A DNA stretch of 64,000 bases from Idiomarina piscisalsi. GTDB taxonomy: Bacteria > Pseudomonadota > Gammaproteobacteria > Enterobacterales > Alteromonadaceae. The stretch is from contig NZ_CP022133.1 of NCBI RefSeq assembly GCF_002211765.1, positions 1,860,001 to 1,924,000 on the forward strand, in the 5' to 3' direction. Position 1 is the stretch's first letter. Each line of letters opens with the position of its first letter. Shown here piece after piece: positions 1-64,000 of the stretch. The position numbers were made by a program, and so were the translations under genes. Below the pieces are notes generated by a model that saw only the letters and a list, made by a program, of their open reading frames with translations, was not told where the DNA came from and ran no database searches.

Positions 1-87
1 TTAGCAGCAAGGGTCGAATTCGCTCGTGTATCAGTCATGGGTCGGCTTTGCCGGGTTTGCCCTTATGCTAAACAAAAAGAGTGCTGA
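1..87 (+). CDS. C-terminal end of a FimT/GspH-type pseudopilin (partial)
   Basis: The first forward frame is open from the window edge to a TGA at 85-87 and gives 28 residues. The peptide contains RVSVMGRLCRVC, which resembles the conserved C-terminal strand of GspH/FimT minor pilins (hydrophobic stretch, then GR..vC). It overlaps the start of the next pilin gene by 23 bp, as is common in minor-pilin operons. The N-terminal prepilin signal lies outside the window, so the family call rests on the short tail and the context. Confidence is moderate. Confidence 0.5.
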   Translation, partial: LAARVEFARVSVMGRLCRVCPYAKQKEC

Positions 88-589
88 AAAAATTAATGGA
101 TACAGCTTAATTGAGGTGCTTGTAGCAGCGTCACTCGGAGCCATTATTGTCATGACCGCGCAACAGTTATTGCAATGGCAGAAAGGCGCTCAACATAGCT
201 ACGTTTCAAAGGCACGGTTTACGTTGAACGGGCAAGCGGTTGCAGAGGAGTTTTTTAGCAGTTTAAGCAATTCGGTGGTTGAAGACACGCAAAACCCAGA
301 GCGTGGTTGCTATGTCTTTCCGACACAAAACGGAGGCTCTGTCGGTTTTCGGGTTAGAGATTACCAGTTACAGCATAACCCGATGACGCTGGACTGCGCG
401 GGTTATGGTTGGCAGTCGTTAACCGATAGAGCGCAATTTTACGTTAAGGAATTACGGATTGAAGCTGATGCCTCCTTAAATTCAGAAAACAGCTCAAAGC
501 TGTTTATTACATTGTTGATTTCGCGAGAGACACCCCAAGGCGTTCAGGAACAACAATTTAATCGGACCATTACCGTTTTCCCTCAGTAA
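65..589 (+). CDS. Type IV pilus/type II secretion minor pilin (PilW/GspJ-like)
   Basis: This is a 174-residue protein with a class III prepilin signal. A short basic leader (MLNKKSAEKING) is followed by cleavage before YSLIEVLVAAS, with Glu at mature position 5 and a hydrophobic helix running to about residue 35. Prepilin peptidase should cut after Gly and methylate Tyr1. The rest is a beta-rich globular domain with two Cys that could pair. The ATG at 65 is preferred over an in-frame ATG at 26 because it gives a normal short leader. It overlaps the preceding pilin gene and is followed within 20 bp by another. Length and position fit a PilW/GspJ-type minor pilin; the exact orthologue is not certain. 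Confidence 0.8.
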   Translation: MLNKKSAEKINGYSLIEVLVAASLGAIIVMTAQQLLQWQKGAQHSYVSKARFTLNGQAVAEEFFSSLSNSVVEDTQNPERGCYVFPTQNGGSVGFRVRDYQLQHNPMTLDCAGYGWQSLTDRAQFYVKELRIEADASLNSENSSKLFITLLISRETPQGVQEQQFNRTITVFPQ

Positions 590-607
590 CAGAAATGGAT
601 GTTCATT

Positions 608-802
608 ATGAAAGCGAAAGGATTCGCGTTGATACTGACGTTAGTCACACTCATAAGCCTGAGCTCCGCAAGCTTGGCTGCTCTGATGTTTTATGCACAA
701 ATGCTGGAGGCTCAACAAGCGCACCAATGGCAAGTGCTTTCTGAACAACTTACGGCTGACTTTAACCAACAAAAGGCGCTTTATGAGTCTGCTCAGCAGT
801 AA
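608..802 (+). CDS. Very short PilX/GspK-like pseudopilin
   Basis: This 64-residue protein starts MKAKGFALILTLVTLISLSS, a prepilin-type leader followed by a hydrophobic helix. Mature position 5 is Leu rather than Glu. Absence of Glu5 is typical of PilX and GspK, the tip-initiating minor pilins. Those families are usually well over 150 residues, whereas this one ends right after the N-terminal helix and a short polar tail, so it is a reduced or minimal version. The ATG at 608 is chosen over 599 because GGA at 597-599 is well placed as its ribosome-binding site. Its end overlaps the next pilin gene by 20 bp, which argues for real translation in a coupled operon. Confidence 0.6.
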   Translation: MKAKGFALILTLVTLISLSSASLAALMFYAQMLEAQQAHQWQVLSEQLTADFNQQKALYESAQQ

Positions 803-1127
803 AGGCTTTTCACTGGTTGAGACATTAGTCGCTTCCGCACTTGTGGCGATGTGGGCTGTAAGCAGCCAGCAACTGCTGCAGATTGGGTTGGCTGCTATTA
901 AGAGAGCTGAACGAAAAGCTCAGGCTGTTGAGGTTTTAAATACTTATATACAAGACGCTCATGCTGCTTGGGGAAATGGCTACCCTCCTCCACCTGAAGC
1001 CAAGGTTAACAGATTTCTTATCAGTTCCATTATTAACCCAATAGACGACAGCAATGTTTCAGTTAATACCAAAGTAACCTGGGGCGAAGATAGCTCTTAC
1101 TCGTTAGAAATCTGGTTGTCTCGATAA
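783..1127 (+). CDS. Minor pilin (PilV/GspI-like)
   Basis: This 114-residue protein has a prepilin leader (MSLLSSKG) cut before FSLVETLVASALVAM, with Glu5 present, then a hydrophobic N-terminal helix and a small globular domain. It starts inside the end of the preceding short pilin gene and is the last gene of the pilin group. It meets the convergent ispH stop codon 1 bp away. Minor-pilin clusters next to ispH, fkpB, lspA and ileS also occur in Pseudomonas (fimU-pilVWXY1E), which supports a type IV pilus role. PilV versus GspI cannot be resolved from length alone. Confidence 0.75.
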   Translation: MSLLSSKGFSLVETLVASALVAMWAVSSQQLLQIGLAAIKRAERKAQAVEVLNTYIQDAHAAWGNGYPPPPEAKVNRFLISSIINPIDDSNVSVNTKVTWGEDSSYSLEIWLSR

Positions 1128-1128
1128 A

Positions 1129-2073
1129 CTAAGCCGCTGGATGAGGTCTTAACTCTGGTGGAATAGAGAAAGTGATGTTTTCTTCGCGACCGCTGAGCTC
1201 TACTGCGGTTTTACCACCCCAGGACTGCAACTTGGCAATAACTTCCTGCACCAATACTTCAGGTGCTGAAGCGCCGGCTGTGACAGCGACTTTCTCTTTG
1301 CCTTCGAGCCATGACTTATCAATACAGCTGGCATCATCAATTAAATAAGCCGGTGTGCCCATCTTTTCTGACAGCTCACGCAAGCGGTTTGAGTTCGAGC
1401 TATTACGAGCACCGACGACCAGCATTATATCCGCGTCACTGGCCAGCTCACGCACAGCATCCTGACGGTTTTGGGTGGCATAGCAAATGTCGTCTTTACG
1501 AGGGCCGTTAATATCAGGAAACTTTTGACGCAGGGCTTCAATAACATCAGCGGTGTCATCAACCGACAACGTTGTTTGGCTCATGTAATGAAGGTTTTTC
1601 GGGTCTTTCACTTCCAGCTTTTCAACATCTTCCGGCGACTCAACCAGATAAATACCGCCGTTTTCATTTTTATACTGGCCCATTGTGCCTTCAACTTCCG
1701 GGTGACCGGCATGGCCAATGAGCACACACTCGTGACCTTTGCGGCTGGCACGGGTGACTTCCATATGTACTTTGGTTACCAGAGGACATGTAGCATCAAA
1801 CACTTTCAAGCCGCGATCCTTGGCTTCCTGACGCACCGCCTGAGAAACGCCGTGAGCACTGAAAATCACGATATGATCGTCTGGCACCTCATGCAGCTCT
1901 TCAACAAAAATAGCGCCTGCGTCACGTAGTTTATTGACGACGTATTTGTTGTGAACCACCTCATGACGCACATAAATTGGCGGCTCAAAAATCTCTAAAG
2001 CACGCTCAACAATGGTTATGGCTCTATCAACACCTGCACAAAAGCCACGTGGGTTCGCCAACAAAATTTGCAT
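1129..2073 (-). CDS. ispH: 4-hydroxy-3-methylbut-2-enyl diphosphate reductase
   Basis: IspH is the last enzyme of the MEP isoprenoid pathway. It reduces HMBPP to IPP and DMAPP with a [4Fe-4S] cluster in the cytosol. The 314-residue product has the three cluster cysteines in their usual contexts: GFCAGV (Cys12), [11 protein letters not shown] (about 96) and [11 protein letters not shown] (about 197). The start [11 protein letters not shown] at 2073 is preferred over an upstream in-frame ATG at 2091 because a perfect AGGAGG sits just before it and the length matches the family. It is the last gene of the ileS-lspA-fkpB-ispH group, 31 bp after fkpB. Confidence 0.97.
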
Positions 2074-2104
2074 AGTTCCTCCTGCGTTCAACCGACTCCG
2101 TCAG

Positions 2105-2545
2105 TTACGGCTCAACGCTGATAATTTCTACTTCAAAAATCACCGTCTGGCCTGCCAGCGGGTGATTAAAATCGATAGTCACTGTTGGACCTTCAATTTT
2201 TCGAACAATTCCCGGTAAATCCGTTCCATCCGGCTGGGTAAAGGCTAAAATAGCGCCAACCTCTGGCTTAGTGTCATCACTAAACTTAGCCGAATCAACG
2301 TAGTAATAGTTGTCCGGGTTCGGCTCTCCAAAAGCGTCCTTAGGCTCCAACGTGAATTCACGCTCAGCGCCTTCACGAAGCCCTACTAAACAGGCTTCAA
2401 AACTTTCCGTTAAGCTACCGTCGCCCATACGGAACTTGGCCGGTTTACCCGACATTTTCGTACTGTCTGCAACCGACCCGTCGGTCAGCTTAATGGTAAA
2501 GTGCATGACCACTTCGCGACCATGCTCAATTGGTAAACGACTCAA
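2105..2545 (-). CDS. fkpB: FKBP-type peptidyl-prolyl cis-trans isomerase (SlpA/FkpB)
   Basis: This is a 146-residue SlyD/SlpA-class FKBP, a cytoplasmic proline isomerase and folding helper. Visible family features are the opening HFTIKLTDGSVADST strand, the GDGSLTESFEACLVGL segment of the FK506-binding fold, the inserted-in-flap domain around residues 70-120, and the closing NHPLAGQTVIFEVEII strand. The His-rich tail of SlyD is missing, which favours FkpB. It lies between lspA (9 bp upstream) and ispH, the usual order in gammaproteobacteria. Confidence 0.95.
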   Translation of the reverse strand: MSRLPIEHGREVVMHFTIKLTDGSVADSTKMSGKPAKFRMGDGSLTESFEACLVGLREGAEREFTLEPKDAFGEPNPDNYYYVDSAKFSDDTKPEVGAILAFTQPDGTDLPGIVRKIEGPTVTIDFNHPLAGQTVIFEVEIISVEP

Positions 2546-2554
2546 AACGTACCC

Positions 2555-3079
2555 CTACGACTTGTCACCGCCGTCTAATTTGTCACGACGGTTATCAAAA
2601 AAGGCTTCCAGCAGCATCAAAGCAGCGCCTATCGTTATTGCCATATCAGCAACGTTAAACGCTGGCCAGTGCCACCCTTGATAATGCACATCGAAAAAGT
2701 CGATGACATAACCGTACATCAAGCGATCAGCAACGTTGCCTATCGCTCCGGCTAGAATGAGCGCAAAAGCCAGGTTTTGGCGCCACAATCCAACTGGGTT
2801 ACGGCGCATCCAAATAAGCAGCACCACACTAATGGCAATCGCGATAGCCGTAAACAGCCAACGCTGCCAGCCGCCACTGTCACTTAAAAAGCTAAATGCA
2901 GCACCGTAGTTATGGACATAGGTGAAGTTGAACAAGCCCTCTATGACCACGCGACTTTCATACAGCTCGAACTCACCAGCCACCCAAATTTTGGTGACTT
3001 GATCGATCACGAACAGCAACAGCGTCAGCCACAAAAAGCGTAAGCCAGTGGCTCTTTTTGAGTGTGCAAAATCAGGCAA
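2555..3079 (-). CDS. lspA: Lipoprotein signal peptidase (signal peptidase II)
   Basis: LspA is an inner-membrane aspartyl protease that cleaves prolipoprotein signal peptides after lipidation. The sequence has four hydrophobic helices, the NYGAAFSFL loop, and both catalytic-Asp contexts: [10 protein letters not shown] and FNVADMAI. It overlaps the 3' end of ileS. The longest open frame would start at ATG 3106, but a TTG at 3079 has AGGAG seven bases upstream. That start gives 174 residues with an N terminus ([12 protein letters not shown]) aligned to the E. coli length, so it is chosen. The ATG start remains possible. The likely lipoproteins in this window (FlgH, FlgP and the first FlgO-like protein) are its expected clients. 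Confidence 0.93.
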
Positions 3080-5906
3080 AACGACGCTCCTCACCTTCAC
3101 CATCAATATTAGTCACACAGCGCTGACACAAATCGTCGTGCTCTGGCAAAGTGCCTACTTCTTCACGATGATGCCAGCAGCGCTCACATTTTTTATAAGC
3201 ACTTTGCTTCACTTCCACCGCAAGCGCCAACTTCTCCGCTTTAACCGCGTTAGCTGGAGCGTTATCCAGTGCGTCAACACGAGCTTCAGAGGTCAGCAAT
3301 GCAAAACGCAGCTCTTCACCTAAACGGTTCAGAGAGGTCGCCAGCTTATCATCGGCATATAAGGTTACTTCTGCCTGCAGCGAGCCGCCAATCACATCGT
3401 CACGACGCGACTGCTCCAGCGCTTGGTTAACGGTGTCACGTACGTCCAGCAGCTGCATCCAAAATTCGTTTTCGGTGTCACTCACACCGGCAAACTCGCT
3501 AAAGCCTTCATACCAGCTTTCGGTAAAGACATACTCGCCACGCTCGCCCGGCAATAAGCCCCAAATTTCCTGAGCCGTAAAGCTGCAAATTGGGGCCATC
3601 CAGCGAACCAACGCTTCGGCGATATGATGCAGTGCGGTCTGACATGAACGACGCGCCAATCCATCAGATTTAGCCGTGTACTGGCGGTCTTTAATGATAT
3701 CCAGATAAAAACTGCCCAGCTCAATTGAACAGAAGTGCATTAATTTTTGCACTACGCTGTGGAACTGATAACTGTCATAAGCTTCCAGTAATTGTTTCTG
3801 CAAATCTGCAGCCCGACCGACAATCCAGCGATCCAGCTCGACCATGTCGTCCATGGCAACGGTATCTTTTTTCGGGTCGAAGCCACTTAAGTTCGCTAAC
3901 AAGAAGCGCGACGTGTTACGAATACGGCGGTACGCATCAGCAGAGCGCTTCAAAATTTCATCCGATACCGTCATTTCACCCGAGTAGTCAGCCGAGGCGA
4001 CCCACAGGCGCAGAATATCGCCACCCAGCTTGTTCATCACGTCCTGAGGCGCAACCACGTTGCCCACTGACTTCGACATCTTGCGGCCTTGCGCATCAAC
4101 GGTAAAGCCGTGTGTCAGAACTTGATGGTATGGCGCTTCGTCATACATGGCGACGCCTGTCACCAATGAGCTCTGGAACCAGCCACGGTGCTGATCCGAT
4201 CCTTCCAGGTACAAATCCGCCGGCCATTGCAAGCCATCAAACTCGCGGAGTACACAGTGGTGCGTGACGCCTGAGTCGAACCAAACGTCCAACGTGTCAG
4301 TAACTTTACGGTATTGATCCGCTTCATCGCCTAACAACGTCTCTGGCTCTAAATCGAACCACGCCTGAACACCCTCTTTTTCAATCAGCTGTGCGACTTT
4401 TTCCATCAGCTCCAGCGTATTTGGATGCAGTTCATCGGTTTCGCGGTTAACGAATACGGCAATTGGATTACCCCAGGTACGCTGACGCGAAATACACCAG
4501 TCCGGACGCCCTTCAACCATTGACTCAATGCGACTTTGCCCCCACTCAGGGAACCAGCCCACTTTCTTAATTTGTTCTAAAGCGCCGGCACGCAAGCCTT
4601 TCTTGTCCATGCTAATAAACCACTGCGGCGTCGCGCGGAAAATAATCGGCGTCTTATGGCGCCAGCAATGCGGGTACGAGTGGTTGTAACTCTCGGCATG
4701 CATCAGGTTGCCAACTTCGCGCAGCTTATCCACGATAGGCTCGTTCGCTTTGAAGACATGCTGACCAGCAAATAATGGCGTATCGTCTTTATACACACCG
4801 TTATCGCCCACCGGATTGTAGACTTCCAGTCCGTATCTCTGACCCACTAAAAAGTCATCAACACCGTGACCCGGTGCGGTGTGTACACAGCCTGTACCAC
4901 TTTCCGTTGTAACGTGATCGCCTAAAATCACCGGCACTTGCAGGTCAAACAATGGGTGCTGTAGCTGCAGCCCTTCTAAGTCTTTGCCCTTGCAGAAGCC
5001 AAGCTTATGGTAATGCGCAATGTTCCAGCGCTCCATGCAGTCCGTGACCAGGTCGTCAGCTAAAATGACGCGCTCTGCCGGCTGTTCGCCGTCGGCTTCA
5101 ATTTGCACTAGCGTGTACTCAAGGCCTTCGGCCAAAGTTACCGCACGGTTTGCCGGAATGGTCCACGGCGTGGTCGTCCAGATAACCATGCTGACATCGC
5201 CTTCACCCACATGCCCCTCTGGCGTGCTAAAGCGATCAACGGTTTCAGCTGTTGCCGCAGCTGGCATGCGAACATCAATGGCTGGTGATTTCTTGTCTTT
5301 GTACTCAACTTCCGCTTCAGCCAATGCTGAACCACAATCTGTACACCAATGCACCGGCTTAAAGCCTTGATGCAAATGCCCTTTATCAATAATTTTGGCC
5401 AATGCACGTACGCTGTCCGCTTCCTGCTTAAAGTTCATGGTCAGGTACGGCTTGTCCCAGTCACCTAGTACGCCCAGACGTTTGAAGTCAGTACGCTGTT
5501 GGTCAATCTGGGTTTGCGCGTATTCACGGCATTTTTCACGAAACTGAGCTAAGTCGAGCTTTTTACCCGGTTTACCGTGCTTTTTCTCAACCTGTAGTTC
5601 AATAGGTAATCCGTGGCAGTCCCAGCCAGGCACATACGGCGCGTCAAAGTCGCTTAATGTTTTCGCTTTAACAATAACGTCTTTCAGAATTTTATTTACG
5701 GCGTGACCAATGTGAATTTGCCCGTTTGCATACGGAGGACCATCGTGCAAAATAAATTTCGGCTTGCCGCTCTTGGCTTCACGAATTTGACCGTAGAGGT
5801 CATCTTCATACCATTGCTCCAGCATTTTAGGCTCGCGTTGAGCCAAGTTGCCGCGCATTGGAAACGCTGTTTCCGGCAAGTTTAAGGTGTGTTTGTAATC
5901 ACTCAT
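3072..5906 (-). CDS. ileS: Isoleucyl-tRNA synthetase
   Basis: This 944-residue class I aminoacyl-tRNA synthetase charges tRNA-Ile. The HIGH signature lies in [15 protein letters not shown] near residue 65, and KMSKS in [12 protein letters not shown] near residue 605. A large editing (CP1) domain lies between them. The C-terminal zinc-binding knuckle, [12 protein letters not shown] then CQRC, is intact. Length matches the roughly 940 residues of the bacterial enzyme. It follows ribF by 26 bp and overlaps lspA, the standard ribF-ileS-lspA order. Confidence 0.98.
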
Positions 5907-5932
5907 TAGTCACTGTTTCCATTTCCGCGTAG

Positions 5933-6871
5933 TTACTGACTCCGGCACGCTAAAGCATCGCGTGCGCGGGCGGCATCTTTTTCAATTTGTTCTTGTAAGT
6001 GCTGTAACGACGCAAAGCGTTGCTCGTTACGCAGTTTAGCCACCGGAGTGACTGTTAAATTCTGACCGTACAGATTGCCTGAAAACTCAAACAAATGCAC
6101 CTCTAGCTGCACTTCGTCGCCATTTAATGTGGGGCGAGTGCCCAAATTGGCCACCCCCGAATAGGTCTCTCCGCTTTGCTGATGTGCCGCCGTTACGGCA
6201 AACACCCCATGCAACGGGCTTTTAAGACGCTTTAATGGCACATTGGCGGTGGGGAAGCCAATAGTCCGACCATTTTTACGGCCATGAACCACTTTCCCCA
6301 TCATTTGGTACGGTCGGCCCAGCATTTGTTCGGCAAGCTCAAAGTCACCGTTATCCAGCGCCTGGCGAATGGCCGTGCTACTAACACGCTGCTGTTGTTG
6401 ACGATAGCTGCGCGTATCGACCACTTCAAAGCCCAGCTTGTCGCCTTCTTTTTTCAGGAGCTCAAAGTCGCCCTCTCGCTTATAACCAAAACGAAAGTCG
6501 TCTCCCACTACCAGGAATTTTACGCCCAGCTTGTTAACCAGCGTTTGCTCAATGAATTCCTGAGCAGGCTGACTGGCAAACTTTTTGTGAAACTCAATGA
6601 CGATATGACGGTCAATATTCTGCGCTTTTAACGCTGTATACTTCTCGCGCCAGTTGGTTAAACGTGCCGGGGCTTGTTCAGGCTGAAACAGCTCCTGCGG
6701 CTGCGGCTCGAAGGTCATAACAGCTGACGGAACACCAAGCTGTTTTGCTTTCTCACGAACCTGAGCCAGCACGGCCTGATGACCCAAATGCACGCCATCG
6801 AAGTTACCGATGGTCAGCACGCAGCCATTGTGTTCATCTCGTAAGTTGTGAGTACCGCGAATCAGTTCCAT
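5933..6871 (-). CDS. ribF: Bifunctional riboflavin kinase/FAD synthetase
   Basis: RibF phosphorylates riboflavin to FMN and adenylates FMN to FAD in the cytosol. The 312-residue protein has the N-terminal FAD-synthetase nucleotidyltransferase domain, with TIGNFDGVHLGHQ near residue 20 and the later SSTAIRQAL motif near 165. The C-terminal flavokinase domain follows, with GRTIGFPTANV near 205. It lies between murJ (61 bp upstream) and ileS on the same strand. No FMN riboswitch is evident in the short gap upstream. Confidence 0.96.
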   Translation of the reverse strand: MELIRGTHNLRDEHNGCVLTIGNFDGVHLGHQAVLAQVREKAKQLGVPSAVMTFEPQPQELFQPEQAPARLTNWREKYTALKAQNIDRHIVIEFHKKFASQPAQEFIEQTLVNKLGVKFLVVGDDFRFGYKREGDFELLKKEGDKLGFEVVDTRSYRQQQQRVSSTAIRQALDNGDFELAEQMLGRPYQMMGKVVHGRKNGRTIGFPTANVPLKRLKSPLHGVFAVTAAHQQSGETYSGVANLGTRPTLNGDEVQLEVHLFEFSGNLYGQNLTVTPVAKLRNEQRFASLQHLQEQIEKDAARARDALACRSQ

Positions 6872-6932
6872 GCCCGAACCGTCTTAAGGTCGTTTGAGAA
6901 AGTCGCGATTATAACCGATAACCGCATGATAA

Positions 6933-8495
6933 TCAGTACTCGCGAGCACGGAAATGTCGTGGCCGCATGCCGCTGACCAGCAACGTCGCTAAATAGGCAG
7001 CCACGCCAGCACCTATCATTTGTGCCAAGAGCCACGGCCGCTCTATTAAACTACTTTGTTGCCATGCTGTTTCGTCTGGGTTTAGCCATAGAATAACGCC
7101 TATCATGACTGCCGTTGCCAAAATAACCTGAGCAATAAAACGCCAAGTGCCTGGCTGCGCCTTTAAAACGCCTTCTTTATATAGAGTAGAGCCTAACAGG
7201 CCGGCGTTAATAGCCGCAGACGCCGCCGTTGCCATTGCCAAGCCTACATAGCTGAAGGGAATGGCCAGTGCGACGTTAAACACCATATTCGAAACCATGG
7301 CAATAATGCCAAATTTTACCGGGCGTTTGGTATCCTGCCGCGAGTAAAAGCCCGTTGCCAGTACTTTTACCAACATAAAGCTGACTAAGCCAGTCGCATA
7401 CGCCATTAAGCTATAAGACGCCATGCGCGCGTCTTCCGGGCTAAATGCGCCGTGCATAAAGAGCACCATCAGCATAGGTTCGGCAAGCACAAACAGTCCC
7501 GCCATAGCCGGTACACCTAATAGCAGCACCATACGAACCCCCCAGTCCAAAGTGGCGCTGAAGTTTTGTGTGGACTTATCAACATGGCGCGAAGAAAGCG
7601 CAGGCAGTATGACCGTTGCTATGGCGATACCGAAGAGCCCCAGTGGAAATTCCAAAAGCCGGTCAGAGTAATACAACCAACTGATAGAGCCAGTCATTAA
7701 GAAGCTGGCTATGAGTGTATCGAGTAACAGGTTAATTTGGCTCACCGAGACGCCGAAAATGGCCGGCAGCATCAGTTTGCGAATTTTCGTGACGCCTGGA
7801 TCTTTCCAACCCCATTTAGGCTTCACCAAAAGACCCGCTTTTTTAAGGAATGGAATTTGGAACAGCAACTGAATTAAACCACCAAAGAACACGCCCCACG
7901 CCAAACCGTATTCGGGTTGCTCCATATTGGGTGCTAGCCAGATGGCGGCAGAGATAATCGCGATGTTTAAAAACACCGGGGTAAATGCCGCTACCGCAAA
8001 CTTACCCAATGTATTGAGAATAGCACCCGCCATAGCGGTGAAGGTAATGAACCATAAATAAGGGAAGGTAATGCGCAGCAGATCGCTGGCCAGCACAAAC
8101 TTATGACCCTGCGGTCCGTCGTTCCACCAATCCAGGAACCACCCCATACCGAATAACGCCGTGACAATAGGCGATGCAATAACGCCGAATAACGTGACCA
8201 CGGTAATAATAGTGCCCAGTGTCCCCGAGACTCGCGCTATTAGGAGTTGTTGCTCAGGCAGCTCTTTGCCTTGCTTGTATTCTGTGAGTACCGGCACAAA
8301 CGCTTGTGCAAACGCGCCTTCGGCAAATAGACGCCGGAGGAAATTAGGGATTTTATTGGCGAAAAAGAACACGTCCGATGCCGCCCCCGCACCCATTAGG
8401 TTCGCAATGACGACATCGCGCACTAAGCCTAAAACCCGCGAAATGAGGGTCATGAAACTTACGATGAAACCGGAGCGGAGCAAGGCTTTCGACAC
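6933..8495 (-). CDS. murJ: Lipid II flippase MurJ
   Basis: MurJ moves the peptidoglycan precursor lipid II across the inner membrane. The 520-residue protein is hydrophobic throughout with about 14 membrane segments. It carries the characteristic N-terminal stretch SFMTLISRVLGLVRDVVIA and the FFFANKIPNFLRRLFAEGAF segment with the charged residues needed in the central cavity. It heads the minus-strand ribF-ileS block and is divergent from rpsT, an arrangement seen in many gammaproteobacteria. Its promoter should lie in 8496-8600; no clear box was picked out. Confidence 0.96.
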   Translation of the reverse strand: MSKALLRSGFIVSFMTLISRVLGLVRDVVIANLMGAGAASDVFFFANKIPNFLRRLFAEGAFAQAFVPVLTEYKQGKELPEQQLLIARVSGTLGTIITVVTLFGVIASPIVTALFGMGWFLDWWNDGPQGHKFVLASDLLRITFPYLWFITFTAMAGAILNTLGKFAVAAFTPVFLNIAIISAAIWLAPNMEQPEYGLAWGVFFGGLIQLLFQIPFLKKAGLLVKPKWGWKDPGVTKIRKLMLPAIFGVSVSQINLLLDTLIASFLMTGSISWLYYSDRLLEFPLGLFGIAIATVILPALSSRHVDKSTQNFSATLDWGVRMVLLLGVPAMAGLFVLAEPMLMVLFMHGAFSPEDARMASYSLMAYATGLVSFMLVKVLATGFYSRQDTKRPVKFGIIAMVSNMVFNVALAIPFSYVGLAMATAASAAINAGLLGSTLYKEGVLKAQPGTWRFIAQVILATAVMIGVILWLNPDETAWQQSSLIERPWLLAQMIGAGVAAYLATLLVSGMRPRHFRAREY

Positions 8496-8608
8496 GTTTT
8501 TCGTCCCTGAGTTATTGAGTTAACATTGCAGCTGAGTAAGGATTGTACGTCGACAATGAAAGCTTGTCAGCAAAGAGTCCGAAAAGCTATTTTTTCTTGC
8601 CTCAGCTG

Positions 8609-8636
8609 TTGACTTTTGCGGCAAAAACGGCATAAT
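8609..8636 (+). promoter_or_regulatory. Putative sigma-70 promoter of rpsT
   Basis: TTGACT at 8609-8614 is separated by 16 bp from CATAAT at 8631-8636. It lies about 50 bp before the rpsT start, a normal position for a ribosomal-protein promoter. Assignment is by eye from box similarity. Confidence 0.6.
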
Positions 8637-8686
8637 CGCCAACCTTTATAAGAGAAGCGTTCTGTTAATGAATTTAGGAGTTCACC

Positions 8687-8947
8687 TTGGCTAACATTAA
8701 GTCTGCTAAAAAGCGTGCGATTCAGGCCGAGAAAAATCGCCGCCACAATGCAAGCCGTCGTTCAATGATGCGTACATACCTTAAACGTGTAAACGCAGCC
8801 ATTGAAAGCAAAGATAAAGAAGCAGCAAACGCTGCAATGAAAGACGTAACCCCAATGCTGGACCGTTACGCGACTAAAGGTCTTATCAGCAAAAACAAAG
8901 CGGCACGTCATAAGAGCCGTTTGAACGCTAAGATCCAAGCACTGTAA
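8687..8947 (+). CDS. rpsT: 30S ribosomal protein S20
   Basis: This 86-residue basic protein ([20 protein letters not shown] at the N terminus) binds 16S rRNA in the small subunit. The start is TTG at 8687, preceded by TTAGGAG at 8674-8680. E. coli rpsT also uses UUG, and its weak start is linked there to translational feedback by S20; the same control is likely here by homology. The gene is monocistronic, with its own promoter and a terminator at 8990. Confidence 0.98.
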
Positions 8948-8989
8948 AGAAATTTACTGACCTAGGCTTTTAGCGTAGGGAAAGAAAAG

Positions 8990-9025
8990 CCGACCATGAT
9001 TCGTTCATTGGTCGGTTTTTTTGTT
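8990..9025 (+). terminator. Rho-independent terminator of rpsT
   Basis: CCGACCA (8990-8996) pairs with TGGTCGG (9009-9015), followed directly by a T-rich run. It ends the rpsT transcript and separates it from the sugar operon that begins at 9150. Confidence 0.85.
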
Positions 9026-9085
9026 TTTATTGAAATAAAGCTAAACTAATCCCTCCTTAAATACCTCACTTCAAATTGCATTAAC

Positions 9086-9112
9086 TCAAGACATAGCATA
9101 CTCTGCCGATTA
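9086..9112 (+). promoter_or_regulatory. Possible sigma-28 promoter of the sugar operon
   Basis: TCAA (9086-9089), 15 bp, then GCCGATTA (9105-9112). This is one mismatch from TAAA in the -35 box and close to GCCGATAA in the -10 box, with the same 15-bp spacing as the flagellin and flgK promoters in this window. It would start transcription near 9121, about 30 bp before the first gene. The match is weaker than the others, so a chance hit cannot be excluded. Confidence 0.45.
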
Positions 9113-9149
9113 CAATCTATAACCAATTCAAACTCATAAAATACATAAC

Positions 9150-10340
9150 GTGGATAATATTTTATCGTTAATTGGTCGCGATCGAGAGCTGTTCTCTGGC
9201 GATATCGAACATCACGAAATGGAACTTTGCGAACAAGTTTCTTCTTCCAGCTTCCTTGTTTTAGGTGGCGCAGGTTCAATTGGCCAGGCGGTCGTTAAAG
9301 AAATCTTTAAACGCTCTCCTAAACGGCTTCATGTCGTTGATATTAGTGAAAACAACTTAGTTGAGCTGGTCAGAGATGTCCGTAGCTCGCTGGGCTATAT
9401 CAATGGCGACTTTAAAACCTTCGCTCTGGATATTGGCTCATTGGAGTTCGAAGCTTTAATGAACCACTACGGGCAGTATGATTATGTCCTCAATTTATCG
9501 GCTTTAAAGCATGTCCGTAGCGAAAAAGATCCATTCACATTAATGCGGATGCTCGACGTTAATATCTTCAATACCGATAAGAGCATTGAACACGCGATTA
9601 AACATGGCAGCCAAAAGTATTTTTGTGTTTCAACCGACAAAGCAGCGAACCCAGTCAACATGATGGGGGCGTCAAAGCGAATCATGGAAATGTTCTTAAT
9701 GAGGCGCAGTGAACAAGTGGATATATCAACAGCTCGTTTCGCCAATGTCGCATTTTCTGATGGCTCTCTCTTGCATGGTTTTAACCAACGTATTCAGAAA
9801 AGGCAGCCGATTGTTGCGCCCAACGACATTAAACGCTACTTCGTTACTCCGAAAGAGTCAGGCGAATTGTGTCTTATGTCCTGTATTTTCGGCGAAAACA
9901 GAGACATCTTTTTCCCAAAGCTGAGTGAAGCTCTGCACTTGATTACTTTTTCTGAAATTGCTGAGAAATACTTAAAACAAAGAGGCTTAGAACCCGTACT
10001 TTGTCAGTCAGAAGATGAAGCAAGAGCGCTGGCTTTAACATTACCAGAAAAAGGCCAGTGGCCATGCCTTTTTACAGGAAGTGACACCACCGGAGAAAAA
10101 GACTTTGAAGAGTTTTTCACTCACGATGAAACTATCGAAATGAACCGCTTTTGCAATATTGGTGTGGTTAAAAATGAGCTGAATTATTCATCTGACTTAC
10201 TGAAAAACTTTGAACACGAAATCCTTAAACTCAAGCAGTCAAAATGCTGGAATAAACAGGATATCATTGATCTCTTTTGTACTTTGCTGCCAAACTTTGA
10301 TCATAAAGAAACTGGCAAGTACCTCGACAGTAAAATGTGA
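9150..10340 (+). CDS. Nucleotide-sugar 4,6-dehydratase (LegB/PseB class)
   Basis: This 396-residue extended short-chain dehydrogenase should convert a UDP- or GDP-GlcNAc to the 4-keto-6-deoxy sugar, the first committed step. Rossmann motif GGAGSIGQ lies near residue 40 and VVDISENN follows. The catalytic region reads STDKAANPVNMMGASKR (Thr162, Asp163, Lys164). The usual YxxxK Tyr is Met172 with Lys176, as in the CapD/PglF/FlaA1 class. The start is GTG at 9150, which gives MDNILSLIGR. It is the first gene of a nine-gene operon and 9 bp before the aminotransferase. Whether it inverts C5 (pseudaminic) or not (legionaminic) cannot be read directly; the neighbours favour legionaminic. Confidence 0.85.
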   Translation: MDNILSLIGRDRELFSGDIEHHEMELCEQVSSSSFLVLGGAGSIGQAVVKEIFKRSPKRLHVVDISENNLVELVRDVRSSLGYINGDFKTFALDIGSLEFEALMNHYGQYDYVLNLSALKHVRSEKDPFTLMRMLDVNIFNTDKSIEHAIKHGSQKYFCVSTDKAANPVNMMGASKRIMEMFLMRRSEQVDISTARFANVAFSDGSLLHGFNQRIQKRQPIVAPNDIKRYFVTPKESGELCLMSCIFGENRDIFFPKLSEALHLITFSEIAEKYLKQRGLEPVLCQSEDEARALALTLPEKGQWPCLFTGSDTTGEKDFEEFFTHDETIEMNRFCNIGVVKNELNYSSDLLKNFEHEILKLKQSKCWNKQDIIDLFCTLLPNFDHKETGKYLDSKM

Positions 10341-10349
10341 ATTAGCCTT

Positions 10350-11513
10350 ATGTCACCAACGACATCTCAACTCAGCGAGTTTATCCGGTCACTCTATCAG
10401 ACCAATGAGTTTATTCCCTTGCACGCGCCAACCTTTGGCGAACGGGAAAAGCAGAATGTTCTCGACACGATAGAAAGCAGCTTTGTTTCCAGCGTCGGTG
10501 AATACGTCACTCGTTTTGAGAACCAAGTGGAGGCTTTTACCGGGGCTCATAGAGCAATCGCAACAGTCAATGGTACCGCAGCTCTTCACGCCGCTTTGTA
10601 TATGGCGGGTGTTCAGAACGGTGATTATGTCATTACTCAGGCGTTGACGTTTGTCGCAACCTGCAATGCAATCCACCACATGGCTGCTGAGCCAATTTTT
10701 ATCGATGTGGCTTATCAGACCATGGGAATGTGCCCTATAGCACTTGAGTCCTTTCTTGAAGAACATGCAATAACAGATGGACAAAATTGCATTCACAAAA
10801 CGTCTAAGCGAAAAATCCGTGCCTGCGTTCCTATGCATACTTTTGGGCACCCGGTTCAATTAGATGAATTACTGGCTATATGTAACAAGTGGAACATCGA
10901 GCTGGTAGAGGATGCAGCTGAGAGTTTAGGCTCACTTTATAAGGGACAGCACACTGGAACTAAAGCGCGTTTTTCAGCACTGAGCTTTAACGGCAACAAA
11001 ATTATTACCACTGGCGGCGGTGGTATGCTGCTGTGTGCCGATGAAACCGAAGGTCATAGAGCAAAGCACATAACGACAACGGCTAAGGCTGCTCACCCGT
11101 ACGAGTTCTATCATAACGAACCGGGCTTTAATTACCGAATGCCAAACCTTAATGCTGCTTTAGGTTGTGCACAAATGAGTCACCTTGAAACATTTATTGA
11201 GAAAAAACGTGAACTGGCAGAACAATACAAGGCGTTCTTTAAAAGCTCCAGTTTCCAGTTTATCGATGAACCTTCAGAGTGTCGCTCCAACTTTTGGTTA
11301 AATGCTATTTTGTGTGAGCATAGTGACCTGCGCAATACGGTCATTGAAGAACAAAATAACGCTGGGATTATGTGTCGTCCAGCATGGCATTTAATGAATA
11401 GACTTCCCATGTTCGAGCATTGCCCACGTGGTAAGCTGACGGTATCAGAGGATATACAATCCCGCTTGGTGAATATACCAAGTTCACCCATTTTAAAGAG
11501 GGATGACCAATGA
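10350..11513 (+). CDS. LegC-like PLP-dependent sugar aminotransferase
   Basis: This 387-residue member of the DegT/DnrJ/EryC1 family would put an amino group on C4 of the 4-keto-6-deoxy sugar, using glutamate. The PLP-binding lysine lies in FNGNKIITTGGGGML, and an aspartate in VEDAAESLGS binds the pyridine nitrogen. It follows the dehydratase by 9 bp and its stop overlaps the next start (ATGA). Length and the sequence around the lysine fit the LegC subgroup, named for the legionaminic-acid pathway, rather than PseC. The family call is strong; the exact substrate comes from context. Confidence 0.85.
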   Translation: MSPTTSQLSEFIRSLYQTNEFIPLHAPTFGEREKQNVLDTIESSFVSSVGEYVTRFENQVEAFTGAHRAIATVNGTAALHAALYMAGVQNGDYVITQALTFVATCNAIHHMAAEPIFIDVAYQTMGMCPIALESFLEEHAITDGQNCIHKTSKRKIRACVPMHTFGHPVQLDELLAICNKWNIELVEDAAESLGSLYKGQHTGTKARFSALSFNGNKIITTGGGGMLLCADETEGHRAKHITTTAKAAHPYEFYHNEPGFNYRMPNLNAALGCAQMSHLETFIEKKRELAEQYKAFFKSSSFQFIDEPSECRSNFWLNAILCEHSDLRNTVIEEQNNAGIMCRPAWHLMNRLPMFEHCPRGKLTVSEDIQSRLVNIPSSPILKRDDQ

Positions 11514-12658
11514 AGGTGACCGTTTTTACCGGAACCCGGGCTGATTATGGACTTTTATACTGGCTGCTTCACGATTTATGTGAAGACCCAGCATTTCATT
11601 TGCAGGTTATAGCGTCTGGTTCGCACTTATCACCGGAATTCGGTTATACCGCGAAGCACATCGAACAAGATGGCTTTAAAATTGATGAGAAAGTCGAAAT
11701 GCTGCTCTCCTCAGATACAGCACAGGGTACCGTTAAAAGCCTTGGCATGGGTATTATCGGTTACGCCGATGCCTTAACCAGACTACAGCCTGATGTTGTG
11801 GTTATTCTGGGCGATCGTTATGAAGCTTTAGGAATAGCCCAGTCTGCTATGTTAATGCGAATACCGATACTGCATATTCACGGTGGTGAAATTACCGAAG
11901 GTGCCTATGATGACGCCATTCGCCATGCCATTACCAAGTTGAGTTATCTGCATGCTACCGCAACAGAAAAATACCGACAGCGAGTCATTCAGCTCGGTGA
12001 AACACCGGAGCGCGTTTTTAATGTTGGCGCACTCGGCTTAGATCACATAGCTCGCACAGAACTGCTAGACCATAAAGAGCTTGCCGAATCCCTTGGCTTT
12101 GAGTTGCGCAAGGACTTTTTCGTTGTCACATACCACCCGGTAACATTAGCTGACGAACCGCCGGTTGAAACTTTCAGAAACTTGACTCAAGCTCTGGATA
12201 ACTATCCTGAGTTTGACGTCATTTTCACTTACCCGAATGCTGACGATGGCGGACGACAAATTATTCCGCTGATTGAGCAATATGCAGATGCAAATGAAAA
12301 TCGCGTTATAGCCATTCCATCATTAGGTCAGCAGCGTTACTTAAGCGCGATTAAACATGCCAGTGCAGTAATCGGAAACTCTTCGAGTGGAATTATCGAG
12401 GTTCCCTCTTTCAATACACCGACTGTCAATATAGGTCAGCGCCAGTTGGGCCGCTTAGCAGCGGAAAGTGTCCTTCATTGCGAAGGTTCATACGATGCTA
12501 TCGTCAATGCAATAGATAGAGCCGTTACTGCTGATATCGGTGAAAATATTAATAACCCATACGGACAAGGCAACGCCAGCCGTAAAATCATTGACATTCT
12601 TAAGTCTGCTAATTTGAATAGAACGAAGACTTTTTACGATATTGGAGAAAACCAATGA
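11510..12658 (+). CDS. Hydrolysing nucleotide-sugar 2-epimerase (NeuC/LegG)
   Basis: This 382-residue member of the UDP-GlcNAc 2-epimerase superfamily (GT-B fold) inverts C2 and releases the nucleotide, giving the free trideoxy-mannose-type sugar. Visible motifs are TGTRADYGLLYWLL at the N terminus, ILGDRYEALG, HIHGGEITEGAYDDAIRHAI, and the C-terminal IGNSSSGIIEVPSF nucleotide-binding loop. It overlaps both neighbours by 4 bp (ATGA), so translation is probably coupled. A NeuC/NeuB pair distinguishes the legionaminic/sialic route from the PseG route. Confidence 0.9.
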   Translation: MKVTVFTGTRADYGLLYWLLHDLCEDPAFHLQVIASGSHLSPEFGYTAKHIEQDGFKIDEKVEMLLSSDTAQGTVKSLGMGIIGYADALTRLQPDVVVILGDRYEALGIAQSAMLMRIPILHIHGGEITEGAYDDAIRHAITKLSYLHATATEKYRQRVIQLGETPERVFNVGALGLDHIARTELLDHKELAESLGFELRKDFFVVTYHPVTLADEPPVETFRNLTQALDNYPEFDVIFTYPNADDGGRQIIPLIEQYADANENRVIAIPSLGQQRYLSAIKHASAVIGNSSSGIIEVPSFNTPTVNIGQRQLGRLAAESVLHCEGSYDAIVNAIDRAVTADIGENINNPYGQGNASRKIIDILKSANLNRTKTFYDIGENQ

Positions 12659-13722
12659 CCCTTATTATTGCAGAAGCCGGGGTTAATCATAATGGCGACC
12701 GAGAGATGGCGCGCAAGTTAGTTAAGGCTGCCAGCGACGCAGGTGCTGACATTGTCAAATTTCAGACTTTCAAAGCACAGAATCTGGTCACAAAAGAGGC
12801 GCAGCAAGCTGACTATCAATCTAGAAACATCGGTAGAAAAGAGAGCCAATATGAAATGTTAAAGCGGCTCGAACTGACTCCAGAGATGCACTATGAGCTA
12901 ATTGCTTATTGTAAAGAGTTGGGTATTGAGTTTCTATCAACAGCTTTCGATGATGAAAGTCTGCGCTTTTTAGTCGGTGAATTAGGTCTAACTCGCTTGA
13001 AAGTTCCATCGGGCGAAATTACTAATGCTCCGTTCTTGCTAAATCACGCTCGTACGAAATGCGACTTAATTGTTTCTACCGGAATGGCAACACTAGCGGA
13101 AATAGAGAAAGCGCTGTCTGTTATTGCTTTTGGTTATCTCGATAAAGTAACAGAAAAGCCTACAGCGGCCGATTTTGAGGCTGCTTATTCTTCAGTTGAG
13201 GGGCAAGAATTACTTCAAAGTAAAGTCTCAATACTTCACTGTACAACAGAGTACCCCGCGCCTTTTGATGAAATAAACTTAAACGCAATGACTACGATAC
13301 ATCAAGCATTCAAACTTCCTGTTGGATACTCTGATCATAGCAACGGTATAATTATTCCCATTGCCGCAGCGGCAAAAGGCGCACGCATTATCGAAAAGCA
13401 TTTCACTTTGGATCGTGATTTAGAGGGCCCCGATCACAAAGCGTCACTCGAACCAGAGGAGTTGACGAATATGATTGACTCAATAAAAAAAATCGAAAAA
13501 GCATTGGGAGATGGTATAAAACGCCCCACACCATCAGAAGCTTTGAACAAACCAATAGCTCGAAAAAGTATAGTAACTCTAAAACCGATAAAAGAAGGTC
13601 AGAGAATCTCAATTGACGATATCGCAATAAAGCGCCCGGGCAATGGTCGTACGCCATTTGATTATTGGGAGTTAATCGGAAGTGTAGCGTTGAAGAGTTA
13701 TAAAGAGGATGAATTAATTTAA
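12655..13722 (+). CDS. Nonulosonic acid synthase (NeuB/LegI)
   Basis: This 355-residue enzyme condenses the free six-carbon sugar with phosphoenolpyruvate to the nine-carbon acid. It has an N-terminal TIM barrel (IIAEAGVNHNGDREMA, KVPSGEITN, HCTTEYPAP, GYSDHSNGI, EKHFTLDRDLEGPDHKASLEP) and a C-terminal SAF/antifreeze-like domain from about residue 290 (RKSIVTLKPIKEGQRIS). All typical metal- and PEP-binding motifs are present. The context favours a legionaminic rather than N-acetylneuraminic product, since 4,6-dehydratase and aminotransferase genes precede it. It shares one base with the following formyltransferase. Confidence 0.92.
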   Translation: MTLIIAEAGVNHNGDREMARKLVKAASDAGADIVKFQTFKAQNLVTKEAQQADYQSRNIGRKESQYEMLKRLELTPEMHYELIAYCKELGIEFLSTAFDDESLRFLVGELGLTRLKVPSGEITNAPFLLNHARTKCDLIVSTGMATLAEIEKALSVIAFGYLDKVTEKPTAADFEAAYSSVEGQELLQSKVSILHCTTEYPAPFDEINLNAMTTIHQAFKLPVGYSDHSNGIIIPIAAAAKGARIIEKHFTLDRDLEGPDHKASLEPEELTNMIDSIKKIEKALGDGIKRPTPSEALNKPIARKSIVTLKPIKEGQRISIDDIAIKRPGNGRTPFDYWELIGSVALKSYKEDELI

Positions 13723-14621
13723 TGAAAATAGGATACTTCGCAGATGGTCCCTGGGCTCACAAAGCTATTGAACTTTTGGCTAATGACCCAGATATAGAAA
13801 TCGCTTTTATTGTCCCTAGGTTTGATAAGCAAGATCCCGTTTTAAAGGACTGGGCAAAACAGCTTAGAATTCCCTTTCTAGTTTGTGAAAATGTCAATAA
13901 AAATAGCTTTCTTCAACAGGTTTCAGAATTCAACTGCGATCTTTTTGTTTCCATGTCATTTAATCAAATTATTAGGAAACCCTTGCTCGAAGTCCCATCT
14001 TTGGGTTTTATTAATTGTCATGCTGGAGCTCTGCCGTTTTACCGAGGAAGAAATCCACTTAACTGGGCATTAATCAATGGGGAAAAAGAATTTGGTATAA
14101 CCGTGCATTACATAGATGAAGGAATAGATACAGGCGACATTATTGAACAGAAAATGTTACCTATCTCTCAGGACGACACCTACGGAACCTTATTAGAAAC
14201 AGCAATCAACAACTGCGGACATGTACTCTTTAAAGCGATTAAGAACCTTTTCAATGATCAAGTAAGAAGAGTTCCTCAGAAGACAATTCACCCTGTAGGA
14301 ACATACTTTTGCCAACGTAAACCCGGGGACGAATTCATACGGTTCGACTGGACATCTGAAAGAGTATTTAACTTTGTCAGAGCACTAGCATATCCTGGGC
14401 CACTCGCTAAATTCCGATATGGTGGAGTAATCTATGATATTCATAGCGCAAAACTAATTGAAGATGCGCCAGAATATATCTGCATAGAAGGTATAGTCAC
14501 TAATGTGAATGGAAGTATTATTACAGTGAAGACACTGGATTCAACGATTCAACTTAACGTCTCCGCAAGCACTAAAAGTTCACCTTCGACTTTAAGAGTT
14601 GGAGCCAGACTAGACTTTTAA
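13722..14621 (+). CDS. Sugar N-formyltransferase-family protein
   Basis: This 299-residue protein belongs to the methionyl-tRNA/GAR formyltransferase superfamily, which uses N10-formyltetrahydrofolate. The catalytic triad is visible as Asn98, His100 (INCHAGALPFYRGRNP) and Asp136 (GIDTGDI). The 2- and 36-residue spacings match N106/H108/D144 of E. coli GAR transformylase. A C-terminal OB-like domain follows from about residue 205. It sits inside the nonulosonic-acid operon, where an N-acetyltransferase (LegH) is expected and none is found. It probably formylates the 4-amino group of the dideoxy sugar, giving an N-formyl legionaminic derivative. The family is certain; the substrate is inferred. 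The sequence looks AT-richer than the housekeeping genes. Confidence 0.85.
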   Translation: MKIGYFADGPWAHKAIELLANDPDIEIAFIVPRFDKQDPVLKDWAKQLRIPFLVCENVNKNSFLQQVSEFNCDLFVSMSFNQIIRKPLLEVPSLGFINCHAGALPFYRGRNPLNWALINGEKEFGITVHYIDEGIDTGDIIEQKMLPISQDDTYGTLLETAINNCGHVLFKAIKNLFNDQVRRVPQKTIHPVGTYFCQRKPGDEFIRFDWTSERVFNFVRALAYPGPLAKFRYGGVIYDIHSAKLIEDAPEYICIEGIVTNVNGSIITVKTLDSTIQLNVSASTKSSPSTLRVGARLDF

Positions 14622-14651
14622 ACTTCAGTAGAAATACCAGGCGATAATACA

Positions 14652-15704
14652 ATGAACGAGAGATGGAAACGAATACTTATAAAACCTAATCAATCGATTC
14701 GCCATGCTCTTGAAGTCATAGAGCAAGAGTCTTTGAGAATTGCGATCGTTATTGGGCAACAAAATGAACTGTTTGGCGTAGTTACTGATGGTGATATTCG
14801 CCGAGGATTAATTAGTGGTTTAGCTCTTACAGATCCAGTATCAAAAGTAATGAATTCGTCTCCAGTAACGGCGAGTAACACAGTTACCCGTAAAGAAGCA
14901 ATTAAATTGATGGAGTCCAAAGGCTTATTAGCTATTCCTTTGCTAAATCAAGGTAAAGTTGTCGGTTTAGAGACATTGCAAAGATCCGGCTCAGGACGTT
15001 CTTATGAAAATCCTGTTTTTTTAATGGCTGGAGGTTTTGGAACTCGGTTGCGTCCCCTTACCGATAACTGCCCCAAGCCTTTATTGAAAGTTGGCGATAA
15101 GCCCATTCTTGAAATTGTACTAAACAGTTTTATTCGTACTGGCTTTAAAAATTTCTATATCTCTACTCACTACTTGCCAGATATGATTCGAGAGTACTTC
15201 GGTGATGGTTCTAAGTGGAAAGTAAACATCCATTATGTACACGAAAATAATCCACTCGGAACTGGAGGCGCTTTAGGCTTATTACCAGACGATATTGAAC
15301 CCCTTCCCCTAATTATGATGAATGGTGATGTACTCACTAATGTAGATTTCGAGAAGGTATTAGAATTCCACAACCAATATCAACCGTTTGCAACAATGTG
15401 TGTCCGTGATTACGAGTATCAAGTACCATTTGGAGTCATTCAGGGGGAGGAGCATAAAGTAGTACAAATGAAAGAAAAACCTGTTGAACACTACTTTATT
15501 AATGCCGGGATTTACGTTGTCAGTCCAGAGTTGCGCCAACAAGTGAAGACTGACACGTATTTAGATATGCCCACGCTGCTAGAAAAAGTCATTGCGAAAA
15601 ACAACGACGTAGTGATGTATCCACTTCGCGAGTATTGGTTGGATATAGGTCGAATCGAAGACTATAAACGAGCGCAACTCGATATTATCAACTTGGATTT
15701 ATGA
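14652..15704 (+). CDS. CBS-domain sugar-1-phosphate nucleotidyltransferase (PtmE-like)
   Basis: This 350-residue protein has two CBS motifs at about residues 1-115 (for example IAIVIGQQNELFGVVTDGDI), then a nucleotidyltransferase domain starting at MAGGFGTRLRPLTDNCPKPL. The same layout occurs in Campylobacter PtmE, which makes GDP-GlcN for the legionaminic pathway. That suggests the pathway here runs on GDP-linked intermediates. CBS domains usually bind adenine nucleotides and may gate activity. The gene is 30 bp after the formyltransferase and overlaps the next gene by 4 bp. Confidence 0.85.
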   Translation: MNERWKRILIKPNQSIRHALEVIEQESLRIAIVIGQQNELFGVVTDGDIRRGLISGLALTDPVSKVMNSSPVTASNTVTRKEAIKLMESKGLLAIPLLNQGKVVGLETLQRSGSGRSYENPVFLMAGGFGTRLRPLTDNCPKPLLKVGDKPILEIVLNSFIRTGFKNFYISTHYLPDMIREYFGDGSKWKVNIHYVHENNPLGTGGALGLLPDDIEPLPLIMMNGDVLTNVDFEKVLEFHNQYQPFATMCVRDYEYQVPFGVIQGEEHKVVQMKEKPVEHYFINAGIYVVSPELRQQVKTDTYLDMPTLLEKVIAKNNDVVMYPLREYWLDIGRIEDYKRAQLDIINLDL

Positions 15705-16660
15705 ATATGAAAAAAGTGGCAGTTATTGGCTGCGGTAGTATAGGCCAACGCCATCTTCGAAATGTGAAAAACTTGTTCTCTGAAGCTGTGGTCTGCGCTA
15801 TCCGCTCTGGTAGTGGTAATACTTCATGCCCGGCAGCTGCCGATCGACTAATTCCTCTAAGAGAACTGGATTCCTCTTTTGAGCTTGCTATTGTCGCTTC
15901 ACCCGCTAATTTTCATGTAGCGCACGCCAAACATTGTCTTAATTTAAATATACCGACGCTAATAGAAAAACCGCTGGCCCAAGACTATACTCAGGGGCTG
16001 CATTTCGTCGACTCTTTGAACTCAAGTAATAAAAAGTTAGCCGCCGTCGCCTATTGTTTGAGATACCTGCCCTCTGCTCAATTTATGAAACAGCTAATTA
16101 AGCAGAAGCAACTAGGTCAAATATACAACGTTAACGCAGAAGTCGGTCAGTATCTGCCCGACTGGCGTCCCGGTACCGATTACAGTCAATCGGTATCGGC
16201 ACGTTCAGACCTGGCCGGCGGCGCACTAAACGAACTGAGCCACGAATTGGATTACATCAATTGGCTGTTCGGAGTCGATGAGGTTTTGTCTGCTTCACTA
16301 CGTCGCTCTCAAGAGCTAAATACCAATGTTGAAGAAATTGTCGATACCCAGATAAAGCTGAAAAATGGTGCAATAGGCACAGTTCACCTTGACTTCTTAC
16401 AAAAAAGACCTCATCGGAAATGTACTATTATTGCCGAAAAAGCGCGAGTTGAGTGGGACTTGATAGCTAATTCCATTACTCAATTTACTGCTAACGGCGT
16501 TACGACACTCTTTGATGACTGCGAGTATGACAAAAACCATATGTACCTGAATATGATCAATGACTTCATCGCACAAAAGCAAAATACGGCTAGCCTAAAC
16601 GAAGGGCTTGAGGTTTTACGCATCATTCAACATATTAGGGAGCGCGCCCAAAATGTCTAG
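15701..16660 (+). CDS. Gfo/Idh/MocA-family oxidoreductase (PtmF-like)
   Basis: This 319-residue NAD(P)-dependent oxidoreductase has an N-terminal Rossmann motif (VAVIGCGSIGQRHLRNVK) and the EKPLAQ motif near residue 90, which supplies the catalytic Lys. A C-terminal alpha/beta dimer domain contains GGALNELSHELDYINWLFG. Campylobacter PtmF is a homologue implicated in supplying the amino-sugar precursor of legionaminic acid. The start overlaps the end of the preceding gene and its own end overlaps the CMP-sugar synthetase, so it belongs to the operon. Confidence 0.8.
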   Translation: MNMKKVAVIGCGSIGQRHLRNVKNLFSEAVVCAIRSGSGNTSCPAAADRLIPLRELDSSFELAIVASPANFHVAHAKHCLNLNIPTLIEKPLAQDYTQGLHFVDSLNSSNKKLAAVAYCLRYLPSAQFMKQLIKQKQLGQIYNVNAEVGQYLPDWRPGTDYSQSVSARSDLAGGALNELSHELDYINWLFGVDEVLSASLRRSQELNTNVEEIVDTQIKLKNGAIGTVHLDFLQKRPHRKCTIIAEKARVEWDLIANSITQFTANGVTTLFDDCEYDKNHMYLNMINDFIAQKQNTASLNEGLEVLRIIQHIRERAQNV

Positions 16661-17345
16661 AACTATTGCTTTCGTCTTTGCGCGAGGCGGCTCTAAAGGG
16701 CTTCCGGGAAAAAATATCAAGGCTCTGTGTGATAAGCCCTTGATTCAGTATTCCATTGACCGCGCTCTTGCTAGCGAGCTTATTGATGATATCTATGTGT
16801 CAACCGATGACGCCGATATTGCTCATGTTTCACGAGAACGCGGAGCCAAGGTCATTGACCGTCCAAAAGAACTTGCCACTGATGACAGTCCGGAGTGGCT
16901 ATCCTGGCAACATGCCATAACCTGGGTTACGCAGCATACCGGATCTTTCGAAACATTTGTCAGTCTGCCGGCAACAAGTCCCTTAACGACTGTTGCTGAT
17001 GTTAATTCAGCTATCTTCCGACTAAAGCAATCCGATGCGGATATTTGCCTATCGGTTACACCCTCTAATCATCATCCCAGTTTTAATATGGTCACCTTAG
17101 ATGATGAGCAATATGCGAGCTTAATGTTTAACTCAGAAAGCAAAATTACTCGACGCCAGGATGCGCCTAAAGCTTACAACATAACAACTTGTGTTTATGC
17201 AGCAACAACAGATTTTGTGTTGGCCGCAAAAGGACTCTTTGACGGTAAAGCCACCGCAATAGAAGTGCCCAGAGAGCGGGCCGTTGATATTGATGATATT
17301 ATAGATTTTAAATTTGCAGAGCTGCTAATGACGGAGCGAAACTGA
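16653..17345 (+). CDS. CMP-nonulosonic acid cytidylyltransferase (NeuA/LegF)
   Basis: This 230-residue cytidylyltransferase activates the nine-carbon acid as its CMP ester for the glycosyltransferase. The signature FARGGSKGLPGKNIK and the LPATSPL motif are clear. The start at 16653 (MSRTIAFVFARGG) is used rather than an upstream in-frame ATG at 16608: it has GGGAG about 10 bp upstream and removes a 15-residue extension lying inside the previous gene. It overlaps the next gene by 1 bp. It would be LegF (PtmB) in the Campylobacter scheme. Confidence 0.9.
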   Translation: MSRTIAFVFARGGSKGLPGKNIKALCDKPLIQYSIDRALASELIDDIYVSTDDADIAHVSRERGAKVIDRPKELATDDSPEWLSWQHAITWVTQHTGSFETFVSLPATSPLTTVADVNSAIFRLKQSDADICLSVTPSNHHPSFNMVTLDDEQYASLMFNSESKITRRQDAPKAYNITTCVYAATTDFVLAAKGLFDGKATAIEVPRERAVDIDDIIDFKFAELLMTERN

Positions 17346-18073
17346 TGCTGTCAGGAAAAACAATCTTAGTGCTGGGGGCAAAAGGCCTTATTGGTCAGGC
17401 GGTGGTGCAACACATTGCTCAGAAAAGCGGGCGAGTTATTGCCGCTGACATAACCTCTGATGAGTCGACCTCTGCTAAAGTCATTACCCATGTTTGTGAC
17501 ATCACTTCGGAAGCCGATGTAGAGCAATTACTGAGTCGATACCCTGATATTGATGGTATCGTAAATTGCGCTTACCCAAGAAATAATCAATATGGTACCG
17601 ATGCGCTGGAAGTCTCCTCCTCCTCATTCAATGAAAATGTCGCTCTTCAGTTGGGGTCATGTTTTAATCTTTTAAAACACGCCGCAAAACACTTTAAGTC
17701 AAGACAAAAGCCATTATCGGTTGTACTTTTAAGCTCTATTTATGGCATTAAAGCTCCGGAGTTCTCCATTTACGAGGGCACCTCAATGACAACGCCTGTA
17801 GAGTATGCAGCGGTTAAGTCGGGATTAATTCATCTGACCAAATACTTTGTCAAATATATTAATCACTCAAACTTCCGTGTGAACTGTGTGTCTCCTGGCG
17901 GCATCGAAAATGGTCAGCCTGCGCCGTTTTTAAGCGCCTATAAAGATAAAACTCTCGGTCACGGAATGCTAGATGCTAAAGACATCTGCGGGAGCATTGC
18001 CTTTCTGCTCTCAAATGAAGCTAGCTATATCAACGGAACTAATTTAACGGTTGACGATGGATTTACCCTATAA
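17345..18073 (+). CDS. Short-chain dehydrogenase/reductase (PtmA-like)
   Basis: This 242-residue classical SDR has the Rossmann motif VLGAKGLIGQAV and IVNCAYP in place of the usual NNAG. Catalytic Ser lies in VLLSSIYG, and Tyr/Lys in VEYAAVKSG (YxxxK). The NCVSPGGI and C-terminal INGTNLTVDDGFTL motifs are present. Campylobacter PtmA is the corresponding enzyme in the flagellar legionaminic cluster, working with PtmF at an early precursor step. It is the last gene of the operon; Maf converges on it from the other strand with a 33-bp gap and no obvious terminator. Confidence 0.8.
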   Translation: MLSGKTILVLGAKGLIGQAVVQHIAQKSGRVIAADITSDESTSAKVITHVCDITSEADVEQLLSRYPDIDGIVNCAYPRNNQYGTDALEVSSSSFNENVALQLGSCFNLLKHAAKHFKSRQKPLSVVLLSSIYGIKAPEFSIYEGTSMTTPVEYAAVKSGLIHLTKYFVKYINHSNFRVNCVSPGGIENGQPAPFLSAYKDKTLGHGMLDAKDICGSIAFLLSNEASYINGTNLTVDDGFTL

Positions 18074-18106
18074 TTTTGAAAGAGAGTGATGCACTAATAT
18101 GCTTTT

Positions 18107-20176
18107 TTATTCAGCAGACATCGTACATTTCTCTAACCACGCCGTCTTAAAATCAGTTTTTGCTTCGGACAAAAAGCCAATCCATTTACGCATCGCAACA
18201 TTAAAATGTTCAACGCAGTGCTCTTCATCATTATTCAAAAATAGAATCGATATCATAGGACAATGAAAGTACAGTAATTCACCCTCAAGAACATAATGAA
18301 GATGTGAATAGGTTGACCCCCTGTGACTGTATAGGTATCTTGATTGCCTTCTAATATTATCTAACGCTTCTTCACGCGAATAGACTTTCTCACCACTAAT
18401 CTCAATTAAGTGGTCACATATTTCATCGTATTTCTCAAAGTCTAAATATCTACTGAAATCTTCACACTGAAACTTATCGAACAAGTCACTTTTAATGTGT
18501 TCGACAACTAGGTTTTTATCAATATCAAAAAACTCCGGCAGTAAATGGTTTGGATGTAAGGGTAAAGCACCTTCGACCTTAGCACCGTCGCCAACGTTGT
18601 AGCATTCAACCCCTAAAACTTTACCATAATTTTCAAGTAACCTTCCCATTTGTCGGGCGGACATCGCCAACAAATTTGACGACATAACAGTACCACCAAA
18701 ATTACCTTCTAATTTATGAGGGGCTTTATGCATTTTTATAGACTTTAACGGTCCTTTATAATAATCCGAATCTTTAGCATGGTGTCTACCATCTGCGGCA
18801 TAACCATTATCAACACCAAATAAATATATTTGCTTGAAGCCTAGGTGCAAAGCATAGGACAAGCTCGTATTCGCAACCATCGGGTTACAGAATGATAAGT
18901 AGTTAAGAGGCTTATTTTTCTCATTGAGAAGAGCAAAGTTTAATAAATCGCCCCCAGCATCAATGCCTTTTCCAGCCATTCCTACCCAATGGTATAGGGG
19001 CACAACATCCGGATAAATGAGGTTCAGCGTCAATAAGTTTAATTTCTTATATTGCTCAGCAGGAAGCGACCTCAATAAAATGTCATAAGTAATCTTAGGC
19101 CGCTCAACCAATGTGTGAAAGTCTGGGACAATATCATGCTTAAGTAAAGTCTGCAGTGCAGTGCCTGCCGCAATGATTATCGCCTGCTCTTGAGTTTCTT
19201 TTATAAAATCTAAACTTTCATCAAGAGAGGGGCCGTTCCCTACCACATAAATCGGAAAACGCTGAAACTTATTTAGTGCATTCCCCCTTATCTTAAGAAG
19301 GTTCATTCCGTGACTGGCGTTATGTACAGTGTGAGCTATAGCTGTTGTCGCATCGTTATAAAAACCATATCCGCTGTGCATTTCAAACAGGCGCTGATAG
19401 AACAGCGTAATAAGCTCGCCGGTAATTTGTGATGGGTAATGCTGATAACAAAAACATTTGGTTAAGGAAAACGCACCGATATCCTGAGAAACTCGATAGA
19501 GATCATCAATGAACGTCTGATAGGAGGCTCCTAACTGAAAAATAAGAACTCCATATTGCTCATCGACTTGTTCAATAAGTGACTTCCAGTCAATACAATA
19601 CAAGCTACAGTAAAAATTTTCGAAGCTAGGTTCAATTAAGTAAATATAGTCAAATTGAGTTCTATTCAATAAAACCGGTAAGTGGTAACCCAAACCGATA
19701 CCAAATATGACAGCAGTTGGAAACCGGTCCGGAAGCATATCTAACCTTTCATATTTCCCTGCTTCTTTAACCGAAATACCTAACTGTTTTAGGTGACGAG
19801 CATGAAGCCGATCATCATCATCAGAAACCTCGGCATATGATGAAAAATCAATATGATTTATAACAGGCTTTTTGATGTGCTTTTCAACCTGTTCTTCCAC
19901 TTGCGCGATAGGGTCATTTCCATATAAGGCAACTCCGGTTTTATGTTCCCGGATGTTCCCATGGCCTGTTTCGGTGACAAACAATTGAAGTGGCTCATTG
20001 GACTGAAACTCTTCAATGCTTTTAGCGATATTAGGATAGAAAGATTGAAAGGCTTCGAGGTTGGATTGAAATCTAAGCTCGGCTTCTTCTGCAAACAGTT
20101 TTTCGCGCTCTATCTGAGTTTCTGAGGCTTTTAGTCTTTGCATCAACTGTGAAAGTTGATCTTGTATATTATCCAT
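18107..20176 (-). CDS. Maf flagellin glycosyltransferase (DUF115 / MptE-like)
   Basis: This 689-residue protein is of the motility-associated-factor family. The DUF115 core contains GNGPSLDESLDFI at about residue 300, FHTLVERP, and the later GVDNGYAADGRHHAKDSDYY. An N-terminal domain with a short coiled coil precedes it. Maf proteins transfer CMP-activated pseudaminic or legionaminic acid to flagellin Ser/Thr in the cytoplasm, and this family needs no lipid carrier. It lies 69 bp downstream of the fliT-like gene on the same strand, probably in the flaG-fliD-fliS-fliT transcript, and converges with the sugar operon that would make its donor. Confidence 0.85.
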   Translation of the reverse strand: MDNIQDQLSQLMQRLKASETQIEREKLFAEEAELRFQSNLEAFQSFYPNIAKSIEEFQSNEPLQLFVTETGHGNIREHKTGVALYGNDPIAQVEEQVEKHIKKPVINHIDFSSYAEVSDDDDRLHARHLKQLGISVKEAGKYERLDMLPDRFPTAVIFGIGLGYHLPVLLNRTQFDYIYLIEPSFENFYCSLYCIDWKSLIEQVDEQYGVLIFQLGASYQTFIDDLYRVSQDIGAFSLTKCFCYQHYPSQITGELITLFYQRLFEMHSGYGFYNDATTAIAHTVHNASHGMNLLKIRGNALNKFQRFPIYVVGNGPSLDESLDFIKETQEQAIIIAAGTALQTLLKHDIVPDFHTLVERPKITYDILLRSLPAEQYKKLNLLTLNLIYPDVVPLYHWVGMAGKGIDAGGDLLNFALLNEKNKPLNYLSFCNPMVANTSLSYALHLGFKQIYLFGVDNGYAADGRHHAKDSDYYKGPLKSIKMHKAPHKLEGNFGGTVMSSNLLAMSARQMGRLLENYGKVLGVECYNVGDGAKVEGALPLHPNHLLPEFFDIDKNLVVEHIKSDLFDKFQCEDFSRYLDFEKYDEICDHLIEISGEKVYSREEALDNIRRQSRYLYSHRGSTYSHLHYVLEGELLYFHCPMISILFLNNDEEHCVEHFNVAMRKWIGFLSEAKTDFKTAWLEKCTMSAE

Positions 20177-20245
20177 GGCATATACCGCGTTAGTTCATTA
20201 AGCAACACTATAGCCCGACTCGGAGTTAGCACTCAAGCCCTGTAC

Positions 20246-20539
20246 TTATGTATTTTCCTGATACTCTTTGAGAGAACGGCGACCCTTAGACAACTTTTTA
20301 AGACCGCCTTGGATAAGCGTCCTCTGCTGTCTCGCCTGTTCCTCATACTGAGTTAACAGCTCACTGACCATGCTGAGTTTTGTCTCTTTCTCCTCTACTG
20401 AGTTTGATTTATCCGCAAGCACACTTTCAATCTTATCGCGGAGTTTCTGAAAAAGCTCCTCAATATGAGTCTTATCCATCTCCTCCGCATCCAGCTCTTC
20501 CTTTATCAAGACAAGAACTTGGTCAAGCGACTCTGACAT
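20246..20539 (-). CDS. FliT-like flagellar chaperone or small hypothetical protein
   Basis: This 97-residue, highly charged, helical protein (MSESLDQVLVLIKEELDAEE...) has no clear motif. Its ATG overlaps the fliS stop by one base (TAATG), and the position directly after flaG-fliD-fliS is where FliT, the FliD cap chaperone, is usually found. Size and helical character agree. An upstream in-frame ATG at 20614 would lie deep inside fliS and is rejected. The functional call is positional. Confidence 0.6.
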   Translation of the reverse strand: MSESLDQVLVLIKEELDAEEMDKTHIEELFQKLRDKIESVLADKSNSVEEKETKLSMVSELLTQYEEQARQQRTLIQGGLKKLSKGRRSLKEYQENT

Positions 20540-20967
20540 TACGCACCAACTGCAGACGCTCGATTCGACTGCGACTCGGCCTCTTCTCTGGCAGACACAG
20601 GAATGGCATCCCACGAGGATTTTATTTGTGATAGCAAGCCGTGAACTTCGTTTAGCTTTTCAATATCATTATTACGCGACGCATCAGCTAAGGTCTCATT
20701 CATATATAAATACAACTGACCTAAATTATTCGCAACATCACCACCGACATCATTGTTTAAACTCGTTCTTAAAGACTCAATAATATTGGAAGCCTTGCTA
20801 ATAAATAGACCCTTTTTCTCAAGATCCTTACGCTCAATAGCGCCTTTTGCGTAATTCAGGTTATCTAACGCCCCCGCCATTAACATTTGGATAAGCTGGT
20901 ACGGATCAGCACCTGCCACCCGCTCTCTTAGTGAGTTCTGCGTATAACCTTTTAACTTCCTATTCAT
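20539..20967 (-). CDS. fliS: Flagellin export chaperone FliS
   Basis: FliS binds the flagellin C terminus in the cytoplasm and prevents premature polymerisation before export. The 142-residue protein has family features: a YTQNSLRERVAGADPYQLIQMLMAGALDNLNYA N-terminal region, KASNIIESLRTSLN, and NLGQLYLYMNETLADAS. The start is the ATG at 20967, preceded by GAGGTG; an in-frame TTG upstream is not needed. It follows fliD by 29 bp. A longer polar C-terminal tail than in E. coli is present. Confidence 0.93.
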   Translation of the reverse strand: MNRKLKGYTQNSLRERVAGADPYQLIQMLMAGALDNLNYAKGAIERKDLEKKGLFISKASNIIESLRTSLNNDVGGDVANNLGQLYLYMNETLADASRNNDIEKLNEVHGLLSQIKSSWDAIPVSAREEAESQSNRASAVGA

Positions 20968-20996
20968 TTCGCACCTCAATACCTAAATAGGTGAAT

Positions 20997-22409
20997 TTAT
21001 TCTTTACCGCCAAAACCAGGTAAGTTACCTAATTGAGCTGACAGAAAACTTTGTGTGCTTTGCATTTGAGCAAGCATTACATCTAAACCAGAGTACTTCT
21101 CACGCAAGCGTGCTTCCATTTGCTGCATACGGTAGTCATGATCAAGTCTGTCTTCTTCCAAACGATCTAAGTTCTGGTTTAAGGATTCTTCTCGAAAAGT
21201 GATAGCACCTCGAGATTCAATATAATTATCCATTAGACTTTCAAAACGGCTTGCGATACCGCTTTCGTTCGAGAATATTTTTCCAAACGCATTAAAGTCT
21301 TGATCCATCGCTTCATCAACGCTACGAACCAAATTGTTTTTTTCCAGCTTCCCGTCTTCATTTAGACTTAAGCCAATATCAAATAAGTTCGAAAAATCAC
21401 CAGCACCTTCAACGTTACTGGTTAAGACATTCACCATCTGATTTTTCAACCCTCTAACCAACGAGTCACCATTTAACGGAGCTGAATTCCCACTTGAAGC
21501 ATCAAACGCTGTTGCTTTGTCCATTATATCGACAACGCCATTATAAGCAGACACAAACTCGTCTATAAGCTTACGGACACCCTCTCGATCTCGAGCTATG
21601 TCGACTTGAGTCGTTTCGTTATTTTCGCTCTTTTTAAGCGCTGTAATCGTTGAGCCTTGAATAACATCCGTGAACGTATTTGAGTCATTTGTCGCGACAA
21701 TTCCATCAATTTTTATCTGCGCATCTGACGCTTGGTCTTCTGCAGCTATAGACATCCCGCCGGCACCACCACCAAATGCTTGAGTTGATAAGGCATCCAG
21801 CTCTGCATTGTCATTGGTGACGCTTAAGTCATTACCGGTACCAGTAACATTAGAGTTAAATACCAGCTTAGCTTCTGTTCCTGTATTAATAATGTTAGCG
21901 GTAACACCGAAGTTATCCGCTGAGTCATTGATTTGCTGACGAATGTCTTCCAAAGTAGAGTTAGCCGCAATAGTAAGATCAAAGCTTTTATCACCTGCGG
22001 CAAAGCTGAGAGTACTTTCGGTTGTATTGATTACTTGCTCAGATGATGAAAATGCACCATTCGCTGATAACGCTCGCGAGCCTTGAGCAAGAGCAATAAC
22101 TTCTACATCAAATGAGCCATTGGTTGAATTATCTGTACTTGAAAAGCTAATTAAGTCACCGGACTCGGGTTGGGTCAAGTTCGCGACTCGTTTATCAAAT
22201 AAGTCGCTATCGCTTAATTTATTAACTACATCATCGAACTTTGATAATGCCGATTTTACTGCACCCAAAGCGGACAGTTCTGTCTCGTAACGAGACTCCT
22301 GACGTTGAAATTGCGCTTGCTTGGGTTGGTTGGTTGCTTGCAAAGTCGAAGAAATTATCGACTCTAGGTCTAACCCTGAACCTACACCTGCAGAAGTAAA
22401 TAACGGCAT
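20997..22409 (-). CDS. fliD: Flagellar filament cap protein FliD (hook-associated protein 2)
   Basis: FliD is a 470-residue secreted protein forming the distal cap under which flagellin folds. The N terminus (GVGSGLDLESIISSTLQATNQPK) and the C-terminal coiled coil (MQQMEARLREKYSGLDVMLAQMQ... SFLSAQL) are the FliD_N and FliD_C signatures, separated by a variable domain of about residues 60-290. It is 11 bp downstream of flaG and 29 bp upstream of fliS. Confidence 0.95.
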   Translation of the reverse strand: MPLFTSAGVGSGLDLESIISSTLQATNQPKQAQFQRQESRYETELSALGAVKSALSKFDDVVNKLSDSDLFDKRVANLTQPESGDLISFSSTDNSTNGSFDVEVIALAQGSRALSANGAFSSSEQVINTTESTLSFAAGDKSFDLTIAANSTLEDIRQQINDSADNFGVTANIINTGTEAKLVFNSNVTGTGNDLSVTNDNAELDALSTQAFGGGAGGMSIAAEDQASDAQIKIDGIVATNDSNTFTDVIQGSTITALKKSENNETTQVDIARDREGVRKLIDEFVSAYNGVVDIMDKATAFDASSGNSAPLNGDSLVRGLKNQMVNVLTSNVEGAGDFSNLFDIGLSLNEDGKLEKNNLVRSVDEAMDQDFNAFGKIFSNESGIASRFESLMDNYIESRGAITFREESLNQNLDRLEEDRLDHDYRMQQMEARLREKYSGLDVMLAQMQSTQSFLSAQLGNLPGFGGKE

Positions 22410-22420
22410 ATAAATGCTCC

Positions 22421-22816
22421 TTACACTTGCTTGTCAAACAAAAAGCCTGACGTATTACCTTTGTTATCGGCCATTTCATCCAAAGCTTTAGACAGTTTTA
22501 CGACAAGCTCTGACGGTATTTGCCGAATCATCTCACCGCTGTCTCTATCCATTACTTTAACCACAGGCGGATCGCCCCTTTCTTCAATAACAAACTGAAG
22601 GCTCGTATTTCGAATAGCGTCAGATTGATTCATTTCTTCGACAACATCGGCTACGGACTGTTCATCGACTTTTGAACTGTCTGTCTTTATTTGCCCTTCT
22701 TGCTTAATTTGCTGAACAGTATCTATTACCTTGTCTTTCTTTTCTTGCAAAGGAAGACTTTTCTCTGTCAATGCATTGTAAGCAACTGGAGAACTATCAA
22801 ATTTTAGCTCAGCCAT
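22421..22816 (-). CDS. flaG: FlaG family protein
   Basis: This 131-residue protein has an acidic N-terminal half and the conserved FlaG block near residues 80-120: LQFVIEERGDPPVVKVMD, then GEMIRQIPSELVVKLSKALDE. FlaG proteins of polar-flagellated bacteria influence filament length; the mechanism is not settled. The start at 22816 (MAELKFDSS) has GGTGACC upstream and is preferred to in-frame starts at 22828 and 22855. It heads the fliD-fliS-fliT group. Confidence 0.88.
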   Translation of the reverse strand: MAELKFDSSPVAYNALTEKSLPLQEKKDKVIDTVQQIKQEGQIKTDSSKVDEQSVADVVEEMNQSDAIRNTSLQFVIEERGDPPVVKVMDRDSGEMIRQIPSELVVKLSKALDEMADNKGNTSGFLFDKQV

Positions 22817-22885
22817 AATGGTCACCATTAATCTGTTTTTATTATTTAAGCACAAAAGCGCACTTAAAACATTTATCCTTGTTTG

Positions 22886-22913
22886 TTATCGACCTCTGGT
22901 AATAGAAACTTTA
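22886..22913 (-). promoter_or_regulatory. Probable sigma-28 promoter for flaG-fliD-fliS
   Basis: On the minus strand, TAAAGTTT (its first four bases at 22910-22913) is followed after TAAA by 16 bp and then GTCGATAA (22886-22893). The boxes resemble TAAAGTTT and GCCGATAA, but the spacing is one base longer than the 15 bp seen at the other sites here. It lies about 70 bp before flaG. Confidence 0.55.
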
Positions 22914-22937
22914 GCATTTTTTTGTACTTTTTTTAGA

Positions 22938-22972
22938 CACAAAAAAACCAGAGCAGAAGCTCTGGTTTTTTT
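22938..22972 (-). terminator. Terminator after the first flagellin gene
   Basis: A perfect ACCAGAGC/GCTCTGGT stem at 22947-22966 with a 4-base loop is flanked by A7 on the left and T7 on the right. It can therefore stop transcription in both directions. It ends the flagellin transcript just before the flaG promoter region. Confidence 0.9.
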
Positions 22973-22997
22973 ATAAACGACTAAGTCGCTGGAATTA

Positions 22998-23978
22998 TTA
23001 TCCAAGTAACTGTAGAGCCGCCTGTGGACGCTGATTCGCCTGAGCAAGGATAGTCTGCGAAGCCTGTTGCAGAATCTGTGCCTGAGTCAGCTTGGCTGTT
23101 TCAGCCGCGAAGTCAGCATCTTTGATACGAGATTTCGCCGCTTCCAGGTTTTCAGATACATTGCCTTGGTTACGGATCGTTGATTGGAAACGGTTTTGTA
23201 CCGCACCCAGCTCAGCACGCTTTTTATCAACAACGGCAATCAATGAATCCATACCTGCAAGTACCGCTTGAGCATTATCCTGGGTTGAAACTGAAATACC
23301 ATCAACTGTAAAAACACCGGCGAAATTAACATCTGCAGATGTAGCGATAGCAGTCGAATTATATGTTTCAGCAGTACCATATGAATTTATGAGCGTTTCA
23401 CCGGTTACTTCTGCGGCAATGCCTGCTATACCTGATAAGGTAAATCCTCCGTTAGCGCTTACGCCGTTTGTAGAAACCGCAGAGCCACCAACTGTTTTCA
23501 TTGAGAAGTCTATCGTTTGGTTTGCGTCTGCACCAACCTGGAAGCTAGCTTCATACGAACCGTTCAACAGGTTCTGACCACCGAAAGTGGTATCTTCTGC
23601 GATACGGTTAACTTCGCTCATCAATACACGAATTTCTTCCTGAATCGCTAAGCGGTCTTCATCCGTATTAGAGCCGTTAGCAGCTTGCTGCGCCAAAGTA
23701 CGTACACGCTGGAAGGTGTTAGTTACTTCGTCCAGTGCACCTTCAGCAGTTTGCGCCAAAGAAATACCGTCATTCGCGTTACGGTTACCTTGGTTCAGAC
23801 CCATAACCTGTGACTCAAGACGGTTTGAAATTTGTAAGCCTGCAGCGTCATCAGATGCGCTGTTGATGCGGAAGCCTGACGACAAACGTTCAAATGCTTG
23901 GTCAAGCGAGTTACCTGAGCTGATCAGCTGACGCTGGGCGTTCAATGAGCTGACGTTAGTGTTTACATATAATGGCAT
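22998..23978 (-). CDS. Flagellin (copy A)
   Basis: This 326-residue filament subunit, exported by the flagellar apparatus, has conserved N-terminal (MPLYVNTNVSSLNAQRQLIS) and C-terminal (AQILQQASQTILAQANQRPQ) coiled-coil D0/D1 regions. The central variable part, about residues 165-245, is rich in Ser and Thr and a likely glycosylation surface. The start at 23978 has AGGAGC before it; an upstream in-frame ATG at 24056 is rejected because it lies near the promoter and gives a non-flagellin leader. Outside the centre, the DNA is nearly identical to the neighbouring flagellin copy B. Confidence 0.95.
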   Translation of the reverse strand: MPLYVNTNVSSLNAQRQLISSGNSLDQAFERLSSGFRINSASDDAAGLQISNRLESQVMGLNQGNRNANDGISLAQTAEGALDEVTNTFQRVRTLAQQAANGSNTDEDRLAIQEEIRVLMSEVNRIAEDTTFGGQNLLNGSYEASFQVGADANQTIDFSMKTVGGSAVSTNGVSANGGFTLSGIAGIAAEVTGETLINSYGTAETYNSTAIATSADVNFAGVFTVDGISVSTQDNAQAVLAGMDSLIAVVDKKRAELGAVQNRFQSTIRNQGNVSENLEAAKSRIKDADFAAETAKLTQAQILQQASQTILAQANQRPQAALQLLG

Positions 23979-24035
23979 AATAATGCTCCTTTGTTTACTT
24001 AGGTTATTTCGTTCAAAAAATAACCCTCGTATAAG

Positions 24036-24062
24036 GTAACGGCTGAAAGCCGGCAAACTTTA
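24036..24062 (-). promoter_or_regulatory. Sigma-28 promoter of flagellin copy A
   Basis: On the minus strand TAAAGTTT (24055-24062), 11 bp, then GCCGTTAC (24036-24043). The -35 box is an exact match to the E. coli FliA consensus and the spacing is exact. The site is about 60 bp before the flagellin ATG. Confidence 0.85.
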
Positions 24063-24082
24063 GCCGTTTTTCCATTTTTTTA

Positions 24083-24112
24083 TAAAAAAAGCCGGGACAT
24101 TATGACCCGGCT
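24083..24112 (-). terminator. Terminator after flagellin copy B
   Basis: AGCCGGG (24090-24096) pairs with CCCGGCT (24106-24112) around a 9-base loop. The A-run at 24084-24090 becomes the T-tail on the minus strand. It separates the two flagellin transcription units. Confidence 0.88.
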
Positions 24113-24132
24113 TTTAAATTTCTTATTTATCT

Positions 24133-25104
24133 TTAGCCCAGAAGCTGTAACGCCGCCTGTGGGCGCTGATTAGCCTGTGCAAGAATAGTCTGAGAAGCCT
24201 GTTGCAGAATCTGAGCCTGTGTCAGCTTGGCTGTTTCAGCCGCGAAGTCAGCATCTTTGATACGAGATTTCGCCGCTTCCAGGTTTTCAGCAACATTGCC
24301 TTGGTTACGGATCGTTGATTGGAAACGGTTTTGTACCGCACCCAGTTCAGCACGCTTTTTATCAACAACGGCAATCAATGAGTCCATACCTGCAAGAACT
24401 GCTTGAGCACCTTCTTGAGTGCTGACCGAAATACCATCTGCTTCAAATACAGCAGCAAACGAAAGAGCAGACGCTCCGTTGTTCGAAGCAGTAAATGTAG
24501 CCGTACCATATGTCGCTGTCAACGATTCGCCAGTTACCACTGAGGCAATTCCTGCAATACCTGATAATGTAAAACCACTGTTTGCAGTTAAGCTATTTGC
24601 AGTACCATTACCCCCAACATTTTTCATTGAGAAGTCTATCGTTTGGTTTGCGTCTGCACCAACCTGGAAGCTAGCTTCATACGAACCGTTCAACAGGTTC
24701 TGACCACCGAAAGTGGTATCTTCTGCGATACGGTTAACTTCGCTCATCAGTACACGAATTTCTTCCTGAATCGCTAAGCGGTCTTCATCCGTATTAGAGC
24801 CGTTAGCAGCTTGCTGCGCCAAAGTACGTACACGCTGGAAGGTGTTAGTTACTTCGTCCAGTGCACCTTCAGCAGTTTGCGCCAAAGAAATACCGTCATT
24901 CGCGTTACGGTTACCTTGGTTCAGACCCATAACCTGTGACTCAAGACGGTTTGAAATTTGTAAGCCTGCAGCGTCATCAGATGCGCTGTTGATGCGGAAG
25001 CCTGACGACAAACGTTCAAATGCTTGGTCAAGCGAGTTACCTGAGCTGATCAGCTGACGCTGGGCGTTCAATGAGCTGACGTTAGTGTTTACATATAATG
25101 GCAT
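24133..25104 (-). CDS. Flagellin (copy B)
   Basis: This 323-residue flagellin has the same N-terminal and C-terminal polymerisation regions as copy A. The variable segment, about residues 165-242, differs: here it contains KNVGGNGTANSLTANSG and SNNGASALSFAAVFEAD. The start has AGGAGC at the same spacing as copy A. It has its own sigma-28 promoter and terminator, so each flagellin is separately transcribed. Polar-flagellated relatives often use several flagellins along one filament; that role is inferred. Confidence 0.95.
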   Translation of the reverse strand: MPLYVNTNVSSLNAQRQLISSGNSLDQAFERLSSGFRINSASDDAAGLQISNRLESQVMGLNQGNRNANDGISLAQTAEGALDEVTNTFQRVRTLAQQAANGSNTDEDRLAIQEEIRVLMSEVNRIAEDTTFGGQNLLNGSYEASFQVGADANQTIDFSMKNVGGNGTANSLTANSGFTLSGIAGIASVVTGESLTATYGTATFTASNNGASALSFAAVFEADGISVSTQEGAQAVLAGMDSLIAVVDKKRAELGAVQNRFQSTIRNQGNVAENLEAAKSRIKDADFAAETAKLTQAQILQQASQTILAQANQRPQAALQLLG

Positions 25105-25216
25105 AATAATGCTCCTCAGTTACCTTCTTTAAAGCCTGGTTTTCGTTAATGTCGCCAAGCGTGAGGAATTATTTCGGCTTCGTGTTTCACCTGGTTAAAA
25201 TTTCCTCTCAGAAAAG

Positions 25217-25243
25217 GTATCGGCAGAGATTTAAGGAGCTTTA
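25217..25243 (-). promoter_or_regulatory. Sigma-28 promoter of flagellin copy B
   Basis: On the minus strand TAAAGCTC begins at 25243, and GCCGATAC lies at 25217-25224, with 15 bp between TAAA and the -10 box. It is one base from the consensus -10 GCCGATAA. The leader to the ATG is about 105 bases. Confidence 0.85.
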
Positions 25244-25301
25244 ATATTTTTGTGAAAAAAGTTCAGATTTTTGTGAGGGTCAACATTTCTGCCTGATAAT
25301 G

Positions 25302-25335
25302 CACTGCACCTGCCGCGATAACGGCAGGTGCAGTG
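25302..25335 (-). terminator. Hairpin following flgL
   Basis: A 14-bp perfect stem, CACTGCACCTGCCG with its complement, encloses a 6-base loop directly after the flgL stop. No T-run follows on the minus strand, so it may be a 3'-end stabiliser rather than a true intrinsic terminator. Confidence 0.6.
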
Positions 25336-25338
25336 AAA

Positions 25339-26547
25339 TTATAAGTAATCGAACAAACTCAGACGACTGACTCGAGTAAATACTTGCTGCGCTGCCGAAT
25401 AAATAGTTTCATTTTTAATAAGGTCAGTCACCGCTGTTGAATAATCAACATCAGAGATATCTGCGCGCGCTTTCTTGTTAACGATCTCGATATCCGCATT
25501 ACTTAACCGAGAGCTTTCTAGAACATTAAGTCGGGCACCTATTTTTGCTTGAGTGTCTGTCAAGCTTGAAATGGCATCATCAAACGCAGTCAATGATGAA
25601 GCTATTTCTTCTCTGAAAAACTCTTTTCCTTCAGGTCCTGAGTTTTCCAAAGAATCAGCTAAATCCCCTATCTGGGTGAGAATATTTCGAGATACAGGTT
25701 CACCAATATCGAAGTCTATAACGTCGCCATTAACAACATTTTCAGAAGTTTCAATTTCGATCCCTTGATAATTGATAGTATCTCCGGGAGTGTAAGCGAC
25801 CGGCCCTTGAACAATATTATTTCCACCATCGCGAATTTGATAATCACCACCAACAAATTCTATTCTTGCCGACTGTGTATCTGTGTTACCCGCATCCCAG
25901 TAATTTTTTAAAGCTTCTCGGTCTGGAGCTCTTAATTTTTTTACTAAGTTATCACCATTGGTAAAGTCAATATCCACACGGGTCGACAAGTTATTGAACA
26001 CCTTACTACCCGGATCCCCAGCCGGTAAGTACAAGCTAGGAGACAACTGAATTTCGCGCTGACCGTCATCACTTCTGTATGAGTATGACTCTGTCGCTTG
26101 GTTGTATTCCATCGGCTGAATACGGTTCTGATAACCGGCGAAAATGTACTCACCCGCCTCATCCTGCGCGTTGGTGAAATCAAACAGTGCTTGTTCAATG
26201 TTACGCAGCTCCAATGCTACCGCCTCCCGGTTTTCCGTCGACAAACTGCCGTTGCCCGCATTAACAGCCAAAGTTCGCGCCTTTTGAACAAAGTCGACCA
26301 TGTTCGACAGTACGCTCTCCTCTCGACGCAAGTTGTTTTCTAACGTCGTTGAGTTACGATCAAACTGCGCATTCTGCGCCAGCTTTTCATCCAAAGCCAA
26401 CACCTGTGAGTTACCGATTGGGTCGTCGGCCGGACTCAGAATACGGGTCTGCTTGGTCAGCTGCAGCTGCACTTTATCCAGTCGAGACTGAGACGTTGTC
26501 AGGCTGTCCTGGGCTCGCTGATAAAACAAACTGGTACTTAATCTCAT
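25339..26547 (-). CDS. flgL: Flagellar hook-filament junction protein FlgL (HAP3)
   Basis: FlgL is a 402-residue secreted junction protein between hook and filament. The N-terminal MRLSTSLFYQRAQDSLTTSQSRLDKVQ and C-terminal NKKARADISDVDYSTAVTDLI... AAQQVFTRVSRLSLFDYL match the flagellin-like ends of the family. The central part is variable. It follows flgK by 28 bp and shares its transcript. Confidence 0.95.
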   Translation of the reverse strand: MRLSTSLFYQRAQDSLTTSQSRLDKVQLQLTKQTRILSPADDPIGNSQVLALDEKLAQNAQFDRNSTTLENNLRREESVLSNMVDFVQKARTLAVNAGNGSLSTENREAVALELRNIEQALFDFTNAQDEAGEYIFAGYQNRIQPMEYNQATESYSYRSDDGQREIQLSPSLYLPAGDPGSKVFNNLSTRVDIDFTNGDNLVKKLRAPDREALKNYWDAGNTDTQSARIEFVGGDYQIRDGGNNIVQGPVAYTPGDTINYQGIEIETSENVVNGDVIDFDIGEPVSRNILTQIGDLADSLENSGPEGKEFFREEIASSLTAFDDAISSLTDTQAKIGARLNVLESSRLSNADIEIVNKKARADISDVDYSTAVTDLIKNETIYSAAQQVFTRVSRLSLFDYL

Positions 26548-26575
26548 CTTATCTCACCTCTTAACCTTGCCAACG

Positions 26576-28603
26576 TTAACCCAATGACCGCAATAGCGTG
26601 TCAAAGATGGTCTGCGACGTGGTAATAATTCGTGCGGACGCTGTATAAGCCTGCTGATACTGAATAAGATTAGCAGCCTCTTCTTCTAAATTCACGCCCG
26701 CTTGCGACTCATACAAGGCTTCAGTCTGCGCTTTTACCGCTACGGCTGAGTCCCTGAGCACTCGGTTTTGGCTGACTTTACTGCCCACATCTGAAACTAA
26801 ACGTCCATAGCTTTCGTTAAACGTCATGGTCGGTTCAAAATCCTCGGCACCGTCACGGCGAACCAGCTGTTGGCGTTGTAAGTCAGATAACTCTTGACCA
26901 TTGCTGTTATCATCGAAGCCGTTCAAGTTGTATTCGATACGGTAGCTATCTCCGGCCACTGGCTCTCCAACAATATTAATGTCGTAATCGGCATCAATTC
27001 CGATGGCGGCATCATCGTAGACTTGTTGAATCACATTATTTAAATCGGATGTCGTATAATTGCCACCGATTTGGTTACCATTCTGGTCTAACATCCGCAG
27101 TTCATAGTTATTACCTGTTACCGACACAATTTCTATTTCTGCTGGGGCTGTTCCAATAAGTCCGTCATTCGTTGCGTTATAGAGCTCATCCGGCGTATTA
27201 ATTTGGCTAATTTCAACGCTCGCCGCCCCTTGGTTATCAGGATTATCGCTAACACGCACAGGACTCGCCAAAGCTATATCCTCGGGGCGACGAACCGACA
27301 AGCTTATCTCGGACGCCGCACTCTCTGCAGGCTTCACCAAGAACTTGTCGCCGGCATTCGCAGTATTAGCCACATTTAAAGACACACCATAACGCACAAT
27401 ATCGGCATTACCTGCACCGTCAACCGTACCCGTGATAACATCGGCACCTGGTAACGGCTTACCGGTTGCATCAACGGCGACCACTTCGTAATCCGTTGCA
27501 CTGGTCATGGTGACTTGTAAGTTTTCAGACGGAAACGACTCACTATTACCTTCAAGAACATTCATGGTCACTGTCGCGTTGCCGGTATTTTCGTCGTACC
27601 CCAGACCTTGAGCCGATGTTTGCGTCAAGTCGAACAGCTTACGTCCCAACTGATTGTCTAAGTCCATACCTTTTTGGTTCTGGGTGTTCAAGCTATCAGC
27701 AATACGAACCGCTAACTGACCCAAACGACGCTGAGTTGGCATTAATATCTCGTCGCGATATTCCATATAACCACCGACTTCGCCACCGATATCACCAACC
27801 GGCACAAGAAACTCACTTCTTTTACCAGCACCGTGTTCTTTTTCTAAAATGAACTCTAACCGTTCCGTATTGGGATTATTCTTCGCTGCAACAGAATTAA
27901 AGCGACCGTCTTCCAATACCAATGGCTGTCCATTCTTTAAATTGACACTAAGCGAACCTGTCTCATGTTTGACCACATTAAACTCGATAAGCTCAGCAAG
28001 TTTTCTGAGCTCCTCGTCACGTTGGTTCATTAATGCATTCGTGTCACCGTTGGCGTCGCTATCACCGGAGGAAGCAAAAATACGCTCATTTAAATTACCG
28101 ATATTCTCTGCAATCGAGTTAATACGATCGGTCGATAGCTTGATACGCTCGTTAATAATGCTTTTTTGCTCGTCCAGGTAACCGGAGAAGTCATTAAATT
28201 TAGTAACCATTGAGTCGGCTTCGGCCAAAATCAGCTGACGTGCAGTGACAGAACCCGGGTCATTATTCGCATCTTGCAGTGAATTAAAAAAACTCTCGAC
28301 ACTGGAGGCCACATTGGTTGTGCTATCACCCAACAATGTGTCAAGTTGTTCAGCTTGCTGCAGGTTCGCCTCGTAGTAACTCACTTTAGAAATATCAGTG
28401 CGAAGTTGGCGGTTAGCAAACTCATCGATCATACGTTGCACACGAACGCGCTCCAGACCGCCATAAGACGACTCGAGATACTCTGTTCGCTCACGCACAT
28501 AACTCGGCGTATTCGCATTATTGATGTTCTGACTGGTTGTCTGCAGGCTCTTCTGATGTGCCAGAATCCCGTTTTTACCAAGCTGTAATAAGTCAAAACT
28601 CAT
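26576..28603 (-). CDS. flgK: Flagellar hook-associated protein FlgK (HAP1)
   Basis: FlgK is a 675-residue junction protein. The N terminus contains the rod/hook motif GILAHQKSLQTTSQNINNANT, and the C terminus (NLEEEAANLIQYQQAYTASARIITTSQTIFDTLL) is the FlgK/FlgE-type tail. It is longer than the roughly 550-residue enteric protein because of a large middle region, as is usual in marine gammaproteobacteria. A sigma-28 promoter lies directly upstream, so flgKL is a late unit separate from the flgF-J transcript. Confidence 0.95.
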   Translation of the reverse strand: MSFDLLQLGKNGILAHQKSLQTTSQNINNANTPSYVRERTEYLESSYGGLERVRVQRMIDEFANRQLRTDISKVSYYEANLQQAEQLDTLLGDSTTNVASSVESFFNSLQDANNDPGSVTARQLILAEADSMVTKFNDFSGYLDEQKSIINERIKLSTDRINSIAENIGNLNERIFASSGDSDANGDTNALMNQRDEELRKLAELIEFNVVKHETGSLSVNLKNGQPLVLEDGRFNSVAAKNNPNTERLEFILEKEHGAGKRSEFLVPVGDIGGEVGGYMEYRDEILMPTQRRLGQLAVRIADSLNTQNQKGMDLDNQLGRKLFDLTQTSAQGLGYDENTGNATVTMNVLEGNSESFPSENLQVTMTSATDYEVVAVDATGKPLPGADVITGTVDGAGNADIVRYGVSLNVANTANAGDKFLVKPAESAASEISLSVRRPEDIALASPVRVSDNPDNQGAASVEISQINTPDELYNATNDGLIGTAPAEIEIVSVTGNNYELRMLDQNGNQIGGNYTTSDLNNVIQQVYDDAAIGIDADYDINIVGEPVAGDSYRIEYNLNGFDDNSNGQELSDLQRQQLVRRDGAEDFEPTMTFNESYGRLVSDVGSKVSQNRVLRDSAVAVKAQTEALYESQAGVNLEEEAANLIQYQQAYTASARIITTSQTIFDTLLRSLG

Positions 28604-28631
28604 CGATGTCTCTCCAGTAACTCTGTGCCCT

Positions 28632-28658
28632 GTATCGGCACTGAGTAAATAATGTTTA
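28632..28658 (-). promoter_or_regulatory. Sigma-28 promoter of flgKL
   Basis: On the minus strand TAAA (28655-28658), 15 bp, then GCCGATAC (28632-28639). The -10 box is the same as at flagellin copy B. The -10 box is about 30 bp before the flgK ATG. Confidence 0.85.
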
Positions 28659-28663
28659 GTTTA

Positions 28664-28683
28664 GGCGGCAATTTTTTGCCGCC
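28664..28683 (-). terminator. Hairpin between flgJ and flgK
   Basis: GGCGGCAA (28664-28671) and TTGCCGCC (28676-28683) form an 8-bp GC-rich stem with a TTTT loop, 14 bp after the flgJ stop. It is not followed by a long T-run. It sits immediately upstream of the flgK -35 box and probably attenuates read-through from flgFGHIJ. Confidence 0.6.
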
Positions 28684-28696
28684 CATTGCAGACGCT

Positions 28697-29656
28697 TTAA
28701 ATTGCTTTGTCCGCAAATGCCGGGTTATTTAACACCGACTGAATTTTTTGAGCGTATTTAGGATCCGTCGCGTAACCCGCTGACTGTAAGGCTTCAGCGT
28801 ACTGCGCCGGATCATCAGCGACCTCTAACGCCTGCTGGTAACGCGGATGCCCTTTTATAAAATCAACATAGTCCTGCAAGCTCTGTTCCACGTTAGAGTA
28901 TGAGCGAAAAGCAGCACGCTCTTTGCGAGCAACATCACCGTCAAACTCCAGTGTACTGACATGAGATTTCTCCCCAGCCCAACGCTGGTCGGCTTTTATA
29001 TTGAATAAGTTATTACTTGAGCCGCCATGGCGCCCCGGTACTAATCGCTGACCCCAGCCGGTTTCCAGAGCTGCTTGAGCAATAAGTGCGTTCGGGTTCA
29101 GCCCTTCCTGTTTCGCTATTTTCTCAGCATGCGGTTTGAGCGCTGCGACAAAACTCTCAGGGCTGTTAAATTGAGCTTCGCCATCGCTTAGCTTAGCGGT
29201 ATTAACACGCTTATTGCCGTAATAAAGTCCTGCATCGACACCACCGTGTTCACTCAGTTTTTCCGCTCTGTTTTTCATGCGCGGATCATCTAAGTTCGCC
29301 CCGGAGCGGTTCTGATGTCCATGCTGATAACTGTCATCACCACCAAGCTGCTTGACCATAAGTTCGGCCAAACCCAGCGACCCCTGACTGGACAATTCCG
29401 ACGTCAGCTGTTGGTCATACATATCGCGGTACATCTTGGTGTAGCGACTGTCCAGCATGTTGCCTTCTTCAAATACGGCGTTGGCTTTGCGCATACTGCC
29501 CATGACCATATTCAGAAAAATAGCTTCAAACTGCTGCGCCGCCTCCATTAAGGCTTGCTTGTCATCCGGGTTAAACGCACGCTCCCGCAAGCCATTTAGG
29601 CTATGCGTGTCCATGGCTAATTCAGCTTGCTTGAATTGTGCGTTTGAGCTTGTCAT
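28697..29656 (-). CDS. flgJ: Peptidoglycan hydrolase / rod assembly protein FlgJ
   Basis: FlgJ is a 319-residue two-domain protein. An N-terminal rod-capping domain (AAQQFEAIFLNMVMGSMRKA) is joined to a C-terminal GH73 glucosaminidase domain from about residue 170, with catalytic Glu in AALETGWGQR and the SSNNLFNIKAD motif. It opens the peptidoglycan for the growing rod in the periplasm. It is 12 bp after flgI and ends the flgFGHIJ unit. Confidence 0.95.
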   Translation of the reverse strand: MTSSNAQFKQAELAMDTHSLNGLRERAFNPDDKQALMEAAQQFEAIFLNMVMGSMRKANAVFEEGNMLDSRYTKMYRDMYDQQLTSELSSQGSLGLAELMVKQLGGDDSYQHGHQNRSGANLDDPRMKNRAEKLSEHGGVDAGLYYGNKRVNTAKLSDGEAQFNSPESFVAALKPHAEKIAKQEGLNPNALIAQAALETGWGQRLVPGRHGGSSNNLFNIKADQRWAGEKSHVSTLEFDGDVARKERAAFRSYSNVEQSLQDYVDFIKGHPRYQQALEVADDPAQYAEALQSAGYATDPKYAQKIQSVLNNPAFADKAI

Positions 29657-29668
29657 ATCAGCCTCGGC

Positions 29669-30769
29669 TTAAATAACAATGAGTTCGCCGCTCAGCGCGC
29701 CAGCCTGTTTCAACGCTTCTAGCACGGCAATAATGTCACCCGGCGCAGCTCCAATCTGATTCACTGCACGAACCAGGTCATTAAGCGTTGTACCTGGCTG
29801 GAACACAAACATACGAGCGTCGTCTTGGTTTACATCAATAATAGACTGCGGCGTCACTACCGTTTCACCGTCACCAAACGGATTCGGTTGATCAACGTTG
29901 ACGTTTTCAGAAATCGTCACCTGCATATTGCCATGCGCAACGGCCGCTGGTCTTAACTCGACGTTTTGACCGACGACAATAGTGCCGGTTCGCGAGTTCA
30001 CGATGACTTTCGCCGCAGTCTCTGCTGGCTCCACCTCTAAATTCTCAAGTGTGGACATATAACTAACACGCTGGTTTAAATCCCGTGGTGCGCGAACACG
30101 AACCGAAGTCGCATCGACAGCTTGTGCCGCTCCCTGGCCCACCAGACTGTTAATGGTCTGTGCCATACGCTTAGCGGTTGTAAAATCGGACTCATGTAAA
30201 TTAAAGGTAAAATAGTCTGACGAGCCAAAAGACGTACGCACTTCTCGCTCAACAATACCGCCGCCGGGAATGCGGCCAACGGTTGGTGTGTTTATCACAA
30301 TGCGCGAGCCGTCATTACCTTCAGCCCCCAAGCCACCGACAATAAGGTTACCCTGAGCGACGGCGTAGACTTCACCATTCGCGCCTTTTAAGAAGGTTTG
30401 CAGCAAAGTACCACCCGTTAGGCTGTCAGCACTGCCCACTGAGGACACTGTCACGTCAATTTTCTGACCCGGCTTTGCGAACGCCGGCAAGTCAGCGTGC
30501 ACAGCAACCGCTGCCACGTTATCGATTTTTGGGCGCTCCCCCGCCGGAATATTAATACCAAAGTTACCTAACATGGTGCGGAAGGTTTGGTCGGTAAACG
30601 GTGTCTGCTCACCCGTTCCCGGCAGACCCACAACCAAGCCGTAGCCAATTAACTGGTTAGAGCGAATGCCCTGAACCGATGCAATGTCTTTAATGCGCGA
30701 TGCCTGCACAGGGGCGACCAGCATCGAGACTAAACACAGAGTTAAGGTAATCAGTCGTGTCATTTTCAT
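29669..30769 (-). CDS. flgI: Flagellar P-ring protein FlgI
   Basis: FlgI is a 366-residue protein with a Sec signal peptide ([23 protein letters not shown]), then [30 protein letters not shown], the start of the mature P-ring subunit that sits in the peptidoglycan around the rod. The ATG at 30769 has AGGAG six bases upstream and is preferred to the in-frame TTG at 30775. It lies 10 bp after flgH. Confidence 0.96.
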
Positions 30770-30779
30770 GTCCAACTCC

Positions 30780-31454
30780 TTAGAACGGCCAAATTGGACT
30801 GTTAAAGAAACGCGTTAACCAACCTTGCTCCTGCACTTGCGCAAGGCTACCCGTACCTGAGTATTCAATGCGCGCATTAGCAACTCGAGTCGATGGAATT
30901 TGATTAGCGGCGGTGATGTCTTGTGGGCGAATCATGCCGGTTAAACGAATGTACTCGTCGCCGGTATTAATGCGCATCCATTTCTCACCACGCACAATCA
31001 AGTTGCCATTCGGCAGTACTTTTATCACCGTCACCGTAATTTCACCGGTAAGTTGATTGCTTTGATCCGAACTGGCGTCGCCATTAAAGTCCCGCGTCCC
31101 GTTAATCCCAGCAGACAACGGGTTGCCTCCAACGGTAATATCCCGTCCGAACATGGTGGGCGCACCAAGTTCTGCCGTACTTTCTTTCGAGGTTTCGGTC
31201 GTCGCTGTTTTACTGGCGGTTGTCCGTTCCTGCAGGGTCACCGTAATAATATCGCCAAGCCGACGCGCTTTGATATCTGAATACAGGTTGTCAGCGTAAG
31301 CGTCCTGAAATAGCGACCCAGTTGGCACGACCGGCTGTGCACGTTCTTCCGGCAATACCGGTGCGTAATACGGGTCGTCCGGCATTGGCTTATGCGGTGA
31401 GCTTGCACAGCCTGTCACCGCTAAAATTGCTAAAGTTGCTAATAAGTAACGCAT
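30780..31454 (-). CDS. flgH: Flagellar L-ring lipoprotein FlgH
   Basis: This 224-residue lipoprotein has the lipobox LAVTGCA near residue 15. The mature region has [29 protein letters not shown] and the [11 protein letters not shown] end typical of FlgH, the outer-membrane ring of the basal body. The ATG at 31454 follows CAGGTGAC; the GTG at 31463 lies within that ribosome-binding site. LspA and lipoprotein-sorting enzymes would process it. Confidence 0.95.
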
Positions 31455-31480
31455 CACAGTCACCTGTTATTCATTCGCGA

Positions 31481-32269
31481 TTAAAGTTGCTGAGTAACAA
31501 AGCTCAGCATTTGGTCAACTGACGAGATGACTTTCGAGTTCATCTCGTAACCGCGCTGACTTTCTATCAAGTTCACCAGCTCTTCGGTCACGTTCACGTT
31601 GGAGGTTTCCAGAGCCCCCTGAATGGTATTCCCCATGCCATCAACGCCCGGTACCGCTTCTAAAGGCGCACCGCTGACCGCTGTTTCTCGGTAAAGGTTC
31701 TGACCCATCGGCTCTAAGCCAGCCGGGTTAATAAAGTTCACTAAATTAATTTGGCCAACGGCAACATTGTCCGGATTTCCGGGTTGGGTGACCGTCACTT
31801 CACCCTCTTGGGAAATACTGACGGACATTGCGTCTTCAGGAATTTGGATAGCAGGTTCCAGCGTATAGCCGTTACCCGAAGTCACCATTTCCCCGTCTTC
31901 GTTCAGTGAAAACTGACCGTTACGCGTGTAGGAAATGGTTCCGTCCGGCATCAGAATTTGGAAGAATCCTTTGCCGTCGATCATCACATCCAGCGAATTG
32001 TCGGTGGTCTGCACGTTACCTTGAGTATGCGCCTTTTGTGTCGCGACAACTTTGGTACCCGCGCCCACCATAAGACCATTCGGCAACTCTGTATCCTGAG
32101 CTGACTGGCCGCCAGGCTGATTAATGTTTTGGTACAGCAAGTCTTCAAACACCGCGCGGCTTTTCTTAAAGCCAATGGTACTGGAGTTCGCCAAGTTATT
32201 GGAAATTACCGAGATATCGCGCTGTTGCGCATCCAGTCCGGTTTTACTGATCCATAATGCTGGGTTCAT
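31481..32269 (-). CDS. flgG: Flagellar distal rod protein FlgG
   Basis: FlgG is a 262-residue distal rod protein. The N terminus carries the rod-family motif SVISNNLANSSTIGFKKSR. It has a central hook/rod domain (GFFQILMPDGTISYTRNGQFSLN) and the C-terminal NVNVTEELVNLIESQRGYEMNSKVI signature. Length agrees with FlgG, about 260 residues. It lies 37 bp after flgF. Confidence 0.95.
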   Translation of the reverse strand: MNPALWISKTGLDAQQRDISVISNNLANSSTIGFKKSRAVFEDLLYQNINQPGGQSAQDTELPNGLMVGAGTKVVATQKAHTQGNVQTTDNSLDVMIDGKGFFQILMPDGTISYTRNGQFSLNEDGEMVTSGNGYTLEPAIQIPEDAMSVSISQEGEVTVTQPGNPDNVAVGQINLVNFINPAGLEPMGQNLYRETAVSGAPLEAVPGVDGMGNTIQGALETSNVNVTEELVNLIESQRGYEMNSKVISSVDQMLSFVTQQL

Positions 32270-32306
32270 GTTATGTCTCCTCTATACGCCGTTAACGCAA
32301 TATTGG

Positions 32307-33050
32307 TTAACTGATGCGCATCAGCGATTCTGAGCGCTGCGCATTTTCATCGGCGGTTTTCATTAATTTGACGTTCATTTCGTACTGGCGCTGCAAGGCA
32401 ATCATATTGGTCATTTCTTCGACACTGTTCACGTTGCTGGTCTCAAGCGCCCCAATCTGTAATTTGACATTGGCATCGGCAAAGGCAACCTGGTCGTCTT
32501 TCAGTTTGAATAAGCCATCTGTGCCTTTTTCAATATTGCCGTTTGGTGGGTTCACCAATTTAATACGGCCAATCACTTCACTGACATTTTCTGGAGCGCC
32601 CATAGGACGAATGGTCACATTGCCATTAGAACCAATACTTAACTTGTCGACTGGCTGGGGTACAAAAATAGGTCCGTTATCACCAATCAGTGTATGACCC
32701 TGCGAGTTCTGTAACAGCCCGTCAGTACCCACTTGCAAACTGCCATTGCGGGTATAACGCTCATTGCCGTTTTGATCCTGCACGGCAATCCAGCCTTGAT
32801 CTTTTATCGCAACATCCATGTTCCGGCCAGTGGTCTGCAAACCGCCTGCGGCAAAGTTCTGCCCTGGGCTTTCTGTCATGGAAAATACCCGTGTCGGCAA
32901 ACCTTCACCAAACGCCTGCATGGCACGCGCTTGTTGCAAGTCGGCTTTAAACCCAGTGGTATTAGCGTTAGCAAGGTTATTTGCCCGCACCGCCACTGCG
33001 TTCATGTTTTCTTTGGCGCCGCTCATGGCAACCCAGAGCATTTTGTCCAT
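32307..33050 (-). CDS. flgF: Flagellar proximal rod protein FlgF
   Basis: FlgF is a 247-residue proximal rod protein with the motif AVRANNLANANTTGFKADL at the N terminus and NSVEEMTNMIALQRQYEMNVKLMK at the C terminus. It is the first gene of the flgFGHIJ unit. A terminator after flgE and a sigma-54-type promoter separate it from flgBCDE, the same split seen in Vibrio. Confidence 0.95.
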   Translation of the reverse strand: MDKMLWVAMSGAKENMNAVAVRANNLANANTTGFKADLQQARAMQAFGEGLPTRVFSMTESPGQNFAAGGLQTTGRNMDVAIKDQGWIAVQDQNGNERYTRNGSLQVGTDGLLQNSQGHTLIGDNGPIFVPQPVDKLSIGSNGNVTIRPMGAPENVSEVIGRIKLVNPPNGNIEKGTDGLFKLKDDQVAFADANVKLQIGALETSNVNSVEEMTNMIALQRQYEMNVKLMKTADENAQRSESLMRIS

Positions 33051-33100
33051 AGCTGACCTCCAGCCAAAATTTTGTCGTTTTCGATCGTTACCCTATGCAA

Positions 33101-33116
33101 TGCAGATTTCGTGCCA
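33101..33116 (-). promoter_or_regulatory. Sigma-54 promoter of flgFGHIJ
   Basis: The minus strand reads TGGCACGAAATCTGCA. This has the -24 TGGCACG and -12 CTGCA elements at the correct spacing and lies about 50 bp before flgF. It suggests control by RpoN and an FlrC-type activator (inference). Confidence 0.85.
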
Positions 33117-33121
33117 AAAAC

Positions 33122-33145
33122 GAAAAAAAGACGCCCGAAGGCGTC
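33122..33145 (-). terminator. Terminator after flgE
   Basis: A GACGCC/GGCGTC stem (33130-33145) with loop CGAA is flanked by A7 on the left, which is the T-tail on the minus strand, and TTTT on the right. It ends flgBCDE immediately upstream of the flgF promoter. Confidence 0.88.
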
Positions 33146-33174
33146 TTTTGTTTTTTATTTTCCAGCGAATTCAG

Positions 33175-34524
33175 TTATCGAATCTGCAAGATAGTCTGGT
33201 TAATGGTGTTATTCACTTCCAACGAACGCGAGTTCGCCTGGAAGTTACGCTGTGCGGTAATCAAGTCCACCAGCTCTTTCGTGAGGTTCACGTTTGAGTT
33301 TTCAAGCGCGGACGCTTCTATACCACCAAAAGTCCCGGTATTGGCTTCGCCTGACAGCGGCTCACCCGAGTCAATGCTTTCACGCCACTTGGTACCACCA
33401 ATTTGCGTTAACCCCTGCTCGTTCGCAAAGCGAACAATGGCAACCTGGCCTAAGTATTGAACGTCACCATTTGAATAAGTCGCAGCAATAAGACCTGACT
33501 TGTCGATGTCGACATTCGTCAGACGTCCGACTGTGCTGCCGTCTTGATCCAAAGAGGTTACTTCAAAGTCTGACGCAAACTGAGTCGGCGTTGTGGTTCC
33601 TGTTAAATCCTGAAAGTTAAACTGGATAGTTTGCGCATCAGCACCATTATTCAGGTACGGGTCGCCATCAACGTTGTTGCCTGACAAATCAATTGAGCCT
33701 GGGTCAAAAGTATTCTGCCCTGCCGGAACATCCGGTTCACCACTGCCTAAAAACTCTACTCGTAAACCAGCATAGCCATTGACTGACGCATCCGGCGAGG
33801 CTGTTGCTGTACCTGTAGGAGTCATGTCAATTTCGTCACCATCAAAAGTCGCGTAGACATCCCACTGGTTATTATCGCGCTTCACATAATAAGTAGACAA
33901 CGTATGCGACTCGCCTAATGAATCATAAACGGTAGCCGATGTAGAACTGTGGTAAGTACTTGGTGTTTCCGGATCAAATGGGTTAGCTCCTCCATTAATA
34001 GGCGAACGACGCGCATCGACGTTGAATGCGGTAAAGACATTATCCGTGCTTTGCGGCGCACCGGCGACATCAGGAATACGAATAGGCTGAGTGGTTGCCA
34101 GGGCAACTGATGAATTCGTTCCACTATTACGGTCAACCTGGTACCCCTGCAGAAAGTTTCCCTGATTATCCACAATAAACTTATCATCGTTCAGTTTAAA
34201 TGCTCCCGAGCGCGTGTAAGTCATATCGCGAGAGCCTAAGCCGTCTGTGGTGGCAAAGAAACCATTGCCTGAAATCGCCATATCCAGCGAGTTTTCAGTA
34301 AAGTCTAGTGTTCCCTGACTAAACTGCTGCGCCACTGACGACGTCAACACACCATCACCGACTTTCGTGTTACCGGCATTAAAAATACTGGTGGCATAAA
34401 CGTCCGCAAATTCTGCGCGTGACTGTTTAAAGCCCGACGTTTTTACGTTTGAGATATTATTAGCAGTTACATCTAAGTCTTTCTGAGATGCGTTGATACC
34501 GCTGAGTGCAATATTAAATGACAT
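33175..34524 (-). CDS. flgE: Flagellar hook protein FlgE
   Basis: FlgE is a 449-residue hook subunit. The N-terminal SFNIALSGINASQKDLDVTANNISNVKTSGFKQ and C-terminal ENSNVNLTKELVDLITAQRNFQANSRSLEV carry the rod/hook family signatures. The central part is a larger hook domain. It is 15 bp after flgD, and the terminator follows it. Confidence 0.96.
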   Translation of the reverse strand: MSFNIALSGINASQKDLDVTANNISNVKTSGFKQSRAEFADVYATSIFNAGNTKVGDGVLTSSVAQQFSQGTLDFTENSLDMAISGNGFFATTDGLGSRDMTYTRSGAFKLNDDKFIVDNQGNFLQGYQVDRNSGTNSSVALATTQPIRIPDVAGAPQSTDNVFTAFNVDARRSPINGGANPFDPETPSTYHSSTSATVYDSLGESHTLSTYYVKRDNNQWDVYATFDGDEIDMTPTGTATASPDASVNGYAGLRVEFLGSGEPDVPAGQNTFDPGSIDLSGNNVDGDPYLNNGADAQTIQFNFQDLTGTTTPTQFASDFEVTSLDQDGSTVGRLTNVDIDKSGLIAATYSNGDVQYLGQVAIVRFANEQGLTQIGGTKWRESIDSGEPLSGEANTGTFGGIEASALENSNVNLTKELVDLITAQRNFQANSRSLEVNNTINQTILQIR

Positions 34525-34539
34525 AGGTCACCTCACCTG

Positions 34540-35223
34540 TTAACTAATTTCAGAGACATCGGAAAGCCGGATGCCACCTAATCCTTTAAGATTCAGAACA
34601 ACGCCACGTTCACCGCCCGTACTGACGCTCTGAACACGCGCATGCATTTGCAATGGAAGCTCTTCGGTTTGTCCGCCAACGGTCGCATTCACTGAGAATG
34701 TGTAATTACCGGCCGGCGCCTGTTCGCCCGTTGTCGTGGTTCCATCCCACTCAAACTCTTTGGTGCCTTCCGGCATGTCACCCAAGTTCAGGGTTTTCAC
34801 TACAGCGCCACTAGAGTCTTTGATGTTAATCTTCACATTCTGCGCCGTTTGTGGCGTCGCTATCATGCCCGAGACGCCAGCTCCCTCTTCCAGGTTAGCC
34901 TGGTCAGTTGGCACTAACACTTTACGCCCAACCATGGTCGACGCCTGCAACGCCTGGTTTGACGTCATATCTTCTGCAAACTGGTCAAAACGTTCTGACA
35001 GACCGGTGATACCTTCCGCCATAGTGAAACTGGTCATTTGCGCAATCATTTGATCGTTCTCGACCGGCTTGGACGGATCCTGCATATTCAGCTGCTCCGT
35101 CAACAGCTTGAAGAAGTCTTCCTGTTGAAGCTTTTGCTGCTCATCAGGATCAGCGTATTTCGCGCCTTCGTCCTTCTTCCATTTCATGCTGTCGATGTAG
35201 GAGTTATTGCTTACGCCTTCCAT
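34540..35223 (-). CDS. flgD: Flagellar hook cap/assembly protein FlgD
   Basis: FlgD is a 227-residue hook-assembly scaffold. It has the N-terminal motif FFKLLTEQLNMQDPSKPVENDQMIAQMTSF, then a C-terminal FlgD Ig-like/tudor region (FEWDGTTTTGEQAPAGNYTFSV). It is exported, caps the growing hook and is discarded. It lies between flgC and flgE with 15-bp gaps. Confidence 0.95.
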   Translation of the reverse strand: MEGVSNNSYIDSMKWKKDEGAKYADPDEQQKLQQEDFFKLLTEQLNMQDPSKPVENDQMIAQMTSFTMAEGITGLSERFDQFAEDMTSNQALQASTMVGRKVLVPTDQANLEEGAGVSGMIATPQTAQNVKINIKDSSGAVVKTLNLGDMPEGTKEFEWDGTTTTGEQAPAGNYTFSVNATVGGQTEELPLQMHARVQSVSTGGERGVVLNLKGLGGIRLSDVSEIS

Positions 35224-35237
35224 TTGTTATCTCCTGC

Positions 35238-35690
35238 TTACCCTTGACCCAGACGTAATAAACGCTGCGTCATTGTTTTGGCAGTATCCGCCACCTGAAC
35301 ATTGGTCTGGTACGAGCGGGATGCCGAAATCATGTTGGCCATTTCTTCCATAGTGTTAACGTTCGGCTTATAGATGTAGCCATTTTCGTCCGCCATGGGA
35401 TGATTGGGTGCGTACTCAACTTGCAAGGGATCATTGCTTTCGACAATGCCCAGTACCTTGACGCCGGCCGCTTGCCCAGCCTGCGTCTGGTTGGTCAGGC
35501 TGTTACCACGGTAGTCGCCCTGCGCGTCGGCCAGCGCCGTAGCAAAGACCGGATTACGGGCACGATAAGTTTCATCAATACTGCTGCTGACCGAGTTCGC
35601 GTTCGCTAAATTACTGGCAGTGGTGTTCAGTCGCACTGACTGAGCACTCATTGCCGAACCGGTCACGTTGAAAATATTAAATAGGCTCAT
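35238..35690 (-). CDS. flgC: Flagellar proximal rod protein FlgC
   Basis: FlgC is a 150-residue rod protein with FNVTGSAMSAQSVRLNTTASNLANANSV near the N terminus and NVNTMEEMANMISASRSYQTNVQV at the C terminus. Length is slightly above the enteric 134. It is 15 bp after flgB. Confidence 0.95.
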   Translation of the reverse strand: MSLFNIFNVTGSAMSAQSVRLNTTASNLANANSVSSSIDETYRARNPVFATALADAQGDYRGNSLTNQTQAGQAAGVKVLGIVESNDPLQVEYAPNHPMADENGYIYKPNVNTMEEMANMISASRSYQTNVQVADTAKTMTQRLLRLGQG

Positions 35691-35705
35691 TGTTTTTCAC
35701 CTCAC

Positions 35706-36107
35706 CTACTGTCCGCCGCCAAGGGCTTTCTTAACACCACTAATTTTCCCGTCGAGGAAGTTCATGGTCATTTCGTATTCCAGTGCATTTTGTGCATACA
35801 AGTTTTGTTCCAACTGCACATCAACGGTATTACCGTCACCGGTATCGGGTTGATTCGGCACGCGAAACTTCTCTGTGCCCTGCGGTTTTATCTCAACGTT
35901 AAAATGCTTTTCATGGGTACGTGCCATTTTATGGGTTTCGATGCCGCGCTGTGCTTGTTGCAGCGCTTGCTGAAAATCCAGCCCTTTGGCCTTGTAACCG
36001 GGGGTATCTGCGTTAGCGATATTATTGGCAATAAGCTCCGCACGCTGGGTGCGTATACCCAATGTGTGTTGCTGTATTCCCATAATTTTATCCATGGAAA
36101 GTGCCAT
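35706..36107 (-). CDS. flgB: Flagellar proximal rod protein FlgB
   Basis: FlgB is a 133-residue rod protein containing GIRTQRAELIANNIANADTPGYKAKGLDF, and the C-terminal NALEYEMTMNFLDGKISGVKKAL. It is the first gene of flgBCDE, with a sigma-54 promoter 36-51 bp upstream of the start. Confidence 0.95.
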   Translation of the reverse strand: MALSMDKIMGIQQHTLGIRTQRAELIANNIANADTPGYKAKGLDFQQALQQAQRGIETHKMARTHEKHFNVEIKPQGTEKFRVPNQPDTGDGNTVDVQLEQNLYAQNALEYEMTMNFLDGKISGVKKALGGGQ

Positions 36108-36142
36108 TTTTTTGTCTCCACAGTGTTCGATGGTGAAGACAA

Positions 36143-36158
36143 TGCAGGTATCGTGCCA
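36143..36158 (-). promoter_or_regulatory. Sigma-54 promoter of flgBCDE
   Basis: The minus strand reads TGGCACGATACCTGCA, with -24 and -12 elements at canonical spacing. It is almost the same sequence as the flgF promoter. It lies between the cheR stop and flgB. Confidence 0.85.
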
Positions 36159-36202
36159 GAAGTCCTGGCACTTATTTTTGAAAAGGAAACTACGGGACGT
36201 CG

Positions 36203-37036
36203 TTATTTACGACGGTAGATAATACCGGGGTTGCAGCGGATCATTTCAAAGTCATCGGTTAAACCCGAAATAGACTCCGAGGCACCGAGAATAAGATAGC
36301 CCCCCGGGTTAAGTGATTGCCGAAATTGGGCAATTATTTTCCGCTTTACTTCCGGGGCGAAGTAAATAAGCACATTGCGGCAAAAAATAACGTCAAATTT
36401 GCCGAGCAATGAGTAGCTGTCCAGCAGGTTCAGGTGCCGGAAATGAATGTGCGTCTTTAGGTTATCCCTTACTTTCATCGATCCCGGCTTGCTACCGTCG
36501 GTGAAGTACTTCTGCCGACGTTCTGCCGATAAGCCCCGTGCTAATGCCAGGCTGTCGTATTCGCCAATGCCACATTGTTCAAGCACTTTATTGGATATAT
36601 CGGTTGCCGTTATTTTGATACTACCTCTGAGAGCGCCGGGATTCTTGGCTTTAAATTCATCATAAGTAATGGCAATGGAGTACGGCTCTTGCCCGGATGA
36701 GCATGCTGCGGACCATATTTTTAACGGTCCCGTATGGTTTTTGTATTCAGCAAAAATGCGGTCATGCAAAATTTGGAAGGGGTAAGTATCACGAAACCAT
36801 AAGGTTTCATTTGTTGTCATGGCGTCAATAACCGCCGCCCGTAGGGCACGTTCACTTATTTTCATAGAGCGCTTTACCAACTCTGACAACGAGTCAATAT
36901 TAAAGCGCCCCATTAACGGGCTGAGCCGGCTTTTGACCAAATACAATTTACTCTCGCCCAGCACAATACCGCACTGGTGCTCCAGAAACTGACGAAACTC
37001 TTGGTATTCCGATAAACTTAATTCGCGATTCGACAC
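36203..37036 (-). CDS. cheR: Chemotaxis protein methyltransferase CheR
   Basis: CheR is a 277-residue SAM-dependent enzyme that methylates glutamates of chemoreceptors. An N-terminal helical domain precedes the methyltransferase motif KIWSAACSSGQEPYSIAI near residue 110. TATDISNKVLEQC and DVIFCRNVLIYFAPEVKRKI follow, the latter with the characteristic NVLIYF. The cheV-cheR-flgB order is shared with Vibrio and Shewanella polar flagellar loci. Confidence 0.95.
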   Translation of the reverse strand: MSNRELSLSEYQEFRQFLEHQCGIVLGESKLYLVKSRLSPLMGRFNIDSLSELVKRSMKISERALRAAVIDAMTTNETLWFRDTYPFQILHDRIFAEYKNHTGPLKIWSAACSSGQEPYSIAITYDEFKAKNPGALRGSIKITATDISNKVLEQCGIGEYDSLALARGLSAERRQKYFTDGSKPGSMKVRDNLKTHIHFRHLNLLDSYSLLGKFDVIFCRNVLIYFAPEVKRKIIAQFRQSLNPGGYLILGASESISGLTDDFEMIRCNPGIIYRRK

Positions 37037-37077
37037 GTTATATTAACTGCTTCCGTTTCAATTTGTTCTTTTGCTAT

Positions 37078-37141
37078 GCCGTAGCCTGACGTTATTACGT
37101 CAGGCTACGGCATTTCACCTGATGCTATTGCATCAGGCTAC
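37078..37141. repeat. Paired REP-like palindromes (BIME-like)
   Basis: The first hairpin (37078-37111) has a 14-bp stem, GCCGTAGCCTGACG, around a 6-base loop. The second, smaller hairpin (37118-37137) is CCTGATGC-TATT-GCATCAGG. Read on the minus strand, 37112-37141 differs only in the loop from an element at 51654-51683. The second hairpin contains the last codons and the TGA stop of cheV. The unit lies between cheV and cheR and could act as a transcript stabiliser or attenuator. Confidence 0.7.
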
Positions 37142-38065
37142 AACAGTATTAAGCCATTTTTGAACGGCTGTCGCCAGCTCATCGGGATGAAATTTTGCAA
37201 TGAAATCATCGGCGCCGACTTTCTTCACCATAGCTTGATTGAAGACACCACTCAATGATGTGTGCAAAATAACATGAATATCACGTAAATCGGGATCGGC
37301 TTTTACCTCGGCGGTCAATGTATAACCGTCCATGACGGGCATTTCTACATCGGAAACAATAACTGGCACATGCGTATGTGCGCTACCACCCAGTTCTTTT
37401 GCTTTATCTTTCAGATACTCGAGTGCTTCCTTTCCGTTCTTCCTGACTTCAAGGTGAATGCCTAAAGATTGCAAAGCGCGTTTTATTTGATTACGAGCCA
37501 CAGACGAATCGTCAGTGATGAGAATCGTCAAGTCTTCTTTAGCGACATTGATCTCTGCGTTAGCGACCTCTTCGCTCACATCGGAGTTAATGGGTACGAT
37601 ATCAGCTAAAATGCGCTCGACATCAATAATTTCAACCAACTCGTTCTCAATTTCTGTCACTGCGGTCAGATAAGCGTCACGTCCTGCCCCTTTGGGGGGG
37701 GGCATAACATCTTCCCAGTTAATGTTCATAATGCGGTCAACGCCACCGACCAGAAATCCCTGAACGGTTCTGTTGTATTCAGAAATAATGACGAAGCGGT
37801 TTTCAATGTCCGTAATGGCCGGACCGCCCGTTGCCATACTCAAATCAATAATGGAGATAGCCTGACCTCGAATATGCGCGATACCTCTTACAAGCGGGTT
37901 TCGATTTGGCATTGCCGTTAACTTAGGACAAGGTAAAACTTCTCTGACCTTAAACACATTAATTCCGAAGCGTTGTTTCCCTGTTAACCTGAACAACAAT
38001 AACTCCAGTCGGTTTTGTCCGACCATTTGTGTGCGCTGATTCACTGAATCGAGAATACTGGCCAT
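37133..38065 (-). CDS. cheV: Chemotaxis coupling protein CheV
   Basis: CheV is a 310-residue fusion of an N-terminal CheW-like domain, about residues 15-165 (LLLFRLTGKQRFGINVFKVREVL, GIAHIRGQAISIIDL), and a C-terminal response-regulator receiver domain, about residues 180-308. The phosphorylatable Asp is in VPVIVSDVEMPVMDG; the acidic pair is in ILITDDSS and the Lys in IAKFHPDE. It couples receptors to CheA and may act as a phosphate sink. Its stop lies in a REP-like palindrome. Confidence 0.94.
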   Translation of the reverse strand: MASILDSVNQRTQMVGQNRLELLLFRLTGKQRFGINVFKVREVLPCPKLTAMPNRNPLVRGIAHIRGQAISIIDLSMATGGPAITDIENRFVIISEYNRTVQGFLVGGVDRIMNINWEDVMPPPKGAGRDAYLTAVTEIENELVEIIDVERILADIVPINSDVSEEVANAEINVAKEDLTILITDDSSVARNQIKRALQSLGIHLEVRKNGKEALEYLKDKAKELGGSAHTHVPVIVSDVEMPVMDGYTLTAEVKADPDLRDIHVILHTSLSGVFNQAMVKKVGADDFIAKFHPDELATAVQKWLNTVVA

Positions 38066-38100
38066 GCTTCACTCCTGTAATATGGCAGGCTACCTTTGTT

Positions 38101-38116
38101 CGGCACGGTATTTGCT
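38101..38116 (+). promoter_or_regulatory. Sigma-54 promoter of flgA
   Basis: CGGCACGGTATTTGCT contains the invariant -24 GG and -12 GC at correct spacing, and a full TTGC. It points toward flgA, whose start is about 110 bp downstream. It lies in the divergent cheV-flgA interval. Confidence 0.75.
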
Positions 38117-38228
38117 TAAACTACTATTAGCAAAATATGTATTGGTCGAGCCGCCGAACTTTTGACGTTATACCGTTTTTTTCGGCAGGCAGCCAGATAA
38201 CCTTAGTAGATAACGTCAGGATATTTTT

Positions 38229-38954
38229 ATGATAGTACGTAAATCGCTGTTGATCAGTTCGCTTTTTGCAATAACGATTTTGCTCTTGGGCTTTACCCCA
38301 AATAATGCGCTGGCACAAAGTAATGACGTACGCCTCGATTATAAGGCATTACAGACTCTGGCGCATGATTTTGTTCGCTCTCAGGTCAGCGCGCCTGAAA
38401 GTGGTCGCATTGACGTTGTTGCGAATAACCTGGATCCCCGAATGACAGCAAAGCGATGTTCAGCGGCGCCAGAGGTTGACTTAGCAAGCAATGCACGGTT
38501 AGATGGCTACACCACCGTAGAAATTAAGTGTGCTACCGCAAACGGTTGGCGAACCTATGTGCCGGTCAGAATTTACCGTTATAAAAATGTGGTCACCGCA
38601 TCAGGTCCTATGTCTCCGGGTCAAATGATTAGCGAAAGTGATTTGACCTTTGCCGAAGTCGACCTAAACCAAATACGTTCAAACGTTTATACAACGAAGG
38701 AACTATTGGTTGGCGCTCGCGTCAAAAAGCGCATTGGCGCCGGTCAGGCAATTCGACCAAGCGATACCTGTCTTGTTTGTGAGGACCAAACGGTTACAAT
38801 AGTTGCTAAAAATAAAGCATTAAGAATTACCGCTGACGGAAAAGCGTTAGCTGACGGCTTAAAAGGCGAATCCGTTGTCGTGAAAAACGCCCGCTCAGGC
38901 AAGTCGATAGAAGCGGTTGTGACAGGGCTGAACGAGGTTACCGTCAACCTTTAA
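38229..38954 (+). CDS. flgA: Flagellar P-ring assembly chaperone FlgA
   Basis: FlgA is a 241-residue periplasmic chaperone for FlgI. A signal peptide (about residues 1-30, ending NNALAQ) is followed by a C-terminal SAF/ChapFlgA region from about residue 120 (VVTASGPMSPGQMISESDLTF, then VGARVKKRIGAGQAI). It is divergent from cheV and heads flgA-flgM-flgN, as in Vibrio. Confidence 0.93.
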   Translation: MIVRKSLLISSLFAITILLLGFTPNNALAQSNDVRLDYKALQTLAHDFVRSQVSAPESGRIDVVANNLDPRMTAKRCSAAPEVDLASNARLDGYTTVEIKCATANGWRTYVPVRIYRYKNVVTASGPMSPGQMISESDLTFAEVDLNQIRSNVYTTKELLVGARVKKRIGAGQAIRPSDTCLVCEDQTVTIVAKNKALRITADGKALADGLKGESVVVKNARSGKSIEAVVTGLNEVTVNL

Positions 38955-38983
38955 AATACTTTACAAAAAAGTGGATTTTTTAG

Positions 38984-39010
38984 TTAAGTTTTTTCGGATA
39001 TGGTCGATAA
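38984..39010 (+). promoter_or_regulatory. Probable sigma-28 promoter of flgMN
   Basis: TTAA (38984-38987), 15 bp, then GTCGATAA (39003-39010). There is one mismatch in each box relative to TAAA and GCCGATAA. It lies about 35 bp before flgM, consistent with the known late promoter of flgM in enterics. Confidence 0.65.
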
Positions 39011-39044
39011 GTAACCGAGACTTACTATCTAGCGAGGCAACACA

Positions 39045-39368
39045 ATGGCTATTAACATTAATAATGCTGGACTGAAAAACACCAGTATCGATAACAAATC
39101 AAGCAATCGCCAGGTTCAAAACGACCCGGCGGGTAATTCTGCATCGGTTTCTCAAAAAGGCGGTGACGCGGTTTCCTTGACCAGCGAAGCGCAACAACTG
39201 GGCGGATTGCAGGAAAAGGCCATGAACAGCAGTGGTATCGACCAAGCTAAAGTGGACAGAATTAAAGCGGAAATTGAAAGCGGCTCATACAAAATTAATG
39301 TTGAGCAGTTAGCGTCAAAACTTGCTCAGTTTGAATCTGATCTTTTCGCTGGCGGTAACGACGAATAA
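39045..39368 (+). CDS. flgM: Anti-sigma-28 factor FlgM
   Basis: FlgM is a 107-residue, largely disordered protein with the family's C-terminal sigma-binding part: VDRIKAEIESGSYKINVEQLASKLAQFESDL. FlgM holds FliA inactive until the hook is finished and is then exported. It therefore sets the timing of all the sigma-28 units seen in this window. The flgN start overlaps its stop. Confidence 0.93.
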   Translation: MAININNAGLKNTSIDNKSSNRQVQNDPAGNSASVSQKGGDAVSLTSEAQQLGGLQEKAMNSSGIDQAKVDRIKAEIESGSYKINVEQLASKLAQFESDLFAGGNDE

Positions 39369-39769
39369 TGACAGAAGTCGCGTCGGTCAACCAATTGCTT
39401 GATGACATGGCGGAGTCGCTAGATAGGCTGGCTTTGCTGCAACAGCGTGAGCTAAATGCCATTGTCGATCGCGAGCATGCCGACGTTCCTGCTATTACTT
39501 CCGAAAAAGAAAAAGCTCTGGCCGAAGTGACACGCCTCGACACTTTGTTGTCAGAGCACCCCGATAAAGACACGTTGAAAGAAGACCCTCAGTTAGCCAC
39601 TGCAGTTGAGTCTATCAAGCAAACCCTTGCCAATATCCAGCACCAAAACCAAGTCAATGAGCGTGTTGTTCAGTCCACTCTGAACAGCATTGATCAGCTC
39701 AAGCAAAGTATTTTACAGTCAGCCCGCAAAGACTCTCTTACCTACAACAGTAAAGGCAAAATTCGTTAA
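39368..39769 (+). CDS. flgN: FlgN-family flagellar export chaperone
   Basis: This 133-residue, mostly helical protein (NQLLDDMAESLDRLALLQQRELNAIV) fits FlgN, which delivers FlgK and FlgL to the export gate. The gene overlaps flgM by 1 bp, the usual flgMN arrangement. Its TAA stop is part of the -35 box of the next promoter. Confidence 0.88.
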   Translation: MTEVASVNQLLDDMAESLDRLALLQQRELNAIVDREHADVPAITSEKEKALAEVTRLDTLLSEHPDKDTLKEDPQLATAVESIKQTLANIQHQNQVNERVVQSTLNSIDQLKQSILQSARKDSLTYNSKGKIR

Positions 39770-39793
39770 AGAATTCTGCGTTTCAGCCGTTAT
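39767..39793 (+). promoter_or_regulatory. Sigma-28 promoter of flgP
   Basis: TAAA (39767-39770, sharing bases with the flgN stop), 15 bp, then GCCGTTAT (39786-39793). The -10 box resembles that of flagellin copy A. The flgP start is about 35 bp downstream. Confidence 0.75.
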
Positions 39794-39827
39794 AACGATT
39801 AGTACGTTTTAGTCCGTAGGGGTCGTT

Positions 39828-40307
39828 ATGACAAAGCAAATTTTGACACTGGGTATTGTCCTTTCATCAATGGTTTTAAGTGGCTGTGCGGCTTATAACA
39901 ACTTGGTGTACGATCAAAAGCACGTCGAATGGGAAACTCAAACGCCTGACACCTTTCCGGTATTAAACGCGGTTGGCTATGCGCCTATTGAAAAGCAATC
40001 AGGTGACTCGGCTCAAGTGAAAGACCTAAACGCGATGCGCGCCTCTAAGCTGGCTGCGTATCGCGAACTTGCGGAACAAGTGTATGGGCAACGAATTGCC
40101 GGCAGCAGCTCGGTGGAAGACTGGGCGTTGAATAACGACAGCTTTCAAGCATCGGTTGACGGCGTCATTCGTGGCGCCGAAGTCGTGAAGACGTATACTG
40201 TTGGCGAGTATTACGCAACAGAACTGCGATTAGACTTCGAAAAAGTTCACCGCTTGTATCAAAGTACTAATCGCCAGCAAAAAGTAAAACGCGTTGTTTA
40301 TTATTAA
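39828..40307 (+). CDS. flgP: Flagellar outer-membrane lipoprotein FlgP (LPP20 family)
   Basis: This 159-residue lipoprotein has the signal MTKQILTLGIVLSSMVLSGC with lipobox Cys20. The mature part (LNAMRASKLAAYRELAEQVYGQRI) is the LPP20 fold. Vibrio cholerae FlgP is an outer-membrane lipoprotein needed for motility and part of the basal structure of sheathed polar flagella. Its position between flgN and flgT matches Vibrio, except that flgO is not beside it here. Confidence 0.88.
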   Translation: MTKQILTLGIVLSSMVLSGCAAYNNLVYDQKHVEWETQTPDTFPVLNAVGYAPIEKQSGDSAQVKDLNAMRASKLAAYRELAEQVYGQRIAGSSSVEDWALNNDSFQASVDGVIRGAEVVKTYTVGEYYATELRLDFEKVHRLYQSTNRQQKVKRVVYY

Positions 40308-40328
40308 GAGCGCTTTTAACCTGTAGTT

Positions 40329-40344
40329 TGGCAGGGTTCTTGCA
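40329..40344 (+). promoter_or_regulatory. Sigma-54 promoter of flgT
   Basis: TGGCAGGGTTCTTGCA has the -24 GG and -12 TTGC elements with exact spacing. It lies 77-92 bp before flgT and just after the flgP stop, so flgT can be made earlier than the sigma-28-driven flgP. Confidence 0.75.
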
Positions 40345-40420
40345 GTTAATTTCAGAGAAAGCCACATAAGACAAAGACCGACAATAAATCGACACTTTGG
40401 ATGAATCTGGGATACGACAC

Positions 40421-41584
40421 ATGAACTGGAAGACCTTGCTTTTACTCGCATCACTTATTTTCCTTGCGTTTCCAAGCAGCGCCCGCTGGATTGAAGCACA
40501 AGGTACGGCTCGCATTGTGAATGGTGATGTCGAAAAGGCGCGCCAGCAAGCCATTGAAAGCGCCCTTCAACAAGCTCTCCTCTCTTCTGGTGGCAGTATC
40601 AGCAGCATTCAGCAGGTGGTTGATGGCGTCCTGAGTAACACAGAAACCCAGTGGACCAGTCGTGGCAATGTCGATCAAGTTTCTATCGTGCGAGAGGAAG
40701 TTCGGGACGATCGTGTCGTGGTTTTACTACGCGCAGACATTTGGAACCGCGAGGGCGAATGCGCCCGCAGTAGCTATAAAAATTCCGTCACTATTGTCCC
40801 GTTTGAGCTGCGCGACCGCGCCCATGGCACCTGGGGCCAAATCTGGGATATCGGCGAAGTGTCTGCTGAGCGCTTTTCGCGCACACTAGGTGGCGTCGGC
40901 AGTCAAATTCATATTGCCCACACCTTACAACGTCACGCGGGTCTAAACGACGCATTAAGTGGCCTGAACCTGGAAGAGCTGGGGCGTATGGCACGTAGTT
41001 TAGGACTGGCTAACGACAGTCAGTTCGTCGTGTTTGGCTTGTTTGACGACTTAGCTATGATGAATACCGACTCAGGCTGGTTATGGTCTTCAACGCCCGA
41101 TCGCCACTATGCATTGACCCTATATTTAATGGATGCCAGCACGGGGCAACTTGTAACTCGCGCTCGAGTCGAAGACACTCAGCCCTGGACATTTGATCGT
41201 TCCGCCACCGTCGACGTGGCAACCGCAAACTTCTGGGATGAACCGTTTGGCGCTGCTCTTGCCAGTGGTCTAGAGGATTTAGCCGGTGGCGTTAAAGAAA
41301 AGCTGCTCTGTAAACCGGTGCGAGGTCGGGTCATTGCGGTCGATGACAAAACCGTCCAGTTTAATTTGGGCGAACAGCATGGTGTGAACGTCGGCGATAA
41401 GTTAAAAGTTATCCACCCAAGCCACTTTACCGACGACCAGGGCCGCTTCCGCCAAAAATGGGAAGTCAGCCAGTTTGAGGTGGAAGTTCAGCAAGTTCAA
41501 CAAAGCACAGCTGTCGCTAGGCTAACCAGCGGTAACATGTTGCATAACGTGCAGGTGAGAGACTGGGTTGTCCCCATTGACTAG
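40421..41584 (+). CDS. flgT: Flagellar H-ring assembly protein FlgT
   Basis: FlgT is a 387-residue exported protein with a signal peptide (MNWKTLLLLASLIFLAFPSSAR). N-terminal (IEAQGTARIVNGDVEKARQQAI), middle and C-terminal domains follow, the last ending with the SH3-like part (GRVIAVDDKTVQFNLGEQHGVNVGDKL). In Vibrio FlgT forms the H ring around the LP ring and helps T-ring assembly. The start at 40421 is preferred over 40397 because it begins directly at the signal peptide. Confidence 0.9.
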   Translation: MNWKTLLLLASLIFLAFPSSARWIEAQGTARIVNGDVEKARQQAIESALQQALLSSGGSISSIQQVVDGVLSNTETQWTSRGNVDQVSIVREEVRDDRVVVLLRADIWNREGECARSSYKNSVTIVPFELRDRAHGTWGQIWDIGEVSAERFSRTLGGVGSQIHIAHTLQRHAGLNDALSGLNLEELGRMARSLGLANDSQFVVFGLFDDLAMMNTDSGWLWSSTPDRHYALTLYLMDASTGQLVTRARVEDTQPWTFDRSATVDVATANFWDEPFGAALASGLEDLAGGVKEKLLCKPVRGRVIAVDDKTVQFNLGEQHGVNVGDKLKVIHPSHFTDDQGRFRQKWEVSQFEVEVQQVQQSTAVARLTSGNMLHNVQVRDWVVPID

Positions 41585-41624
41585 GGGATGAAACCGTCTG
41601 CCGGTTCTGGCATAATTCGCGGAC

Positions 41625-41698
41625 GTCCCCGTAGCTCAGCTGGATAGAGCAATTGCCTCCTAAGCAATAGGTCGCAGGTTCGACTCCTGCCGGGGACG
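41625..41698 (+). tRNA. tRNA-Arg (anticodon CCT)
   Basis: The full cloverleaf reads by eye. The acceptor stem GTCCCCG (41625-41631) pairs with CGGGGAC (41691-41697). The anticodon stem ATTGC/GCAAT encloses loop CTCCTAA with anticodon CCT at 41659-41661. The T arm has GGTTCGACTCC. It reads the AGG codon. The 3' CCA is not encoded. It follows flgT by 40 bp, with CATAAT at 41611 as a likely -10 box. Confidence 0.95.
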
Positions 41699-41707
41699 CA
41701 AGCTAAA

Positions 41708-42505
41708 TTAATTGCGAGTGAAAGGTATTTTCAGCACGCCAAGAATTTTTGTTGTTACGGTCTGGTCACGATATTCCTTAAGACCAATGTCAATATTGTC
41801 GGACCCTGCTTTCGGCCTAGCAGTGAAGCTTTTGAACAGGTGATCCCACCAGCTGACACTGAACCCGTAATTACTGTTGGTTTCTTCTTTTTCAACGCTA
41901 TGGTGAATACGGTGCAGCTCTTGTGTAATTAAAATTTTTCTTACCACTTTTTCAAGGGGCTTTGGCAGCGCCACGTTACCGTGATTAAACAACGAGCAGG
42001 CGTTCAGAACAATTTCGAAAATAATAACGGCCAATGCCGGCGCACCCAAGGCAATGACCACGGCTGCTTTAATAAAGAAGCTCAAAAGAATTTCTGCGGG
42101 GTGAAAACGCAGGCCTGTGGTTACATCAAAGTCCGGGTCGGCATGATGCACTCGGTGCAAACGCCATAGCAGTGGCACCCGATGAAATAGGCGATGCTGC
42201 CAGTAAATCGCGATATCAAGCGCAATAACACTCATAACCACCGTTATCCAAAACGGCAGGCTATTCGTCATGGTAATGTTGAAAAGTCCCCAGCCGTTGT
42301 TCGCCGCCCACAGCCCAGCGCCGGTTAAGCCGGCCGGTGCAATAATCCTCAGCAGTAGGGTGTCTATAACTACAATACCTAAGTTTGTCGGCCAACGCTG
42401 TTTACGGCTGTATCGCGAACGACGTTTCGGTGAGGCATATTCCCACAACACCATGAGAACAAGCACGCCTAAAAATACGCTGAGTCGCCAGGCTGTTTCA
42501 GACAC
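41708..42505 (-). CDS. Sterol desaturase/fatty acid hydroxylase family protein
   Basis: This 265-residue integral membrane protein has the di-iron histidine clusters of the family: HRLFH near residue 104, HRVHH near 117, HGN near 175 and HRIHH near 199, between hydrophobic helices. It should be an O2-dependent membrane hydroxylase or desaturase of a lipid; the substrate is unknown. It is the last gene of the minus-strand group and overlaps the phosphatidyltransferase by 8 bp, which suggests a shared role in membrane-lipid chemistry. Confidence 0.85.
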   Translation of the reverse strand: MSETAWRLSVFLGVLVLMVLWEYASPKRRSRYSRKQRWPTNLGIVVIDTLLLRIIAPAGLTGAGLWAANNGWGLFNITMTNSLPFWITVVMSVIALDIAIYWQHRLFHRVPLLWRLHRVHHADPDFDVTTGLRFHPAEILLSFFIKAAVVIALGAPALAVIIFEIVLNACSLFNHGNVALPKPLEKVVRKILITQELHRIHHSVEKEETNSNYGFSVSWWDHLFKSFTARPKAGSDNIDIGLKEYRDQTVTTKILGVLKIPFTRN

Positions 42506-43124
42506 TATTCGCCGCTCCCTTTTTCAAGGTTCGGTAACCCGCCACAATGCGAGTTATCGCAGTAATCCAGCAGAGAGCGGCAAACACGTAAGCCAGCATG
42601 GCAAATTGCTGTGGCCATAAGCAGAATGCAACAAAGGCCAATATGGTTTCAAAACCCTCCGTTACCCCCCCCATGTAATGCAGCGATTTATTAGGGTAAG
42701 ACGGGTTTTCAATCCCCTGCTTGCCCGCCACACTGGCAAACGCCAGAAAGGTCGCGCCCGTCCCCATAAAGGTGACTAATAGCACACCGGCCGCCACCGC
42801 GTTTTGCTCTGGCGATGCCAGTAAAAATCCAAAGACCACGGCGCTGTAAAAAATAAAGTCGAGCACAATATCGATGTAACCGCCGGCATCGGTCAGTTGC
42901 GTCCGTCTGGCAACGGCTCCGTCCAGACCGTCGGCCAGCCTATTTAGTAATATCAGGATAAGCGCAAATGTGTAGTATTCAAGCGCCAGCAACGGCACCG
43001 CCAGTAACCCAACAACAAAGCCTGCCACCGTTACCTGGTCCGCGGTCACGCCCAGCTTGATCAGCAACCGCGCCGGAATGTCCAGCAACGCTCGGGTTAT
43101 CGGTAATAGTTTGGGATCAAGCAT
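42498..43124 (-). CDS. CDP-alcohol phosphatidyltransferase family protein (YnjF-like)
   Basis: This 208-residue membrane enzyme has the signature DGLDGAVARR followed by YIDIVLD, the D-G-x2-A-R-x8-G-x3-D-x3-D pattern that binds CDP-alcohol and metal. It would move a phosphatidyl group to or from an alcohol; the acceptor is unknown. It overlaps the ABC ATPase by 8 bp. E. coli ynjF likewise lies near ynjD, so this is the YnjF equivalent by context. Confidence 0.85.
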   Translation of the reverse strand: MLDPKLLPITRALLDIPARLLIKLGVTADQVTVAGFVVGLLAVPLLALEYYTFALILILLNRLADGLDGAVARRTQLTDAGGYIDIVLDFIFYSAVVFGFLLASPEQNAVAAGVLLVTFMGTGATFLAFASVAGKQGIENPSYPNKSLHYMGGVTEGFETILAFVAFCLWPQQFAMLAYVFAALCWITAITRIVAGYRTLKKGAANSV

Positions 43125-43779
43125 CGACTATCTCTTTGTTCTCGTTGACCATTATTATACGCCCGCTGGCATCAGCTCGATCATGTGTCACCATCAGTGC
43201 AGGAATAGTCGCTGCTGCAAGCTGTTTGAAAGTCCAGTCACGAACTTCTGCCCGTAACCCCGCATCAAGTGCGGAAAAGGGCTCATCCAACAACATCGCT
43301 TTCGGCTCTGCCAGCAACGCACAAAGCAACGCAATGCGCGAATACTGACCACCGCTAAGGTTATGTGGGTAGTCATCCCATTTTTCGTTAAGCGCCAAGT
43401 CATTCAACATTGCACGCGCTTTTTCTACTTGCTCGTTACGTTTGAGTATTGAGCGCGGCTTTTGCGCGAATAGGCAATTCTCGGCGACCGTCATATGTGG
43501 GAATAAGCCGCCTTTTTGAAACATCATACCTATTTGCCGTTGTGCTATCGACTGCTCACTAAGGTCTCTGCCATCCAGCATCAGTTCACCTTGGGTTGTG
43601 AAATCAGGCAGGAATTCACCGAGCACCCAACGCAATAACGTCGACTTCCCGACGCCGCTGGGGCCCATTAGCGTCACTACCTCCCCCGGTTGGATGCTGA
43701 GATTATTCAGTCGAAGCAGCAGCGTGTTTTGACTGCTTTCTGTTTGAGAGAATATAGCCAGATTACGAATGTTCAGCAT
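43117..43779 (-). CDS. ABC transporter ATP-binding protein (YnjD-like)
   Basis: This 220-residue ATPase has Walker A GPSGVGKST, signature LSGGQYSR, Walker B AMLLDEPFSALD and switch His in VTHDRADA. The tail is short, with no regulatory domain. It overlaps the permease gene by 17 bp. The pairing with a double permease and a periplasmic protein matches the E. coli YnjBCD importer, whose substrate is not established. Confidence 0.88.
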   Translation of the reverse strand: MLNIRNLAIFSQTESSQNTLLLRLNNLSIQPGEVVTLMGPSGVGKSTLLRWVLGEFLPDFTTQGELMLDGRDLSEQSIAQRQIGMMFQKGGLFPHMTVAENCLFAQKPRSILKRNEQVEKARAMLNDLALNEKWDDYPHNLSGGQYSRIALLCALLAEPKAMLLDEPFSALDAGLRAEVRDWTFKQLAAATIPALMVTHDRADASGRIIMVNENKEIVDA

Positions 43780-45433
43780 AACGTTTCGCTTTTGGATGTG
43801 TACGTCTTAACTCTGTGTTCAATAGCGCTACGCCAATAAACACAATAAGTGGCAGTAACGATTGCAGTAACGCATAAAGACTGCCTATACGCCAATCACC
43901 GCCACTGGCAACGCTTACCGCTTCAGTGGTCAGTGTCGGTGTTACCCCCTGCCCAAGCCATTGAGTTGGCAAATACTGCGCAATGCTGACCGCAAAAGCA
44001 ATGGCGAAAGCCGTTGTTAGCGGCGCTCTCAACATAGGCAGCATGACTTTCCACCAGGCTTGTCGTGCAGAGTAGCCCAAACTTTGAGCTTTTATCAGCC
44101 ACGTGTCGTCAAATTGAGTATAGGCGCCGTGTAAGACTAAGTACGCATAGGGCACCGTGTAAACAGTATGTGACCATAATACCCACAAGCCGCCTTTGCC
44201 TTCCGCTAAATACTCCCCCAATACCAACTGCCAGCCAAGAACTAACGGCACTTGAGGAACCAGTAAGGCAATCAGAAGCCAGCCGTTTAACGAATTGTTA
44301 TGATGTTGCCGCTGAGCCTCAAGTAGCACCAAAGCACATGTTACTCCCAGTATGCTGCTAATTATCGCCAACCAAAAGCTGTTTAGTGAGGGCTGAGTTA
44401 AGTAAGCTAACTCAGTTTGCCAACGGTGAAAGCTGAGAGACTCAGGCATAATGGCCGGGTAAAACCAGCTTGACGCTAAACTTTGTAGTATTAATACAGC
44501 GATAATCGCGAATGACAAAAGACCCAGTAATAACCATACTCCACTCGCCAATGTGTCGGAAGAAGGGGCATGAGTCGGCCTTCCTTTCGTCAGCCTTCGT
44601 TTTCGTAACGGCTTAATAAGCATCCACTGACGATACAACCAGGCATGCTGACGGTTAATAAAGAGAAGCAAGGCGGCCATCGCCATAAGAATCCAGGCGC
44701 CAGCCAGCGCCTTGCTTTGACTCTCGTTTGAAAACTGAAAAGTCCATTCGTAAACGCGTTGCGCCAATAGCGCCTCTGTATTGCTCCCAACTAATAAAGG
44801 AATATCAACCACCGATAGAGAGTAAATAATCACGGCAGCCATTGGTAACGTTAAACGTTTTACGAGCTCCGGTGTTACCACTCGCCACCACGCCTGTTTT
44901 TCGCTGTACCCATAACTTTGTGCCTGAATCAGCCAGGAGCTGGCAGGTACTTGTTTTAGCTGAGCGGCTATCATCAGCAGCAAAAATGGCAGCTCTTTTA
45001 ATACCAGCACGACCATAACGGTAATCACAGACTTCTCCGGTAATGGCCAGCCTTGCGGTGGAAACGGTAACAGCCCGGTGATGCTCTCAACCAAACGAAT
45101 AAGCCAGCCTGAGGGACTAAAAAGCAGCATCAGCCCTACCGCAAATGCGACGTGCGGCACTGACAGTAATGGTGATAACAGTTGCTGTAGCGTGGGACGC
45201 TTGAGTAGCGCTGGAGCCAACCGTAAGGCTAAGTAGCAGGCTGTTAAGGGCGCCAAAACAGCAAGCAGCAGCGTCGACAGCAAAGTCGCGAGCTCATGTA
45301 AAATGGAATGAACGGCATTGCTAGTTATCCCTGACTCGGCGCTAAAAGAAGACAGCAACAGTAGCAATAATCCACTGCCAACCGGTAACACGATCAACGC
45401 TAACATAACGATTATTGATAGCGCGCGGACCAT
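43763..45433 (-). CDS. Double-domain ABC transporter permease (YnjC-like)
   Basis: This 556-residue inner-membrane protein contains two fused permease domains. Each has an EAA-type coupling loop: AQSYGYSEKQAWWRVVTPEL in the first half and AQSLGYSARQAWWKVMLPML in the second. About 12 membrane helices are visible. One chain can therefore supply both halves of the translocation pore, as in YnjC and ThiP-like importers. It overlaps both neighbours, so the whole cassette is co-translated. Confidence 0.88.
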   Translation of the reverse strand: MVRALSIIVMLALIVLPVGSGLLLLLLSSFSAESGITSNAVHSILHELATLLSTLLLAVLAPLTACYLALRLAPALLKRPTLQQLLSPLLSVPHVAFAVGLMLLFSPSGWLIRLVESITGLLPFPPQGWPLPEKSVITVMVVLVLKELPFLLLMIAAQLKQVPASSWLIQAQSYGYSEKQAWWRVVTPELVKRLTLPMAAVIIYSLSVVDIPLLVGSNTEALLAQRVYEWTFQFSNESQSKALAGAWILMAMAALLLFINRQHAWLYRQWMLIKPLRKRRLTKGRPTHAPSSDTLASGVWLLLGLLSFAIIAVLILQSLASSWFYPAIMPESLSFHRWQTELAYLTQPSLNSFWLAIISSILGVTCALVLLEAQRQHHNNSLNGWLLIALLVPQVPLVLGWQLVLGEYLAEGKGGLWVLWSHTVYTVPYAYLVLHGAYTQFDDTWLIKAQSLGYSARQAWWKVMLPMLRAPLTTAFAIAFAVSIAQYLPTQWLGQGVTPTLTTEAVSVASGGDWRIGSLYALLQSLLPLIVFIGVALLNTELRRTHPKAKRYAEHS

Positions 45434-46503
45434 TCCTGCTCCAAATACGATTGCCAGCTAACGTGAAAGTCATCGGTTGCTGGTAGCAGTTCTCTCTGCC
45501 GACTGCTTTCTTTAGTATGAAGTAGTTCGGGTTTTAAGACAGACGGGTCACCCCAGCGATTCGTGTCTGCTTTGCGCAGCTGGGCTTCAGAAGACAGCAT
45601 GAACTCAATAATTTGCTTCGCTTTTTCCACGCTTTTTGCGGTTTTAGGAATCGCCAAATAATGTGTATTGGTAATAGCGTGGTCAGATAATGTGTGTCTT
45701 TTAACCCCAGCCGGCAACCGCCCCTGATTCACTAAGGTTTGGTCGTCATTAGGATTGAAGCTTACCGCTATCATCAACTGTCCATTGGCTAAATAAGACA
45801 CTTGTTCGCCAGCGGATGACGGAAAGTTGTCACCCTGTTGCCATAATAGCGGATGAAGTTTGTCGAGGTAGTCCCAGAGCGGTTGAGTGAGTTCTTGCGC
45901 GTTAATTGACTGAACCGGTTGCTGGAAAACCGAACGACGCTCCGGATACAGCGACAACAGTAATGACTTTAAAAACGTCGTACCGTGAAACTCCGGCGGC
46001 TTTGGGTAACTTATTCGGCCTTTATACTCTTGAGCAGCGCGCATGAGTTCTTCAGCACTCACCGTTTCCGTTCCAAACACACCAGGACGAGCGATGAGGT
46101 TAAACTGACCAACGCCCCAAGGGACTTCCAAACCGTTCACCGGTTCACCAAAATCGGTTTGCCAGTTGAGCTCTGGGTTAATGTGTTGCGTGGCGTTAAT
46201 GTCATCAACAATGGGTAGCAGTGCATTCGTGTCTTTTAAGGCGTGAAAGTTTTCACCGTTTATCCAGATAATATCGGCGTTGGAATGGCCACTGATAATT
46301 TGTTTCACTACCTCGGACACATCAGCCACTTTATTGTGTCGAAACTCAATGCCTTCAGCCTTTAATTCTTGTTGCGCCCAACGTAAGTAACTGTTTACTT
46401 GCGGTGAGCCACCCCAGGCATAAAAATTGACGACCTCGGCTTTTATTGGCCCTGTCCCCAGAAAAATCACAAGAAAAAATGTAGCGGCAACAAGTCTACG
46501 CAT
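45412..46503 (-). CDS. ABC transporter periplasmic substrate-binding protein (YnjB-like)
   Basis: This 363-residue protein has a signal peptide (MRRLVAATFFLVIFLGTGPIKA), then VVNFYAWGGSPQVNSYLRWA at the start of the mature protein, as in YnjB-type binding proteins of the spermidine/thiamine/iron superfamily. The TMD-type ABC partners follow directly. The ligand is unknown; no Cys lipobox is present. The start is 1 bp after the flavoprotein gene. Confidence 0.85.
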   Translation of the reverse strand: MRRLVAATFFLVIFLGTGPIKAEVVNFYAWGGSPQVNSYLRWAQQELKAEGIEFRHNKVADVSEVVKQIISGHSNADIIWINGENFHALKDTNALLPIVDDINATQHINPELNWQTDFGEPVNGLEVPWGVGQFNLIARPGVFGTETVSAEELMRAAQEYKGRISYPKPPEFHGTTFLKSLLLSLYPERRSVFQQPVQSINAQELTQPLWDYLDKLHPLLWQQGDNFPSSAGEQVSYLANGQLMIAVSFNPNDDQTLVNQGRLPAGVKRHTLSDHAITNTHYLAIPKTAKSVEKAKQIIEFMLSSEAQLRKADTNRWGDPSVLKPELLHTKESSRQRELLPATDDFHVSWQSYLEQEWSARYQ

Positions 46504-46504
46504 A

Positions 46505-48646
46505 TTAGCTCCGGCGCCAGCGATGGAATTTCTCTACCCATGCTAGCAGCTTCTGCGGCGCATTGGCGCGCTTCCATTCACCGGCTACGTATTTATTGGC
46601 TTCTGCCAATGTCGGGTAACTGTGAATGGTACCGAGTATTTTATTCAGCCCAATACCCTGTTTCATAGCCAGTACATATTCGGCCAAAAGCTCACCTGCC
46701 TGAGGACCAACAATGTTGACACCTAATATCTCATCTTTGCCCGGTTTGGTTAGCACTTTCACCCGGCCATAAGCACTGTCATCAGCAATGGCGCGGTCGA
46801 GCTCACCAATATCGTATTCCGTCACTTCGTATTCTTTATTCGCTTTTTGCGCCTGCTGTTCGGTTAACCCAACGTTAGCAACTTGCGGCGACGTATAAGT
46901 CACCCAGGGAATGACAGAATAGTCAGCGCGAAACGTTTTGAACGGGTCAAACAACGCATTTACAGCAGCATACCAAGCTTGATGCGACGCAACGTGAGTA
47001 AACTGGTACGGCCCGGCGACATCGCCACACGCGTAGAGATTCGGGAAGTTCGTTTGCAGTAGCTGATTGGTAGTGACCGTTTTATTGGTTTGTACACCCA
47101 GCTCTTCAAGTCCAAAACCGGAAATGTTGGGTTGGCGGCCGAGAGCTATAAGCACTTTATCGAAGGCTATAGCCACCTCTTTATCGTTATGTTCAGCAAT
47201 AAGAACAGATTCATTTCCTCTCTTCTCAAAACGCACGGCCTTGTGGTTTAACTTGATATCAATACCTTCATGAACAAGACGTTTGGTCAATAACTCAGCC
47301 GTGTCTTCGTCTTCTGGTCCCATTAGGCGATCAGTCATTTCCACCTGCGTTACCTGACTTCCTAAACGCTGGAACGCTTGCGAAAGCTCACAGCCAATAG
47401 GGCCTCCGCCCAATACCAGCAAGCGCTTGGGCAGTTCCTCTAAGTCCCACAAGGTATCCGAGGTTAAATAATTAACGTCATCCAAGCCCTCAAAGTTAGG
47501 GACTAAGGGCTTTGCCCCAGTAGCAATAATAATACTTCGAGTGGTTATGCGCTTGGTTTCACCTTCAGACTCAATTTCAACTTCCCATGGCGAAAGAATT
47601 TTTGCACTGCCTTGCTCGACATTCACTCCCAGCTTGGTATAGCGCTCGACTGAGTCATGCGGCTCGATGTCTTTAATGACTGACTGAACCTGATGCATCA
47701 CCTGCTTAAAGTCGACACTCACCTCACCCACACTGACACCGCTTTTGCCTGCATTTCGGGCATTATGCGCCAGCTCTGCAACGTGCAATAACGCTTTAGA
47801 TGGCACACACCCTGTATTTAAGCAGTCACCACCCATTTTATGCTTTTCAATTAGGGTTACTTTGGCTTTTACCGCGGCCGCTATGTAAGCACTGACTAAC
47901 CCAGCCGAGCCCGCACCAATAACTACAAGGTTATTGTCGAATGACTTCGGCTTTTTGTAGCCTTTAAACGCTTTACGACGCTTAAGCAGACTGAGAATAA
48001 ATTTAGCAATAATTGGCATTATGCCCAGGAGCACAAACGCACCAATTAAGTCAGCCGATACCACATCGCCCAAACTATTAATTTGCGCTAGCTGTGTGCC
48101 GGCATTAATGTATACAGCCGCCCCCAAGAGCATGCCGACCTGACTGACCCAATAATAAGTCCAGGCTTTTATTGGAGTGAGCCCCATAACCAGGTTAATG
48201 ACAAAAAACGGGAAAATAGGCACTAACCGCAGGCTCAGGAGATAAAATGCCCCGTCTCTTTCAATGCCCCGATTTATGGCGTCAAGACGCTCCCCAAACT
48301 TGTCCTGCACCCAGTCCCGGAGGATAAAGCGAGCGCTTAAGAACGACAAAAACGCACCAAGTGAAGCGGCAAAGCTAGCCAACAACAAGCCCCAGCCAAA
48401 GCCGAAAATAGCTCCTGCCCCCAAAGTTAAAACGGTCGCTCCCGGCAGAGAAAGCGCCGTAGAAATAACGTAAATGGCGAAGTAAATGGCAAAGGTTTGC
48501 AGCGGATAGTCCATGAAAAGCTGGTTAAGCTGCTGCTGTTTCTCCTTAAGCACATCCAGAGATAAGTATTGCGTAAGATCGAACGCAAACGCACTGACAA
48601 ACAAAGCAGCGATAACCAACAGCAACAACAGCTTTTTCAATGACAT
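46505..48646 (-). CDS. VTT (TVP38/DedA-like) membrane domain fused to a flavoprotein disulfide reductase
   Basis: This is a 713-residue fusion. Residues 1-225 form a TVP38/TMEM64 (VTT) domain with several helices and GAIFGFGWGLLLASFAASLGA. Residues 238-700 are a class I pyridine-nucleotide disulfide oxidoreductase, with the FAD motif VVIGAGSAGLVSAYIA, redox pair GGDCLNTGCVPSK, NAD motif LVLGGGPIGCELSQAF and ATGAKP. In the C-terminal interface the Lpd motif HxHPTxxE reads HSYPTLAE, so the usual active-site His is Tyr, as at the equivalent place in mercuric reductases. No heavy-metal domain or C-terminal Cys pair is seen. Its substrate is unknown. Confidence 0.85.
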   Translation of the reverse strand: MSLKKLLLLLVIAALFVSAFAFDLTQYLSLDVLKEKQQQLNQLFMDYPLQTFAIYFAIYVISTALSLPGATVLTLGAGAIFGFGWGLLLASFAASLGAFLSFLSARFILRDWVQDKFGERLDAINRGIERDGAFYLLSLRLVPIFPFFVINLVMGLTPIKAWTYYWVSQVGMLLGAAVYINAGTQLAQINSLGDVVSADLIGAFVLLGIMPIIAKFILSLLKRRKAFKGYKKPKSFDNNLVVIGAGSAGLVSAYIAAAVKAKVTLIEKHKMGGDCLNTGCVPSKALLHVAELAHNARNAGKSGVSVGEVSVDFKQVMHQVQSVIKDIEPHDSVERYTKLGVNVEQGSAKILSPWEVEIESEGETKRITTRSIIIATGAKPLVPNFEGLDDVNYLTSDTLWDLEELPKRLLVLGGGPIGCELSQAFQRLGSQVTQVEMTDRLMGPEDEDTAELLTKRLVHEGIDIKLNHKAVRFEKRGNESVLIAEHNDKEVAIAFDKVLIALGRQPNISGFGLEELGVQTNKTVTTNQLLQTNFPNLYACGDVAGPYQFTHVASHQAWYAAVNALFDPFKTFRADYSVIPWVTYTSPQVANVGLTEQQAQKANKEYEVTEYDIGELDRAIADDSAYGRVKVLTKPGKDEILGVNIVGPQAGELLAEYVLAMKQGIGLNKILGTIHSYPTLAEANKYVAGEWKRANAPQKLLAWVEKFHRWRRS

Positions 48647-48655
48647 TTGTCTTCC

Positions 48656-50971
48656 TTAAAACTCGTAATTAACACTCAAGCGGGCATGTACCGGCTGTGA
48701 TGGAAACGCCAGAGTTGCACCAAAATAGCCACCTTCGAATACCGGTGACCAATTGTCCTGATCGGTGGCATTGAACACATCCAGGCGCACGTTCAGTTGT
48801 TCGCTAAAACGATAACGTGAATTCAGGTTGAGCGTATGTTGATCACGAATAAAAACGGTCTGTAAATAATCTAACGGATAGTGTTTGGTGTAGCTCAAGT
48901 CACCACCGACAGACCATTTCTCTGTAATGTTCCAGCCTGCCACAACCGATGCCTGTACTTCCGGTATGCCCTGCAGTTGCTGACTCGACGCCGGGAATAA
49001 TGTGAAGTTTGGCGAGCCTAAGTCTGTACCTTCAATAATATCAGGGCGCGAGTTATCAAACGCATCCGCCACTTGGCGGGTTCCTTGCGACGCGGCGGAA
49101 TCATCCCAACGCGCATCGATATAACTGGCGGCTAAAGTTACCCAATAGCCCGTTTCACTCGCATAATGCCAGTGAGTTTCCAACCCCTCGGTACGAATAC
49201 CACTGTTCGACCCATCGCGGTTACGCAAGCTTCGTTTCTGGTCGAATAATACCGCGTCAGCATACCAACGAGCGCCTGATGGTGCGTACTTTATGCCCAA
49301 TTCGTATAATGTATTTTCAGTCGCAAAGTTTTGTTCATCAATGACTCCCGAACCATTTAACACCGTGCCACCCGCCATGGAATTCGATGTTGAATCACTC
49401 TCATAAGCGGTAGTATATAGCGTCAGGTTCGGTGTCCAATCGTATTGCGTCGACAAACTTATCGCGCTTAGCCAGTCACTGTAGGTATCACTCTTAGCTT
49501 CTGTCCCTTGCGGCGCAATAGGATCCTTAGCCTTCACATCATAATAGTCAGCTCTTACACCGCCGGTAACGCGCCATTTGTCAGTGAGCTCGAGTTCATG
49601 TTGTGCGAAAATGCCCCACTGATAGCTGGTCGAGTCGGTGGTATCAGATAGGTTGAAATCCCCCGCCCCGTCACCGTCTAAATCATACTGTGCACCCGGC
49701 GATACAAACAAACCGGGACGCAACTCTATCAGTCGCGCTTGCTGACTTGGGGTTAATGGAATTCGGCGATTATCCAGTGGGCCGGTTAAATCAATCGGGT
49801 TATCTGCTTCGGTGGTGAACTGGCTGTATCCCAGCACGTCGTTTATACGCAGATTAACACCAACCACTGTCTTCTTATTAATATGCAGCTCAGTGCGATT
49901 TTCAAAGGTATGTGCGTCGTCAATAATTTCGACAAAGCTGTTTTGGTTAATACCCTCGCGGGTTAAATACTGATAATAGGTACGGTTCACCAAAACCAGT
50001 TCGTCATTCAGCCAATGCTGAAACTTCGCATGCAGAAGCGCTGTTTCTGCGGTGTTGGTATCAAGCGGGTCGGTTAAGGTGGTGCTGCGGTCAATACGTA
50101 CTTCACCGGTCGGGCTTATCACAGCGCCAGCCCCCGGAACGCGTGAACCGTTCGGTTGCACGCCTTGCCCGGTAATGTATAAGTTATTGTCTATCAGATT
50201 TTGAGTCGGACGGTTGATACCAGCATTATCTGTCCATTCCACATCGTAATACTCCAGAGACACATCCAGCTGAGTATCATCGTTCGGGACAAACTTGTAA
50301 GCTAACAGAACATCATCACTACGATGATGGTGATAATCGTAAAAGCTGTCTTCATCGACGTATTCGGCACTTATTCTTAGACCCTGTTCGCCTTCTTTTA
50401 GAATCCAGTTGTGATCGACTTGAAAACGATACTGACTCCACTGGCCTAGCTGCGCTTTTACCTGGGTATCTATGTCATTCAGGCGAGCGGTTTTCGGCTG
50501 CAAGTTGACGAAGCCCCCCACGCGCTGCGACGTACCTAACATAACCGGCGGCGCGCCTTTAACAACCGCCATGCCCTCAATGGCATTAAACGACATTGGA
50601 ATACCCAAACCGTTATTGCCCGCCTGACGACGCATACCGGCTTCATACAACTCGCCAAGCTGCCCTCGTAATGTAGGTAGCGACGGGTTTCCAAAACCAG
50701 CCGCTGCAAAACTGTTGGGCGCGAAGCGCGCAATATCATGCAAGTCATTAATAGCTGCCTCCTCCATTAACGACTCATTAATGACGGTAGCCGCACGCGG
50801 AATATCCTGCAAGCTCTCAGCTAAGCCAAATAGACCTTCGGTTGACTCTTCAGATGGCAGCACAACCGATGAGGTATCACGACCTATAACTTCTATAATT
50901 TCTATCGGCTTTTCTTGTGCTACAGCATGGAAAACAACTAGGGGTAATGCGGCGAACCACCAATTTTTCAT
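48656..50971 (-). CDS. TonB-dependent outer-membrane receptor (siderophore-receptor type)
   Basis: This 771-residue receptor has a signal peptide (ending FHAVA), a TonB-box-like IEIIEVIG, a plug domain (about residues 45-160, with RGQLGELYEAGMRRQ and GMAVVKGAPPVMLGTSQRVGGFVNL), and a 22-strand barrel ending in SVNYEF with C-terminal Phe. The plug type resembles ferric-siderophore receptors. It is 9 bp upstream of the flavoprotein and the ABC cassette, so it could be the outer-membrane step of the same uptake system. Its upstream region is shared with the divergent AhpD-like gene. Confidence 0.88.
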   Translation of the reverse strand: MKNWWFAALPLVVFHAVAQEKPIEIIEVIGRDTSSVVLPSEESTEGLFGLAESLQDIPRAATVINESLMEEAAINDLHDIARFAPNSFAAAGFGNPSLPTLRGQLGELYEAGMRRQAGNNGLGIPMSFNAIEGMAVVKGAPPVMLGTSQRVGGFVNLQPKTARLNDIDTQVKAQLGQWSQYRFQVDHNWILKEGEQGLRISAEYVDEDSFYDYHHHRSDDVLLAYKFVPNDDTQLDVSLEYYDVEWTDNAGINRPTQNLIDNNLYITGQGVQPNGSRVPGAGAVISPTGEVRIDRSTTLTDPLDTNTAETALLHAKFQHWLNDELVLVNRTYYQYLTREGINQNSFVEIIDDAHTFENRTELHINKKTVVGVNLRINDVLGYSQFTTEADNPIDLTGPLDNRRIPLTPSQQARLIELRPGLFVSPGAQYDLDGDGAGDFNLSDTTDSTSYQWGIFAQHELELTDKWRVTGGVRADYYDVKAKDPIAPQGTEAKSDTYSDWLSAISLSTQYDWTPNLTLYTTAYESDSTSNSMAGGTVLNGSGVIDEQNFATENTLYELGIKYAPSGARWYADAVLFDQKRSLRNRDGSNSGIRTEGLETHWHYASETGYWVTLAASYIDARWDDSAASQGTRQVADAFDNSRPDIIEGTDLGSPNFTLFPASSQQLQGIPEVQASVVAGWNITEKWSVGGDLSYTKHYPLDYLQTVFIRDQHTLNLNSRYRFSEQLNVRLDVFNATDQDNWSPVFEGGYFGATLAFPSQPVHARLSVNYEF

Positions 50972-51117
50972 CGGTATTGTCCTTGTTTTTAATTATTAGC
51001 CAGATACTACGCAGTTTAGGCCAGTTTTGATTACAACGGTCTAATTTTACTGACATGATCTGTTTTTGAGTTTTTGTTCTATTATTTAATAGTAATACAA
51101 AAAATGCAGGAGCCACT

Positions 51118-51657
51118 ATGACAGACTTCAAATTATACAACAAAGACTCAGCCCCAGAGGACAGCAAACCACTCTTGGAAGGTTCTGAAAAAGAGTTTGG
51201 AATGATACCAAATCTACATGCTGTTATGGCTGAAGCGCCAGGGTTGCTGAAAGCTTACCAGGATGTTCATGGCTTATTTGCTGATAGTAGCTTTAATGAG
51301 GACGAGCTAACTGTCGTATGGCAAACCATCAACGTGTACCATAGTTGCCATTACTGCGTACCAGCCCATACGGCCATTGCTAAACAGATGGGAGCAGATG
51401 ACTCTATTACCCAGCAACTTAAGAGTGGGGAAACATTAGATAATCCGAAGCTTCAGGCATTACGCTCGTTTACCGAAGCCATGCTTGAAAAACGTGGTCA
51501 GGTTTCCAGTACCGACTTAAATGCATTTTTCGATGCGGGTTACGGTAACCGTCAGGTGCTGGAGGTTATTCTTGGTATATCGCAAAAAACCATGAGCAAC
51601 TATACCAACGCCGTTGCTGAAACACCCATCGACGAACCATTCAAAAAATTTAAGTAG
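51118..51657 (+). CDS. AhpD-like/carboxymuconolactone decarboxylase family protein (YnjA-like)
   Basis: This 179-residue helical protein has the AhpD motif HSCHYCVPAH, giving the CxxC pair and downstream His of the peroxidase/disulfide-relay active site. It is divergent from the TonB receptor. E. coli ynjA, next to ynjBCD, is of this family, so the cassette here reconstitutes a ynjA-B-C-D-F set. AGGAG lies eight bases before the start. The stop TAG is the first part of a REP-like palindrome. Confidence 0.85.
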   Translation: MTDFKLYNKDSAPEDSKPLLEGSEKEFGMIPNLHAVMAEAPGLLKAYQDVHGLFADSSFNEDELTVVWQTINVYHSCHYCVPAHTAIAKQMGADDSITQQLKSGETLDNPKLQALRSFTEAMLEKRGQVSSTDLNAFFDAGYGNRQVLEVILGISQKTMSNYTNAVAETPIDEPFKKFK

Positions 51658-51683
51658 CCTGATGCTAATGCATCAGGTGAAAT
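51654..51683 (+). repeat. REP-like palindrome
   Basis: GTAGCCTGATGC, TAAT loop, GCATCAGGTGAAAT. The stem CCTGATGC/GCATCAGG is the same as in the minus-strand copy at 37112-37141, which differs only in the loop. The TAG of the AhpD-like gene lies within its first five bases. It is situated between that gene and the DoxX-like gene. Confidence 0.7.
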
Positions 51684-51709
51684 ACTAAAACCAACTAGGG
51701 TAATAAGTC

Positions 51710-52108
51710 ATGAGCAATTCACTCGAACAAAAACTCCCGTGGGCACTACTCGCCCTTAGAGTAGGAATTTTTATTGTCATGTTCGTCTGGGCGTTGGACA
51801 AGTTCATTAATCCGGGTCACACGGCAGCCGTATTCGAAGGATTTTATGGTATAAGCGGACTATCCTCTACTTTAGCAGCGGTGCTCGGCGCATTACAGGT
51901 TATATTGTGTCTGGCCTTTTTGGTGGGCCTGTGGAAAACCGTTACATACGGCTTGATTTTGGCATTGCATGCGGTATCAACCTTTTCGTCGTTTCCGCAG
52001 TACATCGATGCATTTAATAATCTGCTGTTTTTTGCTGCCTGGCCAATGTTAGCCGCATGCCTTGCTCTGTTTTTACTTCGCGAGCATGATACAAAGCTAA
52101 GTTTTTGA
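51710..52108 (+). CDS. DoxX-like membrane protein
   Basis: This 132-residue protein has four hydrophobic helices: LLALRVGIFIVMFVWALDKFIN, VLGALQVILCLAFLVGLW, a third around LILALHAVSTF and a fourth around FAAWPMLAACLALF. Size and the first helix with DKF fit the DoxX/DUF6041-like family of small quinone- or redox-linked membrane proteins. No specific function can be read. It follows the AhpD-like gene by 52 bp and is 9 bp before the DUF547 gene. Confidence 0.65.
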   Translation: MSNSLEQKLPWALLALRVGIFIVMFVWALDKFINPGHTAAVFEGFYGISGLSSTLAAVLGALQVILCLAFLVGLWKTVTYGLILALHAVSTFSSFPQYIDAFNNLLFFAAWPMLAACLALFLLREHDTKLSF

Positions 52109-52117
52109 GATAGTGCA

Positions 52118-52909
52118 ATGATACGACCACTACTGCTCACTTTAGGCTTATTCTTCCAAACGGCTGTGTTCGCGCAGTCGTTTGACCATTCACATAAAGT
52201 CTTTAGTAACGTTTTAACCGAGCATGTCGTTGTTTATGACAACGATCTAAAGTCCGCAGTGAACTATAAAACGCTTGCCAGCAACAGAAAGCCGCTAGAC
52301 GATTACTTGTCATCGTTGTCTCAAGTTGAAAAAAGCCAATATGAAAACTGGAGTCATAGTCAGCAGCTCGCATTTTTAATCAATGCCTATAATGGCTTCA
52401 CTTTACAGTTAATTATCAATAATTATGACCAATTCGAATCAGGCGATGCTAAATCGATTCGCGACTTAGGTAGTTTGTTTAGCTCTCCCTGGGAGCATGA
52501 TTTCTTCTCACTATTAGGTAAGTCGCGAACGCTGGACTGGATAGAGCACGAGAAAATTCGAATCGACTTCGATGAGCCACGTATTCATGCTGCACTCATT
52601 TGCGCCGCGGTGAGCTGCCCTAAGTTACGAGCTGAGGCTTTTATCGCAGACTCACTTGAGAAACAGCTTGAAGATCAAATGGTCGCCTTTTTCAGTGACC
52701 ATGATAAAAATGGCATAGACGATAAAGGTGTGTATCTGTCTAAGATTTTTGACTGGTACAACGAAGACTTTGATAACTTTAGGGAGTACCTGCGCAAATA
52801 CAAAAACGCTTTGGCTGAAAGTGAAGCTGAACGGAAATTATTGACGACTCAATTCAATATTCGCTACCTGGACTACAACTGGCAATTGAATAGCCTTGAA
52901 AATCGTTAA
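52118..52909 (+). CDS. DUF547 domain protein, exported
   Basis: This 263-residue protein has a signal peptide (IRPLLLTLGLFFQTAVFA) and the DUF547 region, including LAFLINAYNGFTLQLIINNY, the following DWIEHEKIR, and PRIHAALICAAVSCPKLRAEAF. The function of DUF547 is unknown. It is probably periplasmic. It is 9 bp after the DoxX-like gene and in the same operon. Confidence 0.85.
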   Translation: MIRPLLLTLGLFFQTAVFAQSFDHSHKVFSNVLTEHVVVYDNDLKSAVNYKTLASNRKPLDDYLSSLSQVEKSQYENWSHSQQLAFLINAYNGFTLQLIINNYDQFESGDAKSIRDLGSLFSSPWEHDFFSLLGKSRTLDWIEHEKIRIDFDEPRIHAALICAAVSCPKLRAEAFIADSLEKQLEDQMVAFFSDHDKNGIDDKGVYLSKIFDWYNEDFDNFREYLRKYKNALAESEAERKLLTTQFNIRYLDYNWQLNSLENR

Positions 52910-52975
52910 TATAACATTGACCCGAACAGTCGTTAGTGACGTAATAGCAGACAACATTACTAAGAGGATTACGTT

Positions 52976-53698
52976 ATGAAAGCGTTGCATGGCTTATTTA
53001 TTTTTCTCGGCTTTTTGTCGGTGATTCTGTTGGCAGTATCTGGGCCTTTGTATAAAAGTGGCACTGCCGACTTAGGCACCGCATTCTTAATGCTGCGTTG
53101 GGCGCTTTATATCGGTGCCGCTGCATTCGTTCTGAATATTATTTGGTATTTGATTCGCCGCCCTCAAGGTCTGGTGGCGGGATTGAGCGGTTTAGCCATT
53201 GTTGCCGGGGGTATTTCAGTTTACATGCCGTTTAGCCAATATTTGAAGGCTCAAAATGTGCCAGCTATTCACGACATTACTACTGACACACAAAACCCGC
53301 CTGAGTTTGTTGCTATTGCTCCATTACGTGAGGATGCGCCTAACCCGGTAGAGTATGCCGGCGAAGAGACGGCAAAACAGCAACTGAAAGCTTATCCAGA
53401 ATTAACGACTTATGAAGCCTTGGTGTCACCTGCAGAGTTGTTCGAAGCCGCCTTGGAAGCCTCTAAAAGCATGGGTTGGGAGATGGTTGAAAGCTCAGAG
53501 GTAGACGGTCGAATAGAAGCTACCGCTACAACCACTTGGTTTGGCTTTAAAGACGACGTAGTGATACGCGTACGACCCACTGCAGACGGCAGTGAACTGG
53601 ATATTCGCAGTAAGTCTCGCGTTGGTCGTAGTGACGTCGGTAAAAACGCCGAACGTATCCGGGAGTTTATGAGTGAGCTAGAAGCTCAATTGAAATAG
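52976..53698 (+). CDS. DUF1499 membrane protein
   Basis: This 240-residue protein has three hydrophobic helices in residues 1-90. A DUF1499 region runs from about residue 145, including LFEAALEASKSMGWEMV and the C-terminal DIRSKSRVGRSDVGKNAERIREFM. That final SRVG.SD.G.N..RIR segment is characteristic. The function is unknown. AGAGG is at the right distance before the ATG. Confidence 0.88.
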   Translation: MKALHGLFIFLGFLSVILLAVSGPLYKSGTADLGTAFLMLRWALYIGAAAFVLNIIWYLIRRPQGLVAGLSGLAIVAGGISVYMPFSQYLKAQNVPAIHDITTDTQNPPEFVAIAPLREDAPNPVEYAGEETAKQQLKAYPELTTYEALVSPAELFEAALEASKSMGWEMVESSEVDGRIEATATTTWFGFKDDVVIRVRPTADGSELDIRSKSRVGRSDVGKNAERIREFMSELEAQLK

Positions 53699-53723
53699 CG
53701 CCTTAAGCGTTAAGGCGCCTTTC
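53698..53723. terminator. Bidirectional hairpin between DUF1499 and FlgO-like genes
   Basis: GCGCCTTAA (53698-53706) pairs with TTAAGGCGC (53710-53718). The + side is followed by a short T-rich stretch. It covers the stop codon of the convergent FlgO-like gene and serves both convergent units. Confidence 0.65.
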
Positions 53724-54294
53724 TAATCACCGGCTTGCCATGGTCTTCACTTAATTGCTGAACCACGTGAGCCGGTATAAATACCTGAGCCACGCTAGCG
53801 ACATCTTTGGTGTTGATATCGACCAGACGAGCGTTTGCCATGATACCATCACGATAATGCGAGAGAGTTCCTACCATAACGTGGGTTATTGGCATTATTT
53901 CATCAAGCTCCATGTAGTCGCGCGTTAACGCAAAATCACCGTTCGGTGTTACACGAATAAAGTCCGTTGTTTTAAAGTCTAATACACTCAGCTCTCGGCG
54001 GTGTAACTCCTGGACTAACTGCTCAGACAACACCTGACTGAGAGCAGAGCTCTCATTGTACTGACCCGTTACACCGACAAGGTTGGTAATGCCCACTTTA
54101 ACACCACTCAGGCGAATACTTGCGTTATTAACCAATTGTTCTGCCAGCTGAGCGCTGTATTTTGCACTGTAAGGCTGTGAATAGACTTCCCGCGGTTTCT
54201 CTTTTGCTACCTGCTGCTTTGCAGGTAATACGGTACAGGCTGACATTAGACTTAACACAGCAGCCGATACAACTATTCTAGTTAGTGCATTCAT
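53710..54294 (-). CDS. FlgO-family outer-membrane protein 1
   Basis: This 194-residue protein has a lipoprotein-type signal (SAAVLSLMSACTVLPAK, Cys about residue 20). The mature part resembles the FlgO domain: YSAQLAEQLVNNASIRL, then VLSEQLVQELHRRELSVLDFKTTDFI and MPITHVMVGTLSHYRDGIMANARLVDI. Vibrio FlgO is an outer-membrane protein needed for full motility, encoded next to flgP. Here the gene is about 13 kb from flgP and downstream of a paralogue, with a sigma-28 promoter upstream of the pair. Confidence 0.8.
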   Translation of the reverse strand: MNALTRIVVSAAVLSLMSACTVLPAKQQVAKEKPREVYSQPYSAKYSAQLAEQLVNNASIRLSGVKVGITNLVGVTGQYNESSALSQVLSEQLVQELHRRELSVLDFKTTDFIRVTPNGDFALTRDYMELDEIMPITHVMVGTLSHYRDGIMANARLVDINTKDVASVAQVFIPAHVVQQLSEDHGKPVIRKAP

Positions 54295-54317
54295 AATAAC
54301 TCCCCTACCCCTGCGTT

Positions 54318-54878
54318 TTAATGGCGCTGTAGTCGACCATCAACCATTTCTGTTTGCTTATTCGGCCAATACAAGTGTTTCGGCACGTATCGATTGGCCG
54401 CGGCCAGTACTTCCTGACTACGACGATCAATAATACGCAAGTTCACAACCGCACCATCATCCTTACGTGACAGAGTGCCAACTAATACCCAGTCAAGCTT
54501 TGGCTGAGCTTCCAGCTCGTCGACATTGCGCGTCATGTTGGTTGACCCCTCAGCTGTCAGTGTCACATAGTCCTGTGCTCTAAACTCGACCACGTCTAGG
54601 TTACGTTCTTTGAGATGTGCGTAGAGACTTTCACTGAGTTGATGACTGAGCTTGTGCATAGAATCGCCTTGTGATGGAAGCTCTAACGTTTCAGCCAACA
54701 CCCAACGCGTCACCCCTATATTTGAATAACCGTAATGCTGATTAGCCTGTTGTAACTGATTGGCGAGCTGAGCAGCCAAGTCGTCGCTAATTTTCTCGTG
54801 AGGATTAATAACGTGCGCTATTACAGAGCTACTGAAAAGCACGGTCATTACTGCCAAAAGAATAGAGCGAAGAAACAT
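54318..54878 (-). CDS. FlgO-family protein 2
   Basis: This 186-residue protein has a Sec signal (MFLRSILLAVMTVLFSSSVIA) with no lipobox. The mature part has the same pattern as the downstream gene: LAAQLANQLQQANQHYG, LSESLYAHLKERNLDVVEFRAQDYV and WVLVGTLSRKDDGAVVNLRIIDRRSQEVLAAA. It is thus a non-lipidated paralogue. The downstream gene starts 23 bp after its stop. The two may form a pair in the outer-membrane flagellar ring (inference). Confidence 0.8.
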   Translation of the reverse strand: MFLRSILLAVMTVLFSSSVIAHVINPHEKISDDLAAQLANQLQQANQHYGYSNIGVTRWVLAETLELPSQGDSMHKLSHQLSESLYAHLKERNLDVVEFRAQDYVTLTAEGSTNMTRNVDELEAQPKLDWVLVGTLSRKDDGAVVNLRIIDRRSQEVLAAANRYVPKHLYWPNKQTEMVDGRLQRH

Positions 54879-54911
54879 AAACGCACCTGGATTTAAAACG
54901 TCGATGCTTTT

Positions 54912-54938
54912 GTATCGGCAGGTGTTTGGGAAGGTTTA
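54912..54938 (-). promoter_or_regulatory. Sigma-28 promoter of the FlgO-like pair
   Basis: On the minus strand TAAA (54935-54938), 15 bp, then GCCGATAC (54912-54919). Both boxes and the spacing are the same as at flgKL and flagellin copy B. The start codon is 33 bp downstream of the -10 box. This ties the pair to the flagellar late regulon. Confidence 0.82.
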
Positions 54939-54948
54939 GGGTAAATAA

Positions 54949-54973
54949 AAAGCCCTCCTATAAGGAGGGCTTT
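54949..54973 (-). terminator. Terminator after the Glu/Gln-rich TonB receptor
   Basis: AAAGCCCTCCT (54949-54959) pairs with AGGAGGGCTTT (54963-54973) around a 3-base loop. The minus-strand side is followed by T-rich sequence. It closes the receptor transcript 48 bp after the stop and just upstream of the sigma-28 promoter. Confidence 0.9.
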
Positions 54974-55020
54974 GAATCGCTTATTTAAATGAACTTAAGT
55001 TCCAGGGTAAGTCCATTTAA

Positions 55021-57843
55021 TTAAAAGCGGTGAGTAAGCTCTAATGAGTAGCTAGCTCCACGCGATGCTCCCGGATATGCGAACACATTATAGAACGGCC
55101 AAGAAGTTTCCGTTTCATCATATGGAGGGCGCTTATCAGTAATGTTTACGCCAGAAAATGTGATTTGAGTATCATCTGTGATCTGGTATTGCGCTGATAA
55201 GTTAAAGCGAACCCAAGGATGAAGGCGAGCAACGTTTTCGTACTGTTCGCTATCTGGATCTGAGAATTCGGCCGGTTGAATATTGCGAGGTACAGAGCCT
55301 GTTCTCAACGCTGTTAAGTAGATTGAAAAATCCTGATAACCATACCCAACAACAGCTGTCAAGTTTGTTCTAGGATCTCCAAAGCTAGCTAAGTTGCGAT
55401 AATCGATATAATCGTCTTCTGGAACAGACTGATACTTATATTCTAAAGTATTTGTATATTCCACTCGACCTGTGAAATCACCGAACTCAGTCGACGTACG
55501 GTAATTCAACGTAGCATCAATACCAGAGATTTTCTGTTTAGATGCGTTTGTTGGTGTGATGTTTACAGAGTTAATTTCACCAGCATTAGGTTCGCCAGGA
55601 GCTGCACGGTTAATTTTACTGTAAACATTTTGGCAGAATGCACTGTCAGAATCTCGACCGTCCAGACCAAAGTTACAATCATACTCGTCAGCGATCAATC
55701 CAGTGATACTCTCATCGGTTACAATGTTTTCAAGTTCAATTTCATAGTAATCAAGAGAGAAATTCAAGCCATCGATGACTTCGTAAACCAAACCTAAACC
55801 GATATTGGTTCCTTCCTCTTCTTCAAGAGAGGTTGAGCCCGCTCGTAAACCATTAATATTTGTCGTGTCACAATTAGCAGGGCTTGGGATGAAATCATCT
55901 GCGTTGCCACCGCCAGCAACGAAGTCATTGCGGCAGGTTGTGTAATCACGAACGTTAGTAAAGAATCCACTAGAATCTGCAAATACATAGTGCATATCTG
56001 GCGCACGGAAACTCTTACCATACGTAGCTCGAACGAGTAGCTCCTCAAATGGTCGGTATTCTAAACCAGCCATCGGAGAAATTCGCCCACCGACATCAGT
56101 CGTATCATCATCGTAGCGGTCATAGCGAGCAGCCAAGGTACCAGTAAGAGTCTCAGCTAAAGGAATAGAAGTTTCTATACCAAGAGCCCAGCGATCACGA
56201 TCACCACCACCTTCAGTACCAGTCAAGCCATACCAGCTAACGTCAGATGTACTTAACGTACGCTCATCTTGAAGTAAGTCATAGCCTTGTTTGTTATATT
56301 CAGCAACAGCTGCGAACTGTACCATTCCTGCCGGCATTTCAAATAAATCGCCAGAAATAGAACTGAACAAAGTTCTAGAGTATGAATCAGCATTAATCAC
56401 TTGAGTACCTAACAAGTCATTTGCTATTTCATCAGTAATTGGATCATATAAGCCAATTGAACCTAAACCAGACGGCAAGCCAAATGCTAAAGACCCAGTA
56501 CCTAAGAAGTATTCGTTCACTTTCTCATTTTTTAACCAAGAACGTTTACTCGTAAAATCTGCAGTACTGTGACTATATGATACTTCCCACTCATAAAGGT
56601 TGGGAAGCGTTCCTCTAGCACCAGCAGTAACGTTCATATTCTTTTCATCAAAACGAGATGACTTAGGACCTAACTCATCAAACGAGAATAAACGTTGGTA
56701 AAGCTGGTAATCTAAACTAGGTGCCCCTAAAGAAGCCAAGTTGCCGGTATTGTCCGCGTTAGGAGTCACTACATAATCTGATACGAAATGCCTAAAACCT
56801 CTATTTTCAGCCTCTTGGTCCGCAATTAATGCGTCCACAAATAACTCTACATCCCGGTTCAGTTCATAAGCCCCGCTAACAAAGCCAGAAATTTTTGTTC
56901 GGCCATTTTGGATAGAATAGTCACCTGTAGTGTCTGTACCACAGTAGTACCCTGAACCAGGTCGGAACGTGCGCTCATAACCACTTCCTGAAGCTTCACA
57001 GGTGCCTTCACCTGGATCTATATACGCAGAGGAGAAGGCATCAAGTTTTAGGATCCCTCTAGCCAAAACAGCATCTTCGCCTTCAGGACCATCATCGTAA
57101 GAATCTAGCCATTCTCTATCTGTCGCGTAAATGGGATCAATTTTTTGATACTCAAGGCCGTACGTAAAAGAGTAATTTTTCTCTGTCACACCAGAAGTTA
57201 TCTGAACTCGATACTCGTCACCACCACCATCTTTTGTAGTACCACCAAGAACAGAGACCGTTGTATCATCTACATCATTTTTCAAAATGATATTAATAAC
57301 ACCGGCAACCGCATCAGACCCATAGATTGCAGACGCCCCATTGGTTAAAACCTCTATACGCTCAATAGCAGCAACAGGAATTGACGACAAGTTAACGAAG
57401 TTACTCTGGCCGTTGTAAGGGGTTGGGTTTTCCGACAAACGACGACCATTTAAAAGAATCAGCGCTTGGCCAGGCGCTAGGCCTCGTAAGCTAATAGTTT
57501 GAGCATTAGGTGTAAAGCCACCTTGAGAGCCAAACTCATCACCTTGAATGGTGCCAGTGTTTTGACTTAAGTTTTTTAAGGCATCGAATGCTGTAGTAAA
57601 ACCTCGATTTTTTATATCTTCAGCACCAATAACTACTACTGGTGCTGCGCCCTCAACATCAGTTCGTTTAATTCGCGAACCAGTCACCGCTATACGTTCA
57701 ACTTCTTCCTCTGCAGCTTCTTGTTCTTGCTGCTCTTGTTGCTGTTGCTCTTCCTGCTGGAAGGCATATGCGTGATTACTCACAACCGCTGCTGACGTCA
57801 GCATCGCTAGCATCATCGCTTTATAAACTTTTGACTTTTCCAT
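55021..57843 (-). CDS. Large TonB-dependent receptor (Glu/Gln-rich N terminus)
   Basis: This 940-residue receptor has a signal peptide to about residue 27. A low-complexity segment of Gln and Glu follows (about residues 28-50), then the TonB-box region IAVTGSRIKRTDVEG, plug (about 60-190) with ISLRGLAPGQALILLNGRR and GASAIYGSDAVAGVINI, and a barrel ending in LELTHRF. The plug type is that of Alteromonadales receptors for peptides or oligosaccharides. It is divergent from an S9 peptidase gene, with a 231-bp shared upstream region, and similar to the receptor at 60833. Confidence 0.9.
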   Translation of the reverse strand: MEKSKVYKAMMLAMLTSAAVVSNHAYAFQQEEQQQQEQQEQEAAEEEVERIAVTGSRIKRTDVEGAAPVVVIGAEDIKNRGFTTAFDALKNLSQNTGTIQGDEFGSQGGFTPNAQTISLRGLAPGQALILLNGRRLSENPTPYNGQSNFVNLSSIPVAAIERIEVLTNGASAIYGSDAVAGVINIILKNDVDDTTVSVLGGTTKDGGGDEYRVQITSGVTEKNYSFTYGLEYQKIDPIYATDREWLDSYDDGPEGEDAVLARGILKLDAFSSAYIDPGEGTCEASGSGYERTFRPGSGYYCGTDTTGDYSIQNGRTKISGFVSGAYELNRDVELFVDALIADQEAENRGFRHFVSDYVVTPNADNTGNLASLGAPSLDYQLYQRLFSFDELGPKSSRFDEKNMNVTAGARGTLPNLYEWEVSYSHSTADFTSKRSWLKNEKVNEYFLGTGSLAFGLPSGLGSIGLYDPITDEIANDLLGTQVINADSYSRTLFSSISGDLFEMPAGMVQFAAVAEYNKQGYDLLQDERTLSTSDVSWYGLTGTEGGGDRDRWALGIETSIPLAETLTGTLAARYDRYDDDTTDVGGRISPMAGLEYRPFEELLVRATYGKSFRAPDMHYVFADSSGFFTNVRDYTTCRNDFVAGGGNADDFIPSPANCDTTNINGLRAGSTSLEEEEGTNIGLGLVYEVIDGLNFSLDYYEIELENIVTDESITGLIADEYDCNFGLDGRDSDSAFCQNVYSKINRAAPGEPNAGEINSVNITPTNASKQKISGIDATLNYRTSTEFGDFTGRVEYTNTLEYKYQSVPEDDYIDYRNLASFGDPRTNLTAVVGYGYQDFSIYLTALRTGSVPRNIQPAEFSDPDSEQYENVARLHPWVRFNLSAQYQITDDTQITFSGVNITDKRPPYDETETSWPFYNVFAYPGASRGASYSLELTHRF

Positions 57844-58074
57844 GAAAGCTCCCTGAAAAAATTATTATTTTTATCCCTTCTGAAGAACTTGGTTAATTTT
57901 TAAATGCAAATAGTTGTATAACCACTCAAAAGGGTTAAAAAATTTAACATGTAACATTTATTTTAACAACATTTATGATTAAAATAGTCATTACCTTTTT
58001 CGGCTACAAAAATACCCAATAAAATCAGTTATTTAGAAATTCAGCTTTTAACACAATTATAAAGTAGGTTAACA

Positions 58075-60000
58075 ATGATAAAGCCAATAAAAATTTGTAT
58101 AACGCTTATAGCGTTTTCTTTATTGAGTCCGCTAACTTTTGCAGACCAAAGTCAAGTTCCTTTGTCCGCATTCGCAGCTAACCCCAGTTTCAGTCAAATG
58201 AAAGTTTCGCCCAATGGAGATTTTTATGCAGCCACGTTCCCGATTGAGGACCAAGTTCGTTTAGCTATTTTAAAGTCAGATACCTTTGAGTTAGTTCACC
58301 AATACTACTTCGGAGAGGAAGATAAGATAGCTCAATTTTGGTGGGCGAATAATGACCGTCTCCTTATGCGCACTACCCAGAAGTCAGGGCAATATGCGCA
58401 GTCTTTTCTAGACCCTAGGCTTTACGCAGCCGATATAGGTGGCAAAGTTGAGATGATCTTTAAAGAATACGCGAACCTATCCATTGCAAGCATGCTCCGG
58501 GAAGACAAAGATCATATATTAATTCGCTCTAATCATGAAAAGAAGCAGTTTCAGAACATATATAAACTGAATGTTTACACTGGTCGAATGCAAACTATCG
58601 CCAAAAGTCCTTTTAAATATTCGAACATTATTCTGGATAACAACGATGAGCCAAGAGTTGCTTTAGAGCAAGACGAAGATACAGGCGAAACTCGTGTTTG
58701 GCTAAAAGAAGATGATGACTGGACAATGCTAGATAGCTTTCCGCCTTTTAAAGGAAAGTCTTACAAAGGAAGTATTAGACCAATAAGTATCGCAGAGGAT
58801 AATAACACTCTTTACTTATTATCTGACGAGGAGACATCAACACTATCTTTATACGAGTATGATTTAACGACGAAGAAAAAAACTTTAGTTTACGAAAACC
58901 CCACTGTCGATGTTTCACCAGTTTACGAAAAAATGCCAGGTTGGGGTACAGAGCGTCTTGTAGCCGTCACCTACGATGATGGCAAGCGTCGCAGAGAGTA
59001 TATCGATGCAACCGGAAAGGCAGCTATAGAGTTCCAACAACTATCAGCCGCTTTTAACGGCGAATACCCATCTATAACTAGTCAAACGAAAGACGCTGGT
59101 ATAGCAGTAATTAAAGCTTCATCAGATAAAAATCCAGGCACATTCTATGAATTTAATAGAGAAACGAATGAATTAAAGTTTCTAGCTAAAGTTCGACCAG
59201 AAATAGACCCAAGTAAAATGGCAAGCGTTGAATCTATCGAATTTGAAGCTAGAGACGGCCTTAAAATTCATGGATATCTTACAATTCCTTCAGGTAAAGA
59301 AGCAAAAGACTTACCACTGGTTGTTTACGTGCACGGGGGACCACACGGACCCAGAGATTATTGGACCTTTGACCCTTATGCCCAAGCTATCGCAAGCCGA
59401 GGTTATGCCCTACTTCAAATTAACTACCGGGGCTCTGGGGGCTACGGTAAAGAATTTGAGCAAATGGGCTTCGGGAAATGGGGTCAAGAAATGCAAGATG
59501 ATCTAACCGATGGAACAAGATGGGCTATTAACCAAGGCATTGCTGACGCTGATCGAATTTGCATATTTGGCGGTAGTTACGGTGGTTACGCGTCACTTAT
59601 GGGGGTAGTAAAAGAGCCTGACCTTTATCAATGCGCCGTTGGCTATGTTGGAGTTTACGACCTGCTACTTATGAAGGACACCGGTAATGTCGCGGAAAGA
59701 CTTGATTGGGGGCTCGACTACCTAAACGAAGCATTGGGCGAGAGCGAAGAAAAGCTAAAGGCGATATCACCTCACTACCATGTTGATAAGATAAAGGCTG
59801 ACGTATTTATCGTGCACGGTGGCCGTGATGAGCAAGCCCATTATGATAATGCGCTTAATATTCGCGAGCAGTTTAAAAAACATAACAAACCACTGAAGTG
59901 GATGTGGAAAGAAACTGAAGGACATGGTTTTGCAGATCCGGAAAATCGCTTGGATTTAATGGAAGCTATGGTTGAGTTTTTTGATAAAAGCCTGAAATAG
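58075..60000 (+). CDS. S9 family prolyl-oligopeptidase-type serine peptidase, exported
   Basis: This 641-residue protein has a signal peptide (ending SPLTFA). A beta-propeller-like domain runs over about residues 25-390, and an alpha/beta-hydrolase domain lies from about 395. The triad is visible as Ser501 in GGSYGGYAS, Asp585 in GGRDEQ and His617 in EGHGF. The oxyanion region HGGPHGPRDY is also present. It probably trims oligopeptides in the periplasm. Flanking TonB receptors suggest a peptide-scavenging locus (inference). Confidence 0.92.
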   Translation: MIKPIKICITLIAFSLLSPLTFADQSQVPLSAFAANPSFSQMKVSPNGDFYAATFPIEDQVRLAILKSDTFELVHQYYFGEEDKIAQFWWANNDRLLMRTTQKSGQYAQSFLDPRLYAADIGGKVEMIFKEYANLSIASMLREDKDHILIRSNHEKKQFQNIYKLNVYTGRMQTIAKSPFKYSNIILDNNDEPRVALEQDEDTGETRVWLKEDDDWTMLDSFPPFKGKSYKGSIRPISIAEDNNTLYLLSDEETSTLSLYEYDLTTKKKTLVYENPTVDVSPVYEKMPGWGTERLVAVTYDDGKRRREYIDATGKAAIEFQQLSAAFNGEYPSITSQTKDAGIAVIKASSDKNPGTFYEFNRETNELKFLAKVRPEIDPSKMASVESIEFEARDGLKIHGYLTIPSGKEAKDLPLVVYVHGGPHGPRDYWTFDPYAQAIASRGYALLQINYRGSGGYGKEFEQMGFGKWGQEMQDDLTDGTRWAINQGIADADRICIFGGSYGGYASLMGVVKEPDLYQCAVGYVGVYDLLLMKDTGNVAERLDWGLDYLNEALGESEEKLKAISPHYHVDKIKADVFIVHGGRDEQAHYDNALNIREQFKKHNKPLKWMWKETEGHGFADPENRLDLMEAMVEFFDKSLK

Positions 60001-60073
60001 CCTTCAGTATATAAGTGAACTTTCACTGTAAACTGCTAGTTAAAAAACAAGCCAGTTGAAGGCATATTAAAGT

Positions 60074-60117
60074 GCCCCCCAGTAATTGGATCTTCCAATT
60101 ACTGGGGGGCTTTTTAT
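60074..60117 (+). terminator. Strong terminator-like hairpin downstream of the S9 peptidase
   Basis: A perfect 17-bp stem runs from 60074-60090 to 60094-60110, starting GCCCCCCAGTAATTGG, with a 3-base loop, then TTTTTATT. It terminates the peptidase transcript about 75 bp past its stop. The stem is unusually long for an intrinsic terminator. Confidence 0.85.
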
Positions 60118-60309
60118 TGGTAGAACGAAAGTTACAAGCGCTAAGGCTTAACCATTGAAGTAATTTATCACCTCTTGGTATAAGATTCATTCGCACGTTA
60201 GGGCTGTTCATCAGATAGGGCAGCAAACCCACAGCACTTCGGTGTGACAACGATTCAGAATATTTTTCGACGAAGTTAACAAGTTGGACAAAGAAGCCTA
60301 AAATAAGTT

Positions 60310-60420
60310 TGCTTTATATCGAGCCCGTTAAGCTAGCTCACAATGCCTACATCGAACGATTTAATCAAACAGCTCATCGCGAGTAGCTTGAATTAAAGAT
60401 TCTCGAAAACGTTGAACGGA
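60310..60420 (+). pseudogene. IS3-family transposase (orfB) C-terminal relic
   Basis: In the frame through 60324 the translation reads YIEPVKLAHNAYIERFNQTA then HRE, a stop, and LELKILENVE. This matches the end of the DDE integrase domain in IS3-family OrfB (…PGKPTQNAYIERFNRT.RRE.L…). It carries an internal stop and has no upstream part, so it is a dead fragment. It is probably left over from an old insertion and rearrangement. Confidence 0.7.
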
Positions 60421-60424
60421 AACA

Positions 60425-60523
60425 TCAAACCGTCTTGAAGACGGCAGCAACAGAATAACCTTTACCAATAATTTGGCGGACAGCTTCACCCTTAAATTCT
60501 GGACTGTATCGTTGGCTGTTCAT
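60425..60523 (-). pseudogene. IS3-family OrfA N-terminal relic
   Basis: The minus-strand ATG at 60523 has GGAGGG upstream and gives 32 residues, MNSQRYSPEFKGEAVRQIIG at the start, before a stop. This matches the N terminus of IS3-family OrfA (helix-turn-helix). It lies head to tail against the OrfB relic on the other strand, so the two do not come from a single intact copy. Confidence 0.7.
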
Positions 60524-60784
60524 AAACTTCCCTCCTATGCTCAAATAATAGCCAGAAATTGTCTATGATTCTCGGCCCACTCCATCTATGGCTATAAGGT
60601 GCCTATCAAATCAGTGGCGCTCCATACAGCTATAGCCGGCCCCTCCGAAATATTTCACGCAAGCAACTGACTAATTCGACGAGTAACCGCAGCTAAAGCG
60701 TGGGACTACATCTCACCTTCAAGTCATTCTATCCCCCTATACAGAAACGGTGAAGGCGCTACGCACTTGTCCTTTCGCGCACAA
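60524..60784. other. Intergenic remainder with no recognised gene
   Basis: With 60001-60309, this makes up the rest of the 830-bp interval between the peptidase and the next receptor. No convincing gene is seen. A short forward frame ends with AWDYISPSSHSIPLYRNGEG before a stop at about 60800, which looks like decayed coding sequence but is not recognised. The stretch at 60120-60300 likewise shows no motif. Confidence 0.4.
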
Positions 60785-60810
60785 AAAAGCCTGGCTTAAG
60801 CCAGGCTTTT
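60785..60810. terminator. Palindromic bidirectional terminator
   Basis: A 26-bp perfect palindrome whose left arm is AAAAGCCTGGCTT. A-runs precede it and T-runs follow it, so it can act on either strand. It closes the TonB receptor transcript that ends at 60833. Confidence 0.88.
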
Positions 60811-60832
60811 TGTTTCTATACACGGTTCACTT

Positions 60833-63673
60833 TTAGAACTTGTGGCTTACACGGAAGAATGCTCCACGTCCAAGAACTCGGTATGTAGATGGATCAGTAC
60901 CACCGCCAAGTGCTTGGTCAATATATGGAGGGTTCTCATCAGTAAGGTTAGTTACACCTACTGATACGCGCGGCCCCCAAGGAGTTTCATAAGCTACTGA
61001 CAAGTCATGATAAACTTGAGCATCTACTGAAACAGTTCCTGGGAAGTACAACAGTTCATAATCGATACCTGAAATGTACTCAGCTGCATAAGATACAGTT
61101 AAGTCATTCCAGAACCAATCTGTTGTAAAGTTAACTTTATTTTCTGGATAAGTTTCGCCAGTTACGAACTGAGAGTAAGTACCAGTAAAGTCAACAGCCT
61201 CAAGGTTACCTTCGTCATTTACAACTGTGTTTTCACGTTTCAAGACGTGAGTCCAGCCTAGGAATGTACGGAATTCACCAACTTCAGTATTGAAGTTATA
61301 AGAGAACTCAGTATCGATACCTTCAGCAACACGAGAAGTTAAGTTAGAAGGTAAAGTGACCACTTGCTCAATAATGCCGTCGTCGCCACGAGTGATATTA
61401 TCACACAGAGATTGAACGCCATTAATACACGCATTCATAGTGTTCTGTGTAAGAACCGTATCGATAACGTTTTCGATGTTGATTTCATACCAGTCGACAG
61501 TTACGTTGAAGCCTTCCAAGAAATCAGGAGACCAAGCAACACCGATTGTTGTAGTATCACCTTCTTCAGGCTGAAGGTCTGGGTTACCACCTACACGAGA
61601 ACGAACTTGTGAGTCAGTGCTTGAGTTACCACCCTGAGGAACACCTTCGGCTACACAAACTGATTGTTGTGATGCAGTCAGGTTGCTCCAGTTATCTGCT
61701 CGACATGGATCAGATGCAGATGGGAACGAGTCAGCCTGCGGACTAAACAAGTTTCCGATTGTTGGAGCACGGAACACCTCGCCATAAGTACCACGAATTA
61801 ACAGGCCTTGATATGGCTGCCAGCGAATGCCAGCTTGATAAGTTGACTCACTGCCGAATGTGCTAAAGTCGTCATAACGAAGACCTAAATTAGCTTCCAA
61901 AGTTTCAGCTGCAGGAGCTCCTGAAAGAATTGGTAACGATACCTCACCAAACAGTGAGTTAACTGTGAATGAACCTTCTACACCGCCACCAGTGTTACCA
62001 GAAACTTCATCCAACGCTTTACCTGAATCAGGGGAGTATGCTGTCCACTCGCGGCGGTATTCATAACCAAATGCTGCACCAACGAAACCTGCTGGTAATT
62101 CAAATAAGTCACCGCTAGTAGATGCTGTAAAGGTGTCTAATTGAGAACGATAGTGGTCAGTTAAGTCTACTGATACGTAACCAAGCATTTCGTCTGTAAG
62201 TGACCCGTTACCGCCAGTAATGTTCATTGGAACACAACCTTCAATCACGTTACCCGGCGTACCACAAACAATATCTCCGTTAGCGTTCTCGAATGACGGA
62301 CCTAAGGCTTTAGATAGGTTTGGTCCATAAAGTTGACCACGGTCGATATCCGTACGTTCACGATAGCCGTAATTGTAGTTGATATCGAAGTCCCAAGTAT
62401 CTGTCAGGTAACCACGGATACCGAAAACACCTTGCGCCTGCAATACGTCTTGTTGGAACTCACGGTTCCCTTCTAATACACGACGGCGTAAACGTGTTAC
62501 TGGCTCGCTGAATGGATTGTAGTAACTATCTGGAGATAGAGCTAAGTCGTCAGAGAACCCTGGATCGAATAACGTATCAAATGGCGTTGCCGCAAGGCGT
62601 TGTAAAGACTCTCGCTTATTCACTCTTAATTCAGTATAAGCCTGAACATCATCAGAGATTTTAAAATCTGCGTTAGAAAACACATTGATTTTGTTATACG
62701 GAGTCTGGATGAAGTTAACAGGCGCATAGTTGTAGGTGTCGTTATTAGCACCCGAGCCAACCCATTCGCGAAAGTCACTTTCTTCAGCTACAAAGCCTTC
62801 ACCATCCCATGCTTCAAAGCCACCTGAGCCATCTTGACATGCTTCCAAGATATACTCTTGACCGCCGACATAGAAATGACCACAAGGTACAGAGCCTGAG
62901 CCTAATAAAATAGCGTTAGCATTTGGACCTTCGGCTGTCGGACCATTGGCAGTAATACTCTCACCGTCGAAACCAGCATAAGGAAGCTGGAAAAAGTCTA
63001 CATTGTCTGCGTCGCCTTGACGAACTGGCGTTTGCTCAGTGATATCAACACCAAACACAATGTTTCCATCAGCAAACTCACGTCCAGCCACTACGCTGAA
63101 AGTACGCTCATGGTCTTTGTTCGCTTCAGTTGATGTTCTGTATTGAAAATTAACATCTACGCCCTGAACGCTTTTCTTGGTAATTACGTTTACAACACCA
63201 GCAACAGCGTCAGCACCGTAAACCGCGGAAGCACCATCTTTAAGTACTTCAATACGCTCAATCATAGATGAAGGAATAGTTTGGAAGTCCCCCCCATCTA
63301 CAGTCCGGCGACCATTAACTAGTACTAGTGTACGCGCAGCGCCTAAACCACGAAGGTTAATTTGAACTGAACCGTTACCACCATTGTTGGTCGTTGTACC
63401 GATTGGTGAGCCTGACATAGCAGGCATTCTTTGGATGAAGTCACCAACGTCGGTAATACCAACTTTGGCAAGATCTTCACCTGTGAAAACCGATACAGGG
63501 TTTGCACCTTCAATATCAGTTTGCTTAATACGAGAACCAGTCACCTGGATTTTTTCAATATTGTTTTCTGCTTCAACATCTTGCGCATCTTGAGCGATTG
63601 CAAATGCAGGAAAACCTAATGACGCAGCTACCGCAGCTGCCGTTAGGCTTTTACGAAATGTTAAGTTTTTCAT
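60833..63673 (-). CDS. Large TonB-dependent receptor
   Basis: This 946-residue receptor has a signal peptide (ending AFAIAQ). The TonB-box region IEKIQVTGSRIKQTDIEG resembles that of the receptor at 55021. A plug follows with INLRGLGAARTLVLVNGRR and GASAVYGADAVAGVVNVITKK, then a barrel ending FFRVSHKF with C-terminal Phe. It is the same subclass as its neighbour without the Glu/Gln-rich stretch. Ligand is unknown; peptide or sugar are the usual guesses for this group. Confidence 0.9.
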   Translation of the reverse strand: MKNLTFRKSLTAAAVAASLGFPAFAIAQDAQDVEAENNIEKIQVTGSRIKQTDIEGANPVSVFTGEDLAKVGITDVGDFIQRMPAMSGSPIGTTTNNGGNGSVQINLRGLGAARTLVLVNGRRTVDGGDFQTIPSSMIERIEVLKDGASAVYGADAVAGVVNVITKKSVQGVDVNFQYRTSTEANKDHERTFSVVAGREFADGNIVFGVDITEQTPVRQGDADNVDFFQLPYAGFDGESITANGPTAEGPNANAILLGSGSVPCGHFYVGGQEYILEACQDGSGGFEAWDGEGFVAEESDFREWVGSGANNDTYNYAPVNFIQTPYNKINVFSNADFKISDDVQAYTELRVNKRESLQRLAATPFDTLFDPGFSDDLALSPDSYYNPFSEPVTRLRRRVLEGNREFQQDVLQAQGVFGIRGYLTDTWDFDINYNYGYRERTDIDRGQLYGPNLSKALGPSFENANGDIVCGTPGNVIEGCVPMNITGGNGSLTDEMLGYVSVDLTDHYRSQLDTFTASTSGDLFELPAGFVGAAFGYEYRREWTAYSPDSGKALDEVSGNTGGGVEGSFTVNSLFGEVSLPILSGAPAAETLEANLGLRYDDFSTFGSESTYQAGIRWQPYQGLLIRGTYGEVFRAPTIGNLFSPQADSFPSASDPCRADNWSNLTASQQSVCVAEGVPQGGNSSTDSQVRSRVGGNPDLQPEEGDTTTIGVAWSPDFLEGFNVTVDWYEINIENVIDTVLTQNTMNACINGVQSLCDNITRGDDGIIEQVVTLPSNLTSRVAEGIDTEFSYNFNTEVGEFRTFLGWTHVLKRENTVVNDEGNLEAVDFTGTYSQFVTGETYPENKVNFTTDWFWNDLTVSYAAEYISGIDYELLYFPGTVSVDAQVYHDLSVAYETPWGPRVSVGVTNLTDENPPYIDQALGGGTDPSTYRVLGRGAFFRVSHKF

Positions 63674-63802
63674 GAGTAAAAACTCCCTGGAACGTTTTTA
63701 TTATTTCGCTTCTTTTATAGAAGCTGTTTAGAATCTAACAGGAAGTTAAGGAGTTGTAAACTTTTCGTGTAAAAATTGTTGGTAGTACTTTAAGGCTGCT
63801 AA

Positions 63803-63823
63803 AAAGCCGCCTACTGCGGCTTT
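63803..63823 (-). terminator. Terminator of the window-edge gene
   Basis: AAAGCCGC (63803-63810) pairs with GCGGCTTT (63816-63823) around a 5-base loop. The A-run on the left provides the T-tail on the minus strand. It closes the partial gene that enters from the right edge. Confidence 0.85.
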
Positions 63824-63842
63824 GCAAGTAAGAGTCGTATAT

Positions 63843-64000
63843 TTATTTTGACGCCTGAATACAATAACCAAAAATGCCACTCTCAGGAAACTCTACCTCT
63901 TGGGCAAGGACATTTTTAAAGCCTGCATTTTCAAACTGCTTTTCTATATTTTCCGGAGAGCTAAGCTGCTCAACCGCCTTCAATAATGTTTGAGTTCGTG
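63843..64000 (-). CDS. C-terminal part of a probable SAM-dependent methyltransferase (partial)
   Basis: The minus-strand frame is open from the window edge to a TAA at 63843-63845 and gives 51 residues. It includes SPENIEKQFENAGFKNVLAQ and ends in GIFGYCIQASK. The pattern of a helix, then AGFKNV and a final beta strand, is typical of the end of class I methyltransferases. The gene starts outside the window, so the call is tentative. Confidence 0.5.
   Translation of the reverse strand, partial: RTQTLLKAVEQLSSPENIEKQFENAGFKNVLAQEVEFPESGIFGYCIQASK

Follow-up and report, generated by a model that had tools for sequence, protein, structure and literature searches.

The window, a 64,000-nucleotide stretch of the Idiomarina piscisalsi genome, holds a legionaminate-type operon in which a sugar N-formyltransferase (FT) occupies the position that most relatives give to a NeuD-type acetyltransferase. 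The operon predicts a sialic-acid-like sugar, 5-N-acetyl-7-N-formyl-legionaminate (Leg5Ac7Fo), as a likely flagellin modification. We did not find Leg5Ac7Fo named in the literature searched; the accessible text of a review lists N-formyl among the known C5/C7 substituents of pseudaminic (Pse) and legionaminic (Leg) acids generally (PMC6388019).

Gene content of the operon and its flagellin context

The operon spans positions 9150-18073 of the forward strand and contains nine genes, each of which is an open frame at the coordinates given. Neighboring frames overlap by 1-4 bases at five junctions (LegC/LegG, LegG/LegI, LegI/FT, PtmE/PtmF, and LegF/PtmA). These genes and the flagellin genes downstream are as follows.

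9150..10340, +, NDP-GlcNAc 4,6-dehydratase in the LegB role, PglF/CapD type (PF02719, 154 bits)
10350..11513, +, LegC aminotransferase (TIGR04181, 534 bits, cut-off 420)
11510..12658, +, LegG hydrolysing 2-epimerase, NeuC family (TIGR03568, 478 bits, cut-off 236)
12655..13722, +, LegI legionaminate synthase, NeuB family (TIGR03569, 490 bits, cut-off 400)
13722..14621, +, sugar N-formyltransferase FT, in the NeuD slot of most relatives (PF00551, PF02911; triad, slot comparison, clade, and fold)
14652..15704, +, PtmE homologue, CBS pair and sugar-1-phosphate nucleotidyltransferase (PF00571, PF00483)
15701..16660, +, PtmF homologue, Gfo/Idh/MocA oxidoreductase family (PF01408, PF22725)
16653..17345, +, LegF, CMP-nonulosonate cytidylyltransferase (PF02348)
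17345..18073, +, PtmA homologue, short-chain dehydrogenase (NF006619, 301 bits, cut-off 255)
18107..20176, -, Maf-type flagellin glycosyltransferase (PF20157, 165 bits; PF01973, 108 bits)
22998..25104, -, two similar tandem flagellin genes (mechanical ORFs 22998-24056 and 24133-25104; Flagellin_N, Flagellin_C)

The Leg gene set with PtmE, PtmF, and PtmA homologues that the initial annotation had described is thus present in full. Membership of the CMP-legionaminate pathway is supported by curated cut-offs for LegC (a hypothetical-equivalog model), LegG, and LegI (NeuC and NeuB equivalog models), and by Pfam for LegB and LegF. LegF scores 150 bits under TIGR03584, short of the PseF cut-off of 206, and probably starts at the ATG at 16653 rather than at the TTG at 16608 of the mechanical ORF. 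The name PtmE follows the domain make-up, and PtmF the gene order, as in the initial annotation; the PtmA homologue reaches 177 bits under the FlagModPtmA model NF050062 (cut-off 350).

The PtmE, PtmF, and PtmA homologues point toward the GDP-linked intermediates that had been suggested for this operon, but the intermediates may equally be UDP-linked, as the dehydratase is of the PF02719 type. Its closest solved relative, 3PVZ (phmmer E 2e-203, residues 1-396), is named a UDP-GlcNAc 4,6-dehydratase, which is the depositor's label. In one relative (L131) a PF16363-type dehydratase adjoins LegC instead. This difference would fit a pathway that runs as proposed and yields a sugar differing in stereochemistry (an epimer, for instance) or in N-acylation, for which the name Leg5Ac7Fo would be inexact. 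As LegC, LegG, and LegI pass their curated cut-offs and no operon protein passes those of the PseC and PseI models (LegI, 241 bits under the PseI model against 340), we hold such a variant to be the least probable of the alternatives weighed here.

Maf is the likely user of the CMP-sugar, and the tandem flagellins, with Flagellin_N scores of 149 bits each and Flagellin_C scores of 86 and 85 bits, are its likely acceptors. Promoter predictions were no more numerous than in shuffled sequences (28 against a mean of 25.4), and the plasmid and phage collections gave no match at ≥60% identity.

The formyltransferase and the acetyltransferase slot

FT matches the formyltransferase domain PF00551 (Formyl_trans_N) with 94 bits, well over the cut-off of 26.1. 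Its catalytic triad, Asn98, His100, and Asp136, is intact at the positions first reported and invariant in all 16 alignment rows. The structural model (pLDDT 88) matches the Fmt/ArnA fold along the full length. No TIGR03570 match, the mark of the NeuD/PglD-type LegH fold, was found in FT at E≤0.001, and none of the NCBIfam models tested on the window's FT assigns it.

Two better-known identities were rejected. As a methionyl-tRNA formyltransferase (Fmt), FT scores 141 bits under TIGR00460 (cut-off 201.5) and falls outside the Fmt clade; the genome's own Fmt is encoded elsewhere. As ArnA, it scores 126 bits under NF005998, which covers the entire bifunctional enzyme and has a cut-off of 777, and again forms a separate clade. 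In a tree computed after setting aside L015, L059, L061, L129, and L143-L145, and carrying a tool warning of long branches meeting, slot-type FTs form one clade (support 100/99), which occurs under the labels of four phyla. With an FT profile, ArnA scores 137-141 bits and the best Fmt 144, and the PseJ chains (PDB 6CI2/6CI4) lie far below at 62-63 bits; for PseJ, which stands outside the tree, this is a comparison of scores. PseJ is absent among the 50 fold matches listed for the FT model, which excludes nothing. FT has the lowest GC3 of the operon (0.33), near those of PtmE (0.35) and LegI (0.36), which gives no clear sign that the gene was acquired recently.

The slot between LegI and PtmE, taken by FT here, holds a NeuD-type acetyltransferase in 32 of the 40 loci of this taxonomic family that have a full Leg core, where Leg genes were named by BLAST to the window's own proteins. 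All 32 slot genes match TIGR03570. One relative from the same genus (G303) has an operon identical gene for gene, with NeuD at the FT position. FT itself adjoins LegI in 18 of 21 FT loci, and NeuD is found in only one of the 16 full-core FT loci; in these counts the duplicate pairs L048/L041 and L100/L049 were each counted once, and L129, with a 35%, 58-bit FT-like frame, was left aside. The mutual exclusion of NeuD and FT is not absolute, because the two genes co-occur in one Leg locus (L054, from a Clostridium MAG) and on one short contig (L058). NeuD absence is not special to FT genomes, since both genes are missing from the Leg operon of G533. A search by gene order matched 20 of 295 genomes; the same type of FT is present in this genome and two others (56-58% identity), and the remaining matches are longer ArnA-like or approximately 320-residue frames at 28-36% identity.

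On trees of LegC and LegI, which include 27 of the 32 NeuD-slot loci (L119, L122, L124, L125, and L127 being left out) and label L054 as FT, the FT/NeuD label changes eight times, at least five of them on well-supported branches. Because of these changes, the two genes look interchangeable. In keeping with the slot swap, FT would be a LegH by role, acylating the 4-amine of the LegC product. No residue column cleanly divides FT from NeuD loci in LegG, LegI, LegF, LegC, or PtmE (compared with L054, L059, and L143-L145 set aside). At two loci, L040 and L052, FT accompanies LegC but LegG and LegI are absent, which points to an NDP-4-amino sugar as the FT substrate; outside this locus, the L040 genome contains a partial match to the NeuB family (38% over 159 residues).

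Acetyltransferases and deacetylases in the complete genome

The lack of a LegH-type gene, noted at first for the operon, extends by profile search to the complete 2.59 Mb genome. A profile of the 32 slot NeuDs, which finds its targets in three same-genus genomes at E 1e-86 to 2e-90, detects no NeuD orthologue here at E≤1e-10. The best of 13 TIGR03570-matching stretches reaches 59 bits (cut-off 161). Four of the proteins concerned were scanned and comprise DapD (L032), CysE (L027), a WcaF-like protein, and a WlbB-like one; the lengths and first residues of L026, L028, and L029 suggested lipid A genes. The PseH-type GNAT model gave seven genome hits at 12-41 bits, all below the cut-off of 93. 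Five of these were scanned and are best described by RimI models; one of the five exceeds the TIGR01575 cut-off. Given the negative NeuD profile, a LegH encoded outside the operon was rejected, to the extent that profiles can reveal one.

Taken over its whole length, the WlbB-like hexapeptide acetyltransferase reaches 86 bits under TIGR03570 (cut-off 161). It might in theory acetylate the C4 amine of the Leg pathway in trans, leaving FT to formylate a different sugar. In support of such trans acetylation, WlbB-like and WcaF-like hexapeptide proteins are encoded together in a separate polysaccharide cluster, and L113 and L131, two relatives whose slot is empty, have NeuD elsewhere in the genome. 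We nevertheless regard it as improbable. This genome has no NeuD orthologue, FT keeps its place beside LegI in most loci, and the WlbB-like gene adjoins an oxidoreductase and a DegT-like aminotransferase (ORFs read by eye), with which it may share a pathway that would explain its presence.

Late action of FT, on the C5 amine or the finished nonulosonate, would give a 5-N-formyl product such as that described for Halorubrum sp. PV6, where a predicted FT gene lies in the Leg cluster (PMC6137143, available text). A swap at C5 should need a deacetylase. No PIG-L deacetylase was found in the complete genome, PIG-L in relatives accompanies a different FT type, and L040 and L052 pair FT with LegC in the absence of LegG and LegI, which makes late action highly improbable.

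Proposed pathway and comparison with known systems

Formylation of the C4 amine before LegG acts, leading to N-formyl at C7, was the reading first put forward for this operon and is now the best-supported one, strengthened by the slot swap, the exchange on the trees, the LegC-FT loci lacking LegG and LegI, and the lack of a genomic NeuD orthologue. We infer the following reactions, cofactor, product, and acceptor. LegB and LegC would produce NDP-linked 2-acetamido-4-amino-2,4,6-trideoxy-glucose. FT would place a formyl group, probably from N10-formyl-tetrahydrofolate, on its C4 amine, which the NeuD-type enzyme is expected to acetylate in relatives. LegG would release and epimerise the sugar, LegI would add PEP, and LegF would activate the product to CMP-Leg5Ac7Fo, from which Maf would transfer the sugar onto flagellin. 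We consider this scheme as a whole, from LegB to Maf, to be probable.

PtmE, PtmF, and PtmA have roles in the GDP-linked CMP-legionaminate pathway of Campylobacter jejuni. The available text of two papers gives its steps as LegB/C/H/G/I/F (PMC13317340, PMC7439481). By family, our operon has the same steps and accessory genes, but it differs in having FT for LegH, a PF02719-type dehydratase, and a predicted N-formyl in place of N-acetyl at C7.

FT shares its fold and triad positions with the ArnA N-terminal domain and with WbkC. Both act on NDP-4-amino sugars, as their PDB titles also indicate. In contrast to ArnA, FT lies in a separate clade (in a tree without WbkC) and has no fused dehydrogenase; the predicted substrate, NDP-4-amino-4,6-dideoxy-GlcNAc, differs from those of ArnA and WbkC.

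PseJ is a formyltransferase that carries out the acylation in a nonulosonate pathway, the role predicted for FT. FT has a C-terminal domain, for which the PseJ chains, at 192-217 residues, seem too short. The corresponding sugar, Pse5Ac7Fo, is known chemically, for example from Pseudoalteromonas distincta KMM 638 (PMC3210612, accessible portion); the sugar predicted here has other stereochemistry. Halorubrum sp. PV6 resembles the system proposed here in combining N-formyl Leg with a predicted FT gene inside the Leg cluster, but the available part of that report places the formyl at N5, on an archaeal N-glycan, and the archaeon still has LegH and a NeuD homologue.

Flagellin glycosylation islands offer a parallel to the slot swap. 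Sections available from two studies describe an fdtC to fmt3 swap in Geobacillus (PMC5109656) and Fmt3 versus WbbJ2 in Pectobacterium (PMC4875605), in each case a formyltransferase gene at the acetyltransferase position of another strain. Legionaminate figures in neither case; the sugar of Geobacillus is a dTDP-3-amino sugar and that of Pectobacterium is unnamed.

Repeated exchange of the acyl step in nonulosonate synthesis would be expected if small changes in surface epitopes are selected; selection through phage recognition is speculation. Whether a locus has FT or NeuD would predict which N-acyl group C7 bears. We tentatively suggest, as a possibility somewhat short of even, a modular legionaminate code, in which NeuD or FT beside LegI determines the N-acyl group at C7, and a cassette of PIG-L and a second formyltransferase-like protein (FT2), present in a Psychromonas locus, resets that at C5, giving the exchangeable surface epitopes 5Ac7Ac, 5Ac7Fo, 5X7Ac, and 5X7Fo. 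FT2 has Gly in place of the catalytic Asn, so X may be a group other than formyl.

The acyl slot of the legionaminic acid operon

The genome is a single contig of 2,587,498 bases with a completeness estimate of 100%, and the window covers bases 1860001-1924000. The gene set read in the initial annotation is borne out, with nine plus-strand genes that include a predicted sugar N-formyltransferase (FT). The operon is flanked by a MurJ gene on the opposite strand before it and a Maf gene after it.

9150-18073, + strand, legionaminic acid operon of nine genes: LegB role (PF02719), LegC, LegG, LegI, FT, and PtmE, PtmF, LegF and PtmA homologues
18107-20176, - strand, Maf; FliS, FliD and FlaG come next, and after them a pair of similar flagellin genes
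22998-25104, - strand, the two similar flagellin genes, in tandem, near the operon

A LegC search (E<=1e-80) of 295 same-family genomes found the gene in 45, the window genome counted, and all 44 non-window loci were retrieved. LegC, LegG and LegI are all present in 40 of these 44. In 32 of the 40 full-core loci, a NeuD-type gene (>250 bits) adjoins LegI, and every one of the 32 matches TIGR03570. FT replaces NeuD in this slot in two loci (L100 and L130). The other six hold neither: the slot is interrupted by a contig end in L110 and empty in L113 and L131; L133 carries an Acyl_transf_3 protein in the slot, with a weaker NeuD at another point of the locus; in L135 a weaker NeuD adjoins LegC, outside the slot; and the slot region of L134 encodes a GNAT-like protein, an unknown protein and a methyltransferase. 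The same-genus locus L094 has the order LegB, LegC, LegG, LegI, NeuD, PtmE, PtmF, LegF, PtmA, which is the window order with one gene exchanged. Among 19 genus genomes, FT occurs in the window genome alone.

The slot proteins at L134:4865-6800 (GNAT-like, PF13480, 27 bits, with its unknown neighbor) and L133:4543-6576 (Acyl_transf_3/SGNH) are possibly a third and a fourth type of acyl enzyme.

The initial annotation had noted that the expected acetyltransferase, LegH, was missing from the operon. For the NeuD-type gene the absence extends to the whole genome, where a profile built from the 32 NeuD slot sequences finds no match at E<=1e-10; the same profile gives E values of 1e-86 to 2e-90 in the genomes G303, G300 and G296. 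Two further FT genomes yield no NeuD (G434) and a 44-bit fragment match only (G363). Two genomes with an empty slot, G311 and G431, carry NeuD elsewhere. G533, the genome of L134, encodes neither FT nor NeuD, so the lack of NeuD alone proves nothing. In L131, the Leg operon of the same-genus genome G311, the NeuD-type gene lying elsewhere in the genome scores E 6e-32.

Distribution and phylogeny of FT loci

A gene-order search, a contig scan, the family LegC loci and class and phylum draws together gave 21 FT loci, with duplicates counted once and the window and the contig-end fragment L061 included. Their source labels are Pseudomonadota, Cyanobacteriota, Bacteroidota and Bacillota, and several are MAGs. 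FT was found in 2 of 369 genomes of the class draw and 3 of 398 of the phylum draw (E<=1e-60; window genome counted in both), and the three non-window hits, chosen without regard to context, all lie with LegC, LegG and LegI. FT adjoins LegI in 18 of the 21 loci, the others being L040 and L052, whose loci contain no LegI, and L058, at a contig end. The gene order of L143 is identical to that of the window.

NeuD (>=100 bits) occurs in two of the 21 FT loci (L054 and L058). It is found in 1 of 16 loci with whole FT, LegC, LegG and LegI versus 32 of 38 full-core family loci lacking FT (Fisher p 9e-8), and in the family sample alone, window included, in 0 of 3 versus 32 of 38 (p 0.008); these values serve as a guide only, as the samples were drawn differently and the rows are related. 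In the two exceptions, NeuD and FT genes lie side by side (L054:9327-10894 and L058:4593-6131), possibly serving two acyl forms or another position.

Slot-type FTs form one clade (support 100/99), separate from ArnA, Fmt and the second formyltransferase-like protein (FT2), where long branches meet. On LegC and LegI trees of 43 loci (16 FT and 27 NeuD), the FT/NeuD label changes 8 times, compared with a shuffled mean of 13.2, and well-supported branches force at least 5 of the 8. The window LegC groups with six NeuD loci, three of them same-genus (99/98; LegC bootstrap not fully settled), and this grouping is less supported on the LegI tree (92/95). Repeated exchange at the same place is what would result if two enzymes catalyzed a single step of the pathway but transferred different acyl groups. 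Comparative support for a predicted legionaminate variant with FT in place of NeuD is good.

Predicted substrate, carrier and product

L052 contains LegC and FT, and L040 contains both of these, LegB and an epimerase that resembles WecB but not LegG; neither has LegG or LegI. LegI searches (E<=1e-20) returned nothing in the genome of L052; in G055, the genome of L040, the sole hit was a partial match at 38%. The presence of FT in these two loci indicates that the enzyme does not need the nine-carbon sugar, and an NDP-4-amino sugar would fit as its substrate. Both LegC and FT pairs (L040:9832-13106 and L052:8857-10891) lie within polysaccharide loci, for which a 4-formamido bacillosamine-type sugar is predicted.

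The PtmE, PtmF and PtmA homologues, by likeness to C. jejuni, would favor a GDP carrier. The window dehydratase, by contrast, is closest to 3PVZ, named UDP-GlcNAc 4,6-dehydratase. The C. jejuni legionaminate pathway is described as GDP-linked (PMC13317340, PMC7439481).

No PIG-L deacetylase is encoded in the window genome, and the C5 N-acetyl group of the predicted product, 5-N-acetyl-7-N-formyl-legionaminate (Leg5Ac7Fo), should therefore stay. PseJ is a formyltransferase, so named in the PDB, with a solved structure. Pse5Ac7Fo is chemically known (PMC3210612), a formyltransferase stands at the place of an acetyltransferase in a Geobacillus dTDP-sugar pathway (PMC5109656), and Pectobacterium strains differ in formyl versus acetyl (PMC4875605). 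N-formyl is listed among the natural C5 and C7 substituents of Pse and Leg in a review passage that does not name Leg5Ac7Fo (PMC6388019). The literature searched, with most subscription papers outside its reach, contained no 7-N-formyl-legionaminate and no enzyme for making one.

A second formyltransferase-like protein with a deacetylase

FT2 is encoded outside the window and shares about 25% identity with FT. In all seven FT2 loci seen, it is accompanied within the Leg operon by a PIG-L/BshB1-like deacetylase. In six of these loci the pair separates LegG from LegI; in L055 it directly follows LegG.

L041:7164-8716, FT2 and deacetylase, together with FT
L055:13037-14580, FT2 and deacetylase, together with FT
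L092:11335-12222, FT2 and deacetylase, together with NeuD
L103:6925-7821, FT2 and deacetylase, together with NeuD
L105:6939-7826, FT2 and deacetylase, together with NeuD
L115:11306-12208, FT2 and deacetylase, together with NeuD
L130:11311-12201, FT2 and deacetylase, together with FT

The pairing suggests deacetylation followed by re-acylation at C5, and the occurrence of FT2 alongside either NeuD or FT suggests that the C5 and C7 acyl groups could be chosen independently. In FT2, Gly-(Phe/Tyr)-His replaces the Asn-x-His of formyltransferases including FT and Fmt, with Gly for the catalytic Asn in all seven, so formyl may not be the group that FT2 transfers. The deacetylase occurs without FT2 in L050, L059, L114, L119, L122, L127 and L135. 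An archaeal 5-N-formyl-Leg is known (PMC6137143) and may be made through such a route.
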